A stretch of 64,000 nucleotides of DNA from Acidovorax sp. 1608163. GTDB taxonomy: Bacteria > Pseudomonadota > Gammaproteobacteria > Burkholderiales > Burkholderiaceae_C. The notes under the pieces are model-generated. The model ran no database searches, was not told the origin of the DNA, and worked only from the letters and a program-made list of their open reading frames with translations. The translations under genes and the position numbers were made by a program. The stretch is taken from NCBI RefSeq assembly GCF_003669015.1, contig NZ_CP033069.1, positions 2,676,501-2,740,500 on the forward strand, written 5' to 3'. How positions within the stretch are numbered: position 1 is the stretch's first letter; the number at the start of each line of letters is the position of its first letter. Shown in pieces: positions 1 to 64,000 of this stretch.

Positions 1-471
1 GGGCAAGGCCACCTGCACCACCGGCACATCGGCCTGCGGAAACAGGTGCATCAGCGGCACCCAGGCACCGTGATCAAACGGGCGGGAGGCATCGCCCTGC
101 GCAGGCATGCCCGCTGCGCCGAGCAGCGCCACCACCTCGGCCGCCAGCGCTGGCGAGCCCGGTGCAGGGTATTGCAACTGGTACAGCGCGGGCGGAAACC
201 CGCCAAAGTCATGCCAAGTGGCAGGCTGCGGGCCCGCCATGACCAGGGGCGAGCGCGCCATCCAGTGCGGCGACATGATGACCACGCCCCGCAGGCCCGG
301 AAACTGCGCCTTCAAATCCTGCCCCCAGCGCCCCAATGCTGGCCCGGTCTCGCCCGCATCCACCGCAAACAGCGGTGCACCGTGCGAGACAAACAGCGCA
401 GGTAAAGCCAAGGCAGGGGCGTTGGCAGAAATGGCTTGAGGGGCAGACAGTGCGGAGGGCAACGTAGACAT
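1..471 (-). CDS. DODA-type extradiol ring-opening dioxygenase, N-terminal part
   Basis: The first 157 residues are present and the 3' end lies outside the window. The protein resembles the class III (LigB-like) extradiol dioxygenase / 4,5-DOPA dioxygenase family (YgiD type), which cleaves catecholic rings with a metal held by histidines. Visible family signatures are LFVSHGAPLF near residue 28, VVIMSPHWMA around residue 60 and RPFDHGAWVPLMHLFP near the cut end. The start is the ATG whose complement is at 469-471. The gene is transcribed out of the window. The physiological substrate cannot be inferred. Confidence 0.85.
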   Translation of the reverse strand, partial: MSTLPSALSAPQAISANAPALALPALFVSHGAPLFAVDAGETGPALGRWGQDLKAQFPGLRGVVIMSPHWMARSPLVMAGPQPATWHDFGGFPPALYQLQYPAPGSPALAAEVVALLGAAGMPAQGDASRPFDHGAWVPLMHLFPQADVPVVQVALP

Positions 472-608
472 GGTGAACCTTTGGTAACTAATAGCCACTG
501 TAAAAGAGATCACCAAGGCGAAAAAGTAGCCCGCCCACAACGGATTGTTCTAATTTCAGGGCCAATCCTGCAGTGCAGACGCTGCAGCCTGCATGCGGTG
601 CCACAGCC

Positions 609-1031
609 TCAATCCCCGCCCCGCACCCTGCCCCGCAGCGCCTTGGTCTCACCCCGCTGGCTTTTGCCCGCCAGGCGGCGCTGCTGGGAGCCATAGGTGG
701 GCTTGGTGGCGCGGCGTGTGCGGGGCGCCACGGCCACAGACTGCACCAGCGCATTCAGCCGCGCCAGCGCATCGGCACGGTTTTGTTCCTGGCTGCGAAA
801 CTGCTGCGCCTTGATCACCACCACCCCCTCTTGGGTGATGCGCGTGTCACGCAAGGCCAGCAGGCGCTCTTTCACCGGCTCAGGCAGTGAAGAGGCGGGC
901 ACATCAAAGCGCAGGTGCACCGCGCTCGACACCTTGTTAACGTTCTGCCCACCCGCCCCCTGGGCGCGCATGGCAGAAAACTCCACCTCCTGCTCATCCA
1001 CGCACAGCAAAGGCGCCACCGCCAGCATCAT
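609..1031 (-). CDS. arfB: Alternative ribosome-rescue peptidyl-tRNA hydrolase ArfB
   Basis: ArfB (YaeJ) enters stalled ribosomes lacking a sense codon and hydrolyses the peptidyl-tRNA. The 140-residue protein has the release-factor GGQ motif in AQGAGGQNVNKV near residue 25. It ends in the basic tail typical of the family (KSQRGETKALRGRVRGGD), which inserts into the empty mRNA channel. Length matches the family. Two adjacent ATG codons (1031 and 1028) can start it, and a TTG lies two codons upstream. It is monocistronic as far as can be seen. Confidence 0.93.
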   Translation of the reverse strand: MMLAVAPLLCVDEQEVEFSAMRAQGAGGQNVNKVSSAVHLRFDVPASSLPEPVKERLLALRDTRITQEGVVVIKAQQFRSQEQNRADALARLNALVQSVAVAPRTRRATKPTYGSQQRRLAGKSQRGETKALRGRVRGGD

Positions 1032-1118
1032 TCGCAACCCACTCTGTTCATACCCACCCCGTGTTCCGCCACCACCTGTTTAAGAACCTGTTCAAAGGGG
1101 CACATCATAGGCAGGCGC

Positions 1119-1155
1119 AAAAAAACGCCCTGGCATACGCGATGCACAGGGCGTT
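1119..1155 (-). terminator. Intrinsic terminator downstream of the frameshifted exported-protein gene
   Basis: Perfect 9-bp arms AACGCCCTG (1124-1132) and CAGGGCGTT (1147-1155) are separated by 14 nt. Seven A residues (1119-1125) form the U-run on the minus strand. It fits as terminator of the minus-strand gene ending at 1256. Confidence 0.75.
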
Positions 1156-1255
1156 GAGAAGGCGCCTGAAGCCCTGAAACAGGGCAAACAAGCGCCGAGG
1201 GGAACCAGAAAGTGGCGGCACGGCCCGCCAGGGCCTGCCCACCGCCAGCGCTCAA

Positions 1256-1605
1256 TCAGCGCCAGTCACGGTATCCGTGGTGCCGGTGGTGGCGGTGCCC
1301 TTCACGGTAGTAATAACCGGGGGGCGGTGCGTAATACACCGGTGCGGGTGGCGCGTAGTACACCGCTGGGGTGGCGGTGGGGGGGCGTAGTAAATGGGGC
1401 GTGGGGCCACATACACGGGGGCAGGGGCCACATAAGCAGGGTAGCCGTAGCCATAACCATTGCTCACACCCACCGACACTCCGGGCGAATTCACGCCAAT
1501 CGACCAATTGACATCGCGCGCCTGGGCAGAGCCTGCGCCAGCCAGCAGCGCCAGTGCCACACCAGCCGCAGCGGCCATGGCTTGGATAGAACGGGTTTTC
1601 GTCAT
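1256..1605 (-). pseudogene. Frameshifted small exported Tyr/Pro/His-rich protein
   Basis: The reading frame begins MTKTRSIQAMAAAAGVALAL at 1605, a clear Sec signal peptide with AQA as cleavage site, after a good Shine-Dalgarno (aaaggagat). The mature part is rich in YAP and PVY repeats. At a run of seven G (1379-1385; C on the coding strand) the frame is lost. Adding one base joins it to a second frame that continues with the same YYAPP repeats and ends in a His/Arg-rich tail (HRHHRHHGYRDWR) at 1256. The restored product would be 116 residues. Such proteins are common in Burkholderiales but have no known function. Either a sequencing error, a slippage site or a true pseudogene. Confidence 0.7.
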
Positions 1606-1813
1606 GGAAATCTCCTTTTTGAAGGGAGGCGGCCCACGGGTGGGGTTGGCCTCTGCAGTGCATAACGCACCAAGTGACCAAAAGGATGTCATGAAAACAC
1701 CGCAATATTGTTTCTGGAAGTACACACTGACAAGCGCCCAGAGAAATACGTCACACAAAGCCCAAGTTCGCCCACAGGCCCGCCAACCTGTAACCGCCGC
1801 CTAAAATGGGCGA

Positions 1814-3676
<1,863 letters not shown>

Positions 3677-3767
3677 ACTCATTATCACATTTAACATTGA
3701 ATCCAGCCGACATTATAAAAATAATGTAGCGCATGCGTAACTTATCGATCAGAAATTATCAATAAAA

Positions 3768-4265
3768 ATGGAGAATAATATGAAGGAGGGCAAGGGAAAT
3801 GAAACAGAAAAAGGTGGCATTCCAATGCTAAGCTGGTTCGAGGGACCCGCCAAGCAGTCTATAAATTCCGTATTCACCGGTATAAACGCAAAAGTTGAGT
3901 CATTAGATCTATTCAACAGATATTACTCTCATCATATAAAAATGTTAAGAGATGAGGTATCTACAATAAAATTGCTGGGGATGGCTCAACCTGAAAAACT
4001 ACTTTCGCTTTATTCTCCAGCAAAAGTATCCCTCACCATAGCAAGACGCTTGTATTCAGCCGAGTGGCATAAAGCTGATTCAATCAATGGTGTTCACAAA
4101 AAGGGCGGTAGTAGAGGAAAAATACAAAAAGGCGAGCTAGTTTTCGGCGACGAATACGTTGAAGGGAATAGTCGTATTGCCGTCCTGGGCGGCCCAGGTG
4201 CTGGAAAAACCACATTCTTGAAATTCTTAGCTTTAGCTTTTTCGGATGAAAAAGTATTTGAATAA
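3768..4265 (+). CDS. NACHT NTPase, N-terminal fragment (Walker A half)
   Basis: This frame encodes 165 residues: a helical N-terminal region without a recognisable effector domain, then the P-loop ATPase start with Walker A GGPGAGKTTFLKFLALA at about residues 142-158. It ends at a TAA (4263-4265). The same frame then stays open to 5882 and supplies the rest of a NACHT module, so this is the front part of a gene interrupted by a single nonsense codon. Bacterial NACHT proteins are STAND NTPases, several of which are anti-phage defence proteins. The start is uncertain: ATG 3768 or ATG 3780, neither with a strong Shine-Dalgarno. Confidence 0.75.
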   Translation: MENNMKEGKGNETEKGGIPMLSWFEGPAKQSINSVFTGINAKVESLDLFNRYYSHHIKMLRDEVSTIKLLGMAQPEKLLSLYSPAKVSLTIARRLYSAEWHKADSINGVHKKGGSRGKIQKGELVFGDEYVEGNSRIAVLGGPGAGKTTFLKFLALAFSDEKVFE

Positions 4266-4298
4266 TCAAGACTAAAGACGTCCAAAATTCCATTCTTT

Positions 4299-5882
4299 GT
4301 GCCACTCCCTCTTTTGGCAAAGAATCAAACGTCCATTTTTGAGCATTTGCTAAACCCAATCCAAGCAAAAACAGACAACCACGCAAAGAGTTTCCTTACG
4401 CGCGTACTAAATAATGGCCATGCGATTATATTACTTGACTCCCTAGATGAAGTGCCGCGAGATATTCGTCCAAAAATCATTGAGGAAATAAATGATTTTT
4501 GCAAAATTTTTTCGAGCGTCAAAGTAGTTGTTTCCTGTCGTACCGCCGACTATCGCGAGGTTTTAGAAAAATTTTGTGAAGTTGAAGTCGCAAAACTAGA
4601 GCCCGTCTCAGTTGAAAAAATTGTTAAAGCTTGGTTCAATACAGATAAACCAAAGGCAGAAGCGCTCTGCCGACTCATTAAGCAAGACAGGGGAATTGCA
4701 GATTTAACGGAAACACCACTGCTTCTAAGCCTCTTGTGCGTTCAATTTCGTCACGATCTTTCACTTCCGAAGCGGAAGGCTGAACTTTTCAGACGATGCA
4801 CAGAAACCCTACTCCGCGATTGGGATGCTACGCGAGGTTTTCGACGAGACTCTGCATTCGAAGGATTGACCGATTTCAATAAAGAAAAATTATTCGAAGA
4901 AATCGCTGGAAATTTCACAGTTACAGAGTTTGCTTTTACATTTCCAAGAACAGAGCTATTAAAGCAGATGCGTGCTTTTAGTCAGCGTGTTGATCTTGCC
5001 GAAGAGGATGCAGAAGGAATACTTTTAGAAATAGACCAGCATCATGGAATTCTTGAGCAGTTCTCGCAGGATGACTATGGATTTAGCCACACGTCATTTC
5101 AAGAATACTTTGCGGCAAAGCATCTCATATCCAAGCGGCTTGAGAGAAAAATCGTACAAGCAAAATACGACAATCAAGACTGGTATCCAATTATAGAGTT
5201 TGTCGTAGCATTAATGGATGACCCCACGGAAATAATTAATTTTTTAATCGAAAAATCTTCTATTGCAGGTCTGACGAACTATCCTCCGATGGCCAAACGA
5301 ACTACTTGGCTGTATCTTTTATATAGATGCTTAGCAACCAAACCATATGTTAATCCTACTGTTCGCACAAGAGCAATTGAGCACCTCATTGAGTCTCAAA
5401 TAGAAATTGCTCGGATCTACGGCATGGGTGGCGTCTTCCCAATCGCACAATACATCAATGGTGGAATTCGGCATCCATTTTTATGGACAAATCGTCGACA
5501 AAGCCTCACAGAGGCACTGGCACCATACCGACTTCTATCCAATGAAATTTTAAATACTCCATTAGATGGCTATGCAGATGCAGTTTTTCGACGAGTTGAA
5601 AATATTGATCAACGCTTAAACTCAATCTCGCTTACAGACACAAAGAAAATAGTTCCGACCACAGACACCGATAAAGAAAAAGATTTGCGCTTGGAGAGAG
5701 CCAAAAAACAATACCTAAGAAATTCATTAATAGCAAATTTAGTCACTCCACTTGCACGAATTTCACCAAGCCTGACGATTGCCTCACTAAATACCTTGAA
5801 ATCCGAAGGCCAATGGTCATCCAATGTACTCAAGCAAAGTATTGAACTAATCGAAAAAGATGTTGGCCTTATGCGAAAATAA
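4299..5882 (+). CDS. NACHT NTPase, C-terminal fragment (Walker B to C-terminal sensor region)
   Basis: It lies in the same frame as the upstream fragment. Codons 4266-4298 are also open, and 4299 is merely an internal GTG. Visible motifs are Walker B AIILLDSLDEVP, a sensor-like VVVSCRTADYREV and the conserved NACHT-distal motif FSHTSFQEYFAAKHL near residue 268. About 250 further helical residues may form a sensor domain with no repeats that I can recognise. On its own the fragment lacks the P-loop and should not hydrolyse nucleotides. With one base changed at the TAA, the whole gene (3768-5882) would encode about 704 residues. Confidence 0.75.
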   Translation: MPLPLLAKNQTSIFEHLLNPIQAKTDNHAKSFLTRVLNNGHAIILLDSLDEVPRDIRPKIIEEINDFCKIFSSVKVVVSCRTADYREVLEKFCEVEVAKLEPVSVEKIVKAWFNTDKPKAEALCRLIKQDRGIADLTETPLLLSLLCVQFRHDLSLPKRKAELFRRCTETLLRDWDATRGFRRDSAFEGLTDFNKEKLFEEIAGNFTVTEFAFTFPRTELLKQMRAFSQRVDLAEEDAEGILLEIDQHHGILEQFSQDDYGFSHTSFQEYFAAKHLISKRLERKIVQAKYDNQDWYPIIEFVVALMDDPTEIINFLIEKSSIAGLTNYPPMAKRTTWLYLLYRCLATKPYVNPTVRTRAIEHLIESQIEIARIYGMGGVFPIAQYINGGIRHPFLWTNRRQSLTEALAPYRLLSNEILNTPLDGYADAVFRRVENIDQRLNSISLTDTKKIVPTTDTDKEKDLRLERAKKQYLRNSLIANLVTPLARISPSLTIASLNTLKSEGQWSSNVLKQSIELIEKDVGLMRK

Positions 5883-6225
5883 ATCAACCTTCCAAAATTA
5901 TTGACTATACTTATTTGAAATACCAAAATTTCCGCACGCCGAAATACAAAATCTGTAACGAACAATTCGTAAATACACTTCAGTATTCAATAATTTCCCA
6001 CAGAAAAAACTGGCAGCCCTGGATTAACTGTGCCACACCGTTAGTTGTTAAAGTGCGACGCACTAATATAAACTACATTACCAAAAATATTACTGACACA
6101 AAGATCTTCACCATGAGCACAGTAGCGGGCAACGGGGTCAGGTCTTGTCTTTTGCCTTTATTGATGATCGAGGCCGGCTGCAGTCAATGGCCATAAGCGT
6201 TCTATTCCAAGGGAGATAAACATAG
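5883..6225. other. Intergenic region after the NACHT gene
   Basis: No gene supported. It holds a 13-bp palindrome AGTGCGACGCACT at 6052-6064, the GGGGTCAGGTCTTG string near 6135, and CAGTCAATGGCCATAAGCG near 6181-6199. A variant of the last string recurs at 32931-32946. An open frame here (5915-6196) has no credible start or composition. Confidence 0.5.
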
Positions 6226-6939
6226 ATGGCAAAGTTTCTTTCGACAACCGGCACCAACTATCACCTTGAAGAACTCATCAAGAGTGCGTCAGATCGCCTG
6301 ATTCTGATCAGCCCTTTCCTCAAACTCAACGACCGGATGAAGGAGCTTCTGGCCGATAAAAACCGTCTGAAAATCGACGTCCGTATCGTCTATGGCAAAA
6401 GCGAGTTGCAGCCACAAGAAATTGAATGGCTGCGCGGCCTGACCTACATCCGCACCAGCTTCTGCAAGAACTTGCATGCCAAGTGCTACATGAATGAAGA
6501 GATGTGCATCATCACCAGCCTGAATCTGTACGAATTCAGCCAGGTGAATAACAACGAGATGGGCATCCTGATTCAGCGCAGCGACGACGGGCAGCTCTAC
6601 AAAGACGCTTATGAAGAGGCGCAGCGCATCATTCGCATCAGCGATGAAGTCCGCATTTCTTTGGAGCGAGTTACCAGCGACGGCGATGTGAGTGGCAAGG
6701 ACGACGATAAAGGTGCGACGGATGCGCCAACAGACAAGCTCACGTCATCCAAGATTGGGCAAAAGCTGGGGTTAAAAACAGCACAGTTCTTGGATCGCGC
6801 AACGGAGCTGGGTTATCTGGTCGCCGATGGCGACAAACACACCATCACACCTAAAGGCGAAAAAGTGGGCGTGGAGTTCGTTGCCAAATCGCGGTTCGGC
6901 CCGTACTTCTTGTGGCCGCAAGACTTCCATCTGGTCTGA
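6226..6939 (+). CDS. Phospholipase D-like domain protein with C-terminal winged-helix-like region
   Basis: 237 residues. The N-terminal part is a single PLD-like nuclease/transferase domain. The HKD-type motif is seen in LHAKCYMNEEMCIITSLNL (His84, Lys86, Glu91, Ser98, Asn100). Single-HKD proteins normally act as dimers and include nucleases. A charged linker (about 155-170) leads to a C-terminal part (TSSKIGQKLGLKTAQFLDRA, then an ITPKGEKVG hairpin) that resembles the wHTH end of phage antirepressor-like proteins. It follows the NACHT gene and precedes other accessory genes, so a defence or DNA-processing role is possible but inferred. An ATG start at 6226 follows aaGGGAGataa. Confidence 0.8.
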   Translation: MAKFLSTTGTNYHLEELIKSASDRLILISPFLKLNDRMKELLADKNRLKIDVRIVYGKSELQPQEIEWLRGLTYIRTSFCKNLHAKCYMNEEMCIITSLNLYEFSQVNNNEMGILIQRSDDGQLYKDAYEEAQRIIRISDEVRISLERVTSDGDVSGKDDDKGATDAPTDKLTSSKIGQKLGLKTAQFLDRATELGYLVADGDKHTITPKGEKVGVEFVAKSRFGPYFLWPQDFHLV

Positions 6940-6941
6940 AT

Positions 6942-7481
6942 ATGGCGCCGCAGTCCATCATCCACTTCTGGTTCACCGAGCTAACCCCTCAGCAGCACTT
7001 CGCCAAAGACGCAGCGTTAGACGAAAACATCCGCACCCGCTTCGCCCCCACGCTAGAGGCCGCAGCCCGCTGTGAACTGTTCCCCTGGCGCGCCACGCCC
7101 GAGGGTCGGCTGGCAGAAATCCTGGTGCTGGACCAGTTCTCGCGCAACGTGCACCGCGACACCGTCCGCGCCTTTGCCCAAGACGCGCTGGCCCTTGCCC
7201 TGGCGCAAGAGCTGGTGGCCAGCGGGCAAGACCGCAGCCTGCCCACAGCGCAACGCGTGTTCGTCTACATGCCGTACATGCACAGCGAATCTGCCGTGAT
7301 CCACGAGCAAGCCCTCAAGCTGTTTGCGCAGCCGGGCATGGAAAACAACCTGGACTTTGAGCGCCGCCATAAGGCCATCATTGACCGCTTTGGGCGTTAC
7401 CCGCACCGCAATGCCGTGCTGGGCCGCAGCTCTACGCCTGAAGAACTGGCGTTTTTGAACGAGCCTGGGTCTTCGTTCTAA
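6942..7481 (+). CDS. DUF924 family protein
   Basis: 179 residues, beginning MAPQSIIHFWFTELTPQQHF. Family features are IIHFWF at the N-terminus, AEILVLDQFSRNVHRDT and VFVYMPYMHSESAVIHEQA in the middle, and FGRYPHRNAVLGRSSTPEE at the end. The family is widespread, has a TPR-like helical fold and no firmly assigned biochemical function. The start is only 2 nt past the stop of the PLD-like gene, so co-transcription is likely. Base composition is normal for the chromosome, which suggests the accessory DNA may end here. Confidence 0.9.
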   Translation: MAPQSIIHFWFTELTPQQHFAKDAALDENIRTRFAPTLEAAARCELFPWRATPEGRLAEILVLDQFSRNVHRDTVRAFAQDALALALAQELVASGQDRSLPTAQRVFVYMPYMHSESAVIHEQALKLFAQPGMENNLDFERRHKAIIDRFGRYPHRNAVLGRSSTPEELAFLNEPGSSF

Positions 7482-7503
7482 ACTCCCCCCTCATCAGCCT
7501 GAT

Positions 7504-7553
7504 CGCTACGCTTTTGATAGCTGCCTGCGCTTTATCTATATGCGCTGCAGCCA
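7504..7553 (+). repeat. Dispersed palindromic repeat, copy 1 (degenerate)
   Basis: Matches the repeat core GATAGCTGCCTGCGCTTTAT, with a decayed right arm (TGCGCTGCAGCC). It sits between the DUF924 gene and the CPBP protease gene. Confidence 0.6.
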
Positions 7554-7622
7554 GATATCTCTCATAATTTGGGCATTCAACCGCCAGAGGGCGCGCTCGC
7601 TGGCTTTCACGAGGGGGTGGCA

Positions 7623-8423
7623 ATGCACAAACCGACCGGGCAAGCATCGGTGGCGATGGAGCGTTTTGGCTGGATTGAGCGGCCGGGGCGCGAGTTTCCT
7701 TTCTTCAACAACCAGCCTGCCCGCATCTCCGGGCCGCAGTGGCTGCTGCTGATGGCTGCGGCGGCTGCCGGGTTGCTGGTGGTGACTTTGCCAATTGCTT
7801 GGCCTTGGCCCCCTGCGGGCAGGCTGATTCCGTCGGTACTGCTTGCGCTGATTCCCTTGGCTTGCCTGCGCTGGGTGGCTCCGGGGCATTGGCAAAGTTT
7901 GTTTGCCAGGGTGTCTGTGCGCGATGTGCTGTGGATGTTTTTCTTTGCGCTGCTCAACATTGTGGTGACGGTGGCCGTGGGGTTGATGCTGACATCGGTG
8001 ATGCCCCAGGCGACCAACCCTGGCGCGACGATGTTGCAGGCCAGCGGCCCGTGGGAGCGCGTCATCATCTTTGCCAACATGGCGCCGCAGCTTCTGGGGG
8101 AGGAGCTGATCACCATCCTGCCCTTTTTGGCGCTGATGGCGCTGTTCACCCAACGTTTGGGGGCCCGCCGCAAAACCGCTGTGGTGGCAGCGTGGCTCCT
8201 GTCTGCGGCCCTGTTTGGCCTGATGCATCTGCCTACGTATGGGTGGAATGTGATCCAGTGCCTGGCCATCATCGGCACCGCCAGGCTGGTGCTGACGCTG
8301 CCGTGGATCATGACCAAGAACCTCTGGGTTTCTACGGGCGCGCACATCATCAACGACTGGACGCTGTTTGGAATGGGTTTGCTGAGTGGGGGTGCGCTGT
8401 TGTGGACGCCAGCAGGGGTTTAG
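7623..8423 (+). CDS. CPBP/CAAX-type intramembrane metalloprotease
   Basis: 266-residue polytopic inner-membrane protein of the CPBP (Abi) family. Its proteases cleave within the membrane and, in some bacteria, protect against bacteriocins. The conserved motifs are present: LLGEELITILPF (motif 1, Glu-Glu), FGLMHLPTYGW (motif 2, His) and GAHIINDWTLF (motif 3, His/Asn). About seven hydrophobic segments are visible. ATG 7623 was chosen because GAGGGGG lies just upstream. A TTG at 7569 would add 18 unconvincing residues. Substrate unknown. Its place near a toxin-antitoxin pair makes a defence role possible but unproven. Confidence 0.88.
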   Translation: MHKPTGQASVAMERFGWIERPGREFPFFNNQPARISGPQWLLLMAAAAAGLLVVTLPIAWPWPPAGRLIPSVLLALIPLACLRWVAPGHWQSLFARVSVRDVLWMFFFALLNIVVTVAVGLMLTSVMPQATNPGATMLQASGPWERVIIFANMAPQLLGEELITILPFLALMALFTQRLGARRKTAVVAAWLLSAALFGLMHLPTYGWNVIQCLAIIGTARLVLTLPWIMTKNLWVSTGAHIINDWTLFGMGLLSGGALLWTPAGV

Positions 8424-8488
8424 GCGGGCTTTCAAGCCAGGCCATGGGTCCGTCATGGGGGCTTCGCTGCACCATCCACTGCTCTACA

Positions 8489-8543
8489 GCTACACTTTTC
8501 ATAGCTGCCTGCGCTTGCATTGCAAGCGCTACAAGCTGATTTG
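8489..8543 (+). repeat. Dispersed palindromic repeat, copy 2
   Basis: Arms GCGCTTGCA / TGCAAGCGC flank the centre, and the upstream part is CATAGCTGCCT. It lies about 65 bp downstream of the CPBP protease gene and may serve as its transcript end. Confidence 0.7.
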
Positions 8544-8698
8544 ACCTGTGCCGCATGAGGCCAATGACGCCCCCGGTGTGCAGACTAGCTACCGTGGCGG
8601 CGGGCATACCGGCATACCAATGACCAGCGATAAGCCTGCGCAGCACCAAAGCCCCCCGGTGCGGCAGGTGCTGCGCAATTTGCGATACAAACACCGCC

Positions 8699-9025
8699 AT
8701 GCTCTCTACGCCACCCACGCCGTCCCCGTTGCCTCCATTCACCCCCACCTATGGCCCCGTGCCGCCCGGCCCGCTGGCGGGGCCGCTGCAGTTGCTGCCC
8801 GTCAACGCCGAGGTGGTGGCAGTGCACTCCGCCACGGGCGCGCATGTGGGTTCGCTCAAAAAGATAGGCGGATTGTGGAAGTTCAAGGCCATGGGGTACG
8901 ACGCGGCAGGCCACATGGAGCCCGGCCACGGCCCGCTGACGGACCAGCACAACATGGCATTTGCCGCGCCCGATGCGGCCGAGGTGAGCGCGCGGCTGTT
9001 GGGGGCGCTGGCGAGTGGGTCGTAG
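8699..9025 (+). CDS. Conserved small protein of unknown function
   Basis: 108 residues: a Pro-rich N-terminus (about 30 residues), then a compact domain with AHVGSLKKIGGLWKFKAMGY and GHGPLTDQHNMAFAAPDAAE. I recall similar proteins in Acidovorax and relatives but know no function. There is no signal peptide or membrane segment. ATG 8699 is the only convincing start. Isolated between two dispersed repeats. Confidence 0.65.
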   Translation: MLSTPPTPSPLPPFTPTYGPVPPGPLAGPLQLLPVNAEVVAVHSATGAHVGSLKKIGGLWKFKAMGYDAAGHMEPGHGPLTDQHNMAFAAPDAAEVSARLLGALASGS

Positions 9026-9057
9026 GCGTAGGCCTGAATCTCTTTGCACCCAATTTA

Positions 9058-9113
9058 CTACTATTTTGATAGCTGCTTGCGCTGGTACTGCAAGCGCTGG
9101 GGTCGGATTTGAT
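9058..9113 (+). repeat. Dispersed palindromic repeat, copy 3
   Basis: GATAGCTGCTTGCGCTGGTA is followed by TGCAAGCGCTGGGGTCGG. A degenerate copy, between the hypothetical gene and the toxin-antitoxin operator. Confidence 0.65.
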
Positions 9114-9173
9114 TCATAAAAATAGCGTCAAAGGCATTGTGAACGGTAGCTTCAGCCCCAAAAATTCAAAAAG

Positions 9174-9221
9174 TGTTTCTCATATTTGACAAAAAAGCAT
9201 TTTTGCAAATAATGAGAAACA
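9174..9221 (+). promoter_or_regulatory. Operator-like palindrome overlapping the antitoxin start
   Basis: TGTTTCTCATATTTG (9174-9188) is mirrored by CAAATAATGAGAAACA (9206-9221), a near-perfect inverted repeat with one inserted base. The right arm contains the ATG at 9212. The two half-sites are centred about 32 bp apart, suiting cooperative binding by an HTH dimer and hence autorepression of the XRE/AbiEii pair. Confidence 0.7.
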
Positions 9222-9727
9222 TCATGCCATCACCCGCACCGATTACACCTGAACATTGCGCCGCCCAGTTGCAAACCCTGGGCGCGCAGATTCGCGCACA
9301 GCGCAAGGCGCTGCGTCTGAGCGCCACGGTGACGGCAGAGGCGGCAGGGCTGTCGCGGGTGACGCTGCACCGCATTGAGAAGGGCGAGCCCTCGGTGACC
9401 ATGGGCGCGTGGTGCAACGCCATGGCGGCGCTGGGCATGGGGCTGCTGGCCCAGACGGGCACGCAGGCACCGCCCGCCGCAGAGGCAGATCACACGGGCT
9501 GGATTCCGGCGCGGGTGGCGCTGGCGGACTACCCGCAGCTGCGCGCATTGGCGTGGCAGGTGCATGGCACGGACACCCTCACCCCTGCCGAGGCGCTGGG
9601 CATTTACGAACGCAATGCCCGTCACCTGGACATGGCTGCCATGCCTGCCCACGAGCAGGCGTTGCTAGAGGCATTGCGGCTGGCACTGCAGCCCGCCGCT
9701 AACGCGGGGGCCAGCGATGCAGTTTGA
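9212..9727 (+). CDS. XRE-family HTH regulator, probable antitoxin
   Basis: 171 residues. An N-terminal helix-turn-helix (LGAQIRAQRKALRLSATVTA, then EAAGLSRVTLHRIEKGEPS) is followed by an Ala-rich helical C-terminal part (about 90-171). It overlaps the downstream nucleotidyltransferase toxin gene by 11 nt, so the two are translationally coupled. The operator palindrome covers its start, pointing to autoregulation. Starts at 9212 or 9224 are possible. This pairing (XRE protein with an AbiEii-type nucleotidyltransferase) is a recognised variant of type IV toxin-antitoxin / abortive-infection modules. Here the role is inferred from gene order. Confidence 0.8.
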   Translation: MRNIMPSPAPITPEHCAAQLQTLGAQIRAQRKALRLSATVTAEAAGLSRVTLHRIEKGEPSVTMGAWCNAMAALGMGLLAQTGTQAPPAAEADHTGWIPARVALADYPQLRALAWQVHGTDTLTPAEALGIYERNARHLDMAAMPAHEQALLEALRLALQPAANAGASDAV

Positions 9728-10430
9728 GCGCCCGCACCACCAGCGCATTGCGCATGTGCTGGCGGCGATGAATGGGGACACGCTGCGGCAGCAAGGCTGC
9801 CTGTTTGGGGGCGGCACCTGCATTGCGTTGCGCTACGGCGAGTACCGCGAGTCGGTAGACATTGACTTTTTGGTGTCGGACGCGGGCGGTTACCGGGAGC
9901 TTCGGCACCTGCTCACCGGCCCTGATGGCTTGGCCGCCATCACCCACCCGCATGCCCAGCCGCTGGTGGCCCTGCGCGAGATTAGGGCCGACCAGTACGG
10001 CATTCGCACGCAGGTGCAGATGGATGGGCAGGCCATCAAGCTGGAGATCGTGCGCGAGGCGCGCATTGCACTGGAGCCACCGGTGGCGGGCGACACGGTG
10101 TGCGGGGTCAGCACGCTGACACGGCTAGACCTGGCTGCATCCAAGCTGTTGGTCAACTCAGACCGGCAGGCCGACGATGGCGTGTTCAGCCGCGACGTGA
10201 TCGACCTTGCCATGATGGAGCTACCCCTGCCCGCCTTGCGCGCCGCGCTGGCCAAGGCCGCAGAAGCCTATGGCCCTTCGGTGGCGCGTGACCTGGGCAA
10301 GGCCATAGACCGGCTGCAAACCCGCACCGGCTGGCTGGAGCGCTGCATGCAAGCGATGGGCATGCTCATGCCCAAAGCGGCGCTGTGGCAAAAGGTGCGC
10401 GCCCTGCGGCGCATCGTGCCCGAGGCCTGA
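9717..10430 (+). CDS. AbiEii/AbiGii-family nucleotidyltransferase toxin
   Basis: 237 residues. The polymerase-beta-like nucleotidyltransferase core is visible as FGGGTCIALRYGEY followed by RESVDIDFLVSD (residues about 30-54), giving the GG(T) and DxD metal-binding residues. LTRLDLAASKLLVNSDRQAD and VFSRDVIDLAMMELPLPALR follow, typical of AbiEii toxins. Characterised members block growth, in some cases by adding nucleotides to tRNA. It is fused in expression to the upstream XRE gene (11-nt overlap). The likely role is phage-triggered growth arrest. Confidence 0.85.
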   Translation: MQFERPHHQRIAHVLAAMNGDTLRQQGCLFGGGTCIALRYGEYRESVDIDFLVSDAGGYRELRHLLTGPDGLAAITHPHAQPLVALREIRADQYGIRTQVQMDGQAIKLEIVREARIALEPPVAGDTVCGVSTLTRLDLAASKLLVNSDRQADDGVFSRDVIDLAMMELPLPALRAALAKAAEAYGPSVARDLGKAIDRLQTRTGWLERCMQAMGMLMPKAALWQKVRALRRIVPEA

Positions 10431-10476
10431 GGCAACACTACGCAGTACCCAACGGCAATACACCACCTGCGCCACC

Positions 10477-10803
10477 ATGTCCCGCCGCCCGCACCACCAC
10501 GTCTACGTCATCGAACTATCGAAAGACGTGCTGCGGGAGCCGCGCTTTCGCCGCTGCAACCCTGGCTATATCGACGGCAAGCCGTGCGTGTATGTGGGCA
10601 TGACGGGGCTGGACCCGGATGTGCGGTTTGACAAGCACAAGGCGGGCATTCAGGCCAACCGGTATGTGCAGCAGTACGGCCTGTGGTTGCTGCCAGACCT
10701 GTACGAGGGCTTTAACCCCATGCCTTACGAAGAGGCGGTAGACCGCGAGATTGAAATCGGCATCGACCTGCGGTCGGCCGGGTTTGGGGTGTGGCAGGCC
10801 TGA
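10477..10803 (+). CDS. Small GIY-YIG-like protein
   Basis: 108 residues. The order HVYVIELS (GIY-like strand), PCVYVGMTGLDPDVRFDKHK (YIG-like strand, then Arg in the helix) and PYEEAVDREIEIG (acidic residue) matches the GIY-YIG nuclease topology in degenerate form, with VYV for GIY and VYVG for YIG. Whether it is catalytic is unknown. It starts 46 bp after the AbiEii toxin on the same strand and may share its transcript. I infer a nuclease-like or inactive GIY-YIG relative. Confidence 0.6.
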   Translation: MSRRPHHHVYVIELSKDVLREPRFRRCNPGYIDGKPCVYVGMTGLDPDVRFDKHKAGIQANRYVQQYGLWLLPDLYEGFNPMPYEEAVDREIEIGIDLRSAGFGVWQA

Positions 10804-10883
10804 GGGTGCGCTGCGTGGCAGCAGGGTTGAGGGCTTACGGCCATGCTGCACAACGAGAGTAGCCTGGGTCTGCAAAGAAGTTA

Positions 10884-10943
10884 AGCTATTACATTGATAG
10901 CTTCCAGCGCTTACCCAGAAAGCGCTACAGGCATTTTTATTTA
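10884..10943 (+). repeat. Dispersed palindromic repeat, copy 4
   Basis: GATAGCTTCCAGCGCTTAC is followed by AAAGCGCTACAGGC and ATTTTTATTTA. It lies in the 299-bp space between the GIY-YIG-like gene and the diguanylate cyclase gene. No other feature was seen in that space. Confidence 0.75.
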
Positions 10944-11101
10944 AATGCACGAATCACGCAGCAGCCGTTGCACCAGCGCGGGGCCAAAGACCTTGGGTGG
11001 GCCTGCGGTTTGGATGAGCGGCCTTGTGGCGCGGCGCGGTCTTTCTAGAATGAAGCGGACTGACGGCACTTTTGCCGCGCGCCCCACGGAGACAAAAAAC
11101 C

Positions 11102-12823
11102 ATGCCAACAACGCCGGGAATGTCGCGAGTGCAACGCGCAGTGCTGGCCGCTGTGTTCGCAGCCATTTTGGTGGCAGGCTGGCTTGCGGCGCAGAGCTTG
11201 CTGGAGCTGGTGCGCGCACAGCGTGCGCTGGACGAGGCGCACCGCGCGGTGCACGTGAAGGACCTGCTCATCCGCCAGATGCTGGACGCGGAGACCAGCC
11301 AGCGGGGCTATCTGATTGCGGGCAGCTCGGAGTACCTGGCGCCCTACCACGTGGCGGTGGCAGAGATCAAACAGACGCGGCGCCAGCTAGAGCGCATGAG
11401 CCCCGACGCGCAAGACGCCCTGCAGCTCGAGGCGCTGATGGAGCAGGTGGACCAAAAGCTGGCAGAGCTGGCCGAGACCGTGGCGCTGCACACCAGCGGC
11501 AAAGGCGAGCAGGCGGCAGCCATTGTGCGCAGCGGCCATGGCCGCAATCTGATGGAAGACATTCGCGCCAAGGCGCAGCAGTTTTCTGCGGGGCAAGAGG
11601 AGCACATCAACGTCCTGCGGGCCGAGCATGCTCAGGCCATCACCCACGCCTACCTCACGCTGGGGCTGGCGCTGCTCACCAGCATTGGTCTGCTGGTGTT
11701 TGTGCTGGCGCGCAGCATAGCGTTTGCGCGCAAAACTGCTGCCAACGAATGCGACCTGATGAACCGCAACACCGAGCTGCTGGCACAGGCGGCCCGCACC
11801 AACGAGCACAACGCGCACATGCAGCGGCTGTCTGAGCTGGGGCGCTTTTTGCAGACCTGCGAAGACATGGAAGAGGCCCAGGGCCTGCTGGCCGAGCGCC
11901 TGCCCGCGCTGCTGCGGTCAACGTCTGGGGCGATGTACCTGATGGCGGCCTCGCGCAACCAGTTGCGCCGCTGCGTGGCCTGGGGTGAGCGGCCTTTTGT
12001 AGAGTTTTTTGAACCGCACGAGTGCTGGTCGCTTCGCAAGGGGCAGCCCTTCGCGCAGCCCGGTGCAGGCAGCGCCAGCACCTGCCGCCATTTGCAAGCG
12101 TGCGAGGTGCCCTCGCCACCGGGCACGCTGTGCTTTCCCGTGGCATCGCACGGCGACCTGAACGGCATGCTGGTGCTAGACCCGCAAAGCCAAGGGGTGG
12201 ACTTGCCCGAAGCGCTGGTGGCACAGTTGCGGCAGACGGCGCTGGAGCAGGTGTCCCTGTCGCTAGGCAACCTGCGCCTGCGCGAGTCGCTGCGCCAGCA
12301 GTCCATTCGCGATGCACTGACGGGGCTGTACAACCGCCGCTTTCTGGACGAATCCTTGGCGCGCGAGATTTTGCGGGCCGAGCGGCGCGGCCCCCAGCAG
12401 CCCGATGCTCCGCTGGCGGTGCTGATGATTGACGTGGACCACTTCAAGCAGTTCAACGACAAGTTTGGCCACGAGCTGGGCGACCGGGTGCTGCGCGGCG
12501 TGGCGCAGACCCTGACCGACACGGTGCGCGCGAGCGACCTGGTAGCGCGCTATGGCGGCGAGGAGTTCACTGTGGTGCTGCCCAACACCACGCCGCAGGT
12601 GGCGCTGGAGCGCGCCCAGGCCTTGTGCGATGCGGTGATGAAAATGCCCCCGGTGGCTGACGGTGGCAACGTGCATCCGCCCATCACGATTTCCGTGGGC
12701 ATGGCGTGCATGCCCGAGGATGGGCAGGATGCCAATGCGCTGGTGCAGAACGCCGACGCAGCGCTGTACCGCGCCAAACGCGATGGACGCAACCGCGTGG
12801 TGCGCTACACCGCCGGGGTGTGA
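11102..12823 (+). CDS. Membrane diguanylate cyclase with CHASE3 and GAF-like domains
   Basis: 573 residues. An N-terminal membrane anchor (about 8-28), a periplasmic CHASE3-type helical domain with the family motif AETSQRGYLIAGSSEYL, a second membrane segment (about 182-205), a GAF-like region containing several cysteines (about 240-390) and a GGDEF domain. The active-site loop is GGEEF at about residues 485-489, and an RASD inhibitory I-site lies five residues before it, so c-di-GMP synthesis with product feedback is expected. DALTGLYNRRFLDE marks the domain start. ATG 11102 follows a GGAG-containing leader. Signal unknown. Confidence 0.92.
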   Translation: MPTTPGMSRVQRAVLAAVFAAILVAGWLAAQSLLELVRAQRALDEAHRAVHVKDLLIRQMLDAETSQRGYLIAGSSEYLAPYHVAVAEIKQTRRQLERMSPDAQDALQLEALMEQVDQKLAELAETVALHTSGKGEQAAAIVRSGHGRNLMEDIRAKAQQFSAGQEEHINVLRAEHAQAITHAYLTLGLALLTSIGLLVFVLARSIAFARKTAANECDLMNRNTELLAQAARTNEHNAHMQRLSELGRFLQTCEDMEEAQGLLAERLPALLRSTSGAMYLMAASRNQLRRCVAWGERPFVEFFEPHECWSLRKGQPFAQPGAGSASTCRHLQACEVPSPPGTLCFPVASHGDLNGMLVLDPQSQGVDLPEALVAQLRQTALEQVSLSLGNLRLRESLRQQSIRDALTGLYNRRFLDESLAREILRAERRGPQQPDAPLAVLMIDVDHFKQFNDKFGHELGDRVLRGVAQTLTDTVRASDLVARYGGEEFTVVLPNTTPQVALERAQALCDAVMKMPPVADGGNVHPPITISVGMACMPEDGQDANALVQNADAALYRAKRDGRNRVVRYTAGV

Positions 12824-12859
12824 TGCGGCGCAGGGCACAACACCCTGCCACAGCCAGCC

Positions 12860-13906
12860 TCAATACCGATTGGAAAAATTGGCACTGATGCGCTGGCGCA
12901 GGTACTCCGCCCCGGTGATGGGCGGGTACTTTTTGCCAGGGCCTTCGATCACGGCGTCTTCATTGGCCTGCGCAAAAAAGGCCAGGCTGTAGCGGGCGCC
13001 CTGGTATTCGTGCGGCAGCGGGTTGCGCACGCGGTGGAAGTTGCTGGGCAGCGCGTCGTCGCTCCAGCGGGTGAGCATGTCGCCGATGTTGCAGGTGATG
13101 ACGCCTTCGGCGGGCTCCACCGGCGTCCACTGGCGGCCTTCCATCTCTTTGCCGGGCAGCACCTGCAGCCCGCCCTGCCCTGGGCGCTGGAACAGCAGCG
13201 TGAGGCAGTCAAAGTCGGTGTGTGCACCGGCGCGCCACAGGCCCAGCTCGTCTTTGAGGGCCGGGTCCATCGCAAAGTAATGCAGCATGCGCAGCGTGCT
13301 TTGGTAGCTGGGCACGTCAGGGTTGTGGGCGCGGGTGAAGAAACCTTCGTCAAACCCCAGCTTGTACGCAAAGCACGACAGCAGGCGCATGGCGACCTCC
13401 CAGCACTGGCGCTCAAAGGCCAGGCTGGCTGCTTGAAAGCCGGGCAATTCGGCATCGCTGGGCCACAGGCCCTGCATGCGGGGGCGGGTGATTTGGTAGG
13501 ACTCTTTTTGATCGGGTGTGCGGGTGGAGGGGCGGATCTGACTCTTGTGCTCCCACCCCGCGTTGCGGGACAGGGGCCACTGGGCTTTGGTGTCGGCTGG
13601 CAGCGCAAACAAAGCCTCGGCCCGCGCAAAGGCATCGCGGATGTCTTGCAGCGCTATGCCGTGGTGGCTGACCTGGAAGAACCCAATGTCTACCGCCGCG
13701 CTCCACAGTTCGTCGGCAATCTCGCGCTTGCGGTGTTCAAAGTCGCTCAGGTCAATGCAGCGCACCTCGCGGGTGTGGGTCTCGTGGCCCATGTCGCCCA
13801 TGCGGGCTTCCTTGGCCAGCTCGCCCAGCACGTCGGGCGCGACGGAGGGGGAATACGGCGTGTTGGAGAGGCTGTGGGGCTGGGTAGCAGCGGTAGAGGT
13901 GGTCAT
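12860..13906 (-). CDS. 2-oxoglutarate/Fe(II)-dependent oxygenase, isopenicillin-N-synthase-like
   Basis: 348 residues. The N-terminal DIOX_N region (VRCIDLSDFEHRKREIADEL, GFFQVSHHGI) is followed by the double-stranded beta-helix with the iron ligands HTDFD (His, Asp) and FHRVRNP (His). The 2-oxoglutarate-binding RYSLAFF contains the Arg-x-Ser pair. It is related to the soluble oxygenases of Gram-negative bacteria that include ethylene-forming-enzyme relatives, but the substrate is not predictable. ATG 13906 was chosen over an upstream in-frame start. It converges with the diguanylate cyclase gene, with a weak GCAGGG/CCCTGC hairpin between them. Confidence 0.9.
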   Translation of the reverse strand: MTTSTAATQPHSLSNTPYSPSVAPDVLGELAKEARMGDMGHETHTREVRCIDLSDFEHRKREIADELWSAAVDIGFFQVSHHGIALQDIRDAFARAEALFALPADTKAQWPLSRNAGWEHKSQIRPSTRTPDQKESYQITRPRMQGLWPSDAELPGFQAASLAFERQCWEVAMRLLSCFAYKLGFDEGFFTRAHNPDVPSYQSTLRMLHYFAMDPALKDELGLWRAGAHTDFDCLTLLFQRPGQGGLQVLPGKEMEGRQWTPVEPAEGVITCNIGDMLTRWSDDALPSNFHRVRNPLPHEYQGARYSLAFFAQANEDAVIEGPGKKYPPITGAEYLRQRISANFSNRY

Positions 13907-14682
13907 GGCAGTGTTCCTTGTCAAAGTACCAAAGTACAAAATCAACAAGGGCTGGGCCTGCACGGGCCAGCGTTGTCATCTGCGTGCGGCGCACAGCAGA
14001 CACGTTCACTGGCCCATGCTTGCGCCTGGGCGCCCTTGAAGTGGACAGGGGCAACGGCCCTGCCGGGGCCAGGCCGCTTCCCTCTTCAAGAGCAATGACC
14101 CGCCTACAGTCTCCGCCCCCTGGTGGGCGGACACTGCAGCGCTGAACGCTTCTACTCTTGCCCTCACCCAAGCAATTCAGGGGCCAGCAGTGCGGTGGCT
14201 TCCCAGCGACTCACCGCACTCAAAAACACCGCAAAGACAACGCTTAAGTGCCATGCAAGGGTGCGCAGCACCACACTCTGCCCCGCTTCGGTGATGCCCT
14301 GCACCACAACGGCGTGCGCAAGCTGGTGCAGCGCCGTGTGCTCAGGCCAACGCAAGCGCCCAGCAGGCCGCGCAGCCGCCACCACAAAAGCAGCGTGCAC
14401 CCTTTGCGCTGCAGCAAGAGCAGCCTGAATCACCACCGCAACATCACTGCGATGCCGCGCGCCGGGCACGCTTCATGCATTGGCATGCCCTTGAGTAGAA
14501 GCGTTCAGCACACAGGCCCCGCGCCTGTGTTGCCCGGAAATTGCTCAGTTTCGTGCCGACCTGCCTGGCATGTGCCGGAGGCTGGTGCGGGTGCCCGTTT
14601 GCCTTGTGCAGGGGCGCGCGCCCTGCCCCGCCATAGCGAGTGCGGTCGGTGGTCTGCAGCACTTGTTCAATGGGGCACCGCC
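13907..14682. other. 776-bp region without a convincing gene
   Basis: This GC-rich spacer separates two divergently transcribed genes. Its main structure is a perfect 17-bp inverted repeat at 14141-14157 / 14493-14509, described separately. A minus-strand GTG-started frame of 101 codons (14164-14469) lies inside the repeat pair and has hydrophobic stretches. I found no family resemblance or ribosome-binding site, so I do not call it a gene. Confidence 0.5.
14141..14509. repeat. 369-bp segment bounded by a perfect 17-bp inverted repeat
   Basis: GCTGAACGCTTCTACTC (14141-14157) is exactly complementary to GAGTAGAAGCGTTCAGC (14493-14509). The arms point inward around 335 bp without a recognised gene. 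No target-site duplication was seen. It could be a non-autonomous mobile element, a recombinase-recognised pair, or paired operators. Confidence 0.6.
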
Positions 14683-15702
14683 ATGCAAAGACGCCTGTTT
14701 CTCTCCACCTCTGTCGCCTCTTCCATCAGCCTTGCGGCGCCTTGGGTGCACGCCCAGGGGCCGCTCACACCGCTCAAGTTCACGCTGGACTTTCGGGTGA
14801 CGAGCCAGACATCGCCCTTCTTTCTGGCGCAGGCCAGGGGCTACTACAAGGACGAGGGCCTGGACGTGAGCATTGATGTGGGCGCGGGCTCGGTGGCCTC
14901 CATCACCCGCGTGGCCAGCGGGGCGTATGACCTGGGGCTGGGCGACATCAGCTCGCTGACCGAGTTCCACGCGCAAAACCCTGACACGCCGGTGCAGGCT
15001 GTGTACCAGTACTACAACCGCGCGCCCTTCGTCATCATTGGCCGCAAGGACCGGGGCGTGACCAGCGACTTTGCCTCGCTCAAAGGTAAGCGCGTGGCGG
15101 CGGCTGCAGTGGAATCCACCCGCCGCAGCTGGCCCATGGTGGCGCGCAGCCTCAAGACCACGCCCGACCTGTTTGAATGGGTGACCACCGATTTCAGCGC
15201 ACGCGACAACGTGATGGTGCGCGGCGATGTGGACGCCGCCACGTACTTTCACGACTCGGCCGTTTCGCTGTTTGCACGCATGCCCGCCAAAGACCTGGCC
15301 GTGCTCGAATACAGCAAGGCGGGCCTGCAGCTGTATGGCAACGCCATCCTGGCGGGCAAGCTGCTGCAAGACAAGCCCGAGCTGGCCAGAGCCTTTTTGC
15401 GCGCCAGCAACCGCGCCCTGCGCGAGACACTGCAAAACCCCGATGCCGCGCTGGCCGCCATCAAGGCGCGTGAGCCGATTTTGAACATGGACGTGGAGCG
15501 CGAGCGCTGGGCCATCACCCGCCAGTACCTGGCTGCACCCGAGGTGCAAAGCGTGGGCCTGGGCGGTGTGCAGGCCAGCGTGCTGGCCCAGCAGGTGGAC
15601 GAGGTGGCCGCCGTGTATGGCTTGGCGCGCAAGCCTGCGGCAGAGCGCGTGTTCAACCCCGCCTTTTTGCCCGCTGCGGCAGACCGCAAGGTGGCGGCAT
15701 GA
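14683..15702 (+). CDS. NMT1/SsuA-type ABC transporter substrate-binding protein
   Basis: 339 residues. An N-terminal signal peptide with a twin-arginine start (MQRRLFLSTSVASSISLAAP, then WVHAQG) precedes a periplasmic binding domain of the NMT1/THI5-like type: LDFRVTSQTSPFFLAQARGY, GAGSVASITRVASGAYDLGL and a C-terminal helical end. Relatives bind sulfonates, taurine, nitriles or pyrimidine precursors. No permease or ATPase gene is next to it, so it is an orphan receptor here. Its stop overlaps the start of a deaminase gene by 4 nt (ATGA), which ties the two functionally. ATG 14683 starts a good signal peptide. Confidence 0.87.
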   Translation: MQRRLFLSTSVASSISLAAPWVHAQGPLTPLKFTLDFRVTSQTSPFFLAQARGYYKDEGLDVSIDVGAGSVASITRVASGAYDLGLGDISSLTEFHAQNPDTPVQAVYQYYNRAPFVIIGRKDRGVTSDFASLKGKRVAAAAVESTRRSWPMVARSLKTTPDLFEWVTTDFSARDNVMVRGDVDAATYFHDSAVSLFARMPAKDLAVLEYSKAGLQLYGNAILAGKLLQDKPELARAFLRASNRALRETLQNPDAALAAIKAREPILNMDVERERWAITRQYLAAPEVQSVGLGGVQASVLAQQVDEVAAVYGLARKPAAERVFNPAFLPAAADRKVAA

Positions 15703-16220
15703 CGGCAGTGCCTGCACAGCCCCCGCTGCCCGCCGAGGTGCCGCTGCACGAGCGCGATGGCCGCCACCTGCGCCACGCCATTGCGCTGGCCGACACGGCC
15801 CGTGCTCGCGGCAACCGCCCTTTTGGCGCGTTGATCGTGGCCCCGGACGACACCGTGCTGGCCGAGGCCTGGAACGCCAACGGCGAGACGGGCGACTGCA
15901 CGGCGCACGCCGAGACCTCAGCCATCCGCCTGGCCAGCCCGCGCCACAGCCGCGAGGCCCTGGCCCAGGCCACGCTCTACTCGTCGGGCGAGCCGTGCGT
16001 GATGTGCGCGGGCGCCATCTTCTGGTCGGCCATTGGCCGCGTGGTGTACGGCATTGACGCCGAGCGGCTGCGCGTGTTCCGCGGCGAGCGGCTGGACCAG
16101 CGCGATGCCGAGCTGTCTTGCCGCGATGTGTTCAACACCTCAGGCCACGCCATCGAGTGCATTGGGCCCGCGCTGGTGGATGAGGCATCGGCATCGCACC
16201 AGGGGGCGTGGAAGGCTTGA
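15699..16220 (+). CDS. Nucleoside/guanine deaminase-like zinc enzyme
   Basis: 173 residues of the cytidine/deoxycytidylate deaminase superfamily. The zinc site is complete: CTAHAETSAIRLAS (His, and catalytic Glu as proton shuttle) and EPCVMCAGAIFW (two Cys). RPFGALIV near the N-terminus and VVYGIDAERL complete the family pattern. It resembles guanine-deaminase and tRNA-adenosine-deaminase-like enzymes, but is not TadA by length and ending. Translationally coupled to the upstream solute-binding protein gene, which suggests that the imported compound is a purine or pyrimidine derivative (inference). Confidence 0.87.
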   Translation: MTAVPAQPPLPAEVPLHERDGRHLRHAIALADTARARGNRPFGALIVAPDDTVLAEAWNANGETGDCTAHAETSAIRLASPRHSREALAQATLYSSGEPCVMCAGAIFWSAIGRVVYGIDAERLRVFRGERLDQRDAELSCRDVFNTSGHAIECIGPALVDEASASHQGAWKA

Positions 16221-16234
16221 TTGCGGCGCAGATT

Positions 16235-16295
16235 GCTACGCTTTCAATAGCTGCCAGCGCTTTATCCACAAGCGCTAGCGGCCGTTTTTATTCAG
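16235..16295 (+). repeat. Dispersed palindromic repeat, copy 5
   Basis: CAATAGCTGCCAGCGCTTTA, then AAGCGCTAGCGGCC and GTTTTTATT. It lies between the convergent deaminase and DUF6678 genes, where it could act as a two-way terminator. Confidence 0.8.
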
Positions 16296-16302
16296 ATACT
16301 CA

Positions 16303-16704
16303 CTACCGATAGCCGTAGATCCAGATCGAGCCATCAGCCTTCTCGTATGGCACACCCACGGACTGCAATGCCTGCCCCAGCGCGGCCTCACAGTCGACCA
16401 CTGTGGGCGGCAGCAATTGACCGACAGGCTCCAGGTATCTGGGTCGGATGCGCAGCCATTCGATGGAATACAAAGGGTGAATCCCCTCCGTCCAGTCGCC
16501 CAGGTACCAAACGTCTGCATCAAAGGTGCTGGGCTCCGGTTCAGCGTGCAGCACGTCTTTGCGCTGGTATGGCGGTGAGAAAGGCAGCGCGCTGATAGCG
16601 CCCAGCAACTCGCACCACTTGGTGTCGTTCATCCACGCACCCAGGCCACGCTGCGCCAGCGCTTCCCTCACCTGGCGCTTGTGCTTTGCAACAACGTCGT
16701 CCAT
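16303..16704 (-). CDS. DUF6678-like protein
   Basis: 133 residues. AWMNDTKWCELLGAISALPF near residue 25 and VWYLGDWTEGIHPLYSIEWL match what I recall of the DUF6678 family, whose function is unknown. It has no signal peptide or membrane segment. It starts 7 bp after the stop of the M14 peptidase gene on the same strand, so the two form an operon. ATG 16704 was chosen; the open frame extends upstream into the peptidase gene and is unlikely to be used. Confidence 0.72.
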   Translation of the reverse strand: MDDVVAKHKRQVREALAQRGLGAWMNDTKWCELLGAISALPFSPPYQRKDVLHAEPEPSTFDADVWYLGDWTEGIHPLYSIEWLRIRPRYLEPVGQLLPPTVVDCEAALGQALQSVGVPYEKADGSIWIYGYR

Positions 16705-16711
16705 GCGCAGG

Positions 16712-17686
16712 TCAGCGGCTGCTGGCCAGCACAAAGTCCAGCGCAGCACACACCGCAGCCACTTGTGCGGCGGTGCAGGCCTCGGGTGTGGTGCGGGGGC
16801 TGTCGGGGTAGACCTCGGTGGTGGTGGTGTAGCGCGCGCCCGTCACGCTGGCGCACAGGCCCCAGGCGGCCAGCTCGTAGCGAATGACGCCGGGCTCGGT
16901 CATGGGCGAGCCGATGATTTCGTTGCGCTCGTCCGGCGGGGCAATGTGGGTGACGCGGGCCACCGCCTGCAGCACGGCCTGCTGGAAGGCGGGCTGGGGG
17001 TTCTCGGTGTCGTCCACCAGGTAAAAACCGTCGGGGATGCTGCCGGGCTCAAACGCCTTGCCGTCGCGCGCGGCCACTGCGGGGCGGTATTCGGATTCGT
17101 CGGTGTCGGTGGTTTCGTGCAGGTCAATGTGCGCCGCAAATGCGCCTTGCAGGGATGCCACCTGGGCCACCAGCGCCATGAGTGCGGCAGACTCTTGCAC
17201 CGTGCTGCCGGTGCGAAAGCTGCGGTTGGGGTCGATGGCGTCTTGGTTCCAGCGCTGGATGCGCTCCCAACCCCAGGGGCTGATGCAGGGGGCCACCAGC
17301 CAGTTCACGCGGCCTGCGTAGCGCTCGCCGTGCTGGTCCACAAACCGCAGCGCGCCCATCACGCCACTGGTTTCGTAGCCGTGCACACCGCCGGTGACCA
17401 GCACGGTGGGCAGGCCCGCCACCCAGGCGCGGGGGCGAATGGCCTGCAGCGCATAGCGCTCATCACCATAGACCACTTCGCCGTAGCTCGTCACATCAAA
17501 GCGGGTGCGCAGCGTATCCACGGCGGCCAGCACGTCATCGGCATAGCTGCGCTGGCGCACTTGGCGCGCGCGCCACTGGGCCAGCTCGGCAGGGCCCCAG
17601 AGCTGGCCGGGGGTGCCAATGGGATACGAAGCGGGAGGGAATGCCGTGGCGGGTGCAGTAGTGGGCGCAGTGCTGGATACGGTCAT
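16712..17686 (-). CDS. M14-family metallocarboxypeptidase
   Basis: 324 residues. Zinc ligands are visible as GGVHGYETSG (His-x-x-Glu) and HIDLHETTDTDE (His). NRSFRTGS supplies the substrate-binding Asn-Arg pair, and TTEVYPDSP contributes the catalytic Glu region. No signal peptide is seen, so it is probably cytoplasmic. The start codon at 17686 lies directly against the T-run of the terminator of the upstream gene, leaving no evident ribosome-binding site. Either translation is weak or the true start is internal. DUF6678 follows within 7 bp. Confidence 0.87.
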   Translation of the reverse strand: MTVSSTAPTTAPATAFPPASYPIGTPGQLWGPAELAQWRARQVRQRSYADDVLAAVDTLRTRFDVTSYGEVVYGDERYALQAIRPRAWVAGLPTVLVTGGVHGYETSGVMGALRFVDQHGERYAGRVNWLVAPCISPWGWERIQRWNQDAIDPNRSFRTGSTVQESAALMALVAQVASLQGAFAAHIDLHETTDTDESEYRPAVAARDGKAFEPGSIPDGFYLVDDTENPQPAFQQAVLQAVARVTHIAPPDERNEIIGSPMTEPGVIRYELAAWGLCASVTGARYTTTTEVYPDSPRTTPEACTAAQVAAVCAALDFVLASSR

Positions 17687-17687
17687 G

Positions 17688-17740
17688 AAAAAAGCCCCGG
17701 CGGCAACGCCGGAAGGGGTGTGCGGCGTGTGGCCGGGGCC
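17688..17740 (-). terminator. Intrinsic terminator of the polar-amino-acid-type binding protein gene
   Basis: On the minus strand GCCCCGG (complement of 17733-17739) pairs with CCGGGGC (complement of 17694-17700), followed by a six-base U-run (A at 17688-17693). A smaller internal hairpin (CCGGCG...CGCCGG) lies in the loop. The U-run abuts the start codon of the next gene. Confidence 0.7.
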
Positions 17741-17799
17741 TTTATTTTGCCGGGGGATGGCGGGGATCCATCAAGCCGGCAGCTCACCCGCTGGGCAGG

Positions 17800-18582
17800 T
17801 TACTTCAGCCACTTGGTGGCGGCCTGCTGGATGGCGCCACGGCTTTCGATCAGGCCCCACACAAAACCCATCACGCGGGTGTAGTCGGCGTCGTCGGTGG
17901 GCACCATGAAGCCCAGGTAGTTCTTGGGCGTCAGCGGTGCGTCCACAAACGCGGCGTAAAGGCGCGGGTCGGCCTTGGCGTAGTGCAGGGCTTCGTAGGT
18001 TTCGGTGATCATCACATCGCCCTTGCCTTCGGCGATCAGCGCAGGGATCTCTGCGTTCTTGTCGTGTGTGCTGACCTGGGCGGCCTTGAGGTTGGCCAGC
18101 ACAAAGGTTTCGTTGGTGCCGCCGGGGTTCTTGATGACGCGCACGGTGGGCTGGTTCAAGGCGTCCACGCTGGTGTATTTGGCCTTGTCGGCGCTGCGCA
18201 CCAGGGCCACTTTGCCAAACGGGGCGTAGCCGGGCAGCATGTCAAACAGGCGCATGCGGTTGACGTTGCGGGTGATGCCGCCCACGGCCACATCAAACTT
18301 GTCGGCCTGCAGGTCTTTGACCAGGTTGGGCCAGGAGGTCTGCACGTATTCGATCTTCACGCCCAGCTCTTTGGCCATGGTTTCGATCACATCAATGTCG
18401 TGGCCCGAAAAGCCCGCATCGGTCTTGATGGCGAAGGGGCGGTAGTCGCCCGGCGTGCCCACGCGGATGGTTTTGGTTTCCATGATCTTGTCGAGCCGGG
18501 GGCCTGCCTGCGCTGCCTGGGTGAAGGACAAGCAGGTGATGACGGCGGCAGCGGCGATGGCGATGAATTTCTTGGGGGTCAT
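17800..18582 (-). CDS. SBP_bac_3-type solute-binding protein
   Basis: 260 residues with a signal peptide (MTPKKFIAIAAAAVITCLSF, cleavage near AQA-GP). The family-3 fold is clear: IRVGTPGDYRPFAIK, FSGHDIDVIETMAKELGVKI, FDVAVGGITRNVNR and a C-terminal ATKWLK. It resembles the group that includes polar amino-acid receptors and periplasmic cyclohexadienyl dehydratases, so binding or a lyase activity are both possible. No transporter genes are adjacent. ATG 18582 was chosen; a strong terminator follows it. Confidence 0.87.
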   Translation of the reverse strand: MTPKKFIAIAAAAVITCLSFTQAAQAGPRLDKIMETKTIRVGTPGDYRPFAIKTDAGFSGHDIDVIETMAKELGVKIEYVQTSWPNLVKDLQADKFDVAVGGITRNVNRMRLFDMLPGYAPFGKVALVRSADKAKYTSVDALNQPTVRVIKNPGGTNETFVLANLKAAQVSTHDKNAEIPALIAEGKGDVMITETYEALHYAKADPRLYAAFVDAPLTPKNYLGFMVPTDDADYTRVMGFVWGLIESRGAIQQAATKWLK

Positions 18583-18725
18583 TTCAAAAAGGCTCCGAAG
18601 AGGACGAGGGTGGAGGGAAAACGCGATAGCAAAAGCACCGTATGCCAAAGCACGATGGATGCCAATGCGGGGTTACCACGGAAGCCCTTCGCCAGTGGCC
18701 AGATGGCATAGCGCCAGTGCATGCC

Positions 18726-21037
<2,312 letters not shown>

Positions 21038-21113
21038 TTTGGAGAAGTGAGCGGGCATCCGTGACGGATGCGGCGCAGGGCGCGAAATTGGGTTAACTTC
21101 ACGCCCCTGCGCT

Positions 21114-21183
21114 TTGGACTGCCCCTGAAAAGGCAGTCCAATGGATCACCCGGGCTGGCGCAGCAATGTGCCAGCCCTTTCTT
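21114..21183 (+). terminator. Two consecutive hairpins after katG
   Basis: Hairpin 1: TTGGACTGCC (21114-21123) with GGCAGTCCAA (21132-21141), without a T-run. Hairpin 2: GGGCTGG (21152-21158) with CCAGCCC (21171-21177), followed by TTTCTT. The second looks like an intrinsic terminator and ends 18 bp before the next start codon. Confidence 0.65.
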
Positions 21184-21200
21184 CGTCTGGAACTGAACCC

Positions 21201-21521
21201 ATGAACTTCGCTGACCGCCTCAAGCAACTGCCCTCTGCCGCCCACCTCACCTCCTTGCAAGTGCTGGGCGCTGACGGCGCTGTGCTTGCCACCCTGGAGA
21301 ACAAGCCCGGCCAAGCCGGTTCGCTGGCGCTGTATGCCGCACTGGCCGCGCTGTACGGCGGCCACATCACGCCCGCCGCTGCCAGCCTGGGCCTGGAGTG
21401 GTATGCCGAGCACACCGCCGATGCCCACGCCCACCCTGGCAAGCACCCCAACATCGACCGCCTGGTGCAATGGGCCCAGGGCAGCACGAGCTACGCGGTG
21501 CGTGTGCAGGCACTGGCCTGA
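21201..21521 (+). CDS. DUF2322 family protein
   Basis: 106 residues. MNFADRLKQLPSAAHLTSLQ, ENKPGQAGSLALYAALAALY and HTADAHAHPGKHPNIDRL match the DUF2322 family of small betaproteobacterial proteins of unknown function. It has no signal peptide. ATG 21201 follows GGAACTGAACCC, and the open frame upstream overlaps the katG terminator. Apparently monocistronic. Confidence 0.88.
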   Translation: MNFADRLKQLPSAAHLTSLQVLGADGAVLATLENKPGQAGSLALYAALAALYGGHITPAAASLGLEWYAEHTADAHAHPGKHPNIDRLVQWAQGSTSYAVRVQALA

Positions 21522-21656
21522 GTGCATTGACCCGATGGCTGTGCGGCCAGCCCAGCCCATCGGAAACACCCTGTAAAGCCGCAAGCGCAGGCGTTTACAG
21601 CGCCACAGGGCTGGGGGATGATGGGCGCCCCACCACTCCCCCACCCAAGGCCCGAC

Positions 21657-22124
21657 ATGACCCAGAGCAACGCCCCCGCATCCACCGGCACCGTCACCCT
21701 GCACCGCGTGTTGCGCGCCCCGCCAGAGCGGGTGTACCGCGCCTTTCTGGACCCCGACGCCATGGCCAAGTGGCTGCCTCCCCACGGCTTTACGGGCCGG
21801 GTGCTGGAGATGGATGCCCGCGTGGGCGGCGTGTACCGCATGCAGTTCACCAACCTGGCCACGGGCCACACCCACGCGTTTGGCGGGCGCTATCTGGAGC
21901 TGGTGCCGGGCGAGCGCATCGTCAACACCGACCGCTTTGACGACACACACCTGCCTGGCGAAATGCGCACCACCGTCACCTTCAAGGCCGTATCGGTGGG
22001 CACCGAGCTGGTGGCGGTGCAAGAAGGCATTCCGGCCATGATCCCGACCGAGGCATGCTACCTGGGCTGGCAAGAGTCGCTGCAGTTGCTGGCGCAGCTG
22101 GTAGAGGCCAACATTGCGGGCTAG
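21657..22124 (+). CDS. SRPBCC (AHSA1/START-like) domain protein
   Basis: 155 residues with the helix-grip fold of the SRPBCC superfamily: TVTLHRVLRAPPERVYRAFL at the start, AMAKWLPPHGFTGRVLEMDA, GGVYRMQFTNLATG and a C-terminal CYLGWQESLQLLAQLVEANI helix. Members bind hydrophobic ligands or assist Hsp90-like proteins. The specific role is unknown. ATG 21657 was chosen; an in-frame ATG at 21618 adds 13 residues without family similarity. Confidence 0.85.
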   Translation: MTQSNAPASTGTVTLHRVLRAPPERVYRAFLDPDAMAKWLPPHGFTGRVLEMDARVGGVYRMQFTNLATGHTHAFGGRYLELVPGERIVNTDRFDDTHLPGEMRTTVTFKAVSVGTELVAVQEGIPAMIPTEACYLGWQESLQLLAQLVEANIAG

Positions 22125-22179
22125 AGCGGCCTGCACCAAAGGCAAGGCAGCAAGCCCACCCAAAGCAGCCGGGGTTAAT

Positions 22180-22243
22180 TAGCTCCTTTTTTTATAGCTG
22201 CCAGCGCTTATCCCTTGAGCGCTAGCGGCACTTTTTATTCAAA
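22180..22243 (+). repeat. Dispersed palindromic repeat, copy 6
   Basis: TTATAGCTGCCAGCGCTTAT, then GAGCGCTAGCGGC and CTTTTTATTC. It lies downstream of the SRPBCC gene and 40 bp upstream of the next gene. Confidence 0.8.
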
Positions 22244-22282
22244 ATTCGGTTACCCTCGCCGCCTTACCCTCAGGAATGCACC

Positions 22283-22531
22283 ATGAAAAAACTCAACGTC
22301 ACCATCCAGCTTGAAATGTCCGTGCCCGACGACTGGGAGCTGGTGGGCACCTCGGAAGGCACCCCTGTGCTCAAGCTGCCCAACGGCACCTTCATGGACG
22401 TCGCCATCGAGCCCCTGTTTGCCACCAACCCCGAAGAAACCTGGAGCAGCACCGACGATGACGACGTGCTCAACGACGTGCTGGACATGGTGGACAGCGA
22501 ATCGGTGACCTACGAGTTCGTCACCCACTGA
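22283..22531 (+). CDS. Small acidic conserved protein
   Basis: 82 residues, beginning MKKLNVTIQLEMSVPDDWEL. It is strongly acidic in the second half (WSSTDDDDVLNDVLDMVDSE). Predicted as a short beta-rich protein without signal peptide. I recognise similar unnamed proteins in Comamonadaceae but no function. ATG 22283 follows CAGGAATGCACC, which contains a weak Shine-Dalgarno. Confidence 0.72.
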   Translation: MKKLNVTIQLEMSVPDDWELVGTSEGTPVLKLPNGTFMDVAIEPLFATNPEETWSSTDDDDVLNDVLDMVDSESVTYEFVTH

Positions 22532-22601
22532 TGGCCTTGTGACGGGGCTGGCGGTGTGCCGCATGCCATGCGGTGCACCGCGTCTGCGCCTTCCCACCAC
22601 A

Positions 22602-22660
22602 TCAATATTGATAGCTGCCAGCGCTTATAAAATGCGCCCTGGCGGCTATTTTTCTTTGAA
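22602..22660 (+). repeat. Dispersed palindromic repeat, copy 7
   Basis: GATAGCTGCCAGCGCTTATA, then GCGCCCTGGCGGC and TATTTTTCTT. It lies between the small acidic protein gene and the M23 peptidase gene. Confidence 0.75.
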
Positions 22661-22700
22661 GCCACCTCTGCTCTCCCGCACCCTCACCGCTTCGCACTCC

Positions 22701-23588
22701 ATGCACTACCCCCACCGCCGCACCCTGCTCACCACCCTGGGTCTTTTGTCTTTGCCGGGCGCCAGCTGGGCGGCCAAGCCGCAGCCCGCCGCGCCCGTGG
22801 TGTGGCCGCACGCGCTGCAGGTGCCGGGCGGCGTGGCACGCCTGTCGCTGGGGCCTGCACCACAGCGCCCCCGGGTGCAGGTGCGCCAGGGTGATGCCGA
22901 CGTGCCGGTGCTGGTGGTGGGCGATGCCATCGAGTGGACAGCGGTGCTGGGCATCCCATTGGCCGCCGCCGTGGGCAGCGCCCACGCCACGCTGCTGGCC
23001 AGCGGAGCAGACACCCAGCTGGCGCAGGCCCGGCAACTGCCCTACACCGTGGCGCCCAAGCGCTACGCCGAGCAGCAACTCAAGGTATCGCCCCGCACAG
23101 TGGATTTGGCGCCCGAAGACCAGGCCCGCTACGAACGCGAGCGCGACCACCAGGCCCGCGTGATGGCCACCTGGAGCGAGCCCACAGGCGGTGCCCTGCC
23201 ATCGCTGCGCATGCAGCAGCCCGTGCCGGGGCGCCGCTCCAGCTCGTTCGGGCTGCGGCGGGTATTCAACGGGCAGTCGCGCAACCCGCACAGCGGCATG
23301 GACATTGCGGCCCCCACGGGCACCCCCATCGTGGCCCCGCTGCCTGGCACCGTCATTGACACGGGCGACTACTTCTTCAACGGCGGCACCGTGTGGATGG
23401 ACCATGGCCACGGCCTGCTCACCATGTACTGCCACCTGAGCAGCATTCAGGTCCGCGTGGGCGACACCGTCCAGACGGGCGAAGCCTTTTGCAAGGTGGG
23501 CGCCACCGGCCGCGTCACCGGCCCCCACCTGCACTGGGGCGTGATGCTCAACCGCACCATGGTGGACCCGGCCCTGTTCATTGAATGA
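22701..23588 (+). CDS. M23-family (LytM-type) peptidase, exported
   Basis: 295 residues. A signal peptide (MHYPHRRTLLTTLGLLSLPG, then ASWAAKP) precedes an N-terminal beta-rich domain (about 30-150) and a LytM domain. Zinc ligands are visible in RNPHSGMDIAAPTGTPI (His, Asp) and GPHLHWGVM (His-x-His). MDHGHGLLTMYCHLSSIQV completes the pattern. Activity on peptidoglycan cross-links, or regulation of amidases, is expected in the periplasm. Its stop overlaps an in-frame upstream part of the following gene. Confidence 0.92.
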   Translation: MHYPHRRTLLTTLGLLSLPGASWAAKPQPAAPVVWPHALQVPGGVARLSLGPAPQRPRVQVRQGDADVPVLVVGDAIEWTAVLGIPLAAAVGSAHATLLASGADTQLAQARQLPYTVAPKRYAEQQLKVSPRTVDLAPEDQARYERERDHQARVMATWSEPTGGALPSLRMQQPVPGRRSSSFGLRRVFNGQSRNPHSGMDIAAPTGTPIVAPLPGTVIDTGDYFFNGGTVWMDHGHGLLTMYCHLSSIQVRVGDTVQTGEAFCKVGATGRVTGPHLHWGVMLNRTMVDPALFIE

Positions 23589-23692
23589 CAATGCAACAGC
23601 AGCCCTCGGGCCAGCTCTGTGCATCCTTCACGCCTTTCACGCCCTTCAACGTTTCGCCCCCTGCCGCTCCGGCCCCTTCACCCGCCACCACC

Positions 23693-23950
23693 ATGCCCAG
23701 CACCCGCCCTGCCCCCAAAGGCACACCACAAGCCCTAACCCCCGCCGCCAGGCCCTGGCCCCGTGCAGCGCTGTGGGCCGCGGCATGTGCCGCGCCCCTG
23801 CTGGGCACCGGCTGCGCCGTGGTGGCCGTGGCCGATGCCGCCGTGACAGTGGTCAGCACCACCGTGAAGGTGGGTGCCACGGTGGTGGGCACGACCGTTG
23901 ATGTGGGCGCCGCAGGCGTACGGGCCGTGGTGGGCAAGGGCGAGGACTGA
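23693..23950 (+). CDS. Small putative lipoprotein
   Basis: 85 residues. A basic, hydrophobic N-terminus ([20 protein letters not shown]) ends in a lipobox-like LLGTGC. The Val/Ala/Thr-rich remainder ([20 protein letters not shown], then [13 protein letters not shown]) is of a kind I recall for short betaproteobacterial lipoproteins of unknown function. ATG 23693 was chosen; the frame stays open upstream into the M23 gene. It is probably co-transcribed with the peptidase. Confidence 0.68.
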
Positions 23951-24024
23951 GGGCTACGACCCTGCCGCGCCACCCCTCGCTCGGAATACACGCCTCTCAC
24001 CGCCCTCCCCACGTTTGCAACGGC

Positions 24025-24711
24025 ATGACGACGCAGCCCCCACGCCGCCCCACACTCTCGCGCCCTGCTGCCGCCCCGCGCACAGGCCCGGCCAAAGCCA
24101 CGCGCCCATCCCCAGCGCCCACGCGCAGGCCCGTGACCGAGCGCATCGCCCCCGAGGCGGTACAGCTCATCTGCTTTAACAAGCCCTACGGCGTGCTCAG
24201 CCAGTTCACCCCCGAGGGGCAGTGGCAGGGCCTCAAGGACTACATCGACCTGCCCGGCGTGTACGTGGCCGGGCGGCTGGACGCCGACAGCGAAGGGCTT
24301 TTGCTGCTGACCAACGATGGCAAGCTGCAGGCCCACATTGCCGACCCGCGCTTCAAGATGGCCAAGACCTATTGGGTGCAGGTGGAGGGGGTGCCCGATG
24401 AGGTCGCCCTGGCCGCACTGCGCCAGGGCGTACAGCTCAACGATGGCCCCACCCTGCCCGCCCAGGCCCGCTTGCTGGACCCTGCCCCCGCCTTGGCGCC
24501 CCGGGTACCGCCCATCCGCGAGCGCAAGTCAATCCCGACGGCGTGGCTGGAGCTGGTGATACGCGAAGGCCGCAACCGCCAGGTGCGGCGCATGACCGCC
24601 GCCGTGGGCCACCCCACCCTGCGGCTGGTGCGCGCCGCCGTGGGCCCCTACACGCTGGAAGGGCTGGCGCCGGGGGCATGGAAACAGGTGGCGGTGCAGC
24701 GAATGGAGTGA
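24025..24711 (+). CDS. rluE: RNA pseudouridine synthase, RluE/RsuA family
   Basis: 228 residues. A Pro/Ala-rich N-terminal extension (about 45 residues) precedes the catalytic domain: [14 protein letters not shown], then [19 protein letters not shown] with the catalytic Asp, and [20 protein letters not shown]. There is no N-terminal S4 domain, which fits RluE (23S rRNA U2457) better than RsuA or RluB. The assignment to RluE is by length and lack of S4 only. Confidence 0.85.
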
Positions 24712-24804
24712 GGGGCACGGCCCCGGAGCGAAAGTGACCACGGCCCCACAAGACCTTGGGCGTGTTGTAGTGCTATCGAGCGAGCTTCTTTGAACTTGAA
24801 ATAT

Positions 24805-24886
24805 CCGTTCGGGTTGAGCTTGTCGAAACCTTGCGCAGCGCTTAGGCAAGCCTGTCCTGAGCCCGTCGAAGGGCTCAGCGTGAACG
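24805..24886. repeat. Dispersed repeat of the GAGCTTGTCGAA / GAGCCCGTCGAAGGGCTC type
   Basis: Two related palindromic modules: TTCGGGTTGAGCTTGTCGAA (about 24808-24827) and TGAGCCCGTCGAAGGGCTCA (about 24858-24877), the latter a perfect stem around GTCGAA. Sequences of this kind are scattered between genes in many proteobacteria. It may act as a transcription end for the rluE-like gene and the convergent downstream gene. Confidence 0.7.
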
Positions 24887-24937
24887 CCTTAAGAAGGTCC
24901 GTGCCGAATCCATCACAGCAAGACCGTAGCAACCCGC

Positions 24938-25315
24938 TCAGGCGTACACGTTCACAAACATCCCGGCACTGACGCCACCGGCCACGCGGCCGGAAGCACT
25001 GAGCAAGCGGGTATTTTCAGGAGGTGCCGCAGGCGCCACGGCCTGGGTCTGGGATTGGCTGGCCGTGCGAGAGGCTGGGTCGTTGGCCGCCGCCAGATTG
25101 CGCCGTGCACTGACCGACCGCTGGCTCGCATCGGCCGACTGGCCGCTCAAATCATCGGCCCGGGCCTGCTCTTGGTCGGCGCTGCGCTGGGCGGCCTCGG
25201 CCTGGGTTTGCAGGGTTTGCGCCGTTTGCTCAGCCTGCAGGGCTTCGCGCCGGGCGGTCTGCACGGCATACGAGTTGCTGGGCGCGGCTGCGGCGCTGCT
25301 GACGGCGGTGACCAT
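24938..25315 (-). CDS. Ala/Gln-rich helical protein of unknown function
   Basis: 125 residues. A coiled-coil-like middle (TARREALQAEQTAQTLQTQA, then EAAQRSADQEQARAD) and a compact hydrophobic end (VAGGVSAGMFVNVYA). No signal peptide. A similar Ala/Gln-rich gene lies just upstream (25368-25775), separated by 52 bp on the same strand, so they are probably co-transcribed. ATG 25315 follows GGAGTTCACC. Function unknown. Confidence 0.6.
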   Translation of the reverse strand: MVTAVSSAAAAPSNSYAVQTARREALQAEQTAQTLQTQAEAAQRSADQEQARADDLSGQSADASQRSVSARRNLAAANDPASRTASQSQTQAVAPAAPPENTRLLSASGRVAGGVSAGMFVNVYA

Positions 25316-25367
25316 GGTGAACTCCTAACGCGCGGGTGGCGTGCGGTGGGGGCTGGGGCAGGATGGG

Positions 25368-25775
25368 TCAGGCCACAGAGGCCGCGCCCTCGCTGGCTTG
25401 GTAGGCGCGGCGCACTTGGGCATCGCGCGGGCTGGTGCCGCTGGCACGGTCGGCATTGTTGGCGCCGCTGGCATTGCCCTGCGAGGCCACCGCACTGGCT
25501 GCCACCGCGTCATCAGCGTCCTGGCGGGCCTGCGCGGCATCGCTGGCTTGCTGGACGTTTTCACGGGACTCTTCCCGGGTCTGCTGGGCCGACAGCTCTT
25601 GCGCTCGGCGGCTCAGGGTCACAGTGGTTGTGCTGGCCGGGGTGGCGGTGGTGTCTGCCGCCTGCGATGCGTTGCGGTTGCCCACCGTGGCACGGCCCGC
25701 AGGCTGCACCCCGTCGGTGGGGTTCACCGCGCCGTAGCGGCTCACAGGGTCGATGCGGGGCTGAACGGAATCCAT
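25368..25775 (-). CDS. Ala/Gln-rich protein with a short FlgM-like motif
   Basis: 135 residues, beginning MDSVQPRIDPVSRYGAVNPT. The segment TTTVTLSRRAQELSAQQTRE resembles the V-x-LS-x-xAQ-x-L pattern of anti-sigma factor FlgM, but the rest (low-complexity Ala/Gln/Asp) does not, so no assignment is made. ATG 25775 follows the Shine-Dalgarno CAGGAGAC. Likely in an operon with the following gene. Confidence 0.6.
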   Translation of the reverse strand: MDSVQPRIDPVSRYGAVNPTDGVQPAGRATVGNRNASQAADTTATPASTTTVTLSRRAQELSAQQTREESRENVQQASDAAQARQDADDAVAASAVASQGNASGANNADRASGTSPRDAQVRRAYQASEGAASVA

Positions 25776-25903
25776 GGCAGTCTCCTGTTGCAGTGCAGAA
25801 AACCAAATCGTCCCGCAATCGGCCCCAAAAGTAAAGGCCAGGGCGGTGAACGCGCCTGGCCTGGGTTCAGGGTTGATGAGCCCCTGGGAGGTCAAATATC
25901 CGT

Positions 25904-26536
25904 TTAACTGCCTGCCGAAACCTCGGCAGGCACATCGTCGGCCACCAGGTAGCGCTTGATCAGGTCAAAAAAGCTGTCGTAGAAGCTGTCGGCCGCAATG
26001 GTCTCGCTGCCCACCTTGACCAGCGAGTCGCTGCTGGCCGCAATGGGCAAGGACACCGACCCCAGCGCCCCCACCCCCAGGCTGGCCGAGTTATTGGTTT
26101 TGCGCAGGGTGTAGCTGTCTTGCAGGGCCGTCACAAAGCCCAGGCTGACCTTGCCGCTGGGAGAGTCGGGCACGCACACCACCCGAATGACCATTTGCAA
26201 ATGGGTCTCGGCGCTGGGCTGGAAGCTCTTTTTGCCCTCCACCATCTCGGCCGTGGTGGTGTTGATGAGGTAGCCCTGGCTGAGCAAGGCGCGGCGCGAG
26301 GCTTCGCAAGTCTGCGCAGGCGTGGCATCAAACAGGCGTGAATAGGTGGCGACCGAGCCAAACTTCTCCTGCGGGCCATAGAACTTGGGCGCAGGGCCGG
26401 TGGCAGCGCAGCCTGCCAACAGGGCCGCCACACCAAAGGCGGCCCAGGGCGTCAGTCGCCCCGCCAAAGCCGACAAGGCGCCACCAACGTGTGCGCGTAA
26501 AAGATGCTTCAAAACCGTTTTCTCCAAACTGGGCAT
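25904..26536 (-). CDS. DUF2242 family lipoprotein
   Basis: 210 residues. A hydrophobic leader ends in ALLAGCAATG, a lipobox. The conserved part includes VATYSRLFDATPAQTCEASR, LINTTTAEMVEGKKSFQPS and a C-terminal FYDSFFDLIKRYL, matching DUF2242 (Burkholderiales, function unknown). A location in the outer or inner membrane, facing the periplasm, is expected. ATG 26536 was chosen; the frame stays open upstream without similarity. A CCTGCCGA/TCGGCAGG hairpin (25911-25930) lies at the very end of the coding sequence. Confidence 0.85.
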   Translation of the reverse strand: MPSLEKTVLKHLLRAHVGGALSALAGRLTPWAAFGVAALLAGCAATGPAPKFYGPQEKFGSVATYSRLFDATPAQTCEASRRALLSQGYLINTTTAEMVEGKKSFQPSAETHLQMVIRVVCVPDSPSGKVSLGFVTALQDSYTLRKTNNSASLGVGALGSVSLPIAASSDSLVKVGSETIAADSFYDSFFDLIKRYLVADDVPAEVSAGS

Positions 26537-26841
26537 GTGCCGTGTGCCGCGCCCTGCCGATGGCTTGTGTGGCCCACCGGTGTGAAAGGGTAGCCTGTTT
26601 TTGGGGCGGCCCCGTGAAGCCCAGGGCCGTCGCACCAAAAGCCCCCAGCCGCACAGCAAAGAAACCCACCAGGGCAGAGCCCCCTGGGGAGGCGGGAGTT
26701 CCCCTTCTTTGCGCAGCACCCGTTCACACCGCCTTGGCTGCGCCACGGGCTGGCAGCCCATAAACGCTATCACTTCAATAGCTGCCAGCGCTTTACCTAT
26801 AAGCCTTAGCGGCCAAAAACCCTCAATACCCTCAACCCATT
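26537..26841. other. Intergenic region with one dispersed repeat
   Basis: 305 bp between two minus-strand genes. Apart from repeat copy 8 (26765-26820) I see no gene, promoter match or hairpin worth naming. Confidence 0.5.
26765..26820 (+). repeat. Dispersed palindromic repeat, copy 8
   Basis: CAATAGCTGCCAGCGCTTTA, then TAAGCCTTAGCGGCC and AAAAACC. It lies about 20 bp beyond the stop codon of the DUF3857 gene. Confidence 0.75.
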
Positions 26842-28893
26842 TCATCGCTTTTTGGGTTGCACCTTGCCCGGGGCTTTGGCTGGCCCCTTGGCGGCGCCCC
26901 TGGCCTGGCCTTTGATCTGGCCCTTTTGGGCGCCCTTGGTCTGCTCTTTGGCGGGCTCGCCACGCTGGTAAAAAATCTGGCTTTGCAGGTTTTGCGCGAT
27001 GGGCTTGACCTCGTTGTTCCACTGCGCGGCGTACTCGGGCGTGCACAGGCCCTGCGGCGTGGTGTCGTGCACCTCACGGCTGACCTTGTAGCCATTGGCG
27101 GTGCGCTGATAGGTGGCGCTGTAGTTCAGTGCCTGGTTGCGGGTTTGCAGGTTGGGCGGCACGCGGTTGAAGGCCACGCCCGCGCCCAATTCCACATCGT
27201 AGGTTTCGTAGCTGTGGTAGCCGTAGCAGCCCGTGCGCCGGCGCGGCAGGTGCTTTTCTTCGGCCTCGGCCAGGCGCGCAATGCCCATGGGCAGGTTCAG
27301 CACTGGGGCCAGCACAAAGGCGCCGCGCTTGCCTGCCTGCAGGTACTTGGCGATCTCGAAGGTGATCGAAAAGCTGTAGCTGTCCGACAGCTCCTTGGCG
27401 GGGGCCAGGTCGCCCCGGTCCAGCACACCCTGGCCCTTGAAGCCCCCGCTCGCCAGCATGTTGCGCACAAAGTCGCGCTCGCCGTCGCCCTGCAAATCGG
27501 CCATGTAGCTGCGCATCTGGGCGGCAGCCAGCCCCTTGAAGGAGGCCTGCAGGCTGCCCTTGGCGCTGCCATCAGCCGCGATCTGGATGCTGGTATGCGC
27601 ACGCTGCTCCGTCAGGTCGGCACTGCCGGGCGGGATGCTGGCCAGCGCCTTGTCCGCGCCCACATGGATCACCGGCTTGGCGTAGGCGCTGCCGGGCAGG
27701 TAGCCAAAGGGCACCTGCTTGGCGGTGGCGTCCAGGTACATCTTGAAATCGGGCAGGTAGTTGATGACGTGGTTGACGGTGGAGACCACCGGCGTGGTGG
27801 GCAGGTCATACAGCTCGCCCGCATTGATCAGCACCTGCTCGCTGCGCACGCCCACCGCGGTCAGCAGCGCCTGCAGCAGCGTGGCGTGGTCTTTGCAATC
27901 GCCCATTTTGTTGTCGAGCACAACGTCCACATCGCGCGGCACCACGGCCCCCACGCCAATGCAATTGCCGCCGTAGGTGATTTGCGTGGACACCCATTCG
28001 TACAGCAGCCGTGCGCGCTCGCGCGGGTCGGTCTGTGCACCCACGATGGACTGGGCCAGCGCCTCGATGCGCGGTGTGGGCCGGGCCTTGGGCAAGGCGC
28101 GCTCGCCGTAGGCGCGGGCAATGCTTTCGTAGTCGGCAAACGTACTCGCCAGCAGCACGGGCGATTCGTCCAGCCGCCAGATGCCGGCATCGGCCTCGTC
28201 CCAGGCCTTGGGGGTGGTGTTCTGGTAGCGCCACTGGCGCACGGTGGCGTCGCCGTCTTGCACAGGGGGCTGCTCTTGCAGGCCGTGGGCTTCAAAGCGC
28301 AGGTTCAGGCCCTTGGGCGCGCGGATGGTGACGCGGCTGTCTTCGTGCACACCATACGGCGAGAAGCCCTGCACCACCGAGAAGGCGCCCGGGAAGATGG
28401 GTTCTTTGTCATCAATGCGGTAGCGCATGCCCACCGAATCGCCCACGGCCAGGTCCGGGAACACCACGGAGATGCGGGTGCGGTCAGAGAACAGGGGCTT
28501 GGCGCCATCGCGGCCATCGCTCACCACGGTCTGGTAGTTGGTGGGTGGCACCGGTATGCGGCGGCCATCGGCCTTGAGGGTGTAGGCCTCCAGGATCTGC
28601 GCGGTCTGGATGCCTGCGCTGTAGGAGAAGGAGAACGACTTCATGCGCTCCAGCGCGCTGGCGTGGGCCACCTGGTGCTGCGTGGCGTAGGCCACCGAAG
28701 ACTTGCCATCGGCCGCCACGTCATAGTCCACATGCCACAGTTGCGACACCACGGGCACGCCAGCGGCGGCCCCAGCTGCAGCGGCTGCGGCCTTGGGCGG
28801 CGTGGTCTGGGCGCCTGCCCCCACACCCCAAACCGCCAGGGCCCACAAAGCCCCGGCCGAGCAACGGCGACCCCATTGGAGGTAATTGAACAT
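26842..28893 (-). CDS. DUF3857/transglutaminase-like exported protein
   Basis: 683 residues with a signal peptide (WALAVWGVGAGAQTTPPK). The N-terminal DUF3857 beta-sandwich (about 60-260) is followed by a transglutaminase-like core with a complete triad: Cys in MGDCKDHATLLQAL, His in VSTVNHVINYLP, Asp in MYLDATAKQVP. A C-terminal DUF3858-like region and a Lys/Gly/Ala-rich tail (GQARGAAKGPAKAPGKVQPK) complete it. Proteins of this type are periplasmic or surface proteins of unknown substrate. ATG 28893 gives the best signal peptide. Confidence 0.88.
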   Translation of the reverse strand: MFNYLQWGRRCSAGALWALAVWGVGAGAQTTPPKAAAAAAGAAAGVPVVSQLWHVDYDVAADGKSSVAYATQHQVAHASALERMKSFSFSYSAGIQTAQILEAYTLKADGRRIPVPPTNYQTVVSDGRDGAKPLFSDRTRISVVFPDLAVGDSVGMRYRIDDKEPIFPGAFSVVQGFSPYGVHEDSRVTIRAPKGLNLRFEAHGLQEQPPVQDGDATVRQWRYQNTTPKAWDEADAGIWRLDESPVLLASTFADYESIARAYGERALPKARPTPRIEALAQSIVGAQTDPRERARLLYEWVSTQITYGGNCIGVGAVVPRDVDVVLDNKMGDCKDHATLLQALLTAVGVRSEQVLINAGELYDLPTTPVVSTVNHVINYLPDFKMYLDATAKQVPFGYLPGSAYAKPVIHVGADKALASIPPGSADLTEQRAHTSIQIAADGSAKGSLQASFKGLAAAQMRSYMADLQGDGERDFVRNMLASGGFKGQGVLDRGDLAPAKELSDSYSFSITFEIAKYLQAGKRGAFVLAPVLNLPMGIARLAEAEEKHLPRRRTGCYGYHSYETYDVELGAGVAFNRVPPNLQTRNQALNYSATYQRTANGYKVSREVHDTTPQGLCTPEYAAQWNNEVKPIAQNLQSQIFYQRGEPAKEQTKGAQKGQIKGQARGAAKGPAKAPGKVQPKKR

Positions 28894-29219
28894 AGTCGGA
28901 TCGGTTTCCTGTGATTGGTTGGAGGCAGCCCGGGGCGCTGAACGCATCCATCGGGATGGATCGGGCCATCGCCTCTGGTGTCACTCCTGCTGTCGCGGGT
29001 ATACCCATTCGCCAGCGGGGCGCCTTGTGCCTGCGCAAAAAAGCCCGCCCAAGGCCCGTCAAGGGCCCAAGCAAGCGGTGGCATCTTAGTGGCGAAGTGG
29101 GCCGTTCACCCCGAAAAACGCCGCAAAGAAACATCCAGAAACACAACGGCAAGCAGCGTTAACAATGGCCTCGCGCGCACGGGCGGCACCACGAAAGAAG
29201 CCCGTATAGTGGCGCCCCT
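28894..29219. other. 326-bp divergent intergenic region
   Basis: It separates the DUF3857 gene (minus) from the thermonuclease-like gene (plus). TATAGT at 29209-29214 could be a -10 box for the plus-strand gene. No clear -35, hairpin or small gene was seen. Confidence 0.4.
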
Positions 29220-29738
29220 TTGCCCTTTGAATTGAACAGGTGGTGCAGGCGCTGGCATGTGGGCCGCCGCTGCCGCACGGCACCACAGACTTGGATTTTT
29301 GTGCCTGTAACGACCCTGCTTTGCCTCGTCATTGCCATCAGCGATGGCGACACCCTCACCGCCCGCTGCGGCCAAGCCGGGGCCTACCGCCCCCTGAAAG
29401 TACGCATTGCTGCCATCGATGCGCCCGAGAGCAAGCAGGCCTTTGGCCTGCGCTCCAAGCAAAACCTGGCGCGCCTGTGCTTCAAGCAGCAGGCCACGCT
29501 GCAGCCCCTGCAAAAAGACGACTACGGCCGCACCGTGGCCAATGTGCGCTGCAGCGGCCAGGACGTTGCCGCGGCGCAGGTGCGCGCGGGCCTGGCCTGG
29601 GTGTACACGCCGTATGCCAAGCAACACCCGCAACTGCAGCCGCTGCAGCAGCGCGCCCAGGCCCAGCATGTGGGGCTGTGGTCGCAAAAGCGGCCCCAGG
29701 CGCCGTGGACGTACCGCCATCGGCAACACCCGCGTTAA
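29220..29738 (+). CDS. Thermonuclease (SNase-like) family protein
   Basis: Up to 172 residues. The staphylococcal-nuclease fold is recognisable: ISDGDTLTARC (metal-binding Asp), PLKVRIAAIDAPESKQAFG (catalytic Arg and Glu region) and KDDYGRTVANVRCSGQDVAA, then QVRAGLAWVYTPYAKQHPQL. It probably cleaves DNA or RNA, in the periplasm if exported. The start is uncertain. TTG 29220 would lie at the expected transcript start of the TATAGT box at 29209; GTG 29259 or GTG 29301 are alternatives. Only the longer versions leave room for a membrane-spanning leader. Confidence 0.8.
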   Translation: MPFELNRWCRRWHVGRRCRTAPQTWIFVPVTTLLCLVIAISDGDTLTARCGQAGAYRPLKVRIAAIDAPESKQAFGLRSKQNLARLCFKQQATLQPLQKDDYGRTVANVRCSGQDVAAAQVRAGLAWVYTPYAKQHPQLQPLQQRAQAQHVGLWSQKRPQAPWTYRHRQHPR

Positions 29739-29767
29739 CTCAGACCTGCAGGCCTGCCCTGCTGTCC

Positions 29768-31468
29768 TCAGCGCAGCAACGCGAGCACGCCCTGGGGCAA
29801 CTGGTTGGCCTGCGCCACCATGGCCGAGCCCGCCTGCTGCAGGATCTGCTGGCGCGCCAGGGCTGCGGCCTCGACTGCAAAGTCGGCATCCACAATGCGC
29901 GCGCGGCTGGCCGACAGGTTCTGGCTGGTGTTCTGCAGCGTGGACAGGGTGGTCTCCAGCCGCGAAGACTGGGCTCCGATCACTGCGCGCTGGCCGTTGA
30001 CGTAGTCCAGCGCCCGGTCCACTGCCACGATGGCCTGGGCTGGCGAGAGCATCACATCCAGCGTGCTGCGCAAGCCCAGCGCACTGAGGTTGACCGCGCC
30101 GACCCGGGTTTCCAAAGTCTGGTTGGCATTGGCCCCCACCTGGAACACCTTGCTGGTCGTAGAGCCGCCCGAGGTGGCAATCGCCTCAAACGACTCCGTG
30201 AACCCATCCAACACGTTGATGCCCGATTTGCTGCCGCTGTTGGGCACCGTGCTGGTGGCGGTCTTCACATCCCCGCCATCCACATCAAGCCCCCCGATGG
30301 CGCCGGTGTCTGCGTTGTTCAAGTCAAACGCGCCGATGAACGCAGCACCCGCCGCTGCAAACTGGGTTTTGAAATCGGCCGCGCTGGCAAACTGCCCGCT
30401 GGACGCGTTGGCCAGCGCCTGGTCCAGGGTGGAGCCGGGGTTGCTGTTCAGGTAGGTGAGCACGTCCTTGATGCCCTCGCCCCCCGCCGCCTTGATGCGG
30501 CTGTGCATGTAGCGCGCCGCCGAGTAGCTGGCCGAGTAAAAAGCGCTGGTGTTGGACGGCCCATTGATGGCCGCCGCCACAGCGGCGGCACTGGAGCTGG
30601 CCACGTCGGCTTTGACGCGCTCCTCCGCCCCTTGAATGAACTCGGCCGTGCCCTCCACAAACCACAGGTGGTTGCCCGTCAAGTCCTGCCAGTTGGTGGC
30701 GCGCGCCATCACGGCGTGCACCATTTCGTGGGCAATGATGCGGTCGTTGTAGTACGGGGCAGAGCCGCCGTTGGGCAGGTTGGGCGGCACAAAGTCGGCC
30801 ATGTCCACCTGCAAGACAAGATTGGTGCCCCGGCCTTGGGCATCAAAGCCCGTGGCCTGCACGTAGGCCGCCACACCCCCGGCGTTGTCAGTAAAGCCGG
30901 TGTAGCGAATGTCCAGCGCCGCCCCATCGGCCTGGATGCCATACAGGCGGGAGATCAACTGCTCGCTGCTCTCCAGCCAGCTGCCCACGCTGGTCATGCC
31001 ATCAAACACAGCCAGCTGGTTCTCGTCCCCCACCGCACTGGCCCGGCTGGAGTCAAACACCGCCATGCCGTTGAACTGGGTGGCCAGGGCAGACCGGTCA
31101 ATCTCTGCCGCCAGCTGCGCCACCTCGGCCTGTATGGCCTGCTTGTCTGAGGCGCTGTAGGTGCCGTTGGCCGCCTGCACGGCCAGCTCGCGGATGCGCT
31201 GCAGATTGCCGCTGACGCCAGACAGCGCACCCTCGGCCGTTTGCAAAAGGGACAGAGCATCGTTGGAATTGCGCGCAGCCTGGTTCAGCCCCCGGATCTG
31301 GCTGGTAAAGCGCTCGGATATGGCCAGCCCGGCGGCATCGTCCTTGGCGCTGTTGATGCGCAGGCCCGACGACAGGCGCTGTATGGACAAGGCCAGCTCG
31401 CCCTGCACACGGCCCAGACTGCGCTGCGCGCTCTGCGACATCACATTGGTATTGACGCTCAGCCCCAT
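29768..31468 (-). CDS. Flagellinolysin: flagellin with an inserted zinc-metalloprotease domain
   Basis: 566 residues. The N-terminal D0/D1 part is standard flagellin ([20 protein letters not shown], then [20 protein letters not shown]), as is the C-terminal D1/D0 part ([20 protein letters not shown] to the end). The variable region (about 150-440) does not look like ordinary D2/D3. It carries the gluzincin motif HEMVH at residues 247-251 in [15 protein letters not shown], and [11 protein letters not shown] about 20 residues later, with Glu272 or Glu276 as third zinc ligand. This is the arrangement of flagellinolysins, flagellins that build enzymatically active filaments and digest extracellular protein. 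It lies apart from any other flagellar gene in the window. ATG 31468 follows AGAGAACTGCC. A sigma-28 promoter is predicted upstream. Confidence 0.92.
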
Positions 31469-31509
31469 GGCAGTTCTCTTGGTTTGTCTCCAGACAGGCA
31501 GCGCGGACC

Positions 31510-31678
31510 CTAGGAGTCTGCGCGGCAGAAGGCATCGAAGCGAAACGCGCGAAAACCGAGGATCGCGTGGTGCTACCGACAAGCCCAGGGTGGGCCCCTG
31601 GGCGCCGGAGGTAGTACCGCGTGAGACCGGTTTATCGTGCGTTGCAGCCGATGCTCCTTCTGCCGCGCAGACTCCTAG
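31510..31678. mobile_element. 169-bp palindromic MITE-like element in the flagellin leader
   Basis: Perfect 23-bp terminal inverted repeats at 31510-31532 and 31656-31678 begin and end with CTAG. The left arm starts CTAGGAGTCTGCGCGGCAGA. The interior is itself imperfectly self-complementary (for example CAGGGTGGGCCCCTG near the centre and TGGTGCTACC against GGTAGTACC), so the whole element can fold into one long hairpin. CTAG at both ends suits a 4-bp target duplication, as in some IS5-family elements. No transposase is encoded. Confidence 0.65.
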
Positions 31679-31754
31679 CCAGGGGCCCGCAACGACGCAT
31701 GCGCCACTGCGCCAGCGGCGGTGGCATCCACCTCTTTGATCAGCTCTATGAGGG

Positions 31755-31781
31755 TTATCGGACGCCGGGGCGAAAACTTCT
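31755..31781 (-). promoter_or_regulatory. Predicted sigma-28 (FliA) promoter of the flagellinolysin gene
   Basis: On the minus strand AGAAGTTT (complement of 31774-31781), an 11-bp spacer and TCCGATAA (complement of 31755-31762) match the enterobacterial FliA consensus TAAAGTTT-N11-GCCGATAA at 6/8 and 7/8 positions with exact spacing. It directs transcription toward the flagellin start, giving a leader of about 280 nt, of which about 170 is the palindromic element. Confidence 0.7.
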
Positions 31782-31950
31782 GGGAAATGTGAGGAACGCG
31801 CCGCACCAACTTTTCTAAGCAGGTACCCGACATGACGACGGCGCGGCGAAACTCAAGCGTCACGAGCGGCGGTAGGAGCTGCAGGACGTGATCGCACGCC
31901 GGTGGTTACAGGTTGCGAGTGGCTGAAACCGGCCAGGAGCAGACATTCAC

Positions 31951-32109
31951 ATGACCAAACGGCTTCGCGTTGTAATCACCCTTTGCATCGCCGCAGCGTT
32001 TGCTGCTGGCGGCATCTGGTTTGCGCGCGAAATGTCGATCGACGGGTGTTTGGACCGTGGAGGCGCGTGGGACTACAACCAAGCTCGATGCGACATGGCG
32101 ACCAAGTAG
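31951..32109 (+). CDS. Small membrane-anchored or exported protein with two cysteines
   Basis: 52 residues, starting MTKRLRVVITLCIAAAFAAG: a basic start and one hydrophobic helix or signal anchor. The outer part is IDGCLDRGGAWDYNQARC, a CxxxGGxWDYxxxxC pattern that I recall from small proteins in accessory or cassette regions. ATG 31951 follows CCAGGAGCAGAC, a good Shine-Dalgarno. First of a run of four small plus-strand genes. Function unknown. Confidence 0.65.
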   Translation: MTKRLRVVITLCIAAAFAAGGIWFAREMSIDGCLDRGGAWDYNQARCDMATK

Positions 32110-32178
32110 CGGCCAGCAGAATACGGCCACTATCGGTCATTCAACCACTGGGCCTAGCTCGCTCGCAACGCAAACAAC

Positions 32179-32499
32179 ATGCTTAGAAATCAGCTCATCG
32201 TTCAGCTTCCGATAACTGAGTCCACCAGCCTCTATGCATTGCTGCATGTCGAAGAGACGCTGATTCAGGCGTTCTCCCAGAATAGTTTTGCCGTGGTCGA
32301 CGGCCATGACATCGGGCAAAGCAAGTTCAACATCTTCATCTACCCTACGAGCACGTGGGCGCCGGTTCTTGAGCGCGTCTATGCATTCCTGAAGCTAAGG
32401 GGAGTGTTGAACGATACAGTGGTCGCAAAGCGCCTAAAGACCAGCGAGAAGTACGTTGTTGTTTGGCCTGAGCAGTTCAAAGGAGCCTTTGAGCTGTAA
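32179..32499 (+). CDS. Small protein of unknown function, cassette-like region
   Basis: 106 residues, beginning MLRNQLIVQLPITESTSLYA. A mixed alpha/beta pattern with HVEETLIQAFSQNSFAVVDG and FNIFIYPTSTWAPVLERVYA. It resembles single-domain immunity-type or cassette proteins in size and style, but I cannot name a family. Composition is lower in GC than the chromosomal genes. Spacing to the next gene is 82 bp. Confidence 0.6.
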   Translation: MLRNQLIVQLPITESTSLYALLHVEETLIQAFSQNSFAVVDGHDIGQSKFNIFIYPTSTWAPVLERVYAFLKLRGVLNDTVVAKRLKTSEKYVVVWPEQFKGAFEL

Positions 32500-32581
32500 C
32501 GGCGCAACCTGGCCACAACGAGTCGTTCGTTTGCTGGTAGGAGTTTCCGCAAACTGGTCATCCAAAAATTGAGATAGAAAT

Positions 32582-32926
32582 ATGCCGTCAGTCCTGATCC
32601 GTCTTGATCCCCGGCACATGGTGAACCCAGACACTGATCTTCGGTACATCGTGCCTGATCGCTTGGCTGAAGTTTCGAACGGCCTGCTGGCAGACAGCGG
32701 CTGCGACTATGAGGAAATCACAAATGCAATGCTCATCTACCTCTCCACTGCAAACTTGGACGCAGCGCTCCCCTTCGTGATCGAAGTCTTGGAGAACGAA
32801 ATGATCTATGACAACCGGCTTACCGATTCTGCCAAGGTGGGGGCGTCACCGCTCGATCAGTCGGAGCGACCAGCAGACTTCACCATCATCTACCCACGTG
32901 CCGAAGCTGGAGAGCGCATGGGGTAA
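32582..32926 (+). CDS. Small protein of unknown function, cassette-like region
   Basis: 114 residues, beginning MPSVLIRLDPRHMVNPDTDL. It contains DYEEITNAMLIYLSTANLDA and LPFVIEVLENEMIYDN, and ends in ADFTIIYPRAEAGERMG. No signal peptide or known motif. It suggests a compact alpha/beta protein of the type often annotated as an immunity protein; this is an impression, not an assignment. Good ATG start 19 bp after GAGATAG. Confidence 0.6.
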   Translation: MPSVLIRLDPRHMVNPDTDLRYIVPDRLAEVSNGLLADSGCDYEEITNAMLIYLSTANLDAALPFVIEVLENEMIYDNRLTDSAKVGASPLDQSERPADFTIIYPRAEAGERMG

Positions 32927-32958
32927 CCCGCAGTCGGCCATAAGCGGAGATTCGCGAT

Positions 32959-33225
32959 ATGTCGAATACCTCAATAGCTGAGCGAGTGCTTGAAATTGCC
33001 GAAAAGTATGCTGCGGGCATAGTTCCAGCGAGCGCAATTGCCGCAAGTCTCGAGCTACATCTGTCGGCGCTTGAAGGCATCTCAAAAGAAGTGCGGGACA
33101 GGCTTCATGCGCTGTCTGTTTTGGTTATCGCAGAAGATGTTTTGCCACACGAAGCAGAGGGACTCGGCTTGCTCCCTAGCCGTAATTCTCTATCTGAACT
33201 TCAGAGAATTCTTCGCCAGCTTTGA
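32959..33225 (+). CDS. Small helical protein of unknown function, cassette-like region
   Basis: 88 residues, beginning MSNTSIAERVLEIAEKYAAG. Nearly all helical (ASLELHLSALEGISKEVRDR, then LHALSVLVIAEDV). It starts 32 bp after the previous gene. The spacer holds CAGTCGGCCATAAGCG, a near-copy of a string at 6181-6199 after the NACHT gene. Family unknown. Confidence 0.58.
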   Translation: MSNTSIAERVLEIAEKYAAGIVPASAIAASLELHLSALEGISKEVRDRLHALSVLVIAEDVLPHEAEGLGLLPSRNSLSELQRILRQL

Positions 33226-33251
33226 GCGTGAAACAGATGGGCACTATGCCT

Positions 33252-33290
33252 GCTTTGGGCCCGAAGCTGCCGTTCGCTTTTGCCCAAAGC
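33252..33290. other. Inverted repeat after the small-gene run
   Basis: GCTTTGGGC (33252-33260) and GCCCAAAGC (33282-33290) form 9-bp arms around a 21-nt loop. There is no T-run. It lies between convergent small genes and may be a terminator or part of a cassette-end structure. Confidence 0.45.
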
Positions 33291-33306
33291 GGACATCGAA
33301 GGTGGG

Positions 33307-33600
33307 TCACGCCAGATGGAAAACGCGGGTTCCCAGGGGAACATCCTCTTTCGCTATCTGCGGCGGTAACACGAATGGGATTGTGAGGACCTTGGGGCGT
33401 GGTCTTGACCCATAGCTGAAGAGCGGAATCGAGTGAATCCTCGTGTCGACAATCTCGCCATTGGGCTTCAACAGTCGGATTGGGTCTCCCACCCGGACCT
33501 CAGGGACACCTGGCCCTGGCGTCACGCCCGGCGCAAGTACGCACCCAATGTTTGAGGTTTGGAATACCTGTTCAACGGTGAAGAGCAGAGAAGGTTCCAT
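33307..33600 (-). CDS. Small beta-barrel protein resembling EF-Tu domain 2
   Basis: 97 residues. LLFTVEQVFQTSNIGCVLAP, VRVGDPIRLLKPNGEIVDTR and KEDVPLGTRVFHLA follow the order found in the second domain of translation GTPases (barrel strands, then VxxGD). It has no GTPase domain. Free-standing proteins of this kind occur in bacteria without known function. Opposite in orientation to the four small genes before it. Confidence 0.6.
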   Translation of the reverse strand: MEPSLLFTVEQVFQTSNIGCVLAPGVTPGPGVPEVRVGDPIRLLKPNGEIVDTRIHSIPLFSYGSRPRPKVLTIPFVLPPQIAKEDVPLGTRVFHLA

Positions 33601-33900
33601 GAGTCGAGTGGCCGGTTCTGGCCGAATTCTGCCTCACAGGAAACAGAGACAAAGAGCTCTTCGCATTGACTTGCTGGCACTGGCAACAGGAACTGGCATC
33701 CAAGGCAAGGTGCCTCAATGGGTTAGCAAGGATTGAAACGCCTTTGCAGTAGGCCATTTCTTCATATTCCCCTTCAGCCCGGAAAATCCCGATGTATCGC
33801 GCCCACCGTGATGGTGGCTTTCTCAATTCCCATCACAAGGGCCCGCCCAGCAAGCTGCGCCACAAAGCGTTAGCATGCGAATCAATCTCATGCGCGGCTT
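33601..33900. other. 300-bp intergenic region
   Basis: No gene seen. It contains CCACCGTGATGGTGG, a short palindrome near 33808, and GGATTGAAAC at 33730, which resembles the end of some CRISPR repeats but occurs once only. Confidence 0.4.
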
Positions 33901-35217
33901 GTGCTGCCCCTTCACGTGACGTCTTCCACCTCCCTCCCGCCCGTGGCTGCCCCGGCCAGCATCTACCGCCACCCCGGTTTTCTCTCCTTCATCAGCGCCC
34001 GCCTCATGGCGGTGTTTGCCACCCAGGTGCAAGCCGTGGTGGTGGCCTGGCAGGTGTATGACCTGACGCGCGACCCGCTGGCACTGGCCTACGTGGGGCT
34101 GGCGCAGTTCCTGCCCATGCTGTGCCTGTTGCTGCCTGCGGGCGATTTGATCGACCGCTTCTCGCGCAAGAACATCCTGGCCATCAGCTGGGCGGTGGGG
34201 GCCTTGTGCAGCGCCGGGCTGTGGTGGCTGTCGGGCCACGGCGCCAGTGGGGTGGCGGGCGTGTACGCCGTGTTGGTGCTGTTTGGCTGCTCGCGGGCGT
34301 TTTCAGGGCCCGCGCTGCAAAGCCTGCTGCCCCAGGTGGTGCCGCGCGAGCAGCTGGCACAGGCCATTGCGGCCAACAGCATGCTCATGCGCTCTGCCAG
34401 CATTGGCGGCCCGCTGCTGGGGGGCGTGCTGTATGCCCTGGGCGGCGGTGAACTGACCTTTGCCCTGTGCTTTGCCTGTTTTGCCATCGGCACTGCGCTG
34501 CTGATGCGTGTGGCCACCGCCCACGCCAGCCCCGTGGGCCCCACGCTGGGCACCATGTGGCAGCGCTTTGGCGCGGGCATCCAGTTCATTCGCTCGCGCC
34601 CCATCATCCTGGGCACCATCTCGCTGGACCTGTTTGCCGTGCTGCTAGGCGGCGTGGTGGCCCTGCTGCCCATTTATGCCAGTGAGGTGCTGCACGTGGG
34701 CCCGGCGGGCCTGGGCGCGCTGCGCAGCGCCGTGGCGGTGGGCGAGGTGGGCGCGGGGCTGTACCTGAGCATGCGCCCCTTCAACCGCAGAGTGGGCCGC
34801 ACCATGTTTGTGGCCGTGGCGGTGTTCGGGCTGGCCAACTTGCTGTTTGCGGTGTCGACCTGGTTCTGGCTGTCGTTTGCCGCGCTGCTGGTGGCGGGGG
34901 CGGCCGACATGGTCAGCGTCTACATCCGGGGTGCGCTGGTGCAGTTCTCCACCCCCGACCACATGCGCGGCCGTGTGAATGCGGTCAACATGCTGTTCAT
35001 CGGCTCATCCAACGAGCTGGGCGAGTTCCGCGCAGGCACCAGCGCCGCGTGGCTGGGCGTGGTGCCCGCTGCTGTGCTGGGTGGCTTGTGCACCCTGGGC
35101 GTGGTGGGCGGGTGGACGCTGGGCTTCAAGCAACTGCGCACAGTGGACCGCTTTGAAGAGGCGGCCGAGGCCACTGGCGCCAGTAGCACGGCTGGCGCGG
35201 CTGGCAACGCTCCGTAG
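33901..35217 (+). CDS. MFS transporter, EntS-like exporter family
   Basis: 438 residues with about 12 hydrophobic segments. The cytoplasmic loop-2 signature is present as PAGDLIDRFSRKNILAISWA, and DHMRGRVNAVNMLFIGSSNE resembles the MFS_3/EntS group, whose members export siderophores or drugs. No siderophore genes are adjacent, so the substrate is unknown. The start is a GTG at 33901, or a GTG at 33916 a few codons later. The region upstream is the small-gene cluster. Confidence 0.87.
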   Translation: MLPLHVTSSTSLPPVAAPASIYRHPGFLSFISARLMAVFATQVQAVVVAWQVYDLTRDPLALAYVGLAQFLPMLCLLLPAGDLIDRFSRKNILAISWAVGALCSAGLWWLSGHGASGVAGVYAVLVLFGCSRAFSGPALQSLLPQVVPREQLAQAIAANSMLMRSASIGGPLLGGVLYALGGGELTFALCFACFAIGTALLMRVATAHASPVGPTLGTMWQRFGAGIQFIRSRPIILGTISLDLFAVLLGGVVALLPIYASEVLHVGPAGLGALRSAVAVGEVGAGLYLSMRPFNRRVGRTMFVAVAVFGLANLLFAVSTWFWLSFAALLVAGAADMVSVYIRGALVQFSTPDHMRGRVNAVNMLFIGSSNELGEFRAGTSAAWLGVVPAAVLGGLCTLGVVGGWTLGFKQLRTVDRFEEAAEATGASSTAGAAGNAP

Positions 35218-35446
35218 GCGTCACAAAGAGCCGTCGCCAGAAGAAGGCGCACAACGGGTCCCACAACGCAGGCCCCAAGCAGGGACCTGAGCCCTCCCAT
35301 CTGCATCAAAGTGCAACCGCTGCAGCGGCCTTCATGTCGCGCAGGTAAAGCCTGTGGGCACGGGCTTGCATGCCACGGGCAAGGTGCGGCAGCATAGGCG
35401 CTGAGAGCCCTTGGAACCTGTTCATAGACGTCCTGTGTGAGGCACC

Positions 35447-37144
35447 ATGACCCCTTCTTCCGCGCCCCCCACCGCCATTGCCCGCCGCACTTTGCTGGTG
35501 GGCCTGCTGGGTTTGGCCGCTTCGGGCGCATCGTGCACATCTAGCGCGCCACGCCCCGCCCGCAGCGCACACGCAGCACCACTGCCTGCCGGCACCACGG
35601 GCCCTGACACCTGGGGAGTGGCCGACGAGCGCACCACCACGCGCCTGCTGGACCGTGTCACCTGGGGTTGCACGGCGCGGGGCGCGCAAGCCCTGGGCGC
35701 ACAGGGCACCAGGGGCATCGGCGCCTACCTGGCCCAGCAGCTGCGCGCGGGCACCACTGCGGCACTGCCTGCTGCCGCCCAGGCGCAGATCGACACCATG
35801 GTGATCTCGCGCACGCCGATCGAAGCCCTGGCGCTCGATATGGAAGCCCGCCAGCGCGAGGCCAAGGCACGCCCAACCGAAGACGAGCGCAAGGCCGCCC
35901 TGAACGCCTGGCAGCAAGACATGCGCGCCCTGCAGCAAGAGGCAGCCACCCGCCATGTGCTGCGTGCGCTGTACTCCCCCACCCCTTTGCGCGAGAAGAT
36001 GACCTGGTTCTGGATGAACCACTTCAACGTCTTCGCAGGCAAGGGCAACCTGCGCGCTCTGGTGGGCGACTACGAAGAGCGCGCCGTGCGCCCGCATGCG
36101 ATGGGGCGCTTTCGCGACCTGCTGGGCGCCACCGTGCGCCACCCGGCCATGCTGCACTACCTGGACAATGCCCAGAATGCCGCAGGCCGCATCAACGAGA
36201 ACTACGCCCGTGAACTGATGGAGCTGCACACCCTGGGCGTGGACGGCGGCTACAGCCAGCAAGATGTGCAAGAACTGGCGCGCGTGCTCACCGGCGTGGG
36301 CATCTCGCTGCGCCCGCTGGGCGACGAGCCACCGCGCATGAAGCCTGCACTGCGCCGCCACTACGTGCGCGAAGGCCTGTTCGAGTTCAACCCCCAGCGC
36401 CACGACTGGGACCCCAAGACGCTGCTGGGCCAGCCCCTCAAATCCGAGGGCTTGGCCGAGGTGGACGAGGCGCTGGACCGGTTGGCACGCGCCCCGGCCA
36501 CGGCACGCTTCATCACCCGCAAGATCGCACTGTTCATGGTGGGTGACCAGCCTACGCCCGCGCTGCTGCAGACCCTGGCCCGCACGTTTGAGCGCACCGA
36601 TGGCGACATTGCCGCCGTGCTGCAAGCACTCTTTGCCACCGCAGAATTTCGCGCATCACTGGGCCAGCGGTTTCGCGACCCGGTGCACTACGTGCTGGCC
36701 AGCTTGCGCCTGGCGCATGGCGACGCGGTGCTGCCCAGCGTGGAGCCCGCACTGGGCTGGCTGCAGCGCCTGGCCGAGCCCCTGTATGGCCGCGCCACGC
36801 CCGACGGTTATCCGCTGGACACTGCCGCGTGGTCCGGGTCGGGGCAGATGGCCAGCCGTTTTGACATCGCCCGGGCCATTGGGGCTGGGGGCGCCGGAGG
36901 TGCTGGCACCGCCGTAGCGGCCCCGGCATCACCGGACATGGGCATGGCCCCGTCGCGCGCGCCTGCGGCGTCTTCTGCACCACCGGCTGCTGCCCGCACG
37001 CCCCCACCCTTGGCGCAAAGCGCCTACGTGCAGGCCATGCTGCCCAGCCGATCGGCCGCCACGCGCCAGGCGCTGGAGCAAGCCACATCCCCGCGCGAAT
37101 GGAACCTGCTGTTCCTCGCGTCGCCTGAGTTCATGTACGGGTGA
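35447..37144 (+). CDS. DUF1800 family protein
   Basis: 565 residues. The N-terminus has a Tat-like or lipoprotein-like leader (IARRTLLVGLLGLAASGASC). Family features are RVTWGCTARGAQALGAQGTR, LREKMTWFWMNHFNVFAGKG, INENYARELMELHTLGVDGG and SQQDVQELARVLTG. DUF1800 proteins are exported, usually encoded beside a DUF1501 protein, and of unknown function. The DUF1501 gene follows after 109 bp. An Ala/Pro-rich insertion lies at about residues 480-530. Confidence 0.92.
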   Translation: MTPSSAPPTAIARRTLLVGLLGLAASGASCTSSAPRPARSAHAAPLPAGTTGPDTWGVADERTTTRLLDRVTWGCTARGAQALGAQGTRGIGAYLAQQLRAGTTAALPAAAQAQIDTMVISRTPIEALALDMEARQREAKARPTEDERKAALNAWQQDMRALQQEAATRHVLRALYSPTPLREKMTWFWMNHFNVFAGKGNLRALVGDYEERAVRPHAMGRFRDLLGATVRHPAMLHYLDNAQNAAGRINENYARELMELHTLGVDGGYSQQDVQELARVLTGVGISLRPLGDEPPRMKPALRRHYVREGLFEFNPQRHDWDPKTLLGQPLKSEGLAEVDEALDRLARAPATARFITRKIALFMVGDQPTPALLQTLARTFERTDGDIAAVLQALFATAEFRASLGQRFRDPVHYVLASLRLAHGDAVLPSVEPALGWLQRLAEPLYGRATPDGYPLDTAAWSGSGQMASRFDIARAIGAGGAGGAGTAVAAPASPDMGMAPSRAPAASSAPPAAARTPPPLAQSAYVQAMLPSRSAATRQALEQATSPREWNLLFLASPEFMYG

Positions 37145-37253
37145 GGACACCATGGCGCACATCCCCCTGAGTCGTTTAGCGCCCCGGGCCAGAGCGTGCA
37201 AATCCATGTGCCGCCATCGAAGCCATACGCCCGGCTATTGAAAGGACCGTTCC

Positions 37254-38465
37254 ATGCTTCGCAGGCACCTTCTACAAGCCCTGGGCGCCAGCACGCTGGC
37301 CGTTGGCAGCGCGGGCGTGCTGGCCGCACCACAGGCACAAGATGTGCGCTTTCTGCTCGTGTTCTTGCGTGGTGGGTACGACTGCGCCAGCCTGCTGGTG
37401 CCCACGGGCAGCAGCTTTTATTACGAGTCGCGGCCCAACATCGCCATTGCCCGCCCAGGGCAGCAGGGCGGCACCCTGCCCCTCACGCCCGACTGGGGCC
37501 TGCACCCTGCGCTGGCGGGCTCGATGCTGCCGCTGTACCAGCAGGGCCAGCTGGCGTTTGTGCCCTTTGCGGGCACCGACGATCTCTCGCGCAGCCACTT
37601 CGACACGCAAGACAGCATGGAGCTGGGCCAGCCCGTGGGTGGGCGGCGCGACTACCGCTCCGGCTTTCTGAACCGGCTGGTGGCGGAGCTGAACCCACGC
37701 GCTGGTGCCAGCGCCCCGCCGCTGCAACCCATGGCCTTCACCAGCACCCTGCCCCTGGTGCTGCGCGGCGCGGTCGATGTGCCCAACACCTTGCTCAGCG
37801 CAGGCGCTGGCCGGGGCGGCGTGGATGCACGGCAGGCCCAGCTCATCGCATCCATGTACCAAGGCACCGCATTGGCCACGCCGGTGGCCGAGAGCTTTGC
37901 CACGCGCGACGAAGTGGCCCGCACCATGCAAGGCGAGATGGAGGCTGCCAGCCGCAACGCACTGAGCACCAAGGGCTTTGAGGGCACGGCCCGGCGCATG
38001 GCACGGCTGATGCAGGCGCGCTACCAGATTGGCTTTGTGGACGTGGGCGGCTGGGACACCCATGTGGCGCAGGGGGCCGCTACCGGAGCGCTGGCCAACC
38101 GGCTCGAAGAACTGGGCCAGGGCCTGGCTGGCTTTGCCGACGAAATGGGGGCGGCCTGGAAGTCCACCGTGGTGGTGGTCGTCAGCGAGTTTGGCCGCAC
38201 CTTCCGCGAAAACGGCAACCGGGGCACCGACCACGGCCACGGCACAGTGTTCTGGGTGCTGGGCGGCGCCTTGCAGGGCGGGCGCATCGCGGGCGAGCAG
38301 CAGGCCCTCACGCCCAGCACCTTGTTCCAAAACCGCGACTACCCCGTGCTCAACGACTACCGCAGCGTTCTGGGCGGGCTGTTTGCGCGGATGTACGGGC
38401 TCAACGCGGCGGCGGTGGCGCGGGTGTTTCCAGGAACCAAGGGAGCAGATTTGCGGCTGATTTAG
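37254..38465 (+). CDS. DUF1501 family protein
   Basis: 403 residues with a Tat-like leader (MLRRHLLQALGASTLAVGSA). The domain resembles the alkaline-phosphatase/sulfatase fold: LVFLRGGYDCASLLVP, SRSHFDTQDSMELGQPV, VGGWDTHVAQGAATG and VVVVSEFGRTFRENGNRGTD, then HGHGTVFWVLGGAL. The His/Asp residues in these motifs probably bind metal. It forms a conserved pair with the DUF1800 gene upstream. Substrate unknown. Confidence 0.92.
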   Translation: MLRRHLLQALGASTLAVGSAGVLAAPQAQDVRFLLVFLRGGYDCASLLVPTGSSFYYESRPNIAIARPGQQGGTLPLTPDWGLHPALAGSMLPLYQQGQLAFVPFAGTDDLSRSHFDTQDSMELGQPVGGRRDYRSGFLNRLVAELNPRAGASAPPLQPMAFTSTLPLVLRGAVDVPNTLLSAGAGRGGVDARQAQLIASMYQGTALATPVAESFATRDEVARTMQGEMEAASRNALSTKGFEGTARRMARLMQARYQIGFVDVGGWDTHVAQGAATGALANRLEELGQGLAGFADEMGAAWKSTVVVVVSEFGRTFRENGNRGTDHGHGTVFWVLGGALQGGRIAGEQQALTPSTLFQNRDYPVLNDYRSVLGGLFARMYGLNAAAVARVFPGTKGADLRLI

Positions 38466-38507
38466 GGCGGCGTGGGGTTGCACACCCTGCGGTGCGCAAC
38501 ACCCATT

Positions 38508-38570
38508 GCTACATTTTCAATAGCTGCTAGCGCTTATTCGATAAGCGCTAGAGCCTATTTTCATTTAAAG
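38508..38570 (+). repeat. Dispersed palindromic repeat, copy 9
   Basis: CAATAGCTGCTAGCGCTTAT, then ATAAGCGCTAGAGCC and TATTTTCATTT. Between convergent genes (DUF1501 and DHH phosphoesterase), only 13 bp from the latter's stop codon. It could terminate both. Confidence 0.8.
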
Positions 38571-38582
38571 ACCTCGCCACCT

Positions 38583-39500
38583 TCAAGCGTTGAAGGTGCC
38601 CGACAGCAACTCAGGCAACCGCTCCACCCCCATCCGAAAGCCGCACGCCTGCGCGTGGCCGCCGCCGCCCATGCTCTCGGCCAGGGCGATGCAGTCAAAG
38701 TTGCGCTGTGCACGCAGGCCCGCCTTCACGCCCTTGTTGCTGGCGCTCCACATCAGCGCAAACGTGCCCGTCTTGGCCGAGAGAATGTCGCCCACCAGGC
38801 TGTGGAACATGCCTGGCGCATTCACCATCAGCCCGGTGATGCCGTTGAAGACCAGGGGCTGCGCGCCCTCGGCAATGTCGTGGGCCATCTTGCGGTACTT
38901 CTCGTCCATGGCGCCGCCACGGGCCATGAAGGCGTCCAGCTGCTCGGGCGTGAAATGGGCGATCTCCTTCCAGCGGGCGAAGTCCTGGCCCTCCATATCA
39001 AGCGCCGAGAGGAAGGCCGCGCTTTGCGGAAACTCCCACTTCCAGATGTCGCGGTCTTCCACGTACTGCAGCAGCGCGGGCACGGGCTGCTCGGGGTGAA
39101 AGAACTCCCAGGCCAGGCGGGCGCCCGACTTGCTCATGTCGAAATGCACCACGCCGCAGCGGCAGGCAAAGCCGGTGAGCTTTTCCGCCGCGCTCTTGTG
39201 GTGGTCCAGCATCACCAGCTTGGCCGCCTGCGCGTCGATGGCCGTGAGGATGTCGGCGGAGAAAGAGAAGTCGAGGATGTACACCGCACGCCCCGCCAGC
39301 GCAGGCAGGTCGGCCACGGTCTGCACGTCGCCGTGGTCCAGCCCCACATATTCGGCCCGGTCGCCGTAGTAGAGCCACGCGGCCAGCGCGGCGCCAAAGC
39401 CGTCAGGGCAGCGGCGGCCATGGTAGAGCACCAGCGGAGAAGGGTCGTCTTGGCTGGGGGCAACCAGCAGTTGCAGGGGAAGAATGGTTTTTTTCGTCAT
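38583..39500 (-). CDS. DHH-family phosphoesterase
   Basis: 305 residues. LVLYHGRRCPDGFGAALAAW near the N-terminus, YVGLDHGD, VYILDFSF, and the name-giving motif in VMLDHHKSAAEKL are present. The C-terminal DHHA1-like part has ALAESMGGGGHAQACGFRMG. Such proteins hydrolyse phosphodiester bonds in small nucleotides or short oligonucleotides. It is not RecJ by size. ATG 39500 was chosen; the frame is open upstream but without family similarity. Confidence 0.88.
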   Translation of the reverse strand: MTKKTILPLQLLVAPSQDDPSPLVLYHGRRCPDGFGAALAAWLYYGDRAEYVGLDHGDVQTVADLPALAGRAVYILDFSFSADILTAIDAQAAKLVMLDHHKSAAEKLTGFACRCGVVHFDMSKSGARLAWEFFHPEQPVPALLQYVEDRDIWKWEFPQSAAFLSALDMEGQDFARWKEIAHFTPEQLDAFMARGGAMDEKYRKMAHDIAEGAQPLVFNGITGLMVNAPGMFHSLVGDILSAKTGTFALMWSASNKGVKAGLRAQRNFDCIALAESMGGGGHAQACGFRMGVERLPELLSGTFNA

Positions 39501-39597
39501 GACCCTGCGATTGTCGCCTGCACGTTGCCTGGTTTTCGCCTTGGGCAAACTATGCGCGGCAAGGCCAGCAAGCCAGGGCATGCCAGGCAGCCAGGCC

Positions 39598-39933
39598 TTA
39601 CACGGGCAGCCAGCGCCACCAAAAGGGCTTGCGATCTTCCTTCGCGCCGCGCGCTTGCAGCAGCGCAACGAACTCGCAGCTCTGGTAGCGGCGTGCCGCT
39701 TCCAGTGGGGTCATGTCGTCAAAATCTGAGCGCAATTGGGGGTCAGCGCCATGCGCCAGCAGATAGTGCGCGATCTCGCGATGGCCATGGATGAGGCTGG
39801 CCACCAGTGGTGTGCACAAAATCTCGGGGTGCTGGTAGTTGGGGTTCACGCCCGCACTGATGTGGTGGCGCACCAATGCCAGATCGCCCGCCACCGCGGC
39901 GGCATACATGTCTTTCCAATCTCCGGCAGACAT
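39598..39933 (-). CDS. Small ankyrin-repeat protein
   Basis: 111 residues with about three ankyrin repeats: DMYAAAVAGDLALVRHHISA, CTPLVASLIHGHREIAHYLL, and MTPLEAARRYQSCEFVALLQ. It has no signal peptide. Such free-standing ankyrin proteins usually mediate protein contacts; the partner is unknown. A start at 39933 gives the best fit to a repeat beginning. A start at 39954 is possible. Confidence 0.85.
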   Translation of the reverse strand: MSAGDWKDMYAAAVAGDLALVRHHISAGVNPNYQHPEILCTPLVASLIHGHREIAHYLLAHGADPQLRSDFDDMTPLEAARRYQSCEFVALLQARGAKEDRKPFWWRWLPV

Positions 39934-40047
39934 CCCTGGGCATCCTTTCTGCAACGCGATCGGGTCAGTGTAGTGAGCGCCGCGTGCGGCACAATCCGCG
40001 CCTTCCCTGATAACTTGCCCGCAACGCTCGTCGCCTTTTCAACGCCC

Positions 40048-40851
40048 ATGCACACACCATTGCACATCCTCTGGCAAGACGAGCACCTGGTGGCCGTCTA
40101 CAAACCTGCGGGCTGGCTGGTGCACCGCACGGGGCTGGATGCAGGCGAGACGCGCTTTGTGATGCAGACCCTGCGCGACCAACTGGGGCAGCATGTGTAC
40201 CCCGTGCACCGGCTGGACAAAGGCACTTGCGGCGTGCTGGTGATGGCGCTGCACAGCGATGCGGCGCGGGCGCTGTCGCAGGCGTTTGAGCAGCACGCCA
40301 CCCACAAGCGCTACCTGGCCATGGTGCGCGGCTGGGCCCCCGCCGAGGCCGAGGTAGACCACCCCCTGCGCCCTGACGACGCCCCGCCCGACGCCCCCGT
40401 GCAGGACGCCCACACCCGCTTTCGCACCCTGGCCCAGCTGACCCTGCCGCAAGCCAGCGACCCGCGCTTTGCCACCACCCGCGCCGCGCTGGTCGAGGCC
40501 GTGCCCACCACCGGCCGCCGCCACCAGATACGCCGCCACCTCAAGCACCTGGCGCACCCCATCATTGGCGACGCCACGCACGGCAAAGGGCCCCTCAACC
40601 GCTGGTGGGCCGAGCGCCTGGGCCAGCAGCGGCTGTGGCTGCATGCGTGGCAGCTGAGCCTGCCGCACCCGGTAACGAGCGAATGGCTGCAATTGCACAG
40701 CGGGCTGGCACTGCCTGCCATGGCGCAAGACACGCCCCAGCCTGGCGGGCCAGCCACCACGCCAACGGCAGACTGGCAGCACTTGCAAACCCAATGGCCT
40801 TGGGAATGGTTGCCACCTGTGCGCCAAGCCGCAGCCACGGGCCCGGCCTGA
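40048..40851 (+). CDS. truC: RNA pseudouridine synthase, TruC-like (RluA family)
   Basis: 267 residues. LHILWQDEHLVAVYKPAGWL opens the domain, and the catalytic Asp lies in VYPVHRLDKGTCGVLVMALH. TGRRHQIRRHLKHLAHPIIG follows. There is no S4 domain and length is close to TruC, the synthase for U65 of tRNA-Asp. The gene name is given by overall resemblance and is less certain than the family. The C-terminal 50 residues are extra. ATG 40048. Confidence 0.85.
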   Translation: MHTPLHILWQDEHLVAVYKPAGWLVHRTGLDAGETRFVMQTLRDQLGQHVYPVHRLDKGTCGVLVMALHSDAARALSQAFEQHATHKRYLAMVRGWAPAEAEVDHPLRPDDAPPDAPVQDAHTRFRTLAQLTLPQASDPRFATTRAALVEAVPTTGRRHQIRRHLKHLAHPIIGDATHGKGPLNRWWAERLGQQRLWLHAWQLSLPHPVTSEWLQLHSGLALPAMAQDTPQPGGPATTPTADWQHLQTQWPWEWLPPVRQAAATGPA

Positions 40852-40913
40852 CGCGGCCCCCGGGACGGCTACCATCGCGCCAGCCCACAGCCCAGCCCGC
40901 TTTGCTCCACACC

Positions 40914-43900
40914 ATGCCCTTTCCCCCTGTGCACCTCACCCACCTGGCAGCACTGGCCCACCGCCTGCCCGCCACCTGCTGGCTGGCTGCCGCTCTGCAG
41001 CGGGATGCAGCATCTTGGGCCGATTTGCCCGTGTGGTGGGTGGACGGCGACCTGGACCTGGCCGCGCTGGAACTGTGCGCGCAGCCCAGCACCAGCGCCC
41101 CTGGCGAGTGGCAAGCGCCCATCCCTGCTGCGGCCTTGCCCGCCACCCCGCCACACCCCGAGGGGGCCTTGCTGTGGGTGAACGGGCATTTGCACCTGCA
41201 AGGCGCCTTGACCACAGCCATGGCGGACATCCCCCCTGCCCACACGCCGCTGCCCGTGCACGCGCTGGTCATGGGCGATGCGCGCATGACCAGCGCTGTG
41301 CTGCAAGGCGTGCATCTGCATGTGCAGGGCGACCTGGCCGTGCAAACGCTGCTGTGGAGCGATGGCGCGCCAGGCGGGCTGACGGTGCTGGGGCAATGCA
41401 CCGCCCAGGTGGGCCTGTTCACCCGGGGCAGCGCGCCGCACTGGAACAAGCCGCCCCATCTGGAATTTGCGCTGCAAAACCCACCGGACCTCCAGCATGA
41501 ACAGCCCATGCACGCGCACCATGAAACAGCAGACCATGAAACGCTGGGCCTGCTTCTGCCACCACACTGCCTGGCCGCCGACGACACGGGCACCGGCAGC
41601 CTGGCCCAGCTGCTGGACCCTGCCGCCGTACTGAGCGCCGCCAAGGCACAACAGCCCCTCACCCAGCCCACAGCGCTGGTGCATGCACTGCTACCGCCAC
41701 TGCCCACCCCTGGCTTGTTCGCCGACGAGACCATCAGCGCCGCCAACCTCCTGGCCGCCGTGCGCTCGCCCGTCATCGCGCACAAAGAGCACACGGCAGC
41801 GGGCTGGTTTGGGCAAACCGACTTTTCGCTGTGCCGCCAGCATGTGGACGCCGACGGCGATGCGCGGGACGACAGCGTGTTCATCACGGTGTGGAAGCAG
41901 TGGGACTTTTACCTGGCGGTGGACCACCCGGAGCGCAACCAGGGCTGGCTGGGCTCCGCCCTGGCCATGCTGCAAGGGGTGCTGAAACGGGGGAGGCAAC
42001 ATCCACCATCGCCCAGCGCTCCACCCAGCGTGCCTTCCACGGCATTGACCAAGGCGGCGTCTGCCGGCCCGCTCACCCTGCTCTACCGCCCTTACCACCA
42101 AGGCGAGCCCGGCGACTGGCAAGCCTTGCTGCCGCCCGATGCTGCCGAAGCACCTGAAAACGCACAGGCTTGGCAAGCCTGCCAACAGGCCTGGCGCGGC
42201 GTGCTGGACTATGTGCGCAAAGGCACGGCCCAGGCCCGCGCACGCTACCCGCTGTGGGCGCAGTTGCAGGCCGATATCACCCCGGCGCGGCTGGAGGCAT
42301 TGACCTCTGGCCCCCTGTTCACCGAGCACTACAACGACTGGTGGGACGCTGAGAAAAACGGCTTTTGGGCAGGGCAGCTCTGGATCGGGGCGCGCCAGCC
42401 TTGCCTGCACGAAGGCGAGCCCTGGGGCCGCGCCTTCAAGCTGAGCTGGCAAAACGGCGAGGACGGCCCTGGCGACCCGCCCGACGATGCCCACGCTGCC
42501 TACCAGCTGGACCTGGACGAAGCACGCGAAGGCCCACCGCAGGTGCTGGTGCAGTACACCCAGCGCCAAAGCGAAAACCGCAGCCCCCTGCCCCCCTGCG
42601 CGGCAGACCACCTGGCACGGCTGCTGCGCCTGGTCCGCCAGGCCCAGGCGCACATTGAAAGCCGCTCGGCCGCGCTGCAAGCCGCAGGCCCTGCCGCCAC
42701 CGCGCCCGCACTTCCGCTGCTGGCCACACCCCCACTGCCGCCCAACCTGCCCGACACCGCCGTGTTTGGCCCCGAAGGCATGGAATGCTCGGGCCTGTGG
42801 CAAAGCCGTGGGCAAGACTATGTGCGCACCGTGCGCGCGCACCTGCAGGCCCCACAAAGCCCGGTGGACGCCACCTTGCCCAGGGGCGATGCCCCTGTGG
42901 CCGGGCAGGCCAGCCTCCCGTCCCCCTTTCACGTGGCGGACGATGCCCCCGCCCTGCCCGAAGACCCCCGCACCCCGCTGGCCGATGCCGTGCTGCAGCT
43001 GGCGCGTGCGGTGCACCAGCACGCAGACGGGGAGCTGTCTGCCCGGTTTCGCCAGCGCTTTGCCTTTGCGCCCGATGCGTTTGCCGCGCACGCCTACCGC
43101 GCAGGTCAGGCCACCGGGCCCGCGCTGCTGCTGGGCAGCGGGCCCAACGGCAGCCGCGTGGTGGTGCGCACAGTGCAGTCTGGCCAACCCCAGTGGTGGT
43201 TGCTGCAGGGCCTGCAGGCCGAGCCCCTACCCGGCCTGCATGGCGCAGGCCGCTCGCCCAACCACCAGTGCTTTGCCCGCTGCGACGGCACCCACATCAC
43301 CACCCACGCGGGGTGGGACGGCCCGGTGATCGCCCGCTTTGCATTGCCCCAGGGCAACGAGGGCATACCGCCTGCGCTGGGCTTGGCGGCTGGTGCGGCA
43401 GGCCAGGCGTGCGACGAACTCATCCCCTTCAACAACGGCCAGCGCGTGCTGCTGCGCAACAGCACCGGCATTTACCTGCTCACGCCAGATGCAGTGCAGC
43501 GCCTGCACCCCCTGCAATGGGACGAAGACGGCCCCTACACCTGGGCCAAGAATCAACAGGCCTGCCCAGAGGGCCACATGCTGCGCCTGCACATGCTGCA
43601 CATGGCCCTGTCTGCCGACGAGCAACACGTCGCCGTCGGCGACCAGGACAGCGCGCACGTCGTTCTGAGTGCCCAGCCCCTCAGTCGGGCCGAGGGCCAG
43701 GTGCGGGCGCGCTATGCCGCCTTGTCTGCCTACCCTTGCCACGCCACCTTCACGCACACAACCTTCCCGCATGAATCGGCCACGCTGCTGGCCAGCGCAT
43801 GCCACCTGTACGCAGGCAGTACCGGCGTGGCCCCGGTCCACAGCCTGGGTACGCCAATGCAGCCCGCAAGGGGCGATCTGGCCCTGCATGCCATCCAGAC

Positions 43901-44207
43901 GCAGTGGCGAATCGAGGCATCGGCCGCAGCGGCCGGGCTGGTGGTGCTGGGCGATGCGAACGGCACGCTGCACGGGCTGGACGACACCGGGCGGCCCCTG
44001 TGGCACCACCACATTGGTGGCGCGGTGGCCGCCATCGACCTGGCGCCGGACGGCAGCACCCTGATCGCCACCAGCCACAGCGGGTATCTGGTGCTGCTGC
44101 AGCGGGTAGAAACCGGCCCGGACCCCTATGCCATCGGCAACTCGGACTACGCCGAAGTGGGCCGCTGGATTTTCTGGGAAGACCACGCCGCACCACTGCA
44201 CTGGTAA
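40914..44207 (+). CDS. Large protein with beta-helix-like N-terminus and propeller-like C-terminus
   Basis: 1097 residues, no signal peptide or membrane segment. The N-terminal part (about 20-190) has short repeated strands (GALLWVNGHLHLQGAL, HALVMGDARMTSAVLQGVHL, HVQGDLAVQTLLWSDGA) like right-handed beta-helix or polymer-forming folds. The middle has DDSVFITVWKQWDFYLAVDH and a Trp-rich segment (EHYNDWWDAEKNGFWAGQLW). The C-terminal 350 residues show WD40/PQQ-like blades (GLVVLGDANGTLHGLDDTGR, then AAIDLAPDGSTLIATSHSGY). I do not recognise a named family. ATG 40914 follows a run without strong Shine-Dalgarno. Possibly translated downstream of the TruC-like gene (62 bp apart). Confidence 0.8.
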   Translation: MPFPPVHLTHLAALAHRLPATCWLAAALQRDAASWADLPVWWVDGDLDLAALELCAQPSTSAPGEWQAPIPAAALPATPPHPEGALLWVNGHLHLQGALTTAMADIPPAHTPLPVHALVMGDARMTSAVLQGVHLHVQGDLAVQTLLWSDGAPGGLTVLGQCTAQVGLFTRGSAPHWNKPPHLEFALQNPPDLQHEQPMHAHHETADHETLGLLLPPHCLAADDTGTGSLAQLLDPAAVLSAAKAQQPLTQPTALVHALLPPLPTPGLFADETISAANLLAAVRSPVIAHKEHTAAGWFGQTDFSLCRQHVDADGDARDDSVFITVWKQWDFYLAVDHPERNQGWLGSALAMLQGVLKRGRQHPPSPSAPPSVPSTALTKAASAGPLTLLYRPYHQGEPGDWQALLPPDAAEAPENAQAWQACQQAWRGVLDYVRKGTAQARARYPLWAQLQADITPARLEALTSGPLFTEHYNDWWDAEKNGFWAGQLWIGARQPCLHEGEPWGRAFKLSWQNGEDGPGDPPDDAHAAYQLDLDEAREGPPQVLVQYTQRQSENRSPLPPCAADHLARLLRLVRQAQAHIESRSAALQAAGPAATAPALPLLATPPLPPNLPDTAVFGPEGMECSGLWQSRGQDYVRTVRAHLQAPQSPVDATLPRGDAPVAGQASLPSPFHVADDAPALPEDPRTPLADAVLQLARAVHQHADGELSARFRQRFAFAPDAFAAHAYRAGQATGPALLLGSGPNGSRVVVRTVQSGQPQWWLLQGLQAEPLPGLHGAGRSPNHQCFARCDGTHITTHAGWDGPVIARFALPQGNEGIPPALGLAAGAAGQACDELIPFNNGQRVLLRNSTGIYLLTPDAVQRLHPLQWDEDGPYTWAKNQQACPEGHMLRLHMLHMALSADEQHVAVGDQDSAHVVLSAQPLSRAEGQVRARYAALSAYPCHATFTHTTFPHESATLLASACHLYAGSTGVAPVHSLGTPMQPARGDLALHAIQTQWRIEASAAAAGLVVLGDANGTLHGLDDTGRPLWHHHIGGAVAAIDLAPDGSTLIATSHSGYLVLLQRVETGPDPYAIGNSDYAEVGRWIFWEDHAAPLHW

Positions 44208-44315
44208 CAGCCCTGCATTGCCCCCCAAAAGGGAGAGCAAAACACATCTGGGCGCCTGCATTTGTGGCTTACCATGCCGGGGCGGTCCCATCCCGAGACC
44301 TTTACAGGAGGCCCC

Positions 44316-44459
44316 ATGGCCAAAGGCGAACAGCGCAGCAACAAGATGGCGAAGAAACCCAAAAAGGACACTTCCCTTCCCAAAGAATCCAGCGGTTCCG
44401 ACCGCCCCATGCCACCGACCACCACGGTGCTCCCCAAGGGCAAAGACAAAAACAAGTAG
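44316..44459 (+). CDS. Small basic conserved protein
   Basis: 47 residues: MAKGEQRSNKMAKKPKKDTS, then a Pro/Ser/Lys-rich tail. Short MAKGxQRxNxxAKKPKK proteins are widespread in betaproteobacteria and have no known function. ATG 44316 follows ACAGGAGGCCCC, an excellent Shine-Dalgarno. Confidence 0.78.
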   Translation: MAKGEQRSNKMAKKPKKDTSLPKESSGSDRPMPPTTTVLPKGKDKNK

Positions 44460-44539
44460 CCCCCAGCGAGTGGCTGCCAAACAAAGCGGCAGAGGCAGCC
44501 AGCTTCTGCCAACAGTCAGCAGCCACCAGGCAACGGAAA

Positions 44540-44605
44540 ATAGCTACTAAAAACATAGCTGCCAGCGCTTATTGAATAAGCGCTGGCAGCTATTTTTGCT
44601 TCAGG
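44540..44605. repeat. Dispersed palindromic repeat, copy 10 (perfect stem)
   Basis: The most symmetrical copy: ATAGCTGCCAGCGCTTAT (44555-44572), loop TGA, ATAAGCGCTGGCAGCTAT (44576-44593), then TTTT. It sits between convergent genes and has the structure of an intrinsic terminator. Confidence 0.88.
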
Positions 44606-44623
44606 CCTCGCACACCCCCTGCA

Positions 44624-46905
44624 TCACAGGGCAAGCCGCTCCACCCACTGCGCCACGGGCTCGGGGCGCCCGAACAGGTAGCCCTGGTACACCATGTCAG
44701 GCTGGCGCTGCTCCAGAAAGCGCACCTGCTCGCGGGTCTCTACGCCTTCGGCCACCACGCGCAGGCCAAAGTGGCTGGCCACCGACAAAATGGCTTCGAC
44801 CAGCGCACCGTCGTCGGCATTGGTGGGCGCCTCGGTCACGAACGAGCGGTCAATCTTCAGCTCCCGGATAGGCAGCCGCTTGAGGTAAGCCAGTGACGAG
44901 TAGCCCGTGCCAAAGTCGTCCAGCGCAAACTCCAGGCCCATGGCCACCAGCTCGCGCATCTTGGCCACCGCGTCGTCAAAGTCTTCGATCACCAGGCCCT
45001 CGGTCACTTCCAGCGTGAGCAGCGTCGGGTCGGCCCCCGTGGTGGCCAGCAAGGCACGCAGGTTGGGCACAAAACTGGCCTGGCGAAACTGCCGCGCACT
45101 GAGGTTGACCGACATGCGCAAGCGCCGCTGGCTGAAGGCAGGCATGGCCAGCACCGCGCAGGCCTGCGCCAGCACCCAGTCGCCCAGGCCCACAATCAAA
45201 TCCGACTCTTCCGCCACCGGGATGAACACGCCGGGCGGCACCAAGCCATCGCGCGGGTGCTGCCAGCGCACCAGCGCCTCCCCCCGGTGAACTCGCCACG
45301 TCCATCCACCTGCGGCTGCACGTACAGCCGCAGCTCCTGCGCGCCGATGGCGTGGCGCAAATCGCGCTCCAGGTGAAAACGCTGGGCCGCCACCTCGCCC
45401 ATGCCTTGCTCAAAAAACGCCGCGCGGGCACCGCCCCCGTGCTTGGCGCGGTGCAGCGCCGTTCCTGCCCGCCCCATGGCGTTCAGTGGCAGGTCATCCA
45501 CCCCCTGTGGGTACAGGGTGATGCCAATGCTGGCCTGCAACTGTGCCTCTTCGGCCGCGTCGCCGGCTTGCAGCCCCAGGGGCAATGGCTGGGCCAGGGC
45601 CTGCGCCACCTGCTCGGCAAACACCAGGGCGCGGCGGCCTGCGGCGGCGGCATCGGCGCTCAGGCCATGCAGCACGATGCCAAACTCGTCCGCCGCCACG
45701 CGCACCAGCAGGTCCTGCCCGCCCAGGCATTCCGACAGGCGCAGAGCCACCGCACACAGCAGCCGGTCGCCCATCTCGCTGCCGCGCGCATCATTGAAGG
45801 TGGTGAAGCGGTCCAGGTCCAGCAACAGCAGGGCGTTCAAGGCATCCGGGGCGCGCTGGTGGCGCGCCTGCAGGCCGGTCAGCCGCTCGATCAGCATGGA
45901 GCGGTTGGGCAGGCTGGTGAGCGGGTCGAAGTGGGCCAGGCGGTGGATTTCTTCGGCCGCGCGCTTGCGCTCGCTCATGTCCTGCTTGAGCTCTACGTGG
46001 TGGCTGATGCGCCCATCGGGCTGCCGAATGGGCGCCACCACCACGCTCTCCCAGATGGTGACCCCGTCCTTGCGCACGTTGGCCTGCTCGCCCGCCCAGC
46101 TCTCGCCACGGGCCAGGGTCTCTTGCAGGCCCGCAAGCTGCGCCGGGGCCAGCCCGTTGCCCGAGAAGGCCGAGGACAACTGGCCAATCACCTCGCTGCG
46201 CGCATAGCCGGTGCGGGCCACAAAGGCGTCGTTCACAAATTCGATGCGCCCTTGCAGGTCGGTGATGACGGTGCTCTCGGGGCTTTGCTCTACCACGCGC
46301 AGCAGTTTGCGCAGCTCGGTGTCTCGCGCAGCCAAGTCGGCCGCCATGTCCTGGGCCTCACCCACACGGCCCAGGTAGCTGCGCCGCGACAGCAGCGTGG
46401 CCGTGGCCGTGAGCCCCACAATGCCCGCCAGGTAGGCGGCATAGGCGTAGTGGTTGTTGGGCGGCGTCACAGGCAGTGCGCCCCGGGCATCGGCCCAGAG
46501 GAAGAAGCCAAACAGCCCGCCCGTCAACGCCAGCAGGCACATCGTGGCCCGCCCACCCAGCAGCCAACCCGACAGCACGATGAGCACGGGGTAGTTCAGC
46601 AAATTGGGGCCTTTGACGCCCCCATTGCCCGCAGCCACCAGCGACACAAACACCCACACGCCCCACACCAGCACATGGGCGGCAAGCAGCCAGCGCCGCA
46701 GGTGCACCAGGGCCAGCGCCGCCACCCCCACAAGCCCGGCGCACAGGTTCAAGACCACCCTGCCCCACTGCACCGGATCGTCTCGCAACAGCAGCAAGGC
46801 GACCAAACAGCCAATCAGGGTGACCGCCCACCCGGTCACCTGCACCAGTTTGCGGATGGTGGGATCGCTCTGATCGGATGCGCTCAGGAGTGAAACGTCT
46901 GCCAT
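44624..46905 (-). pseudogene. Frameshifted GGDEF-EAL protein (c-di-GMP phosphodiesterase candidate)
   Basis: The start side (from ATG 46905, or ATG 46932) encodes about six membrane segments, a PAS domain (VEQSPESTVITDLQGRIEFV), and a GGDEF domain whose active loop reads VAADEF instead of GGDEF, so it is probably non-catalytic. The EAL domain begins ([16 protein letters not shown]) and then the frame is lost at a run of six G in the coding strand near 45281. With one more G it would run on as EALVRWQHP, matching the frame 44624-45271. The EAL motifs are then intact: [41 protein letters not shown]. Sequencing error and true frameshift are both possible. Confidence 0.8.
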
Positions 46906-47030
46906 GGTGCGTGGTTTGGACAATCGTTCCATCCTAACGCCGCCCCCCAGGGCCGCAGCCGGGAATCCACTGATGTGACGTGGAGATGCAACGCGGCAGC
47001 AACCCGCTGGCCCGCCCACGCAGGGGCGGC

Positions 47031-48005
47031 TTACTCGGTCGCAGCGTCGCCCGATTGAGGGTCGCGCCGGCCGGTGCCCTTGCCCCGGGCTTTGGTGCGG
47101 GCTTCCTTCTTGGCAGCGCGTTCAGCGTCTTGCGCCTGCCCGGCGGCCAGCCAGACTTCAAACTCTGCAGGGGTTTCCAGGGTAATGCGGCCCAGCGTGG
47201 CGGTGCGGAAGTCCGTCATCACGATCTCGGCCGTCTTTTGCAGGTTGACCCGGCCGCCACCCAGCATGGCCCCCCGCTTGCGCCCGATGGCTTCGAGCAG
47301 TTCTTCGTCGGGCATCTCGCCCACAGCGCCCGCAGGCAGACTGAGCTTGTAGCGCGCCTCCAGCAAGGGCGCGTAGTGCAGCTGCAGGCGGCGCAGCAAC
47401 TCCAGCGCCACCAGCTCTTCGTCGTAGGCGTTGCGGCCCACAGCGCCGCTGGCGGCCAGGTTGTAGCCGCTCTCGGGCACGATGATGCGGGGCCACAGCA
47501 TGCCGGGGGTGTCCCACAGGTAAAAGTCGTCGGCCACCGTGATGCGCTGCTCCAGCTTGGTAATGCCCGCTTCATCGCCCGTCTTGGCCTGGCGTTTGTT
47601 GCTCAGGGTGTTGATCAGCGTGGATTTGCCCACGTTGGGCACGCCGCAGATCAGCACGCGCATGGGCTTGGCCATGCCGCCCCGGTTGGGCGACAGCAGG
47701 TGGCAGGCGTCAATGAGCTTGCGGGCGGGCGCGGGGTCAGAGGCATCGAGCGGCACCGCGCGCGTTTCGCTCTGGGCGTTGTACCAGTCCAGCCACAGCG
47801 CGGTGCGTTCGGGGTCGGCCACGTCCTGCTTGTTGAGCACCTTGAGCTTGGGCTTGTGGTCGGTGATTTCGGCCAGCAACGGGTTGGCGCTGGAGCCCGG
47901 CAGGCGCGCATCCAGCACCTCAATCACCACGTCAATGTCCTTGATGCGTTCGGTGATGGCTTTTTTGGTCAGGTGCATGTGACCGGGGAACCACTGGATG
48001 GCCAT
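47031..48005 (-). CDS. ylqF: Ribosome biogenesis GTPase YlqF (RbgA)
   Basis: 324 residues. The circularly permuted GTPase order is clear: G4 NKQD (58-61) precedes G1 GVPNVGKS (121-128) and G3 DTPG (165-168). The N-terminal MAIQWFPGHMHLTKKAI is the hallmark of the family, which aids large-subunit assembly. A basic C-terminal tail (AAKKEARTKARGKGTGRRD) is extra. ATG 48005 was chosen because the family starts exactly there. Transcribed in the same direction as the GGDEF-EAL gene. Confidence 0.93.
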   Translation of the reverse strand: MAIQWFPGHMHLTKKAITERIKDIDVVIEVLDARLPGSSANPLLAEITDHKPKLKVLNKQDVADPERTALWLDWYNAQSETRAVPLDASDPAPARKLIDACHLLSPNRGGMAKPMRVLICGVPNVGKSTLINTLSNKRQAKTGDEAGITKLEQRITVADDFYLWDTPGMLWPRIIVPESGYNLAASGAVGRNAYDEELVALELLRRLQLHYAPLLEARYKLSLPAGAVGEMPDEELLEAIGRKRGAMLGGGRVNLQKTAEIVMTDFRTATLGRITLETPAEFEVWLAAGQAQDAERAAKKEARTKARGKGTGRRDPQSGDAATE

Positions 48006-48184
48006 GCGGGGGGTACTTTCTGGTGTTTTCGGGGCTAAAAGCCGGCTCAGGGTACTGAACGGGCTCCTGGAAGAAGGGGGCAAGGATAATCGCGGTCCGG
48101 GTTCACCGGCCATTCACTGGCGTGTTCCAGGCAAAAACCGTTCATTCCCGCCCCGCTCACCCCCACGCCCACTTCAGGTTCGAC

Positions 48185-48439
48185 ATGTCACCACGCCCGC
48201 CCTCTGCCCCCACCCCAACGCCACCCAGCAAAGCCGACAAGGAGATGCTGTTCAAAGGCGTCACCTGCGCACTGATCGGGCTGGTGATTGTGCTGGCGCC
48301 CTACGTTGCCCGCTCTGGCAGCGTGCGCGAGTTGATGGGCCAAGTGGCTGCGGTAGGCTGGTTTGCGCTGGTGCTGGGCGCGGCGTTCATCGTGCAATAC
48401 GTGGTGCGCCGTGTACGTGCCGGCGCCCATCGGCAATGA
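48185..48439 (+). CDS. Small membrane protein with two helices
   Basis: 84 residues: a Pro-rich N-terminus, then two hydrophobic segments (GVTCALIGLVIVLAPYVA and AVGWFALVLGAAFIVQYVV) and a short basic tail. Probably an inner-membrane hairpin protein of unknown function. The stop overlaps the start of the next gene by 4 nt (ATGA), so they are coupled. ATG 48185. Confidence 0.75.
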   Translation: MSPRPPSAPTPTPPSKADKEMLFKGVTCALIGLVIVLAPYVARSGSVRELMGQVAAVGWFALVLGAAFIVQYVVRRVRAGAHRQ

Positions 48440-48681
48440 GCACGTTGCCTGCCAGCGGCCCCGGTGCTGGCACCACCGCCCAGGCCACCGACGGGCCCAG
48501 CGCCCTGGCAATGTTTGCGGTGCTGCAGTCGCAGGCGCAGGTCCAGGGCGTGCCCCTGCGCCCGCCGCCGCCAGAGCCCACCACCTGTTGCGGCCGGGGC
48601 TGCAATGGCTGTGTGTGGGAGGGGTTTCTCAGCGCTGCCGAATACTGGCGGCAGGATGCTTTGCAGGCGCTGAACGACTAG
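48436..48681 (+). CDS. Oxidoreductase-like domain protein
   Basis: 81 residues. The conserved end PEPTTCCGRGCNGCVWEGFL matches the oxidoreductase-like (Pfam Oxidored-like) N-terminal motif with four cysteines, possibly a metal or iron-sulfur site. SAAEYWRQDALQAL follows. In some bacteria the motif occurs in short stand-alone proteins of unknown function. Start overlaps the preceding gene (ATGA). Confidence 0.82.
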   Translation: MSTLPASGPGAGTTAQATDGPSALAMFAVLQSQAQVQGVPLRPPPPEPTTCCGRGCNGCVWEGFLSAAEYWRQDALQALND

Positions 48682-48690
48682 CCGATTCAA

Positions 48691-48751
48691 GCAAAAAAAT
48701 GGCTCTAGCGTTTGACTGACAAGCGCTGGCAGCTATTTATTCGATAGCAAA
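48691..48751 (-). repeat. Dispersed palindromic repeat, copy 11 (reverse orientation)
   Basis: Read on the minus strand: AAATAGCTGCCAGCGCTTGT, then AAACGCTAGAGCC and ATTTTTTTGC. Between convergent genes, 16 bp from the gshA stop codon. Confidence 0.78.
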
Positions 48752-48767
48752 ACGCCCTACATCAGAC

Positions 48768-50291
48768 TCAGCCCAAGCCTTCCACGGCCATGTACTGCTC
48801 GCGCCAGGTTTCAAACGGCAGGGTGTCGGCAGCTTCGATGGCTTTTTGGGCGGCGATGGATTCGTCGCTCATGGCCAGGTAACGCGCCTGCTGCTCTGCG
48901 CTCCAGGGCAGGGCCAGCAAGGCGTCGCGGGCGTGCTCAGATTGGCGGAAGGCAAACCCCTCGAAGCTGCTGGCGTGCTGCTGGGCCATGGTGTCCAGCA
49001 CACGGGCCGATGGGGTGCGCTCTGGCGCCTGCATGAGCGCACGGGCGTCGCGCAGCGCGGCGCTGTAGTCGGTGGTGCCGTGGGTGGCGTCCAGCGCGGC
49101 GGCCAAGGGCTCGCACGCGGCCAGCACTTCGTCGCCCCAGGTAGTCAGCGCCACGTTCTGGCCATTGCGCTGCAGTTGCAGGCCGGGCTCGCGGCCGCGC
49201 TCGGCCGTCAGGTGCTGGTTGCGCTGCAGTTCAGCGATTTCTGCAGGGGTGTCGGGCGGGCTGTCCGACAGCAGGCAGTGCAGCAAAAACACATCCAGCA
49301 GCCGCATGGTGGGCGCCGTGATGCCCACGGGCACAAACGGGTCCAGGTCCATCAGGCGCACTTCGACATATTCCACGCCGCGCTCGCGCAGCGCGTGCAA
49401 CGGGCGCTCGCCCGTGCGCACGGTGCGCTTGGGGCGGATGGTGCCGTAGAACTCGTTTTCGATCTGCAACAGGCTGGTGCCCAGCTGGTTGTAGTCGCCC
49501 CCAGGGTTGCGCACGCCCACCGTTTCATACGCGGGGTAAGGCTTGGTCAGCGCTTCGTGCAGCGAATTGGCATAGCCTTGCAGGCCGTTGTAGCTCACAG
49601 CCAGCGTGGCCTGCGCGTCGCTTTGGTAGCCCAGGCGCCCCATGCGCAGCGATGTGGCGTGCGGCAGGAACAGGGCGCTGTCGCTCAGGCGCTGCAAACG
49701 GTGCTCACGCCCCTGCACAAAGCAAGGGCACAGCGCGGGCGATGCGCCAAACAGGTACAGCAACACAAAGGCATGGCGGCGGAAGTTGCGGATGAGCGAG
49801 AAATACTGCTCGCTGCTCACGCCCGGCAACGACCAGTTGTAGTGAATGCCCGAGATGGTCTGCATGCGGCGGCCATAGCGGTGGCCCAGGCCCATGCGGT
49901 AGACGCTTTTGGCGCGCCCCACGTTAGAGCCGCCGTAGCGCGCCAACGGAATCGTCTCATCGGTGGGCAAGCCGCAAGGCATGCTGGAGGCCCACAGCAA
50001 CTCGCCGCCGCTGTCCTTCAAGGTGTGGTGCACAAACTGGTGCACTTCGGTCAGCTCATCCAGGCATTGCTGCACGCCCCGGTGCGCGCCGGTGATCAGC
50101 TCCAGCTGCGATTCGCTGTAGTCGGTGGTGATGAGGGGGTGCGTGAGTGCCGACCCCAGGGCCTTGGGGTGCGGGGTGAGTGCCAGCCCGCCCGTGGGCT
50201 GCACGCGCAGCCCTTCCTTCTCGACCCCACGGCGGATGCCGCGCAGGGCGTCGGGGGTGAATACGCTCAGTCTGTCCTGCAATTTGCTCAT
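48768..50291 (-). CDS. gshA: Glutamate-cysteine ligase
   Basis: 507 residues. First enzyme of glutathione synthesis, joining glutamate and cysteine with ATP. Matches the E. coli GshA type, including GIRRGVEKEGLRV near the start, SESQLELITG, YRMGLGHRYGRRMQTISGIH and YVEVRLMDLDPF. Length is as expected. ATG 50291 (MSKLQDRLS) is the likely start; ATG 50309 adds six residues. gshB is not nearby in the window. Confidence 0.95.
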   Translation of the reverse strand: MSKLQDRLSVFTPDALRGIRRGVEKEGLRVQPTGGLALTPHPKALGSALTHPLITTDYSESQLELITGAHRGVQQCLDELTEVHQFVHHTLKDSGGELLWASSMPCGLPTDETIPLARYGGSNVGRAKSVYRMGLGHRYGRRMQTISGIHYNWSLPGVSSEQYFSLIRNFRRHAFVLLYLFGASPALCPCFVQGREHRLQRLSDSALFLPHATSLRMGRLGYQSDAQATLAVSYNGLQGYANSLHEALTKPYPAYETVGVRNPGGDYNQLGTSLLQIENEFYGTIRPKRTVRTGERPLHALRERGVEYVEVRLMDLDPFVPVGITAPTMRLLDVFLLHCLLSDSPPDTPAEIAELQRNQHLTAERGREPGLQLQRNGQNVALTTWGDEVLAACEPLAAALDATHGTTDYSAALRDARALMQAPERTPSARVLDTMAQQHASSFEGFAFRQSEHARDALLALPWSAEQQARYLAMSDESIAAQKAIEAADTLPFETWREQYMAVEGLG

Positions 50292-50468
50292 ATCGTTATA
50301 CCGGTCCATCTTCTCGTTGGCCCGGAACTTAGCACGGCGCAGCGCCTCACGCCCAGACCGGGCGCAAGTCCTTTAGCCCAAACGGCTGAAAACCCGGCGG
50401 GGCGCACGATGGCGCCAGCTGTGCTTTACCGCACAGCGGGCGCCATCGGCCTTTGCAGGGGCCCGCGC

Positions 50469-51377
50469 TCAGCGGCGCGCCAGGGCTTTGCCAACTTCGT
50501 TGGTGCCCTGCGCCGCGCCGCTTTGCGGCACTTGCTCGCCCGTGCGGTCCACCACCTCGGCCAGGCGCGCCGCCAGTTGCTCTGGGATGTTGCTGCCTAT
50601 GCCCAGGTGCACGCCTTGGGTCAGGGTGATGTGGGCCGCCTCAAAGGTGCCTGCGCCCGCACACAGGATGGTGCGCGTCGGGGCCGATTCGTGCGCCAGC
50701 ACCAGCATGGCGGGCACCACGGCTTCGGGCTTGAGGGCGTCCAGCACCTCTTGGGGCATGAGCCCCTCGGTCATGCGCGTGGCCGCCGTGGGGGCCAGCG
50801 CGTTCACATGGATGTTGTGCTTGGCACCTTCAATGGCCAGGGTCTGCATCAAGCCCACCTGGGCCAGTTTGGCCGCACCGTAGTTGGCCTGGCCAAAGTT
50901 GCCGTAAAGGCCGGTGGACGAGGTCGTCATGACGATGCGCCCGTATTGCTGCGTCACCATGTGGGGCCACACGGCCTTGCAGCAGTGGGCGGCGCCCATC
51001 AGGTGCACATCCACCACGAGCCTGAAGTCGTCCATCTCCATCTTGCCGAACGACTTGTCGCGCAAGATGCCCGCGTTGTTCACCAGCACATCCACACGGC
51101 CCCAGGCGTCCACCGCCTGCTGCACCATGGCCTGCACGGCCGCAAAGTCGGTCACCGAAGCGCCATTGGCCAGTGCCTCGCCCCCTGCGGCGCGGATTTC
51201 GTCCACCACCTTCTGGGCCGCGCCCACCGTGCCACCACTGCCGTCCACCGCCCCGCCCAGGTCATTGACCAGCACCTTGGCACCGCGTGCCGCCAAGGCC
51301 AGCGCATGCTGGCGCCCCAGCCCGCCCCCAGCCCCGGTCACGATGGCCACGCGGCCCTTGAAGTCAATGTCTGTCAT
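50469..51377 (-). CDS. Short-chain dehydrogenase/reductase, hydroxyacyl-CoA type
   Basis: 302 residues. NAD(P)-binding VTGAGGGLGRQHALALAARG near the start, NNAGILRDKSF, the catalytic Ser in TTSSTGLYGNFGQ, and YGAAK with catalytic Tyr and Lys. The DKSF extension and length resemble the dehydrogenase part of peroxisomal multifunctional enzyme type 2 and bacterial (3R)-hydroxyacyl-CoA dehydrogenases. Its substrate is inferred only. ATG 51377 follows CAGGAGATCC. Isolated from other fatty-acid genes here. Confidence 0.88.
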   Translation of the reverse strand: MTDIDFKGRVAIVTGAGGGLGRQHALALAARGAKVLVNDLGGAVDGSGGTVGAAQKVVDEIRAAGGEALANGASVTDFAAVQAMVQQAVDAWGRVDVLVNNAGILRDKSFGKMEMDDFRLVVDVHLMGAAHCCKAVWPHMVTQQYGRIVMTTSSTGLYGNFGQANYGAAKLAQVGLMQTLAIEGAKHNIHVNALAPTAATRMTEGLMPQEVLDALKPEAVVPAMLVLAHESAPTRTILCAGAGTFEAAHITLTQGVHLGIGSNIPEQLAARLAEVVDRTGEQVPQSGAAQGTNEVGKALARR

Positions 51378-51523
51378 GCGATGGATCTCCTGTATGGGTT
51401 GGTGGCCGCCCCCGGGAATGCCCAGGGACTGAAATGCTTCTGCGCGCAGCACTGTAAGCCAAGGCTGGGGACGCGCCGGTTGCATGGGGGACAACCAAGA
51501 CAGACCCACGCGAGAGCCCAGGG

Positions 51524-51940
51524 TTATCCCTGACATCACTGGACAATCATGTGGATAACTGTGGAGAAGTCCTGTATAGGACTGCTAAGTGCTTGATTTG
51601 CAAAGGAGGACTACCCGGCGCCTCATTTTTAAGCAGAATCTATTCACAAACCGGCACTTATCCCGCAAGGCACTGGACAATCCTGTGCATAAGTTTTGAC
51701 AAGTTCTGTATGAAGCACATAACCCATTGATTTATATAAACATTCAACGCACTGCTGAAATAAAAGGCAAAACACAAGACCTCGGCAGCCCTCGGCTTTT
51801 GTGCCACTTATCCCGCAGGCCACTGGACAATCTTGTGGATAACCTTGGACAAGTGCTGTATGGGCGGCGTAAGTGATTGATTTACAAGGCACTCGCACAT
51901 AACGCCCAATTTTTAAGCAGCATTCTGTTCGTGAGTGCGC
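51524..51940. repeat. Three imperfect tandem repeats with DnaA-box-like motifs
   Basis: Three units start at about 51524, 51658 and 51808 (TTATCCC...CACTGGACAATC). Each contains a DnaA-box-like 9-mer in the same orientation: TGTGGATAA (51550-51558), TGTGCATAA (51684-51692), TGTGGATAA (51834-51842). Further shared strings are TGGACAATC, CTGTAT, TTGATTT and, in units 1 and 3, TTTTTAAGCAG. The 417 bp contain no gene and are AT-rich relative to their surroundings. It resembles an origin, datA/DARS-like or plasmid-type replication control site. Confidence 0.7.
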
Positions 51941-51948
51941 TTCAATTT

Positions 51949-52011
51949 AGCTACACTTTCAATAGCTGCCAGCGCTTATCCAATCAGCGCTAGAGGCTAT
52001 TTTTATTGATA
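51949..52011 (+). repeat. Dispersed palindromic repeat, copy 12
   Basis: CAATAGCTGCCAGCGCTTAT, then TCAGCGCTAGAGGC and ATTTTTATT. It ends only a few bases before the start codon of the DUF938 gene, so it must lie in that gene's leader or promoter. Confidence 0.8.
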
Positions 52012-52015
52012 AAAC

Positions 52016-52642
52016 ATGCCCCAACCCCCACTGGCCCACAGCCCTGCCGCAGAGCGCAATCAGGCGCCCATCCTCGCGGTGCTTCGTACGCTGCTGGCCC
52101 CCACCGGCTCTGCACTGGAGATAGCCTGTGGCACCGGCCAGCATGCCGCCAGCTTCGGCGCCGCTCTGCCGGGCTGGCGCTGGCAGCCCACTGACTGGCA
52201 AGACACGCTGTTCCCCTCCGTCACCGGCTGGTGCGCGCAGCAGGGTGCGACCCATGTGCAGGCGCCGCTGCGCCTGGATGTGACCCAGAGCCCATGGCCC
52301 AGCGAGGGCCCCGCTTTCACCACCCCGTTTGACCTGGTCTATTGCGCCAACATGCTGCACATCGCCCCGTGGGAGTGCTGCGGCGGGCTCATGCGCGGCG
52401 CGGCCCGCCACCTGGGCGCGCAGGGCATGCTCGTCACCTACGGCCCGTACCTGGAACAGGGCGTGCCCACGGCCCAGGGCAATCTCGCCTTTGACGCCAG
52501 CCTGCGTGCGCAAGACCCGCGCTGGGGCATCCGCGCCGTGGAAGACGTGGCGGCTGAGGCCCAGGCAGCAGGCCTGCAACTGGCCCAGCGCCACGCACTG
52601 CCCGCCAACAATTTGCTGCTGGTGTGGCAACGCGCGCAGTGA
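52016..52642 (+). CDS. DUF938 methyltransferase-like protein
   Basis: 208 residues. SAERN-type start (AHSPAAERNQAPILAVLRTL), SAM-binding motif I ALEIACGTGQHAASFGAALP, and FDLVYCANMLHIAPWECC, as in DUF938 (class I methyltransferase fold). RWGIRAVEDVAAEAQAAGL is near the end. Substrate unknown. ATG 52016; the repeat directly upstream leaves no clear Shine-Dalgarno. Confidence 0.9.
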   Translation: MPQPPLAHSPAAERNQAPILAVLRTLLAPTGSALEIACGTGQHAASFGAALPGWRWQPTDWQDTLFPSVTGWCAQQGATHVQAPLRLDVTQSPWPSEGPAFTTPFDLVYCANMLHIAPWECCGGLMRGAARHLGAQGMLVTYGPYLEQGVPTAQGNLAFDASLRAQDPRWGIRAVEDVAAEAQAAGLQLAQRHALPANNLLLVWQRAQ

Positions 52643-52714
52643 TTCCCCACCGCTTCAAGCACAACACCCCTTTGGCTACACTGCGCCCGCCCTTCCTCCC
52701 ACAACCCCCCTCAC

Positions 52715-53005
52715 ATGACCCAAGCCGCCCCCTTTTTCACGGCCCACATTGAGCCCGACGGCATGCAGTGCGATGCCTGGCCCCAGCAACCCCTGCTGCA
52801 ATCCATGGAGCAAGGCGGCATTGACTGGCCCAGCTCGTGCCGCAACGGCACCTGCCGCACCTGCATCGGGCAACTGGTGCAAGGGCAAGTGCGCTACGAG
52901 ATCGAATGGCCCGGCCTCTCACCCGAGGAAAAGGCCGAAGGCTGCGTGCTGCCCTGCGTGGCCTACCCCGAGTCAGACGTCGTTTTGCAAGGCTCTGCGA
53001 TCTGA
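52715..53005 (+). CDS. 2Fe-2S ferredoxin
   Basis: 96 residues of the plant-type ferredoxin fold. Cluster ligands are CRNGTCRTC (three Cys) and the distal Cys in GCVLPCVAYP. It transfers electrons; the partner is unknown. It has no N- or C-terminal partner domain. ATG 52715 lies 72 bp after the DUF938 gene, possibly the same transcript. Confidence 0.92.
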   Translation: MTQAAPFFTAHIEPDGMQCDAWPQQPLLQSMEQGGIDWPSSCRNGTCRTCIGQLVQGQVRYEIEWPGLSPEEKAEGCVLPCVAYPESDVVLQGSAI

Positions 53006-53292
53006 TCGCAGCAAAACCGTCCGCAGACACAGAACGGCAGCGAGCCGCCCCGGACAACGGCACATTCTGAATATGGATATGCAGGCCATTGACGCAACAC
53101 ACGGCCCGCGCCCGTTGGCTGAACTAAAATAGCCAGCTTTGCGGGAGGCTGCACGCTTGGCCTCCCCCCGTGCGGCAGCGCCGCATCGCATGTTCTTTGG
53201 GTGGTTTTGGGGGCGTTCAACGCCCCGGCCAGTGAGGGGCATGCGGTTTGCGCTGCACAACCCTGCTGCGGCCCTAACGAAAGCCCTCTCCC

Positions 53293-54414
53293 ATGAACAC
53301 CCCCCTGACCCCAGTGCCCATCTCGCCGGTGGAAGACATCGTGGCCGACATGCGCGCCGGGCGCATCGTCATCTTGGTGGACGAAGAAGACCGTGAAAAC
53401 GAAGGCGACCTGGTGCTGGCAGCCGACCATGTCACGCCCGAAGCCATCAACTTCATGGCCCGCTTTGGCCGTGGCCTGATCTGCCTGACGCTCACCCGCG
53501 AGCGCTGCGAATTCCTGAAGCTGCCCCCCATGGCCGCTCGCAACGGCACCGTCTACAGCACCGCGTTCACGGTGTCGATTGAAGCGGCCGAAGGCGTCAC
53601 CACCGGCATCTCGGCGGCCGACCGCGCACGCACCGTGCAAGTGGCGGTAGACCGCAAGAGCCAGCCCACCGACCTGGTCCAGCCCGGCCACATCTTCCCG
53701 CTGCAGGCGGTGGATGGCGGCGTGCTGATGCGCGCTGGGCACACCGAGGCAGGCTGCGACCTGGCCGCCATGGCAGGCTGCAGCCCCGCCTCGGTCATCT
53801 GCGAGATCATGAAGGACGACGGCACCATGGCCCGCCTGCCTGACCTGCAGCTGTTTGCCGCAGAACACGGCCTCAAAATCGGCACCATTGCCGACCTGAT
53901 CGAATACCGCAGCCGCAACGAGTCCCTGGTCGAGAAGGTGGGTAGCCGCGCACTGAACACGGCCTACGGCACCTTCACCGCCCATGCCTTCCGCGACAAA
54001 CCCAGCCAAGCCGTGCACCTGGCACTGGTGATGGGTGAGTGGACGGCCGACGACGTGGTGCCCGTGCGTGTGCACGAGCCCCTGTCGGTGTTTGACGCGC
54101 TGGAAGTCAACCGCTCCATGCACTCATGGGGCCTGGACACTAGCCTGCAATACCTGGCCAAGCAAGGCAAAGGCGTGGCCGTGCTGCTGAACTGCGGCGA
54201 AACCGCCGCGCAACTGCTGGCGCAGTTTGAGGGCACGGCCCGTGCCTCCCAAGCGCCCGAGCGCGGCCGCATGGACCTGCGCACCTACGGTGTCGGCGCG
54301 CAGATCCTGCGCGACTGCGGCGTGCACAAAATGGCCCTCATGGGCCAGCCCCGCCGCATGCCCAGCATGACCGGCTACGGACTCGAAATCACAGGCTTCA
54401 TCCCCAAGGAATAA
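53293..54414 (+). CDS. ribB: 3,4-dihydroxy-2-butanone-4-phosphate synthase with degenerate RibA-like domain (RibBX)
   Basis: 373 residues. The N-terminal RibB domain is intact: [17 protein letters not shown] (acidic metal site), RFGRGLICL, and [14 protein letters not shown]. It makes the four-carbon precursor of riboflavin. The C-terminal half follows the GTP cyclohydrolase II fold ([40 protein letters not shown]) but lacks the Cys triad that binds zinc in RibA, so it should not act as cyclohydrolase. This matches the RibBX arrangement known in betaproteobacteria. ribH follows after 2 nt. No FMN riboswitch was found upstream. Confidence 0.92.
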
Positions 54415-54416
54415 AC

Positions 54417-54881
54417 ATGTTTGGCGCAGAAAAAGGAACCTCGGACCGCCTGGACGGCAAGAAGCTGCACATCGGCATCGTGCAGGCCCGCTTCAACGAG
54501 GGCATCACCAACACCCTGGCAGCCGCCTGCCTGGCCGAGCTCAAGGCCCTGGGCGTGCCCGAGAAAAACATCACCCATGTGCAAGTGCCCGGCGCCCTGG
54601 AAGTGCCCGTGGCACTGCAAGCCATGGCCGAGAGCGACAACTTTGACGCCTTGATCGCCCTGGGCTGCATCATCCGTGGCGAAACCTACCACTTTGAGCT
54701 GGTGGCCAACGAATCCGGCGCAGGCGTGACCCGCCTGTCGCTGGACTACCAAATCCCGATTGCCAACGCCATCATCACCACCGAAAACCTGGAGCAAGCC
54801 ATCGCCCGCCAATCCGAAAAAGGCACCGATGCAGCCCGCGTTGCGGTAGAGATGGCCAACCTGCTGGACGACCTGTCATGA
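54417..54881 (+). CDS. ribH: 6,7-dimethyl-8-ribityllumazine synthase
   Basis: 154 residues. It condenses the RibB product with the pyrimidine to lumazine, the penultimate riboflavin step, and usually forms a hollow shell or decamer. Motifs: [50 protein letters not shown] and [16 protein letters not shown] [17 protein letters not shown]. It lies between ribB and nusB, overlapping nusB by 4 nt. Confidence 0.96.
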
Positions 54882-55459
54882 CTGAAAACACCCCCTCGTC
54901 CAATACCCGCCCCCCCAAGCAATCGCGCACCGGGCTCAAGGCCAACGGCACGCGCAAGGCAGCGTCCAAGTCCAACCGCAGCCGCGCCCGCGAATTTGCC
55001 CTGCAAGCGCTGTACCAGCACATCGTGGGCCGCAACGATGCGGCAGCGATCGACTCGTTCACGCGCGACCTGGCAGGCTTTCACAAGGCCGATGCCGCCC
55101 ACTACAACGCCGTGCTGCACGGCTGCATCAACACGGCCGAAGACCTGGATGCGCTGATCACCCCATTGCTGGACCGCAAGCTGGGCGAGATCTCGCCCAT
55201 CGAGCGCGCTTCCATGTGGATTGGCGTGTATGAGTTCCAGCATTGCATGGACGTGCCATGGCGCGTGGTGCTCAATGAGTGCATCGAGTTGGCCAAGGAG
55301 TTTGGCGGCACCGACGGCCACAAGTACGTGAACGCCGTGCTCAACGGCTTGGCCCCGCGCCTGCGCGCCGCCGAAGTGGCCTCGGACAAATCGGCCGAGA
55401 AAGCCCCCGGCAAGCCCGCGGCGGACAGCGCCGCAGCGCAACAGGCCGAAGGCCAGTGA
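54878..55459 (+). CDS. nusB: Transcription antitermination factor NusB
   Basis: 193 residues. NusB with NusE and other Nus factors supports rRNA transcription. [20 protein letters not shown] is the characteristic start of the domain, and [15 protein letters not shown] near residue 160 its last helix. The basic N-terminal extension (about 30 residues) and the Ala-rich tail (about 25) are unusual additions. ATGA overlap with ribH gives a ribB-ribH-nusB operon, a common arrangement. Confidence 0.94.
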
Positions 55460-55618
55460 GCCCCTCCTGCGAAGCTTGCTGCGACGCAGGACCCCTCACA
55501 CAACGGGCTACGCCCAAGCAAGCGTGGCCACACACGCTGCACTGGGCTGGCGACAGCCCACCGCCCCGCCCTTTTTTGAGCCCCACCCGCGTCCGCGCGG
55601 GCCGCAGGACCTCTCCCC

Positions 55619-56803
55619 ATGAAGTTTTCCTCCCGCGCAGAGCAGATCGAACCGTTTTACGTGATGGAAGTGGCCAAGGCCGCACAGGCCCTGGCCCGCG
55701 AAGTGGCCGGCACGCGCGAGCCCATGATCTTCCTGAACATTGGCGAGCCCGACTTCACCGCGCCGCCCCTGGTGCAAGAGGCAGCCGCCAAGGCCGTGCG
55801 CGATGGCACCACGCAATACACCAACGCCCTGGGCCTGGACGCCCTGCGCGAGCGCATCAGCGGCTGGTACCAAAGCCGCTTTGGGGTGCAGGTGCCTGCC
55901 CGCCGCATCGTGGTGACGGCCGGGGCATCGGCAGCGCTGCACCTGGCCTGCCTGGCGCTGATCGAGAAAGGGGACGAGATCCTCATGCCCGATCCCAGCT
56001 ACCCCTGCAACCGCCACTTTGTGAGCGCGGCAGAGGGCAAGGCCGTGCTGCTGCCCACCACGGCGGCAGAGCGTTACCAGCTCAGCAGCGACAAGGTGCG
56101 CACAGCCTGGACCGAAAAAACCCGTGGTGTCCTGCTGGCATCGCCCTCCAACCCCACCGGCACCTCGATTGCGCCGGGCGAGTTGCGGCGCATCCACGAG
56201 GTGGTGCAGGGCCATGGCGGCATCACGATGATCGATGAGATCTACCTGGGCCTGTCGTATGAAGAAGAGTTTGGCCACACGGCCCTCGCCATCGACGAGA
56301 ACATCATCAGTATCAACAGCTTCAGCAAATACTTCAACATGACCGGCTGGCGCCTGGGCTGGATGGTGGTGCCCGAGGCCATGGTGCCCGTGGTGGAGCG
56401 GCTGGCGCAAAACCTGTTCATCTGCGCCAGCACCGTCTCGCAAATGGCGGCGCTGGCCTGCTTTGAGGCCGAAAGCATTGCCGAGTACGAGCGCCGCCGC
56501 GCCGAGTTCAAGGCCCGCCGCGACTACTTCATCCCTGCACTGCAATCGCTGGGCTTGCAAGTGCCTGTGATGCCCGACGGCGCCTTCTATGCGTGGGCCG
56601 ACTGCACCGATGCGGCGCAGCGCCTGGGCGTGACGGGGAGCTGGGATTTCGCGTTTGAGGTGATGCGCCGCGCACACGTTGCCATCACCCCAGGGCGCGA
56701 CTTTGGCAGCCACGAGCCCGAGCGCTTTGTGCGCTTTTCCACGGCCAACTCCATGGCGCAGCTGCAAGAGTCGGTGGCGCGCCTGCGCACCCTGCTGGCC
56801 TAG
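55619..56803 (+). CDS. PLP-dependent aminotransferase, class I/II
   Basis: 394 residues. Fold-type I enzyme: FLNIGEPDFTAPPLVQEAAA, YTNALGLDALRERISGWYQS, PSNPTGTSIAPGELRRIHEV, and the PLP-binding Lys in SINSFSKYFNMTGWRLGWM. The conserved Arg that binds the substrate carboxylate is in AHVAITPGRDFG. Substrate cannot be named. ATG 55619; 160 bp separate it from nusB, in which no gene is seen. It may be transcribed with the following ybgC. Confidence 0.92.
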   Translation: MKFSSRAEQIEPFYVMEVAKAAQALAREVAGTREPMIFLNIGEPDFTAPPLVQEAAAKAVRDGTTQYTNALGLDALRERISGWYQSRFGVQVPARRIVVTAGASAALHLACLALIEKGDEILMPDPSYPCNRHFVSAAEGKAVLLPTTAAERYQLSSDKVRTAWTEKTRGVLLASPSNPTGTSIAPGELRRIHEVVQGHGGITMIDEIYLGLSYEEEFGHTALAIDENIISINSFSKYFNMTGWRLGWMVVPEAMVPVVERLAQNLFICASTVSQMAALACFEAESIAEYERRRAEFKARRDYFIPALQSLGLQVPVMPDGAFYAWADCTDAAQRLGVTGSWDFAFEVMRRAHVAITPGRDFGSHEPERFVRFSTANSMAQLQESVARLRTLLA

Positions 56804-56823
56804 CGCGGTTTGAAAGCACACGC

Positions 56824-57240
56824 ATGGCCTTTGAGTTTCCGATCCGCATCTACTGGGAAGACACCGATGCCGGTGGCATCGTGTTCTATGCCAACTACCT
56901 CAAGTTTTTTGAGCGCGCCCGCACCGAGTGGCTGCGCTCATTGGGCATTGGTCAGCACACATTGCGGGAACAAACCGGCGGCATGTTTGTCGTAACCGAC
57001 GCGCAGCTGCGTTACCTGCGGCCCGCGCGGCTGGACGATGAACTCATTGTTACCGCCAGCCTGCAGGACAAGGGGCGTGCATCGCTGACAATATTGCAGC
57101 AAGCGCTCCTGAAACCAGAGCACATGACCGAAGCCAAGCCCACGTTACTGAGCGAAGGCACCATCCGCATAGGCTGGGTGGACGCCGCAACGATGCGCCC
57201 CGCAAGAATACCGAGCCCCCTTCTGGAACAACTTTCATGA
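56824..57240 (+). CDS. ybgC: Tol-Pal-associated acyl-CoA thioesterase YbgC
   Basis: 138 residues of the hot-dog fold. IRIYWEDTDAGGIVFYANYL contains the catalytic Asp, and FFERARTEWLRSLGIGQ follows. YbgC hydrolyses short-chain acyl-CoA and acts with the cell-envelope Tol system. The stop overlaps tolQ (ATGA at 57237-57240), which supports the assignment. Confidence 0.94.
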   Translation: MAFEFPIRIYWEDTDAGGIVFYANYLKFFERARTEWLRSLGIGQHTLREQTGGMFVVTDAQLRYLRPARLDDELIVTASLQDKGRASLTILQQALLKPEHMTEAKPTLLSEGTIRIGWVDAATMRPARIPSPLLEQLS

Positions 57241-57941
57241 ACCATCAAAACATGTCCATCTTGAACCTGGTGCTGCAGGCCAGCTGGGTGGTGCAGCTGG
57301 TGATGTTGCTGCTGCTGACCGTATCGATCGCCAGCTGGGCCGCCATCTTTCGCAAGCTGATTGCGCTCAAGCGCGTGAAGTCGCTGAACGAAGACTTTGA
57401 GCGCGACTTCTGGTCGGGCACCAGCCTGAACGATCTATTTGCCAGCGCCGCACAGAACGCCAAGAACGCTGGCCCCATGGAGCGTATTTTTGCCAGCGGC
57501 ATGCGCGAATACCAAAAACTGCGTGAGCGCCGCATCACCGACGCAGGCACCCTGCTGGACGGCGCCCGCCGCGCCATGCGCGCCAGCATGCAGCGCGAGA
57601 TGGATGTGGTCGAATCCAGCCTGTCCTTCCTGGCGTCGGTCGGCTCTGTGTCGCCGTATGTGGGCCTGTTTGGCACGGTGTGGGGCATCATGCACGCCTT
57701 CACAGGCTTTGCGGGCATGGAGCAGGTCACCCTGGCCACCGTGGCCCCCGGCATTGCCGAGGCGCTGGTGGCCACCGCCATCGGCCTGTTCTCTGCCATT
57801 CCGGCCGTGATCGCCTACAACCGCTTTGCGCGCGACATTGACCGCGTGTCCACACACCTGGAGACCTTCATTGAAGAGTTCTCCAACATCCTGCAGCGCA
57901 ACCTGGGCGCACAGCCTTCGCAATCGGCCTCTGGCCATTAA
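57237..57941 (+). CDS. tolQ: Tol-Pal system protein TolQ
   Basis: 234 residues with three membrane helices. The first is near residues 15-35; the others are in FLASVGSVSPYVGLFGTVWG and the following ATAIGLFSAIPAVIAYN. TolQ pairs with TolR as a proton-driven stator that energises TolA for outer-membrane constriction during division. TolR starts 9 nt later. Confidence 0.95.
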   Translation: MNHQNMSILNLVLQASWVVQLVMLLLLTVSIASWAAIFRKLIALKRVKSLNEDFERDFWSGTSLNDLFASAAQNAKNAGPMERIFASGMREYQKLRERRITDAGTLLDGARRAMRASMQREMDVVESSLSFLASVGSVSPYVGLFGTVWGIMHAFTGFAGMEQVTLATVAPGIAEALVATAIGLFSAIPAVIAYNRFARDIDRVSTHLETFIEEFSNILQRNLGAQPSQSASGH

Positions 57942-57950
57942 GGAGCCCGC

Positions 57951-58373
57951 ATGCCCGCCATGGCGTCTCGCGGCAAAGGCCGTCGCACCATCAATGAAAT
58001 CAACATGGTGCCGTTCATCGACGTGATGCTGGTGCTGCTCATCATTTTCATGGTGACAGCCCCCATGCTCACCCCCGGCATGATCGATGTGCCCAGCGTG
58101 GGCAAAGGCAAGAACGTGCCCAAGGTGGTGGCGCAGGTCATCGTGAACAAGGACGGATCGCTGCAGCTCAAAACCCCCGAGGCCACCCGCACCGTGACCC
58201 AGCGCGAAGTGGGCGACGCGGCCCTGCGCTGGCAAAAAGACCAGAGCAAGGACACCGCCGTGATCATCAGCGCCGACAAGGGCGTTCAGTACGAAGCGGT
58301 GGTCAAGGCCATGGATGCCCTGCAAAAGGCGGGGGTTCAACGTGTTGGCCTGTCCGTCAAGCAAGGCGGTTGA
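57951..58373 (+). CDS. tolR: Tol-Pal system protein TolR
   Basis: 140 residues, ExbD/TolR family. The single membrane helix with the proton-carrying Asp is in INEINMVPFIDVMLVLLIIF. The periplasmic domain ends in VMDALQKAGVQRVGLSVKQ-like AMDALQKAGVQRVGLSVKQ. It completes the stator with TolQ. tolA follows. Confidence 0.95.
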   Translation: MPAMASRGKGRRTINEINMVPFIDVMLVLLIIFMVTAPMLTPGMIDVPSVGKGKNVPKVVAQVIVNKDGSLQLKTPEATRTVTQREVGDAALRWQKDQSKDTAVIISADKGVQYEAVVKAMDALQKAGVQRVGLSVKQGG

Positions 58374-58396
58374 ACCCATTGCTGCCCCCATCCTCC

Positions 58397-59443
58397 ATGC
58401 ACGCTCAAGACGACCGCGATCAGTTTTCGCCCCCCCGGCCACCAGGGCGCCTGCGCGCAGTGGCCATGGCCGTGCTGGTGCACGCCGCACTGATGGGTGC
58501 CCTGACCCTGGGCGTGAACTGGAAGACCACAGTGGACCAGCCGGCGGTGGAAGCCGAGTTGTGGTCCGCCGTTCCGCAGCAGGCGGCCCCGGCAGACAAC
58601 ACACCACCTTCGCCCCCCGAGCCACCATCGCCACCAGAGCCCCCTCCAAGGCCGGTGCCTGCGCCCCCTCCTTCACCGCCGCCCCCACCGCCCCGCGCGC
58701 AGGACAAGCCTGACACGCACGAAGCAGACATCGCCATCGAACGCGAGAAGAAGCGGCTGGAGCAGGAAAAGCGCGAGCGTGCCGAGCAGCAAGAGCGCGA
58801 CAAACGTGAACGCGACCGCCGCGAAAAGCTGGAAACGGAAAAGAAGGAACGCCTGGAGCAAGAGCGCAAGGAGCGCCTGCAAAAGGAAAAAGACAAAGAG
58901 CGCGAGCTGAAAGAAAAGCAGGCCGAGCAAAAGCGTGCCGAGCTGAAAAAGCAGGCCGACGAAAAACGCAAGGCGGAAGAAGCAGACGCCAAACGCAAGG
59001 CCGATGCGGAGTCGGATGCCAAGCGCAAATCAGAAGCCGATGCGAAGCGCCGTGCCGATGCCCAGGCCAAAGAGATGGCGGCCCAGCGCGAAGCCAACTT
59101 GCGCCGTATGCAAGGCCTGGCCGGTGCCACTGGCGGTGAGAACGCGAAGGGTAGCGACAAGGTGTCCTCAGGCCCATCGGGCAGCTACGGTGGCAAGGTC
59201 GCGGCCAAGGTCAAGCCCAACATCGTGTACCCCGATGCCATTTCGGGCAACCCGCGCGCGGTGGTGGAAGTGCGTGCGGCCCCCGATGGCACCATCGTCG
59301 GCAAGAAGCTGATCCAGTCCAGCGGCAACAAGGCCTGGGATGACGCCGTGCTGCGTGCGCTGGACAAGACCGAAACACTGCCGCGTGACATAGATGGGCG
59401 CGTCCCCTCGTCGCTGGAAATCGGGTTCCGTCCACAGGACTGA
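58397..59443 (+). CDS. tolA: Tol-Pal system protein TolA
   Basis: 348 residues. N-terminal membrane anchor (LRAVAMAVLVHAALMGALTL), Pro-rich segment, then a long charged coiled coil rich in EKER/KKK (about 110-245), and a C-terminal TolA/TonB-like domain (YPDAISGNPRAVVEVRAAPD, to the end). It links the inner-membrane stator to the outer membrane. ATG 58397 was chosen; a TTG at 58370 would overlap tolR and add nine residues. tolB and pal do not follow. Confidence 0.92.
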   Translation: MHAQDDRDQFSPPRPPGRLRAVAMAVLVHAALMGALTLGVNWKTTVDQPAVEAELWSAVPQQAAPADNTPPSPPEPPSPPEPPPRPVPAPPPSPPPPPPRAQDKPDTHEADIAIEREKKRLEQEKRERAEQQERDKRERDRREKLETEKKERLEQERKERLQKEKDKERELKEKQAEQKRAELKKQADEKRKAEEADAKRKADAESDAKRKSEADAKRRADAQAKEMAAQREANLRRMQGLAGATGGENAKGSDKVSSGPSGSYGGKVAAKVKPNIVYPDAISGNPRAVVEVRAAPDGTIVGKKLIQSSGNKAWDDAVLRALDKTETLPRDIDGRVPSSLEIGFRPQD

Positions 59444-59466
59444 GAAACAGCCTGTACTCTCCAACC

Positions 59467-59501
59467 GCGCCCACCCGGTCACCACGTGACCGGGTGGGCG
59501 C
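59467..59501. terminator. Perfect 16-bp hairpin between convergent genes
   Basis: GCGCCCACCCGGTCAC (59467-59482), loop CAC, GTGACCGGGTGGGCGC (59486-59501). There is no T-run on either side, so it may terminate weakly, with Rho, or protect 3' ends. It lies 23 bp after tolA and 37 bp before the stop of the convergent gene. Confidence 0.6.
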
Positions 59502-59538
59502 AGGGCCTCAGCCATTGCAGAGCACCCCTGTACACAGA

Positions 59539-59940
59539 TCACACCGCAGCGCGAGGCGTGGACACGCTAGAACCCGCCCACTCCAGCTCGGCGAGCACCA
59601 ACACCACCAGCCCCTGCAACACGACCCAACCCTGCCCCAGTGGGGTCAGGGCCATGCCAGAACCCCAGACGAGCCAGGCACTGGCGCCCACCCAGACAAA
59701 GTTGCCAAGCGCCAGAAAGCGCACACCCGTGGATGGCAACTGCGGGCGCGATGCCAACCAGGCCGCCAGCGAAGCCGCCGCCAGCACGATCAGCGCAGCC
59801 AGTTGCAACACGTAGGCCGGGATACCCATCCACGGAGCGATGAGCGCACTGCCCAGCCCATGGCTCAGGCACATACCCAAGCCAGAGGCGGCATCCAGCC
59901 ACAACACGCGGCGCAGGGTAGAAGAACGAATCGTGAACAT
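59539..59940 (-). CDS. Four-helix integral membrane protein
   Basis: 133 residues. Four hydrophobic segments are visible (for example LHGLGSALIAPWMGIPAYV-like segments, LAALIVLAAASLAAWLA, FLALGNFVWVGASAWLVWG and VVLQGLVVLVLAELEWA). No enzymatic motif. Divergent from an HTH regulator gene, with a palindrome between them, so it may be that regulator's target. ATG 59940 follows AGGAGTCTCTT, a good Shine-Dalgarno. Function unknown. Confidence 0.75.
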   Translation of the reverse strand: MFTIRSSTLRRVLWLDAASGLGMCLSHGLGSALIAPWMGIPAYVLQLAALIVLAAASLAAWLASRPQLPSTGVRFLALGNFVWVGASAWLVWGSGMALTPLGQGWVVLQGLVVLVLAELEWAGSSVSTPRAAV

Positions 59941-59989
59941 AAGAGACTCCTGTGAACCAAGTGGTAGGAGCCCCATGTTCCGCAGCATC

Positions 59990-60019
59990 GGTCATGGCGT
60001 CGATGACCTGGGAGGTCAT
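59990..60019. promoter_or_regulatory. Operator-like palindrome between divergent genes
   Basis: ATGACCT (60003-60009), GGG, AGGTCAT (60013-60019) form a perfect palindrome. An additional half-site GGTCAT lies at 59990-59995. The site is between the membrane-protein gene (start 59940) and the HTH regulator gene (start 60076), suggesting control of one or both. Confidence 0.5.
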
Positions 60020-60075
60020 GAGACCGCAGGCATTTGGGGTGGTCTGGCGGAGCGAACCTGCTCACAATCACGGCC

Positions 60076-60927
60076 ATGGCATCCGACACACAGCATTCCA
60101 ACGCCGCCCCATTCGCGCCGACCCGGCGGATGGCCGTGGGCGACCACCTGCGCCAGTGGCGCCTGCGAAGGCGCCTGAGCCAGCAGGAGCTGGCCGATGA
60201 CGCAGCCCTTTCGCCACGCCATCTGAGCTGCGTAGAGACCGGCAAGGCCAGCCCCAGCCGCGAGCTGGTGCTGCGCCTTTGCGAGCGCTTGGCCGTCCCC
60301 CTGCGTGATCGCAACGCTTGGCTGGTCGCAGCGGGCTATGCCCCCATGTACCGCCAGCAGCCGCTCGACGACCCGTCGATGCATGCCGCTCGCCAGGCCG
60401 TGCAACACCTGCTCGACCGCCACGCCCCCTGGCCCGCCGTGGCGTTTGACCGGCACTGGAACATGGTGCTGGCCAACCGCATGGTGCAACCCTTGCTCGA
60501 AGGGGTGGACCCTTCCCTGCTGCAAGCCCCCATCAACCTGCTGCGGGTGAGCCTGCACCCCCAGGGGTTGGCACCGCGCATCGTCAACCTGAACCAATGG
60601 CGCGAGCACCTGTTTGCACGCCTACAGCAGCAACTGCACAACACGTTTGACGCGTCACTGCAAGCCCTGCTCACCGAGTTGCAAAGTTACCCCGGCCAGC
60701 CAGACGAGCAGGCCCACCACTTGGCGGGAGAGCATCTGGGGGTGTTGATGCCTTTTCTCATCCAGTCCCCCTGGGGTGTGCTGAACCTGATCAGCACCAC
60801 CACGGTGTTCGGCTCGCCCACCGATATCACCTTGCAAGAGCTGGCGCTGGAGACGTTTTTTCCTGGAGACGAGGCCACGGCGCAGACCCTGCACGCTCTG
60901 GCGGCAAAGAGCACGCTCGAAGTTTGA
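60076..60927 (+). CDS. HTH transcriptional regulator, MmyB-like
   Basis: 283 residues. An N-terminal XRE-type helix-turn-helix (RQWRLRRRLSQQELADDAAL, then SPRHLSCVETGKASPSREL) is followed by a ligand-binding MmyB/PAS-like domain (VAFDRHWNMVLANRMVQPLL, then HLGVLMPFLIQSPWGVLNLI). Homologues control nearby genes, often with fatty-acid-like ligands. Divergent from a four-helix membrane protein gene. ATG 60076. Confidence 0.88.
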   Translation: MASDTQHSNAAPFAPTRRMAVGDHLRQWRLRRRLSQQELADDAALSPRHLSCVETGKASPSRELVLRLCERLAVPLRDRNAWLVAAGYAPMYRQQPLDDPSMHAARQAVQHLLDRHAPWPAVAFDRHWNMVLANRMVQPLLEGVDPSLLQAPINLLRVSLHPQGLAPRIVNLNQWREHLFARLQQQLHNTFDASLQALLTELQSYPGQPDEQAHHLAGEHLGVLMPFLIQSPWGVLNLISTTTVFGSPTDITLQELALETFFPGDEATAQTLHALAAKSTLEV

Positions 60928-60934
60928 AATTCAT

Positions 60935-60995
60935 ATGAAAAATCGCCTCTAGCGCTTACAGACAAAGCGCAAAAAGCTATAAATTCAATAGCAAA
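60935..60995 (-). repeat. Dispersed palindromic repeat, copy 13 (reverse orientation, degenerate)
   Basis: Read on the minus strand: TTTATAGCTTTTTGCGCTTT, then GTAAGCGCTAGAGGCG and ATTTTTCAT. Between convergent genes. Confidence 0.7.
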
Positions 60996-61029
60996 CCGCA
61001 AGCCTACGAGGCACGGAAAGAAACAACGC

Positions 61030-63588
61030 TCACGCTCCCGCAGGCTGGCGTTTCAACAACCACTGCTCCGTCTCCTGCTGCTGCCGAAACCGCGCCCAGT
61101 CCAGCACATTCTTGCCATGCGGGTCGCGGCCCCACAGGTCTACACGCTGCTGATCCAGCCATTGCAGCACGGGGATGCGGCCTTTGGCGGCCGCCAGCAT
61201 GGCCGGTGTCTCGCCCCGGCTGGCGGGGGCTGGTTCGGTCAAGGATTGCCCTTGTTCTTTCAACCAATCGAGGCAAGGCACGCAGCCGCTTTGCGCGGCC
61301 ATGTGCACGGGGCCCCAATCCCAGCGGTTGCGTGCCTGCAGGCTGGCCCCCGCCTGCACCAGGCGTTGCGCCACCGCCAGATGGCCACCATAAAAAGCCC
61401 GCAGCAGGGCGGTGTCGCCGCGCTCACTGTCTTTGGCTGTCTGCCGCAGATCGGGCTGGGCCCCAGCCTGCAGCAGCGCCTCGACATGCGCCAGTTGCCC
61501 CCGATGGGCGGCCAGCATCAACACAGAGGAACCCGTGTCCGCGAGCAAATTGGGGTTGGCGCCATCGCGCAATGCCTGCACCAGCGCGCTGGCATCGCCC
61601 GCATTCTGGGCATCCATCAGGCGGGCATCCGCAGGCGCCCAAATGCGCGAGGACGCCACCGTGGTGGGGCCTTGCGACACAGCATGCCGCCCCGCGCCCA
61701 CCACCGCGCGCCCGCCATAAGCCCACCACACGAGCATCCCAAAGGCCAAGAGCCAAACCCAGCCACCCCAGGCTGGGCGTGAATGTGCAGCCACCTGGGG
61801 CCGCTGCGCCCCCGGCGTGAAGCGCCCCCGCCGGTCCAGCCAGGCATGGGCCACCGCCTGGCCCACGGCTTGTGCAGCAGCCGTGCCGCTCAGCCCCGGG
61901 GTCAGCTTTTGCAGATGCCCTGACGCATCCTTGCCCAACACCGCATGGTAGGCCTGAGTCCCAGCCGTGAACTGCAGCTTGTGCACCAGCGCCTGGCTGG
62001 ATTCGCCCGGCAACGACGCAACGCGAGACCACACCCAAGAGCCGCGATGCACCACCAGGCCATCGTCTTGCACCCGCAGCGTCCACCGCCGGGTGGCGGC
62101 ATGCAACGCCCAGACAGGCAAAACCAACAAAGCCAACCAATCCCAAAAGCCGCTCGGCAGCACCAAGGCGCCAGGCTGGATGCGGTCGTTCACCCACCAC
62201 TCCAGCGCCAGCAAAGCCAGCGCCACAGCCGCGGACCAGCGCCACGCGGTCTGCTCGAACGCGAGCGACCAGGCATCCGCTGTCTCCGTCAAACGCACGT
62301 CCGGGGGAAGAAAGCGCGGAAGCTCATCGGGCTCCAGCATGCCCAATGAACCCAAGGCCGGAGGGGCGACATCTTGCCCAAAGGCTGGTGGCTCGATGGG
62401 GACTTCTTGCGTCCACTGCGCCCGCCGGTCAAAGCGGTCTGGCACGGATGCGGGCTCAGACCACGAAGGTGCAGCGGCCTCTACCGGCAGGTCATATGCC
62501 AGTTCCAACGTTCCCTCAGCACGCACCAGCTCCAGCCGCCAGTCCACCCGCTCACCACCGCGCCGCGCACCATGGGTAGGGGCATCCTCAGGCAGCTCAA
62601 AACGCGCGACCAGACGCCTACCGCCGTCACCCGTCGGCTGGCGCCGCGCCGTGGCTTCCAGCACCTCCACCCGGCGCTCGGGCGATCCCGAGCTGGACTC
62701 GTCCACTCGGTATTGCGCCAGTTGCATGCGCAGGCTTTCGGCCCCCGCCTGCTGGACGGCCCGCACAGGCAGCACCAGGGTGATTTCGACCGGCCGCCCC
62801 GCCGTGGGCCGTGATGGCAAGGCCGTCATGCCCATCCCTTGGTAGCGCCAGGCCTTGCGGCTGTGATGCCAAGCAGCCACCACCAGCCCCACGCCGATCA
62901 CCACAAAGATGCCCATGAAGCCCTTGCCCCACCACGGCGCCTTGCCATCCGACCAGAACAAAGCGGCCATGGGGAAAGCGATGCCACACCAGAACATCGC
63001 GAAGAACCACAACGCCCCCTGCCCCTTGGCCAAGGAATGGCGCGGCTCAAGGTCCTGCGCATCTTCCTTGGGGCGCCACAAGATGCGCAGGAACATCCAT
63101 GCGGCCGCCACGCCAACGCCGGTGAACACCAGGGCAAACGGAAGTCGAAAAATTTGCAGCCGCCAGCGGATGCTTCGGTCCAGCAGTGCCTGGGCCGGGG
63201 CCTGTGGGTTGACCCAGGCGGTGACGGGTTCACCCCGCTCCTGCGCTTGGCTCAGGGTGCGGTGCCATTGCGCCTGCCAGTCACCCACGTTGTCTGCGCC
63301 TGGGCGCAGGTCGAGCCCCACGCGTTGCCCTTCGTAAGCTTGCCCAGCCACCGTGTAGCGGTACCGGGCCTGCACCTGGTAGGTGGTGCCACCTTCGCTG
63401 CCTGGGTGTTGCTTCAGTTGCACATCCAGCACCTGGGCTGGCACGGGTTGCCATTGGCGCACGGTCCATGCCGCCGACGCGGTCTCTGCCAAAGGCCGCA
63501 GCCCTGCCCAGTACCCACCGGCACCAAACGCCACTGCAAAGATGGCGCAGAAAACCAGCAAAACCCCTCGTCCCATTGCGTTGTCCAT
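61030..63588 (-). CDS. DUF3592 membrane protein fused to C-terminal ankyrin repeats
   Basis: 852 residues. N-terminal membrane helix, then a DUF3592-like extracytoplasmic domain (QPVPAQVLDVQLKQHPGSEG, TTYQVQARYRYTVAGQAYEG), further helices (about 160-260), a long beta-rich soluble region, a pair of helices near 475-520, another near 625, and at least four ankyrin repeats at the end (SSVLMLAAHRGQLAHVEALL, then TPAMLAAAKGRIPVLQWLDQ). The fusion is unusual. Function unknown. ATG 63588 follows AAAGGAGGCAAGC, an excellent Shine-Dalgarno. Confidence 0.85.
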   Translation of the reverse strand: MDNAMGRGVLLVFCAIFAVAFGAGGYWAGLRPLAETASAAWTVRQWQPVPAQVLDVQLKQHPGSEGGTTYQVQARYRYTVAGQAYEGQRVGLDLRPGADNVGDWQAQWHRTLSQAQERGEPVTAWVNPQAPAQALLDRSIRWRLQIFRLPFALVFTGVGVAAAWMFLRILWRPKEDAQDLEPRHSLAKGQGALWFFAMFWCGIAFPMAALFWSDGKAPWWGKGFMGIFVVIGVGLVVAAWHHSRKAWRYQGMGMTALPSRPTAGRPVEITLVLPVRAVQQAGAESLRMQLAQYRVDESSSGSPERRVEVLEATARRQPTGDGGRRLVARFELPEDAPTHGARRGGERVDWRLELVRAEGTLELAYDLPVEAAAPSWSEPASVPDRFDRRAQWTQEVPIEPPAFGQDVAPPALGSLGMLEPDELPRFLPPDVRLTETADAWSLAFEQTAWRWSAAVALALLALEWWVNDRIQPGALVLPSGFWDWLALLVLPVWALHAATRRWTLRVQDDGLVVHRGSWVWSRVASLPGESSQALVHKLQFTAGTQAYHAVLGKDASGHLQKLTPGLSGTAAAQAVGQAVAHAWLDRRGRFTPGAQRPQVAAHSRPAWGGWVWLLAFGMLVWWAYGGRAVVGAGRHAVSQGPTTVASSRIWAPADARLMDAQNAGDASALVQALRDGANPNLLADTGSSVLMLAAHRGQLAHVEALLQAGAQPDLRQTAKDSERGDTALLRAFYGGHLAVAQRLVQAGASLQARNRWDWGPVHMAAQSGCVPCLDWLKEQGQSLTEPAPASRGETPAMLAAAKGRIPVLQWLDQQRVDLWGRDPHGKNVLDWARFRQQQETEQWLLKRQPAGA

Positions 63589-63682
63589 GCTTGCCTCCTT
63601 TTTGTTGTTGTTATGGATGTCTTGTTTTGGGCTCCAGCATAGTGACGAATTCATGACGGCTGCATGACAACCAAGGCAGGGC

Positions 63683-63710
63683 AAAAAAAAGCGGCCCCGA
63701 AGGGCCGCTT
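63683..63710 (-). terminator. Intrinsic terminator of acnB
   Basis: On the minus strand AAGCGGCCC pairs with GGGCCGCTT around a TTCG loop (a stable C-UUCG-G tetraloop in RNA), followed by eight U (A at 63683-63690). Confidence 0.9.
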
Positions 63711-63733
63711 GTGTTGCGCAACGAACGCAAGGA

Positions 63734-64000
63734 TCAGGCGGTCACGCCCTTGGCGGTTTCTGCGTACTCTTCGATCTGGTCGAAGTTCAGGTACTTGTAG
63801 ATCGAAGCACCATCCTTGTTCACGATGCCCATGGCGTCGTGGTACTCGGCCACCGTGGGGATCTTGCCCAGCTTGGACGCGATGGCGGCCAGCTCAGCCG
63901 AGGCCAGGAACACGTTGGTGTTCTTGCCCAGGCGGTTGGGGAAGTTGCGGGTGGAGGTAGACACCACCGTGGCGCCTTCGCGCACCTGGGCCTGGTTGCC
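63734..64000 (-). CDS. acnB: Aconitate hydratase B, C-terminal end
   Basis: Only the last 88 codons are in the window; the gene continues beyond its right edge. The sequence GNQAQVREGATVVSTSTRNF, PNRLGKNTNVFLASAELAAI and IYKYLNFDQIEEY is highly typical of AcnB, the TCA-cycle aconitase and 2-methylisocitrate dehydratase. Ends before a strong terminator. Confidence 0.95.
   Translation of the reverse strand, partial: GNQAQVREGATVVSTSTRNFPNRLGKNTNVFLASAELAAIASKLGKIPTVAEYHDAMGIVNKDGASIYKYLNFDQIEEYAETAKGVTA

Follow-up and report, generated by a model that had tools for sequence, protein, structure and literature searches.

What is a flagellin that seems to carry its own zinc metalloprotease, and could it still join the flagellum when its gene lies far from other flagellar genes? 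These questions are raised by a gene in a 64,000-nucleotide stretch of the genome of Acidovorax sp. 1608163 (here called the window), which the original prediction had described as encoding a flagellinolysin. The coordinates given there (29768-31468) were exact; the strand, which had been left out, is minus, and the frame runs from an ATG at 31468 to a stop codon ending at 29768 (Table 1). Both Flagellin_N and Flagellin_C matched above their cut-offs, in line with the standard flagellin ends that had been noted, and HEMVH was found at the residues claimed (247-251), with WFVEGTAEF at residues 269-277. The name also proved right, as the NCBIfam flagellinolysin model NF033876 scored 426.4 bits against a cut-off of 205, with model positions 1-383 of 384 aligned to residues 112-496. 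The protein combines this profile score with the flanking flagellin domains and with the HExxH, distal Glu and basement Ala of the family. An HExxH motif by itself would mean little. The match goes beyond chance because the whole NF033876 model is covered and no metal-ligand residue varies among the 86 aligned homologues. When the whole genome was searched with NF033876, one gene scored above cut-off and three partial matches to conventional flagellins fell below it. Judged by its sequence, the gene product is a flagellinolysin, a solid if unremarkable addition to a family already described in PMC5595980 and PMC7643111. Proteolysis dependent on zinc and calcium and incorporation into filaments are further traits of this family, and for the window protein we infer protease activity, export and a place in the filament.

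Table 1. Features of the flagellinolysin locus (positions in the window; residues of the encoded protein).
Feature	Residues	Position	Strand	Basis or remark
Flagellinolysin gene		29768..31468	-	566 aa; flagellin D0/D1 ends and metallopeptidase hypervariable region
Flagellin_N region	5-141	31046..31456	-	PF00669, 141.5 bits (cut-off 26.6)
Flagellin_C region	482-565	29774..30025	-	PF00700, 74.6 bits (cut-off 23)
Hypervariable region with peptidase	150-440	30149..31021	-	NF033876 (residues 112-496); pLDDT
HEMVH	247-251	30716..30730	-	H247, E248, H251 invariant in 86/86
WFVEGTAEF	269-277	30638..30664	-	E272, G273, A275, E276 invariant in 86/86
Conserved acidic/glycine motif	385-397	30278..30316	-	alignment of 86 proteins
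MITE, 23-nt perfect inverted ends		31510..31678	.	separates promoter-like site from start codon
Sigma-28 (FliA)-like promoter site, AAGTTTTCGCCCCGGCGTCCGATAA		31755..31779	-	pattern in leader of 16/16 genus copies
SNase-type nuclease gene, downstream-side neighbour		29220..29738	+	PF00565; syntenic in 16/16 genus copies
MFS transporter gene, upstream-side neighbour		33901..35217	+	PF05977/PF07690; syntenic in 16/16 genus copies

Homologues of the middle region were sought with residues 150-440 as the query; the 8000 candidates sharing most words were scored, 884 homologues were found and 120 of them listed, the best five among these listed matches being 90-98% identical to the query. Once truncated proteins, many near-duplicates and P0035 (which has diverged ends) had been omitted, 85 listed proteins and the window protein were aligned in 86 rows. 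The residues marked as invariant in Table 1 (H247, E248, H251, E272, G273, A275 and E276) were also invariant in a 22-row alignment with P0035 included. From knowledge of the family, we take HEMVH to supply two zinc ligands and the general base, and E272 and A275 presumably to be the third ligand and the basement residue. Closer to the C-terminus, the acidic/glycine motif is conserved as well, with D387, G389, G392 and G393 in 86/86 proteins, N385 and D397 in 85 and D395 in 84; a calcium role for residues 385-397 is our guess. We also scanned a genome collection, keeping the best 80 of 582 loci and seeking the motif pattern in open frames. Among these 80, the pattern occurred at 11 loci, including ones from Nitrosomonas, Massilia, Colwellia and the Firmicute Pelosinus, and HExxH and the distal E were invariant across the 11, too. 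Many of the remaining 69 match best to flagellin ends only; some of the 69, such as L219 and L222, which match almost all of the query at 49-53%, may be flagellinolysins that escaped the pattern.

The original prediction had implied a zinc site in the predicted fold and a peptidase profile alignable around HEMVH. Such a profile was found in Peptidase_M9 (PF01752), which aligned to residues 246-326 with E=1.3e-5, though below its curated cut-off, and which was detected at E<=0.01 in 83 of the 86 aligned homologues. Membership of peptidase family M9 was rejected for the window protein, whose 25.1 bits lie 0.9 bit under the cut-off of 26. A full-length structure model had a mean pLDDT of 85.5, with the first 40 and last 30 residues poor; averaged over ten-residue blocks, pLDDT was 83-98 from residue 151 to 430 and 73 for block 431-440. 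In this model, computed without metal, two successive and confident helices carry HEMVH (helix 241-257) and E272 (helix 268-279), the residues of the putative zinc site. Neither of the outcomes that would have spoken against the original prediction was therefore observed. The whole model was compared with solved structures, and the 50 shown of 322 Foldseek-ranked chains all contain flagellin; sequence searches for solved relatives of the middle region yielded nothing beyond weak hits to unrelated structures (E=0.044 for one, E 0.098-0.57 for four more).

To place the gene among the other flagellins, we turned to the genome, a single contig of 5,045,878 bases in which Flagellin_N matched five times. 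Besides the flagellinolysin at 2.707 Mb, the matches comprise two flagellins arranged head to head at 632 kb, another at 3.415 Mb and a fifth match at 601 kb, which was taken for FlgL-like because its score was low. Counting flagellin genes, a check that had been proposed, hence gave four plus the FlgL-like match. The proposal of a 'second, specialised flagellin' needs correcting: it is the fourth and not the second, with three conventional flagellins beside it and the FlgL-like match uncounted. That the gene lies outside any flagellar cluster, originally said of the window, holds genome-wide, with MotA, MotB and a FliD-like protein encoded near the flagellin pair at about 621-636 kb and the flagellinolysin at 2.707 Mb. 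Around the pair, where 10 of 48 ORFs of at least 130 aa were scanned, MotA and MotB scored above cut-off and the FliD model reached 218 bits, below its cut-off of 387. Compared with the conventional flagellins of its own genome, the flagellinolysin is 68% identical in D0N, 61-66% in D1N, 48-56% in D1C and 76-80% in D0C, and 15-20% in the middle; these figures derive from five rows for three genes, of which two appear in duplicate, and the C-terminal ones exclude two rows that end at a locus edge. The surroundings of the flagellin pair also encode a TPR protein (L074:3034-5379) and a protein distantly matching a rhamnosyl O-methyltransferase model (L074:9604-10410; 81.9 bits, cut-off 400), for which a role in flagellin glycosylation would be a guess.

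Could a gene so far from the flagellar region be expressed together with it? Its leader contains a sigma-28-like site, found with the pattern A[AG]GTT[TC][TC]-N10-[GT][CT]CGATA[AT], which occurs 114-325 bases upstream of the start in all 16 genus copies, that of the window among them. It has no further match in the 577,752 strand-bases of these loci and none in 18 gene-free loci. The 16/16 is partly by construction because the pattern was written after seeing these sequences, which does not apply to the empty background. Its resemblance to sigma-28 sites draws on the E. coli consensus TAAAGTTT-N11-GCCGATAA, from which the window site differs by 3 mismatches, and on sites with 2 mismatches that precede two of the conventional flagellins of the same genome, the third having only a 3-mismatch site. 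No match to the pattern was found in three other 20-kb stretches of this genome, in which the FlgL-like gene and the conventional flagellins lie, and the pattern is therefore narrower than the consensus; it was also absent from L072, a flagellinolysin copy from another genus. Because a sigma-28-like site precedes all 16 genus copies, our data suggest that the flagellinolysin is co-regulated with flagellar genes, and they predict that this off-cluster flagellin would still be made on the flagellar schedule.

The gene is not a fixed part of these genomes. Flagellinolysin scored above cut-off in 16 of 47 genomes of the genus and, in a family-wide sample, in 3 of 250, two of these three belonging to this genus and including the window genome. 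All 16 genus copies (15 plus that of the window) sit between the SNase and MFS genes, which at the thresholds used were detected in 46/47 and 34/47 genomes of the genus, respectively. Among the 18 genomes with the MFS gene and no flagellinolysin, 17 have the two neighbours adjacent, with 126-341 bp between the matches, and the remaining one (G030) has them on different contigs; the site was examined in these 18, the other 13 non-carriers having no MFS match at that threshold. Gene remnants at the 17 empty sites were considered and rejected, as the blast hits all lay upstream of the start codon and none in coding sequence. In the genomes examined, the flagellinolysin gene is thus an optional part, with a single chromosomal site that is either occupied or empty. 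A plasmid origin was likewise rejected: none of 195 matching plasmid records covered 80% of the query in one place, and the 20 plasmid matches shown are annotated as flagellin (the set searched may lack records close to the window's own genome).

An rpoB tree was built from 39 of the 47 genomes, including 13 of the 16 carriers; the eight others, among them carriers G022, G034 and G042, had no usable rpoB match. On this tree, a single clade of carriers was rejected (AU p 3.15e-06), and presence and absence required at least seven state changes. For the same 13 of 16 carriers, rpoB and flagellinolysin distances were correlated (Mantel r 0.73, 0/5000 permutations as high). Vertical descent with repeated loss and exchange at one site both fit these results, the state changes being unrooted counts on one gene tree.

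In the window strain, the leader between the promoter-like site and the start codon is interrupted by an element of 163 bp, measured end to end of its 20-nt ends, which is single-copy in this genome. At up to 2 mismatches, the 20-nt end occurred in 26 of 47 genomes of the genus, the window's included, compared with 4 hits in three genomes for a control in which the pattern was read backward. Seven of nine fetched stretches, from four other genomes, have both ends and align with the entire element, while their flanks are unrelated; the CTAG at the left end is preserved in 8/8 cases and that at the right end in 6/8. By these signs, the element at 31510-31678 is classified as a MITE. Reading the 23-nt inverted repeat as an invertible switch was set aside because the same element is dispersed in other genomes with unrelated flanks. 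The closest relative (L057) has no MITE in its leader, and neither does G045 (L062). The predicted leader RNA is far more stable than shuffled sequences in the window (z -7.9) and not in the closest relative (z -0.2). Because the MITE interrupts the leader, expression in the window strain could be reduced.

Other insertions were observed in and beside this leader. G017 carries a different palindromic insertion in it (L059:7900-8099; 31-nt arms, 90% complementary) and G045 a short hairpin (L062:6578-6612; 17-nt arms, 94% complementary). Next to the leader, at about 31800-33845, the window contains a stretch of roughly 2 kb whose G+C is lower (52-58% in most blocks) and which is missing here in the closest relative. 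Parts of it match separate places in 6/47 genomes, its own included, and neighbouring parts overlap by 16-24 bases at their edges, as in a cassette array. Its small ORFs at 31951-32109, 32179-32499, 32582-32926 and 32959-33225 matched no Pfam family; overall, Pfam returned nothing for five of the small ORFs and PADLOC nothing for three.

The account that we hold to be highly probable is that of a flagellinolysin transcribed by FliA, exported, copolymerised as a minority subunit and displaying an outward zinc protease, with the gene being optional in the genus. As the conserved promoter-like site suggests, FliA (sigma-28) would transcribe the gene with the late flagellar genes, 2 Mb from the region of motA, motB and the flagellin pair, and the protein would be exported via the flagellar channel. 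Its D0/D1 ends would then allow copolymerisation with the three conventional flagellins, a step to which domain conservation and the C. haemolyticum filaments point, and the peptidase domain would face outward and cut proteins near the filament, H247, H251 and E272 binding the zinc and E248 serving as general base. Proteolysis near the filament is proposed because these residues are invariant and because the H. gracilis and C. haemolyticum proteins have been published as active. The protein could instead be exported by the flagellum and mostly released, acting as a secreted protease and not as part of the filament. Such release is raised in the discussion of PMC7643111, and two homologues, P0035 and P0117, in which the N-terminal core is strongly diverged and the HExxH/EGxAEF motif kept, are possibly no longer filament subunits. 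In the window protein, however, D0 and D1 are well conserved, as expected for a polymerising subunit, and the C. haemolyticum flagellinolysin is a filament component according to PMC5595980; we regard release as very unlikely here. The sub-threshold M9 match could be used to argue for an inert domain retained for some other reason, such as adhesion, but with zinc and catalytic residues invariant in 86/86 proteins and the characterised H. gracilis member active (PMC7643111), this is extremely improbable.

Another reading concerns the window strain itself, in which the gene might be effectively silent, the MITE lowering or stopping its expression and the gene being on its way to loss as at the empty sites. 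The very stable hairpin predicted for the MITE, the MITE-free leader of the closest relative and the state changes on the rpoB tree, by which the gene comes or goes, would all fit. Yet the reading frame is intact, all catalytic residues are present and the predicted fold leaves the final bases ahead of the start codon clear of the long hairpin, and we consider silencing unlikely. The optional gene could also be seen as a plug-in flagellar module, with one site under the flagellar sigma factor where lineages gain or lose the protease subunit again and again, and with independent leader palindromes (the 163-bp MITE and those of G017 and G045) that would tune the dose of protease in the filament of each species; this idea is speculative and decidedly doubtful. 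The biological role of flagellinolysins is called unclear in PMC7643111. With the site occupied or empty in related genomes, natural matched pairs exist in which the benefit of a proteolytic filament could be tested in environmental strains.

Among known systems, HgrFlaMP of Hylemonella gracilis has the same architecture, with HExxH at residues 249-253 there and 247-251 here, and probably belongs to the same bacterial family as the window Acidovorax. Its gene also lies outside a flagellar cluster, and conservation in Comamonadaceae was suggested (PMC7643111). HgrFlaMP differs in its neighbours, among them a NUDIX hydrolase and a MarR-type regulator where the window has SNase and MFS genes, and in that, of the two proteins, it is the one shown to be active; the likeness is one of architecture and motif position. 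FliA(H) of Clostridium haemolyticum (PMC5595980) shares HExxH and a third Glu followed three residues later by the basement Ala (Glu262/Ala265 in FliA(H), E272/A275 here); unlike the window protein, it is encoded inside a flagellar cluster of a Gram-positive host and was shown in filaments, and its third Glu lies 28 rather than 24 residues from the HExxH Glu. The flagellinolysin of Acidovorax sp. DW039 (P0006), so named by NCBI and one of the five best matches, is 566 aa long and 90% identical over residues 150-440; if G045 is the genome of this strain, its leader differs in lacking the MITE. The bacterial collagenase peptidase domain (PF01752, M9) is similar in its local match around HEMVH, whereas the window protein, being below the curated cut-off, is not filed as M9. 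The word 'Acidovorax' is absent from the main texts of PMC5595980 and PMC7643111, 'promoter' has no occurrence in PMC7643111, and literature on flagellin with metallopeptidase and Acidovorax held nothing on such a protein in titles and abstract starts. Neither the occupied or empty site nor the sigma-28-like site is described in the accessible portions of these two flagellinolysin papers. To this known family, the present analysis adds a member with three conventional flagellins alongside, an SNase/MFS site that is occupied or empty, a sigma-28-like site and a leader MITE.
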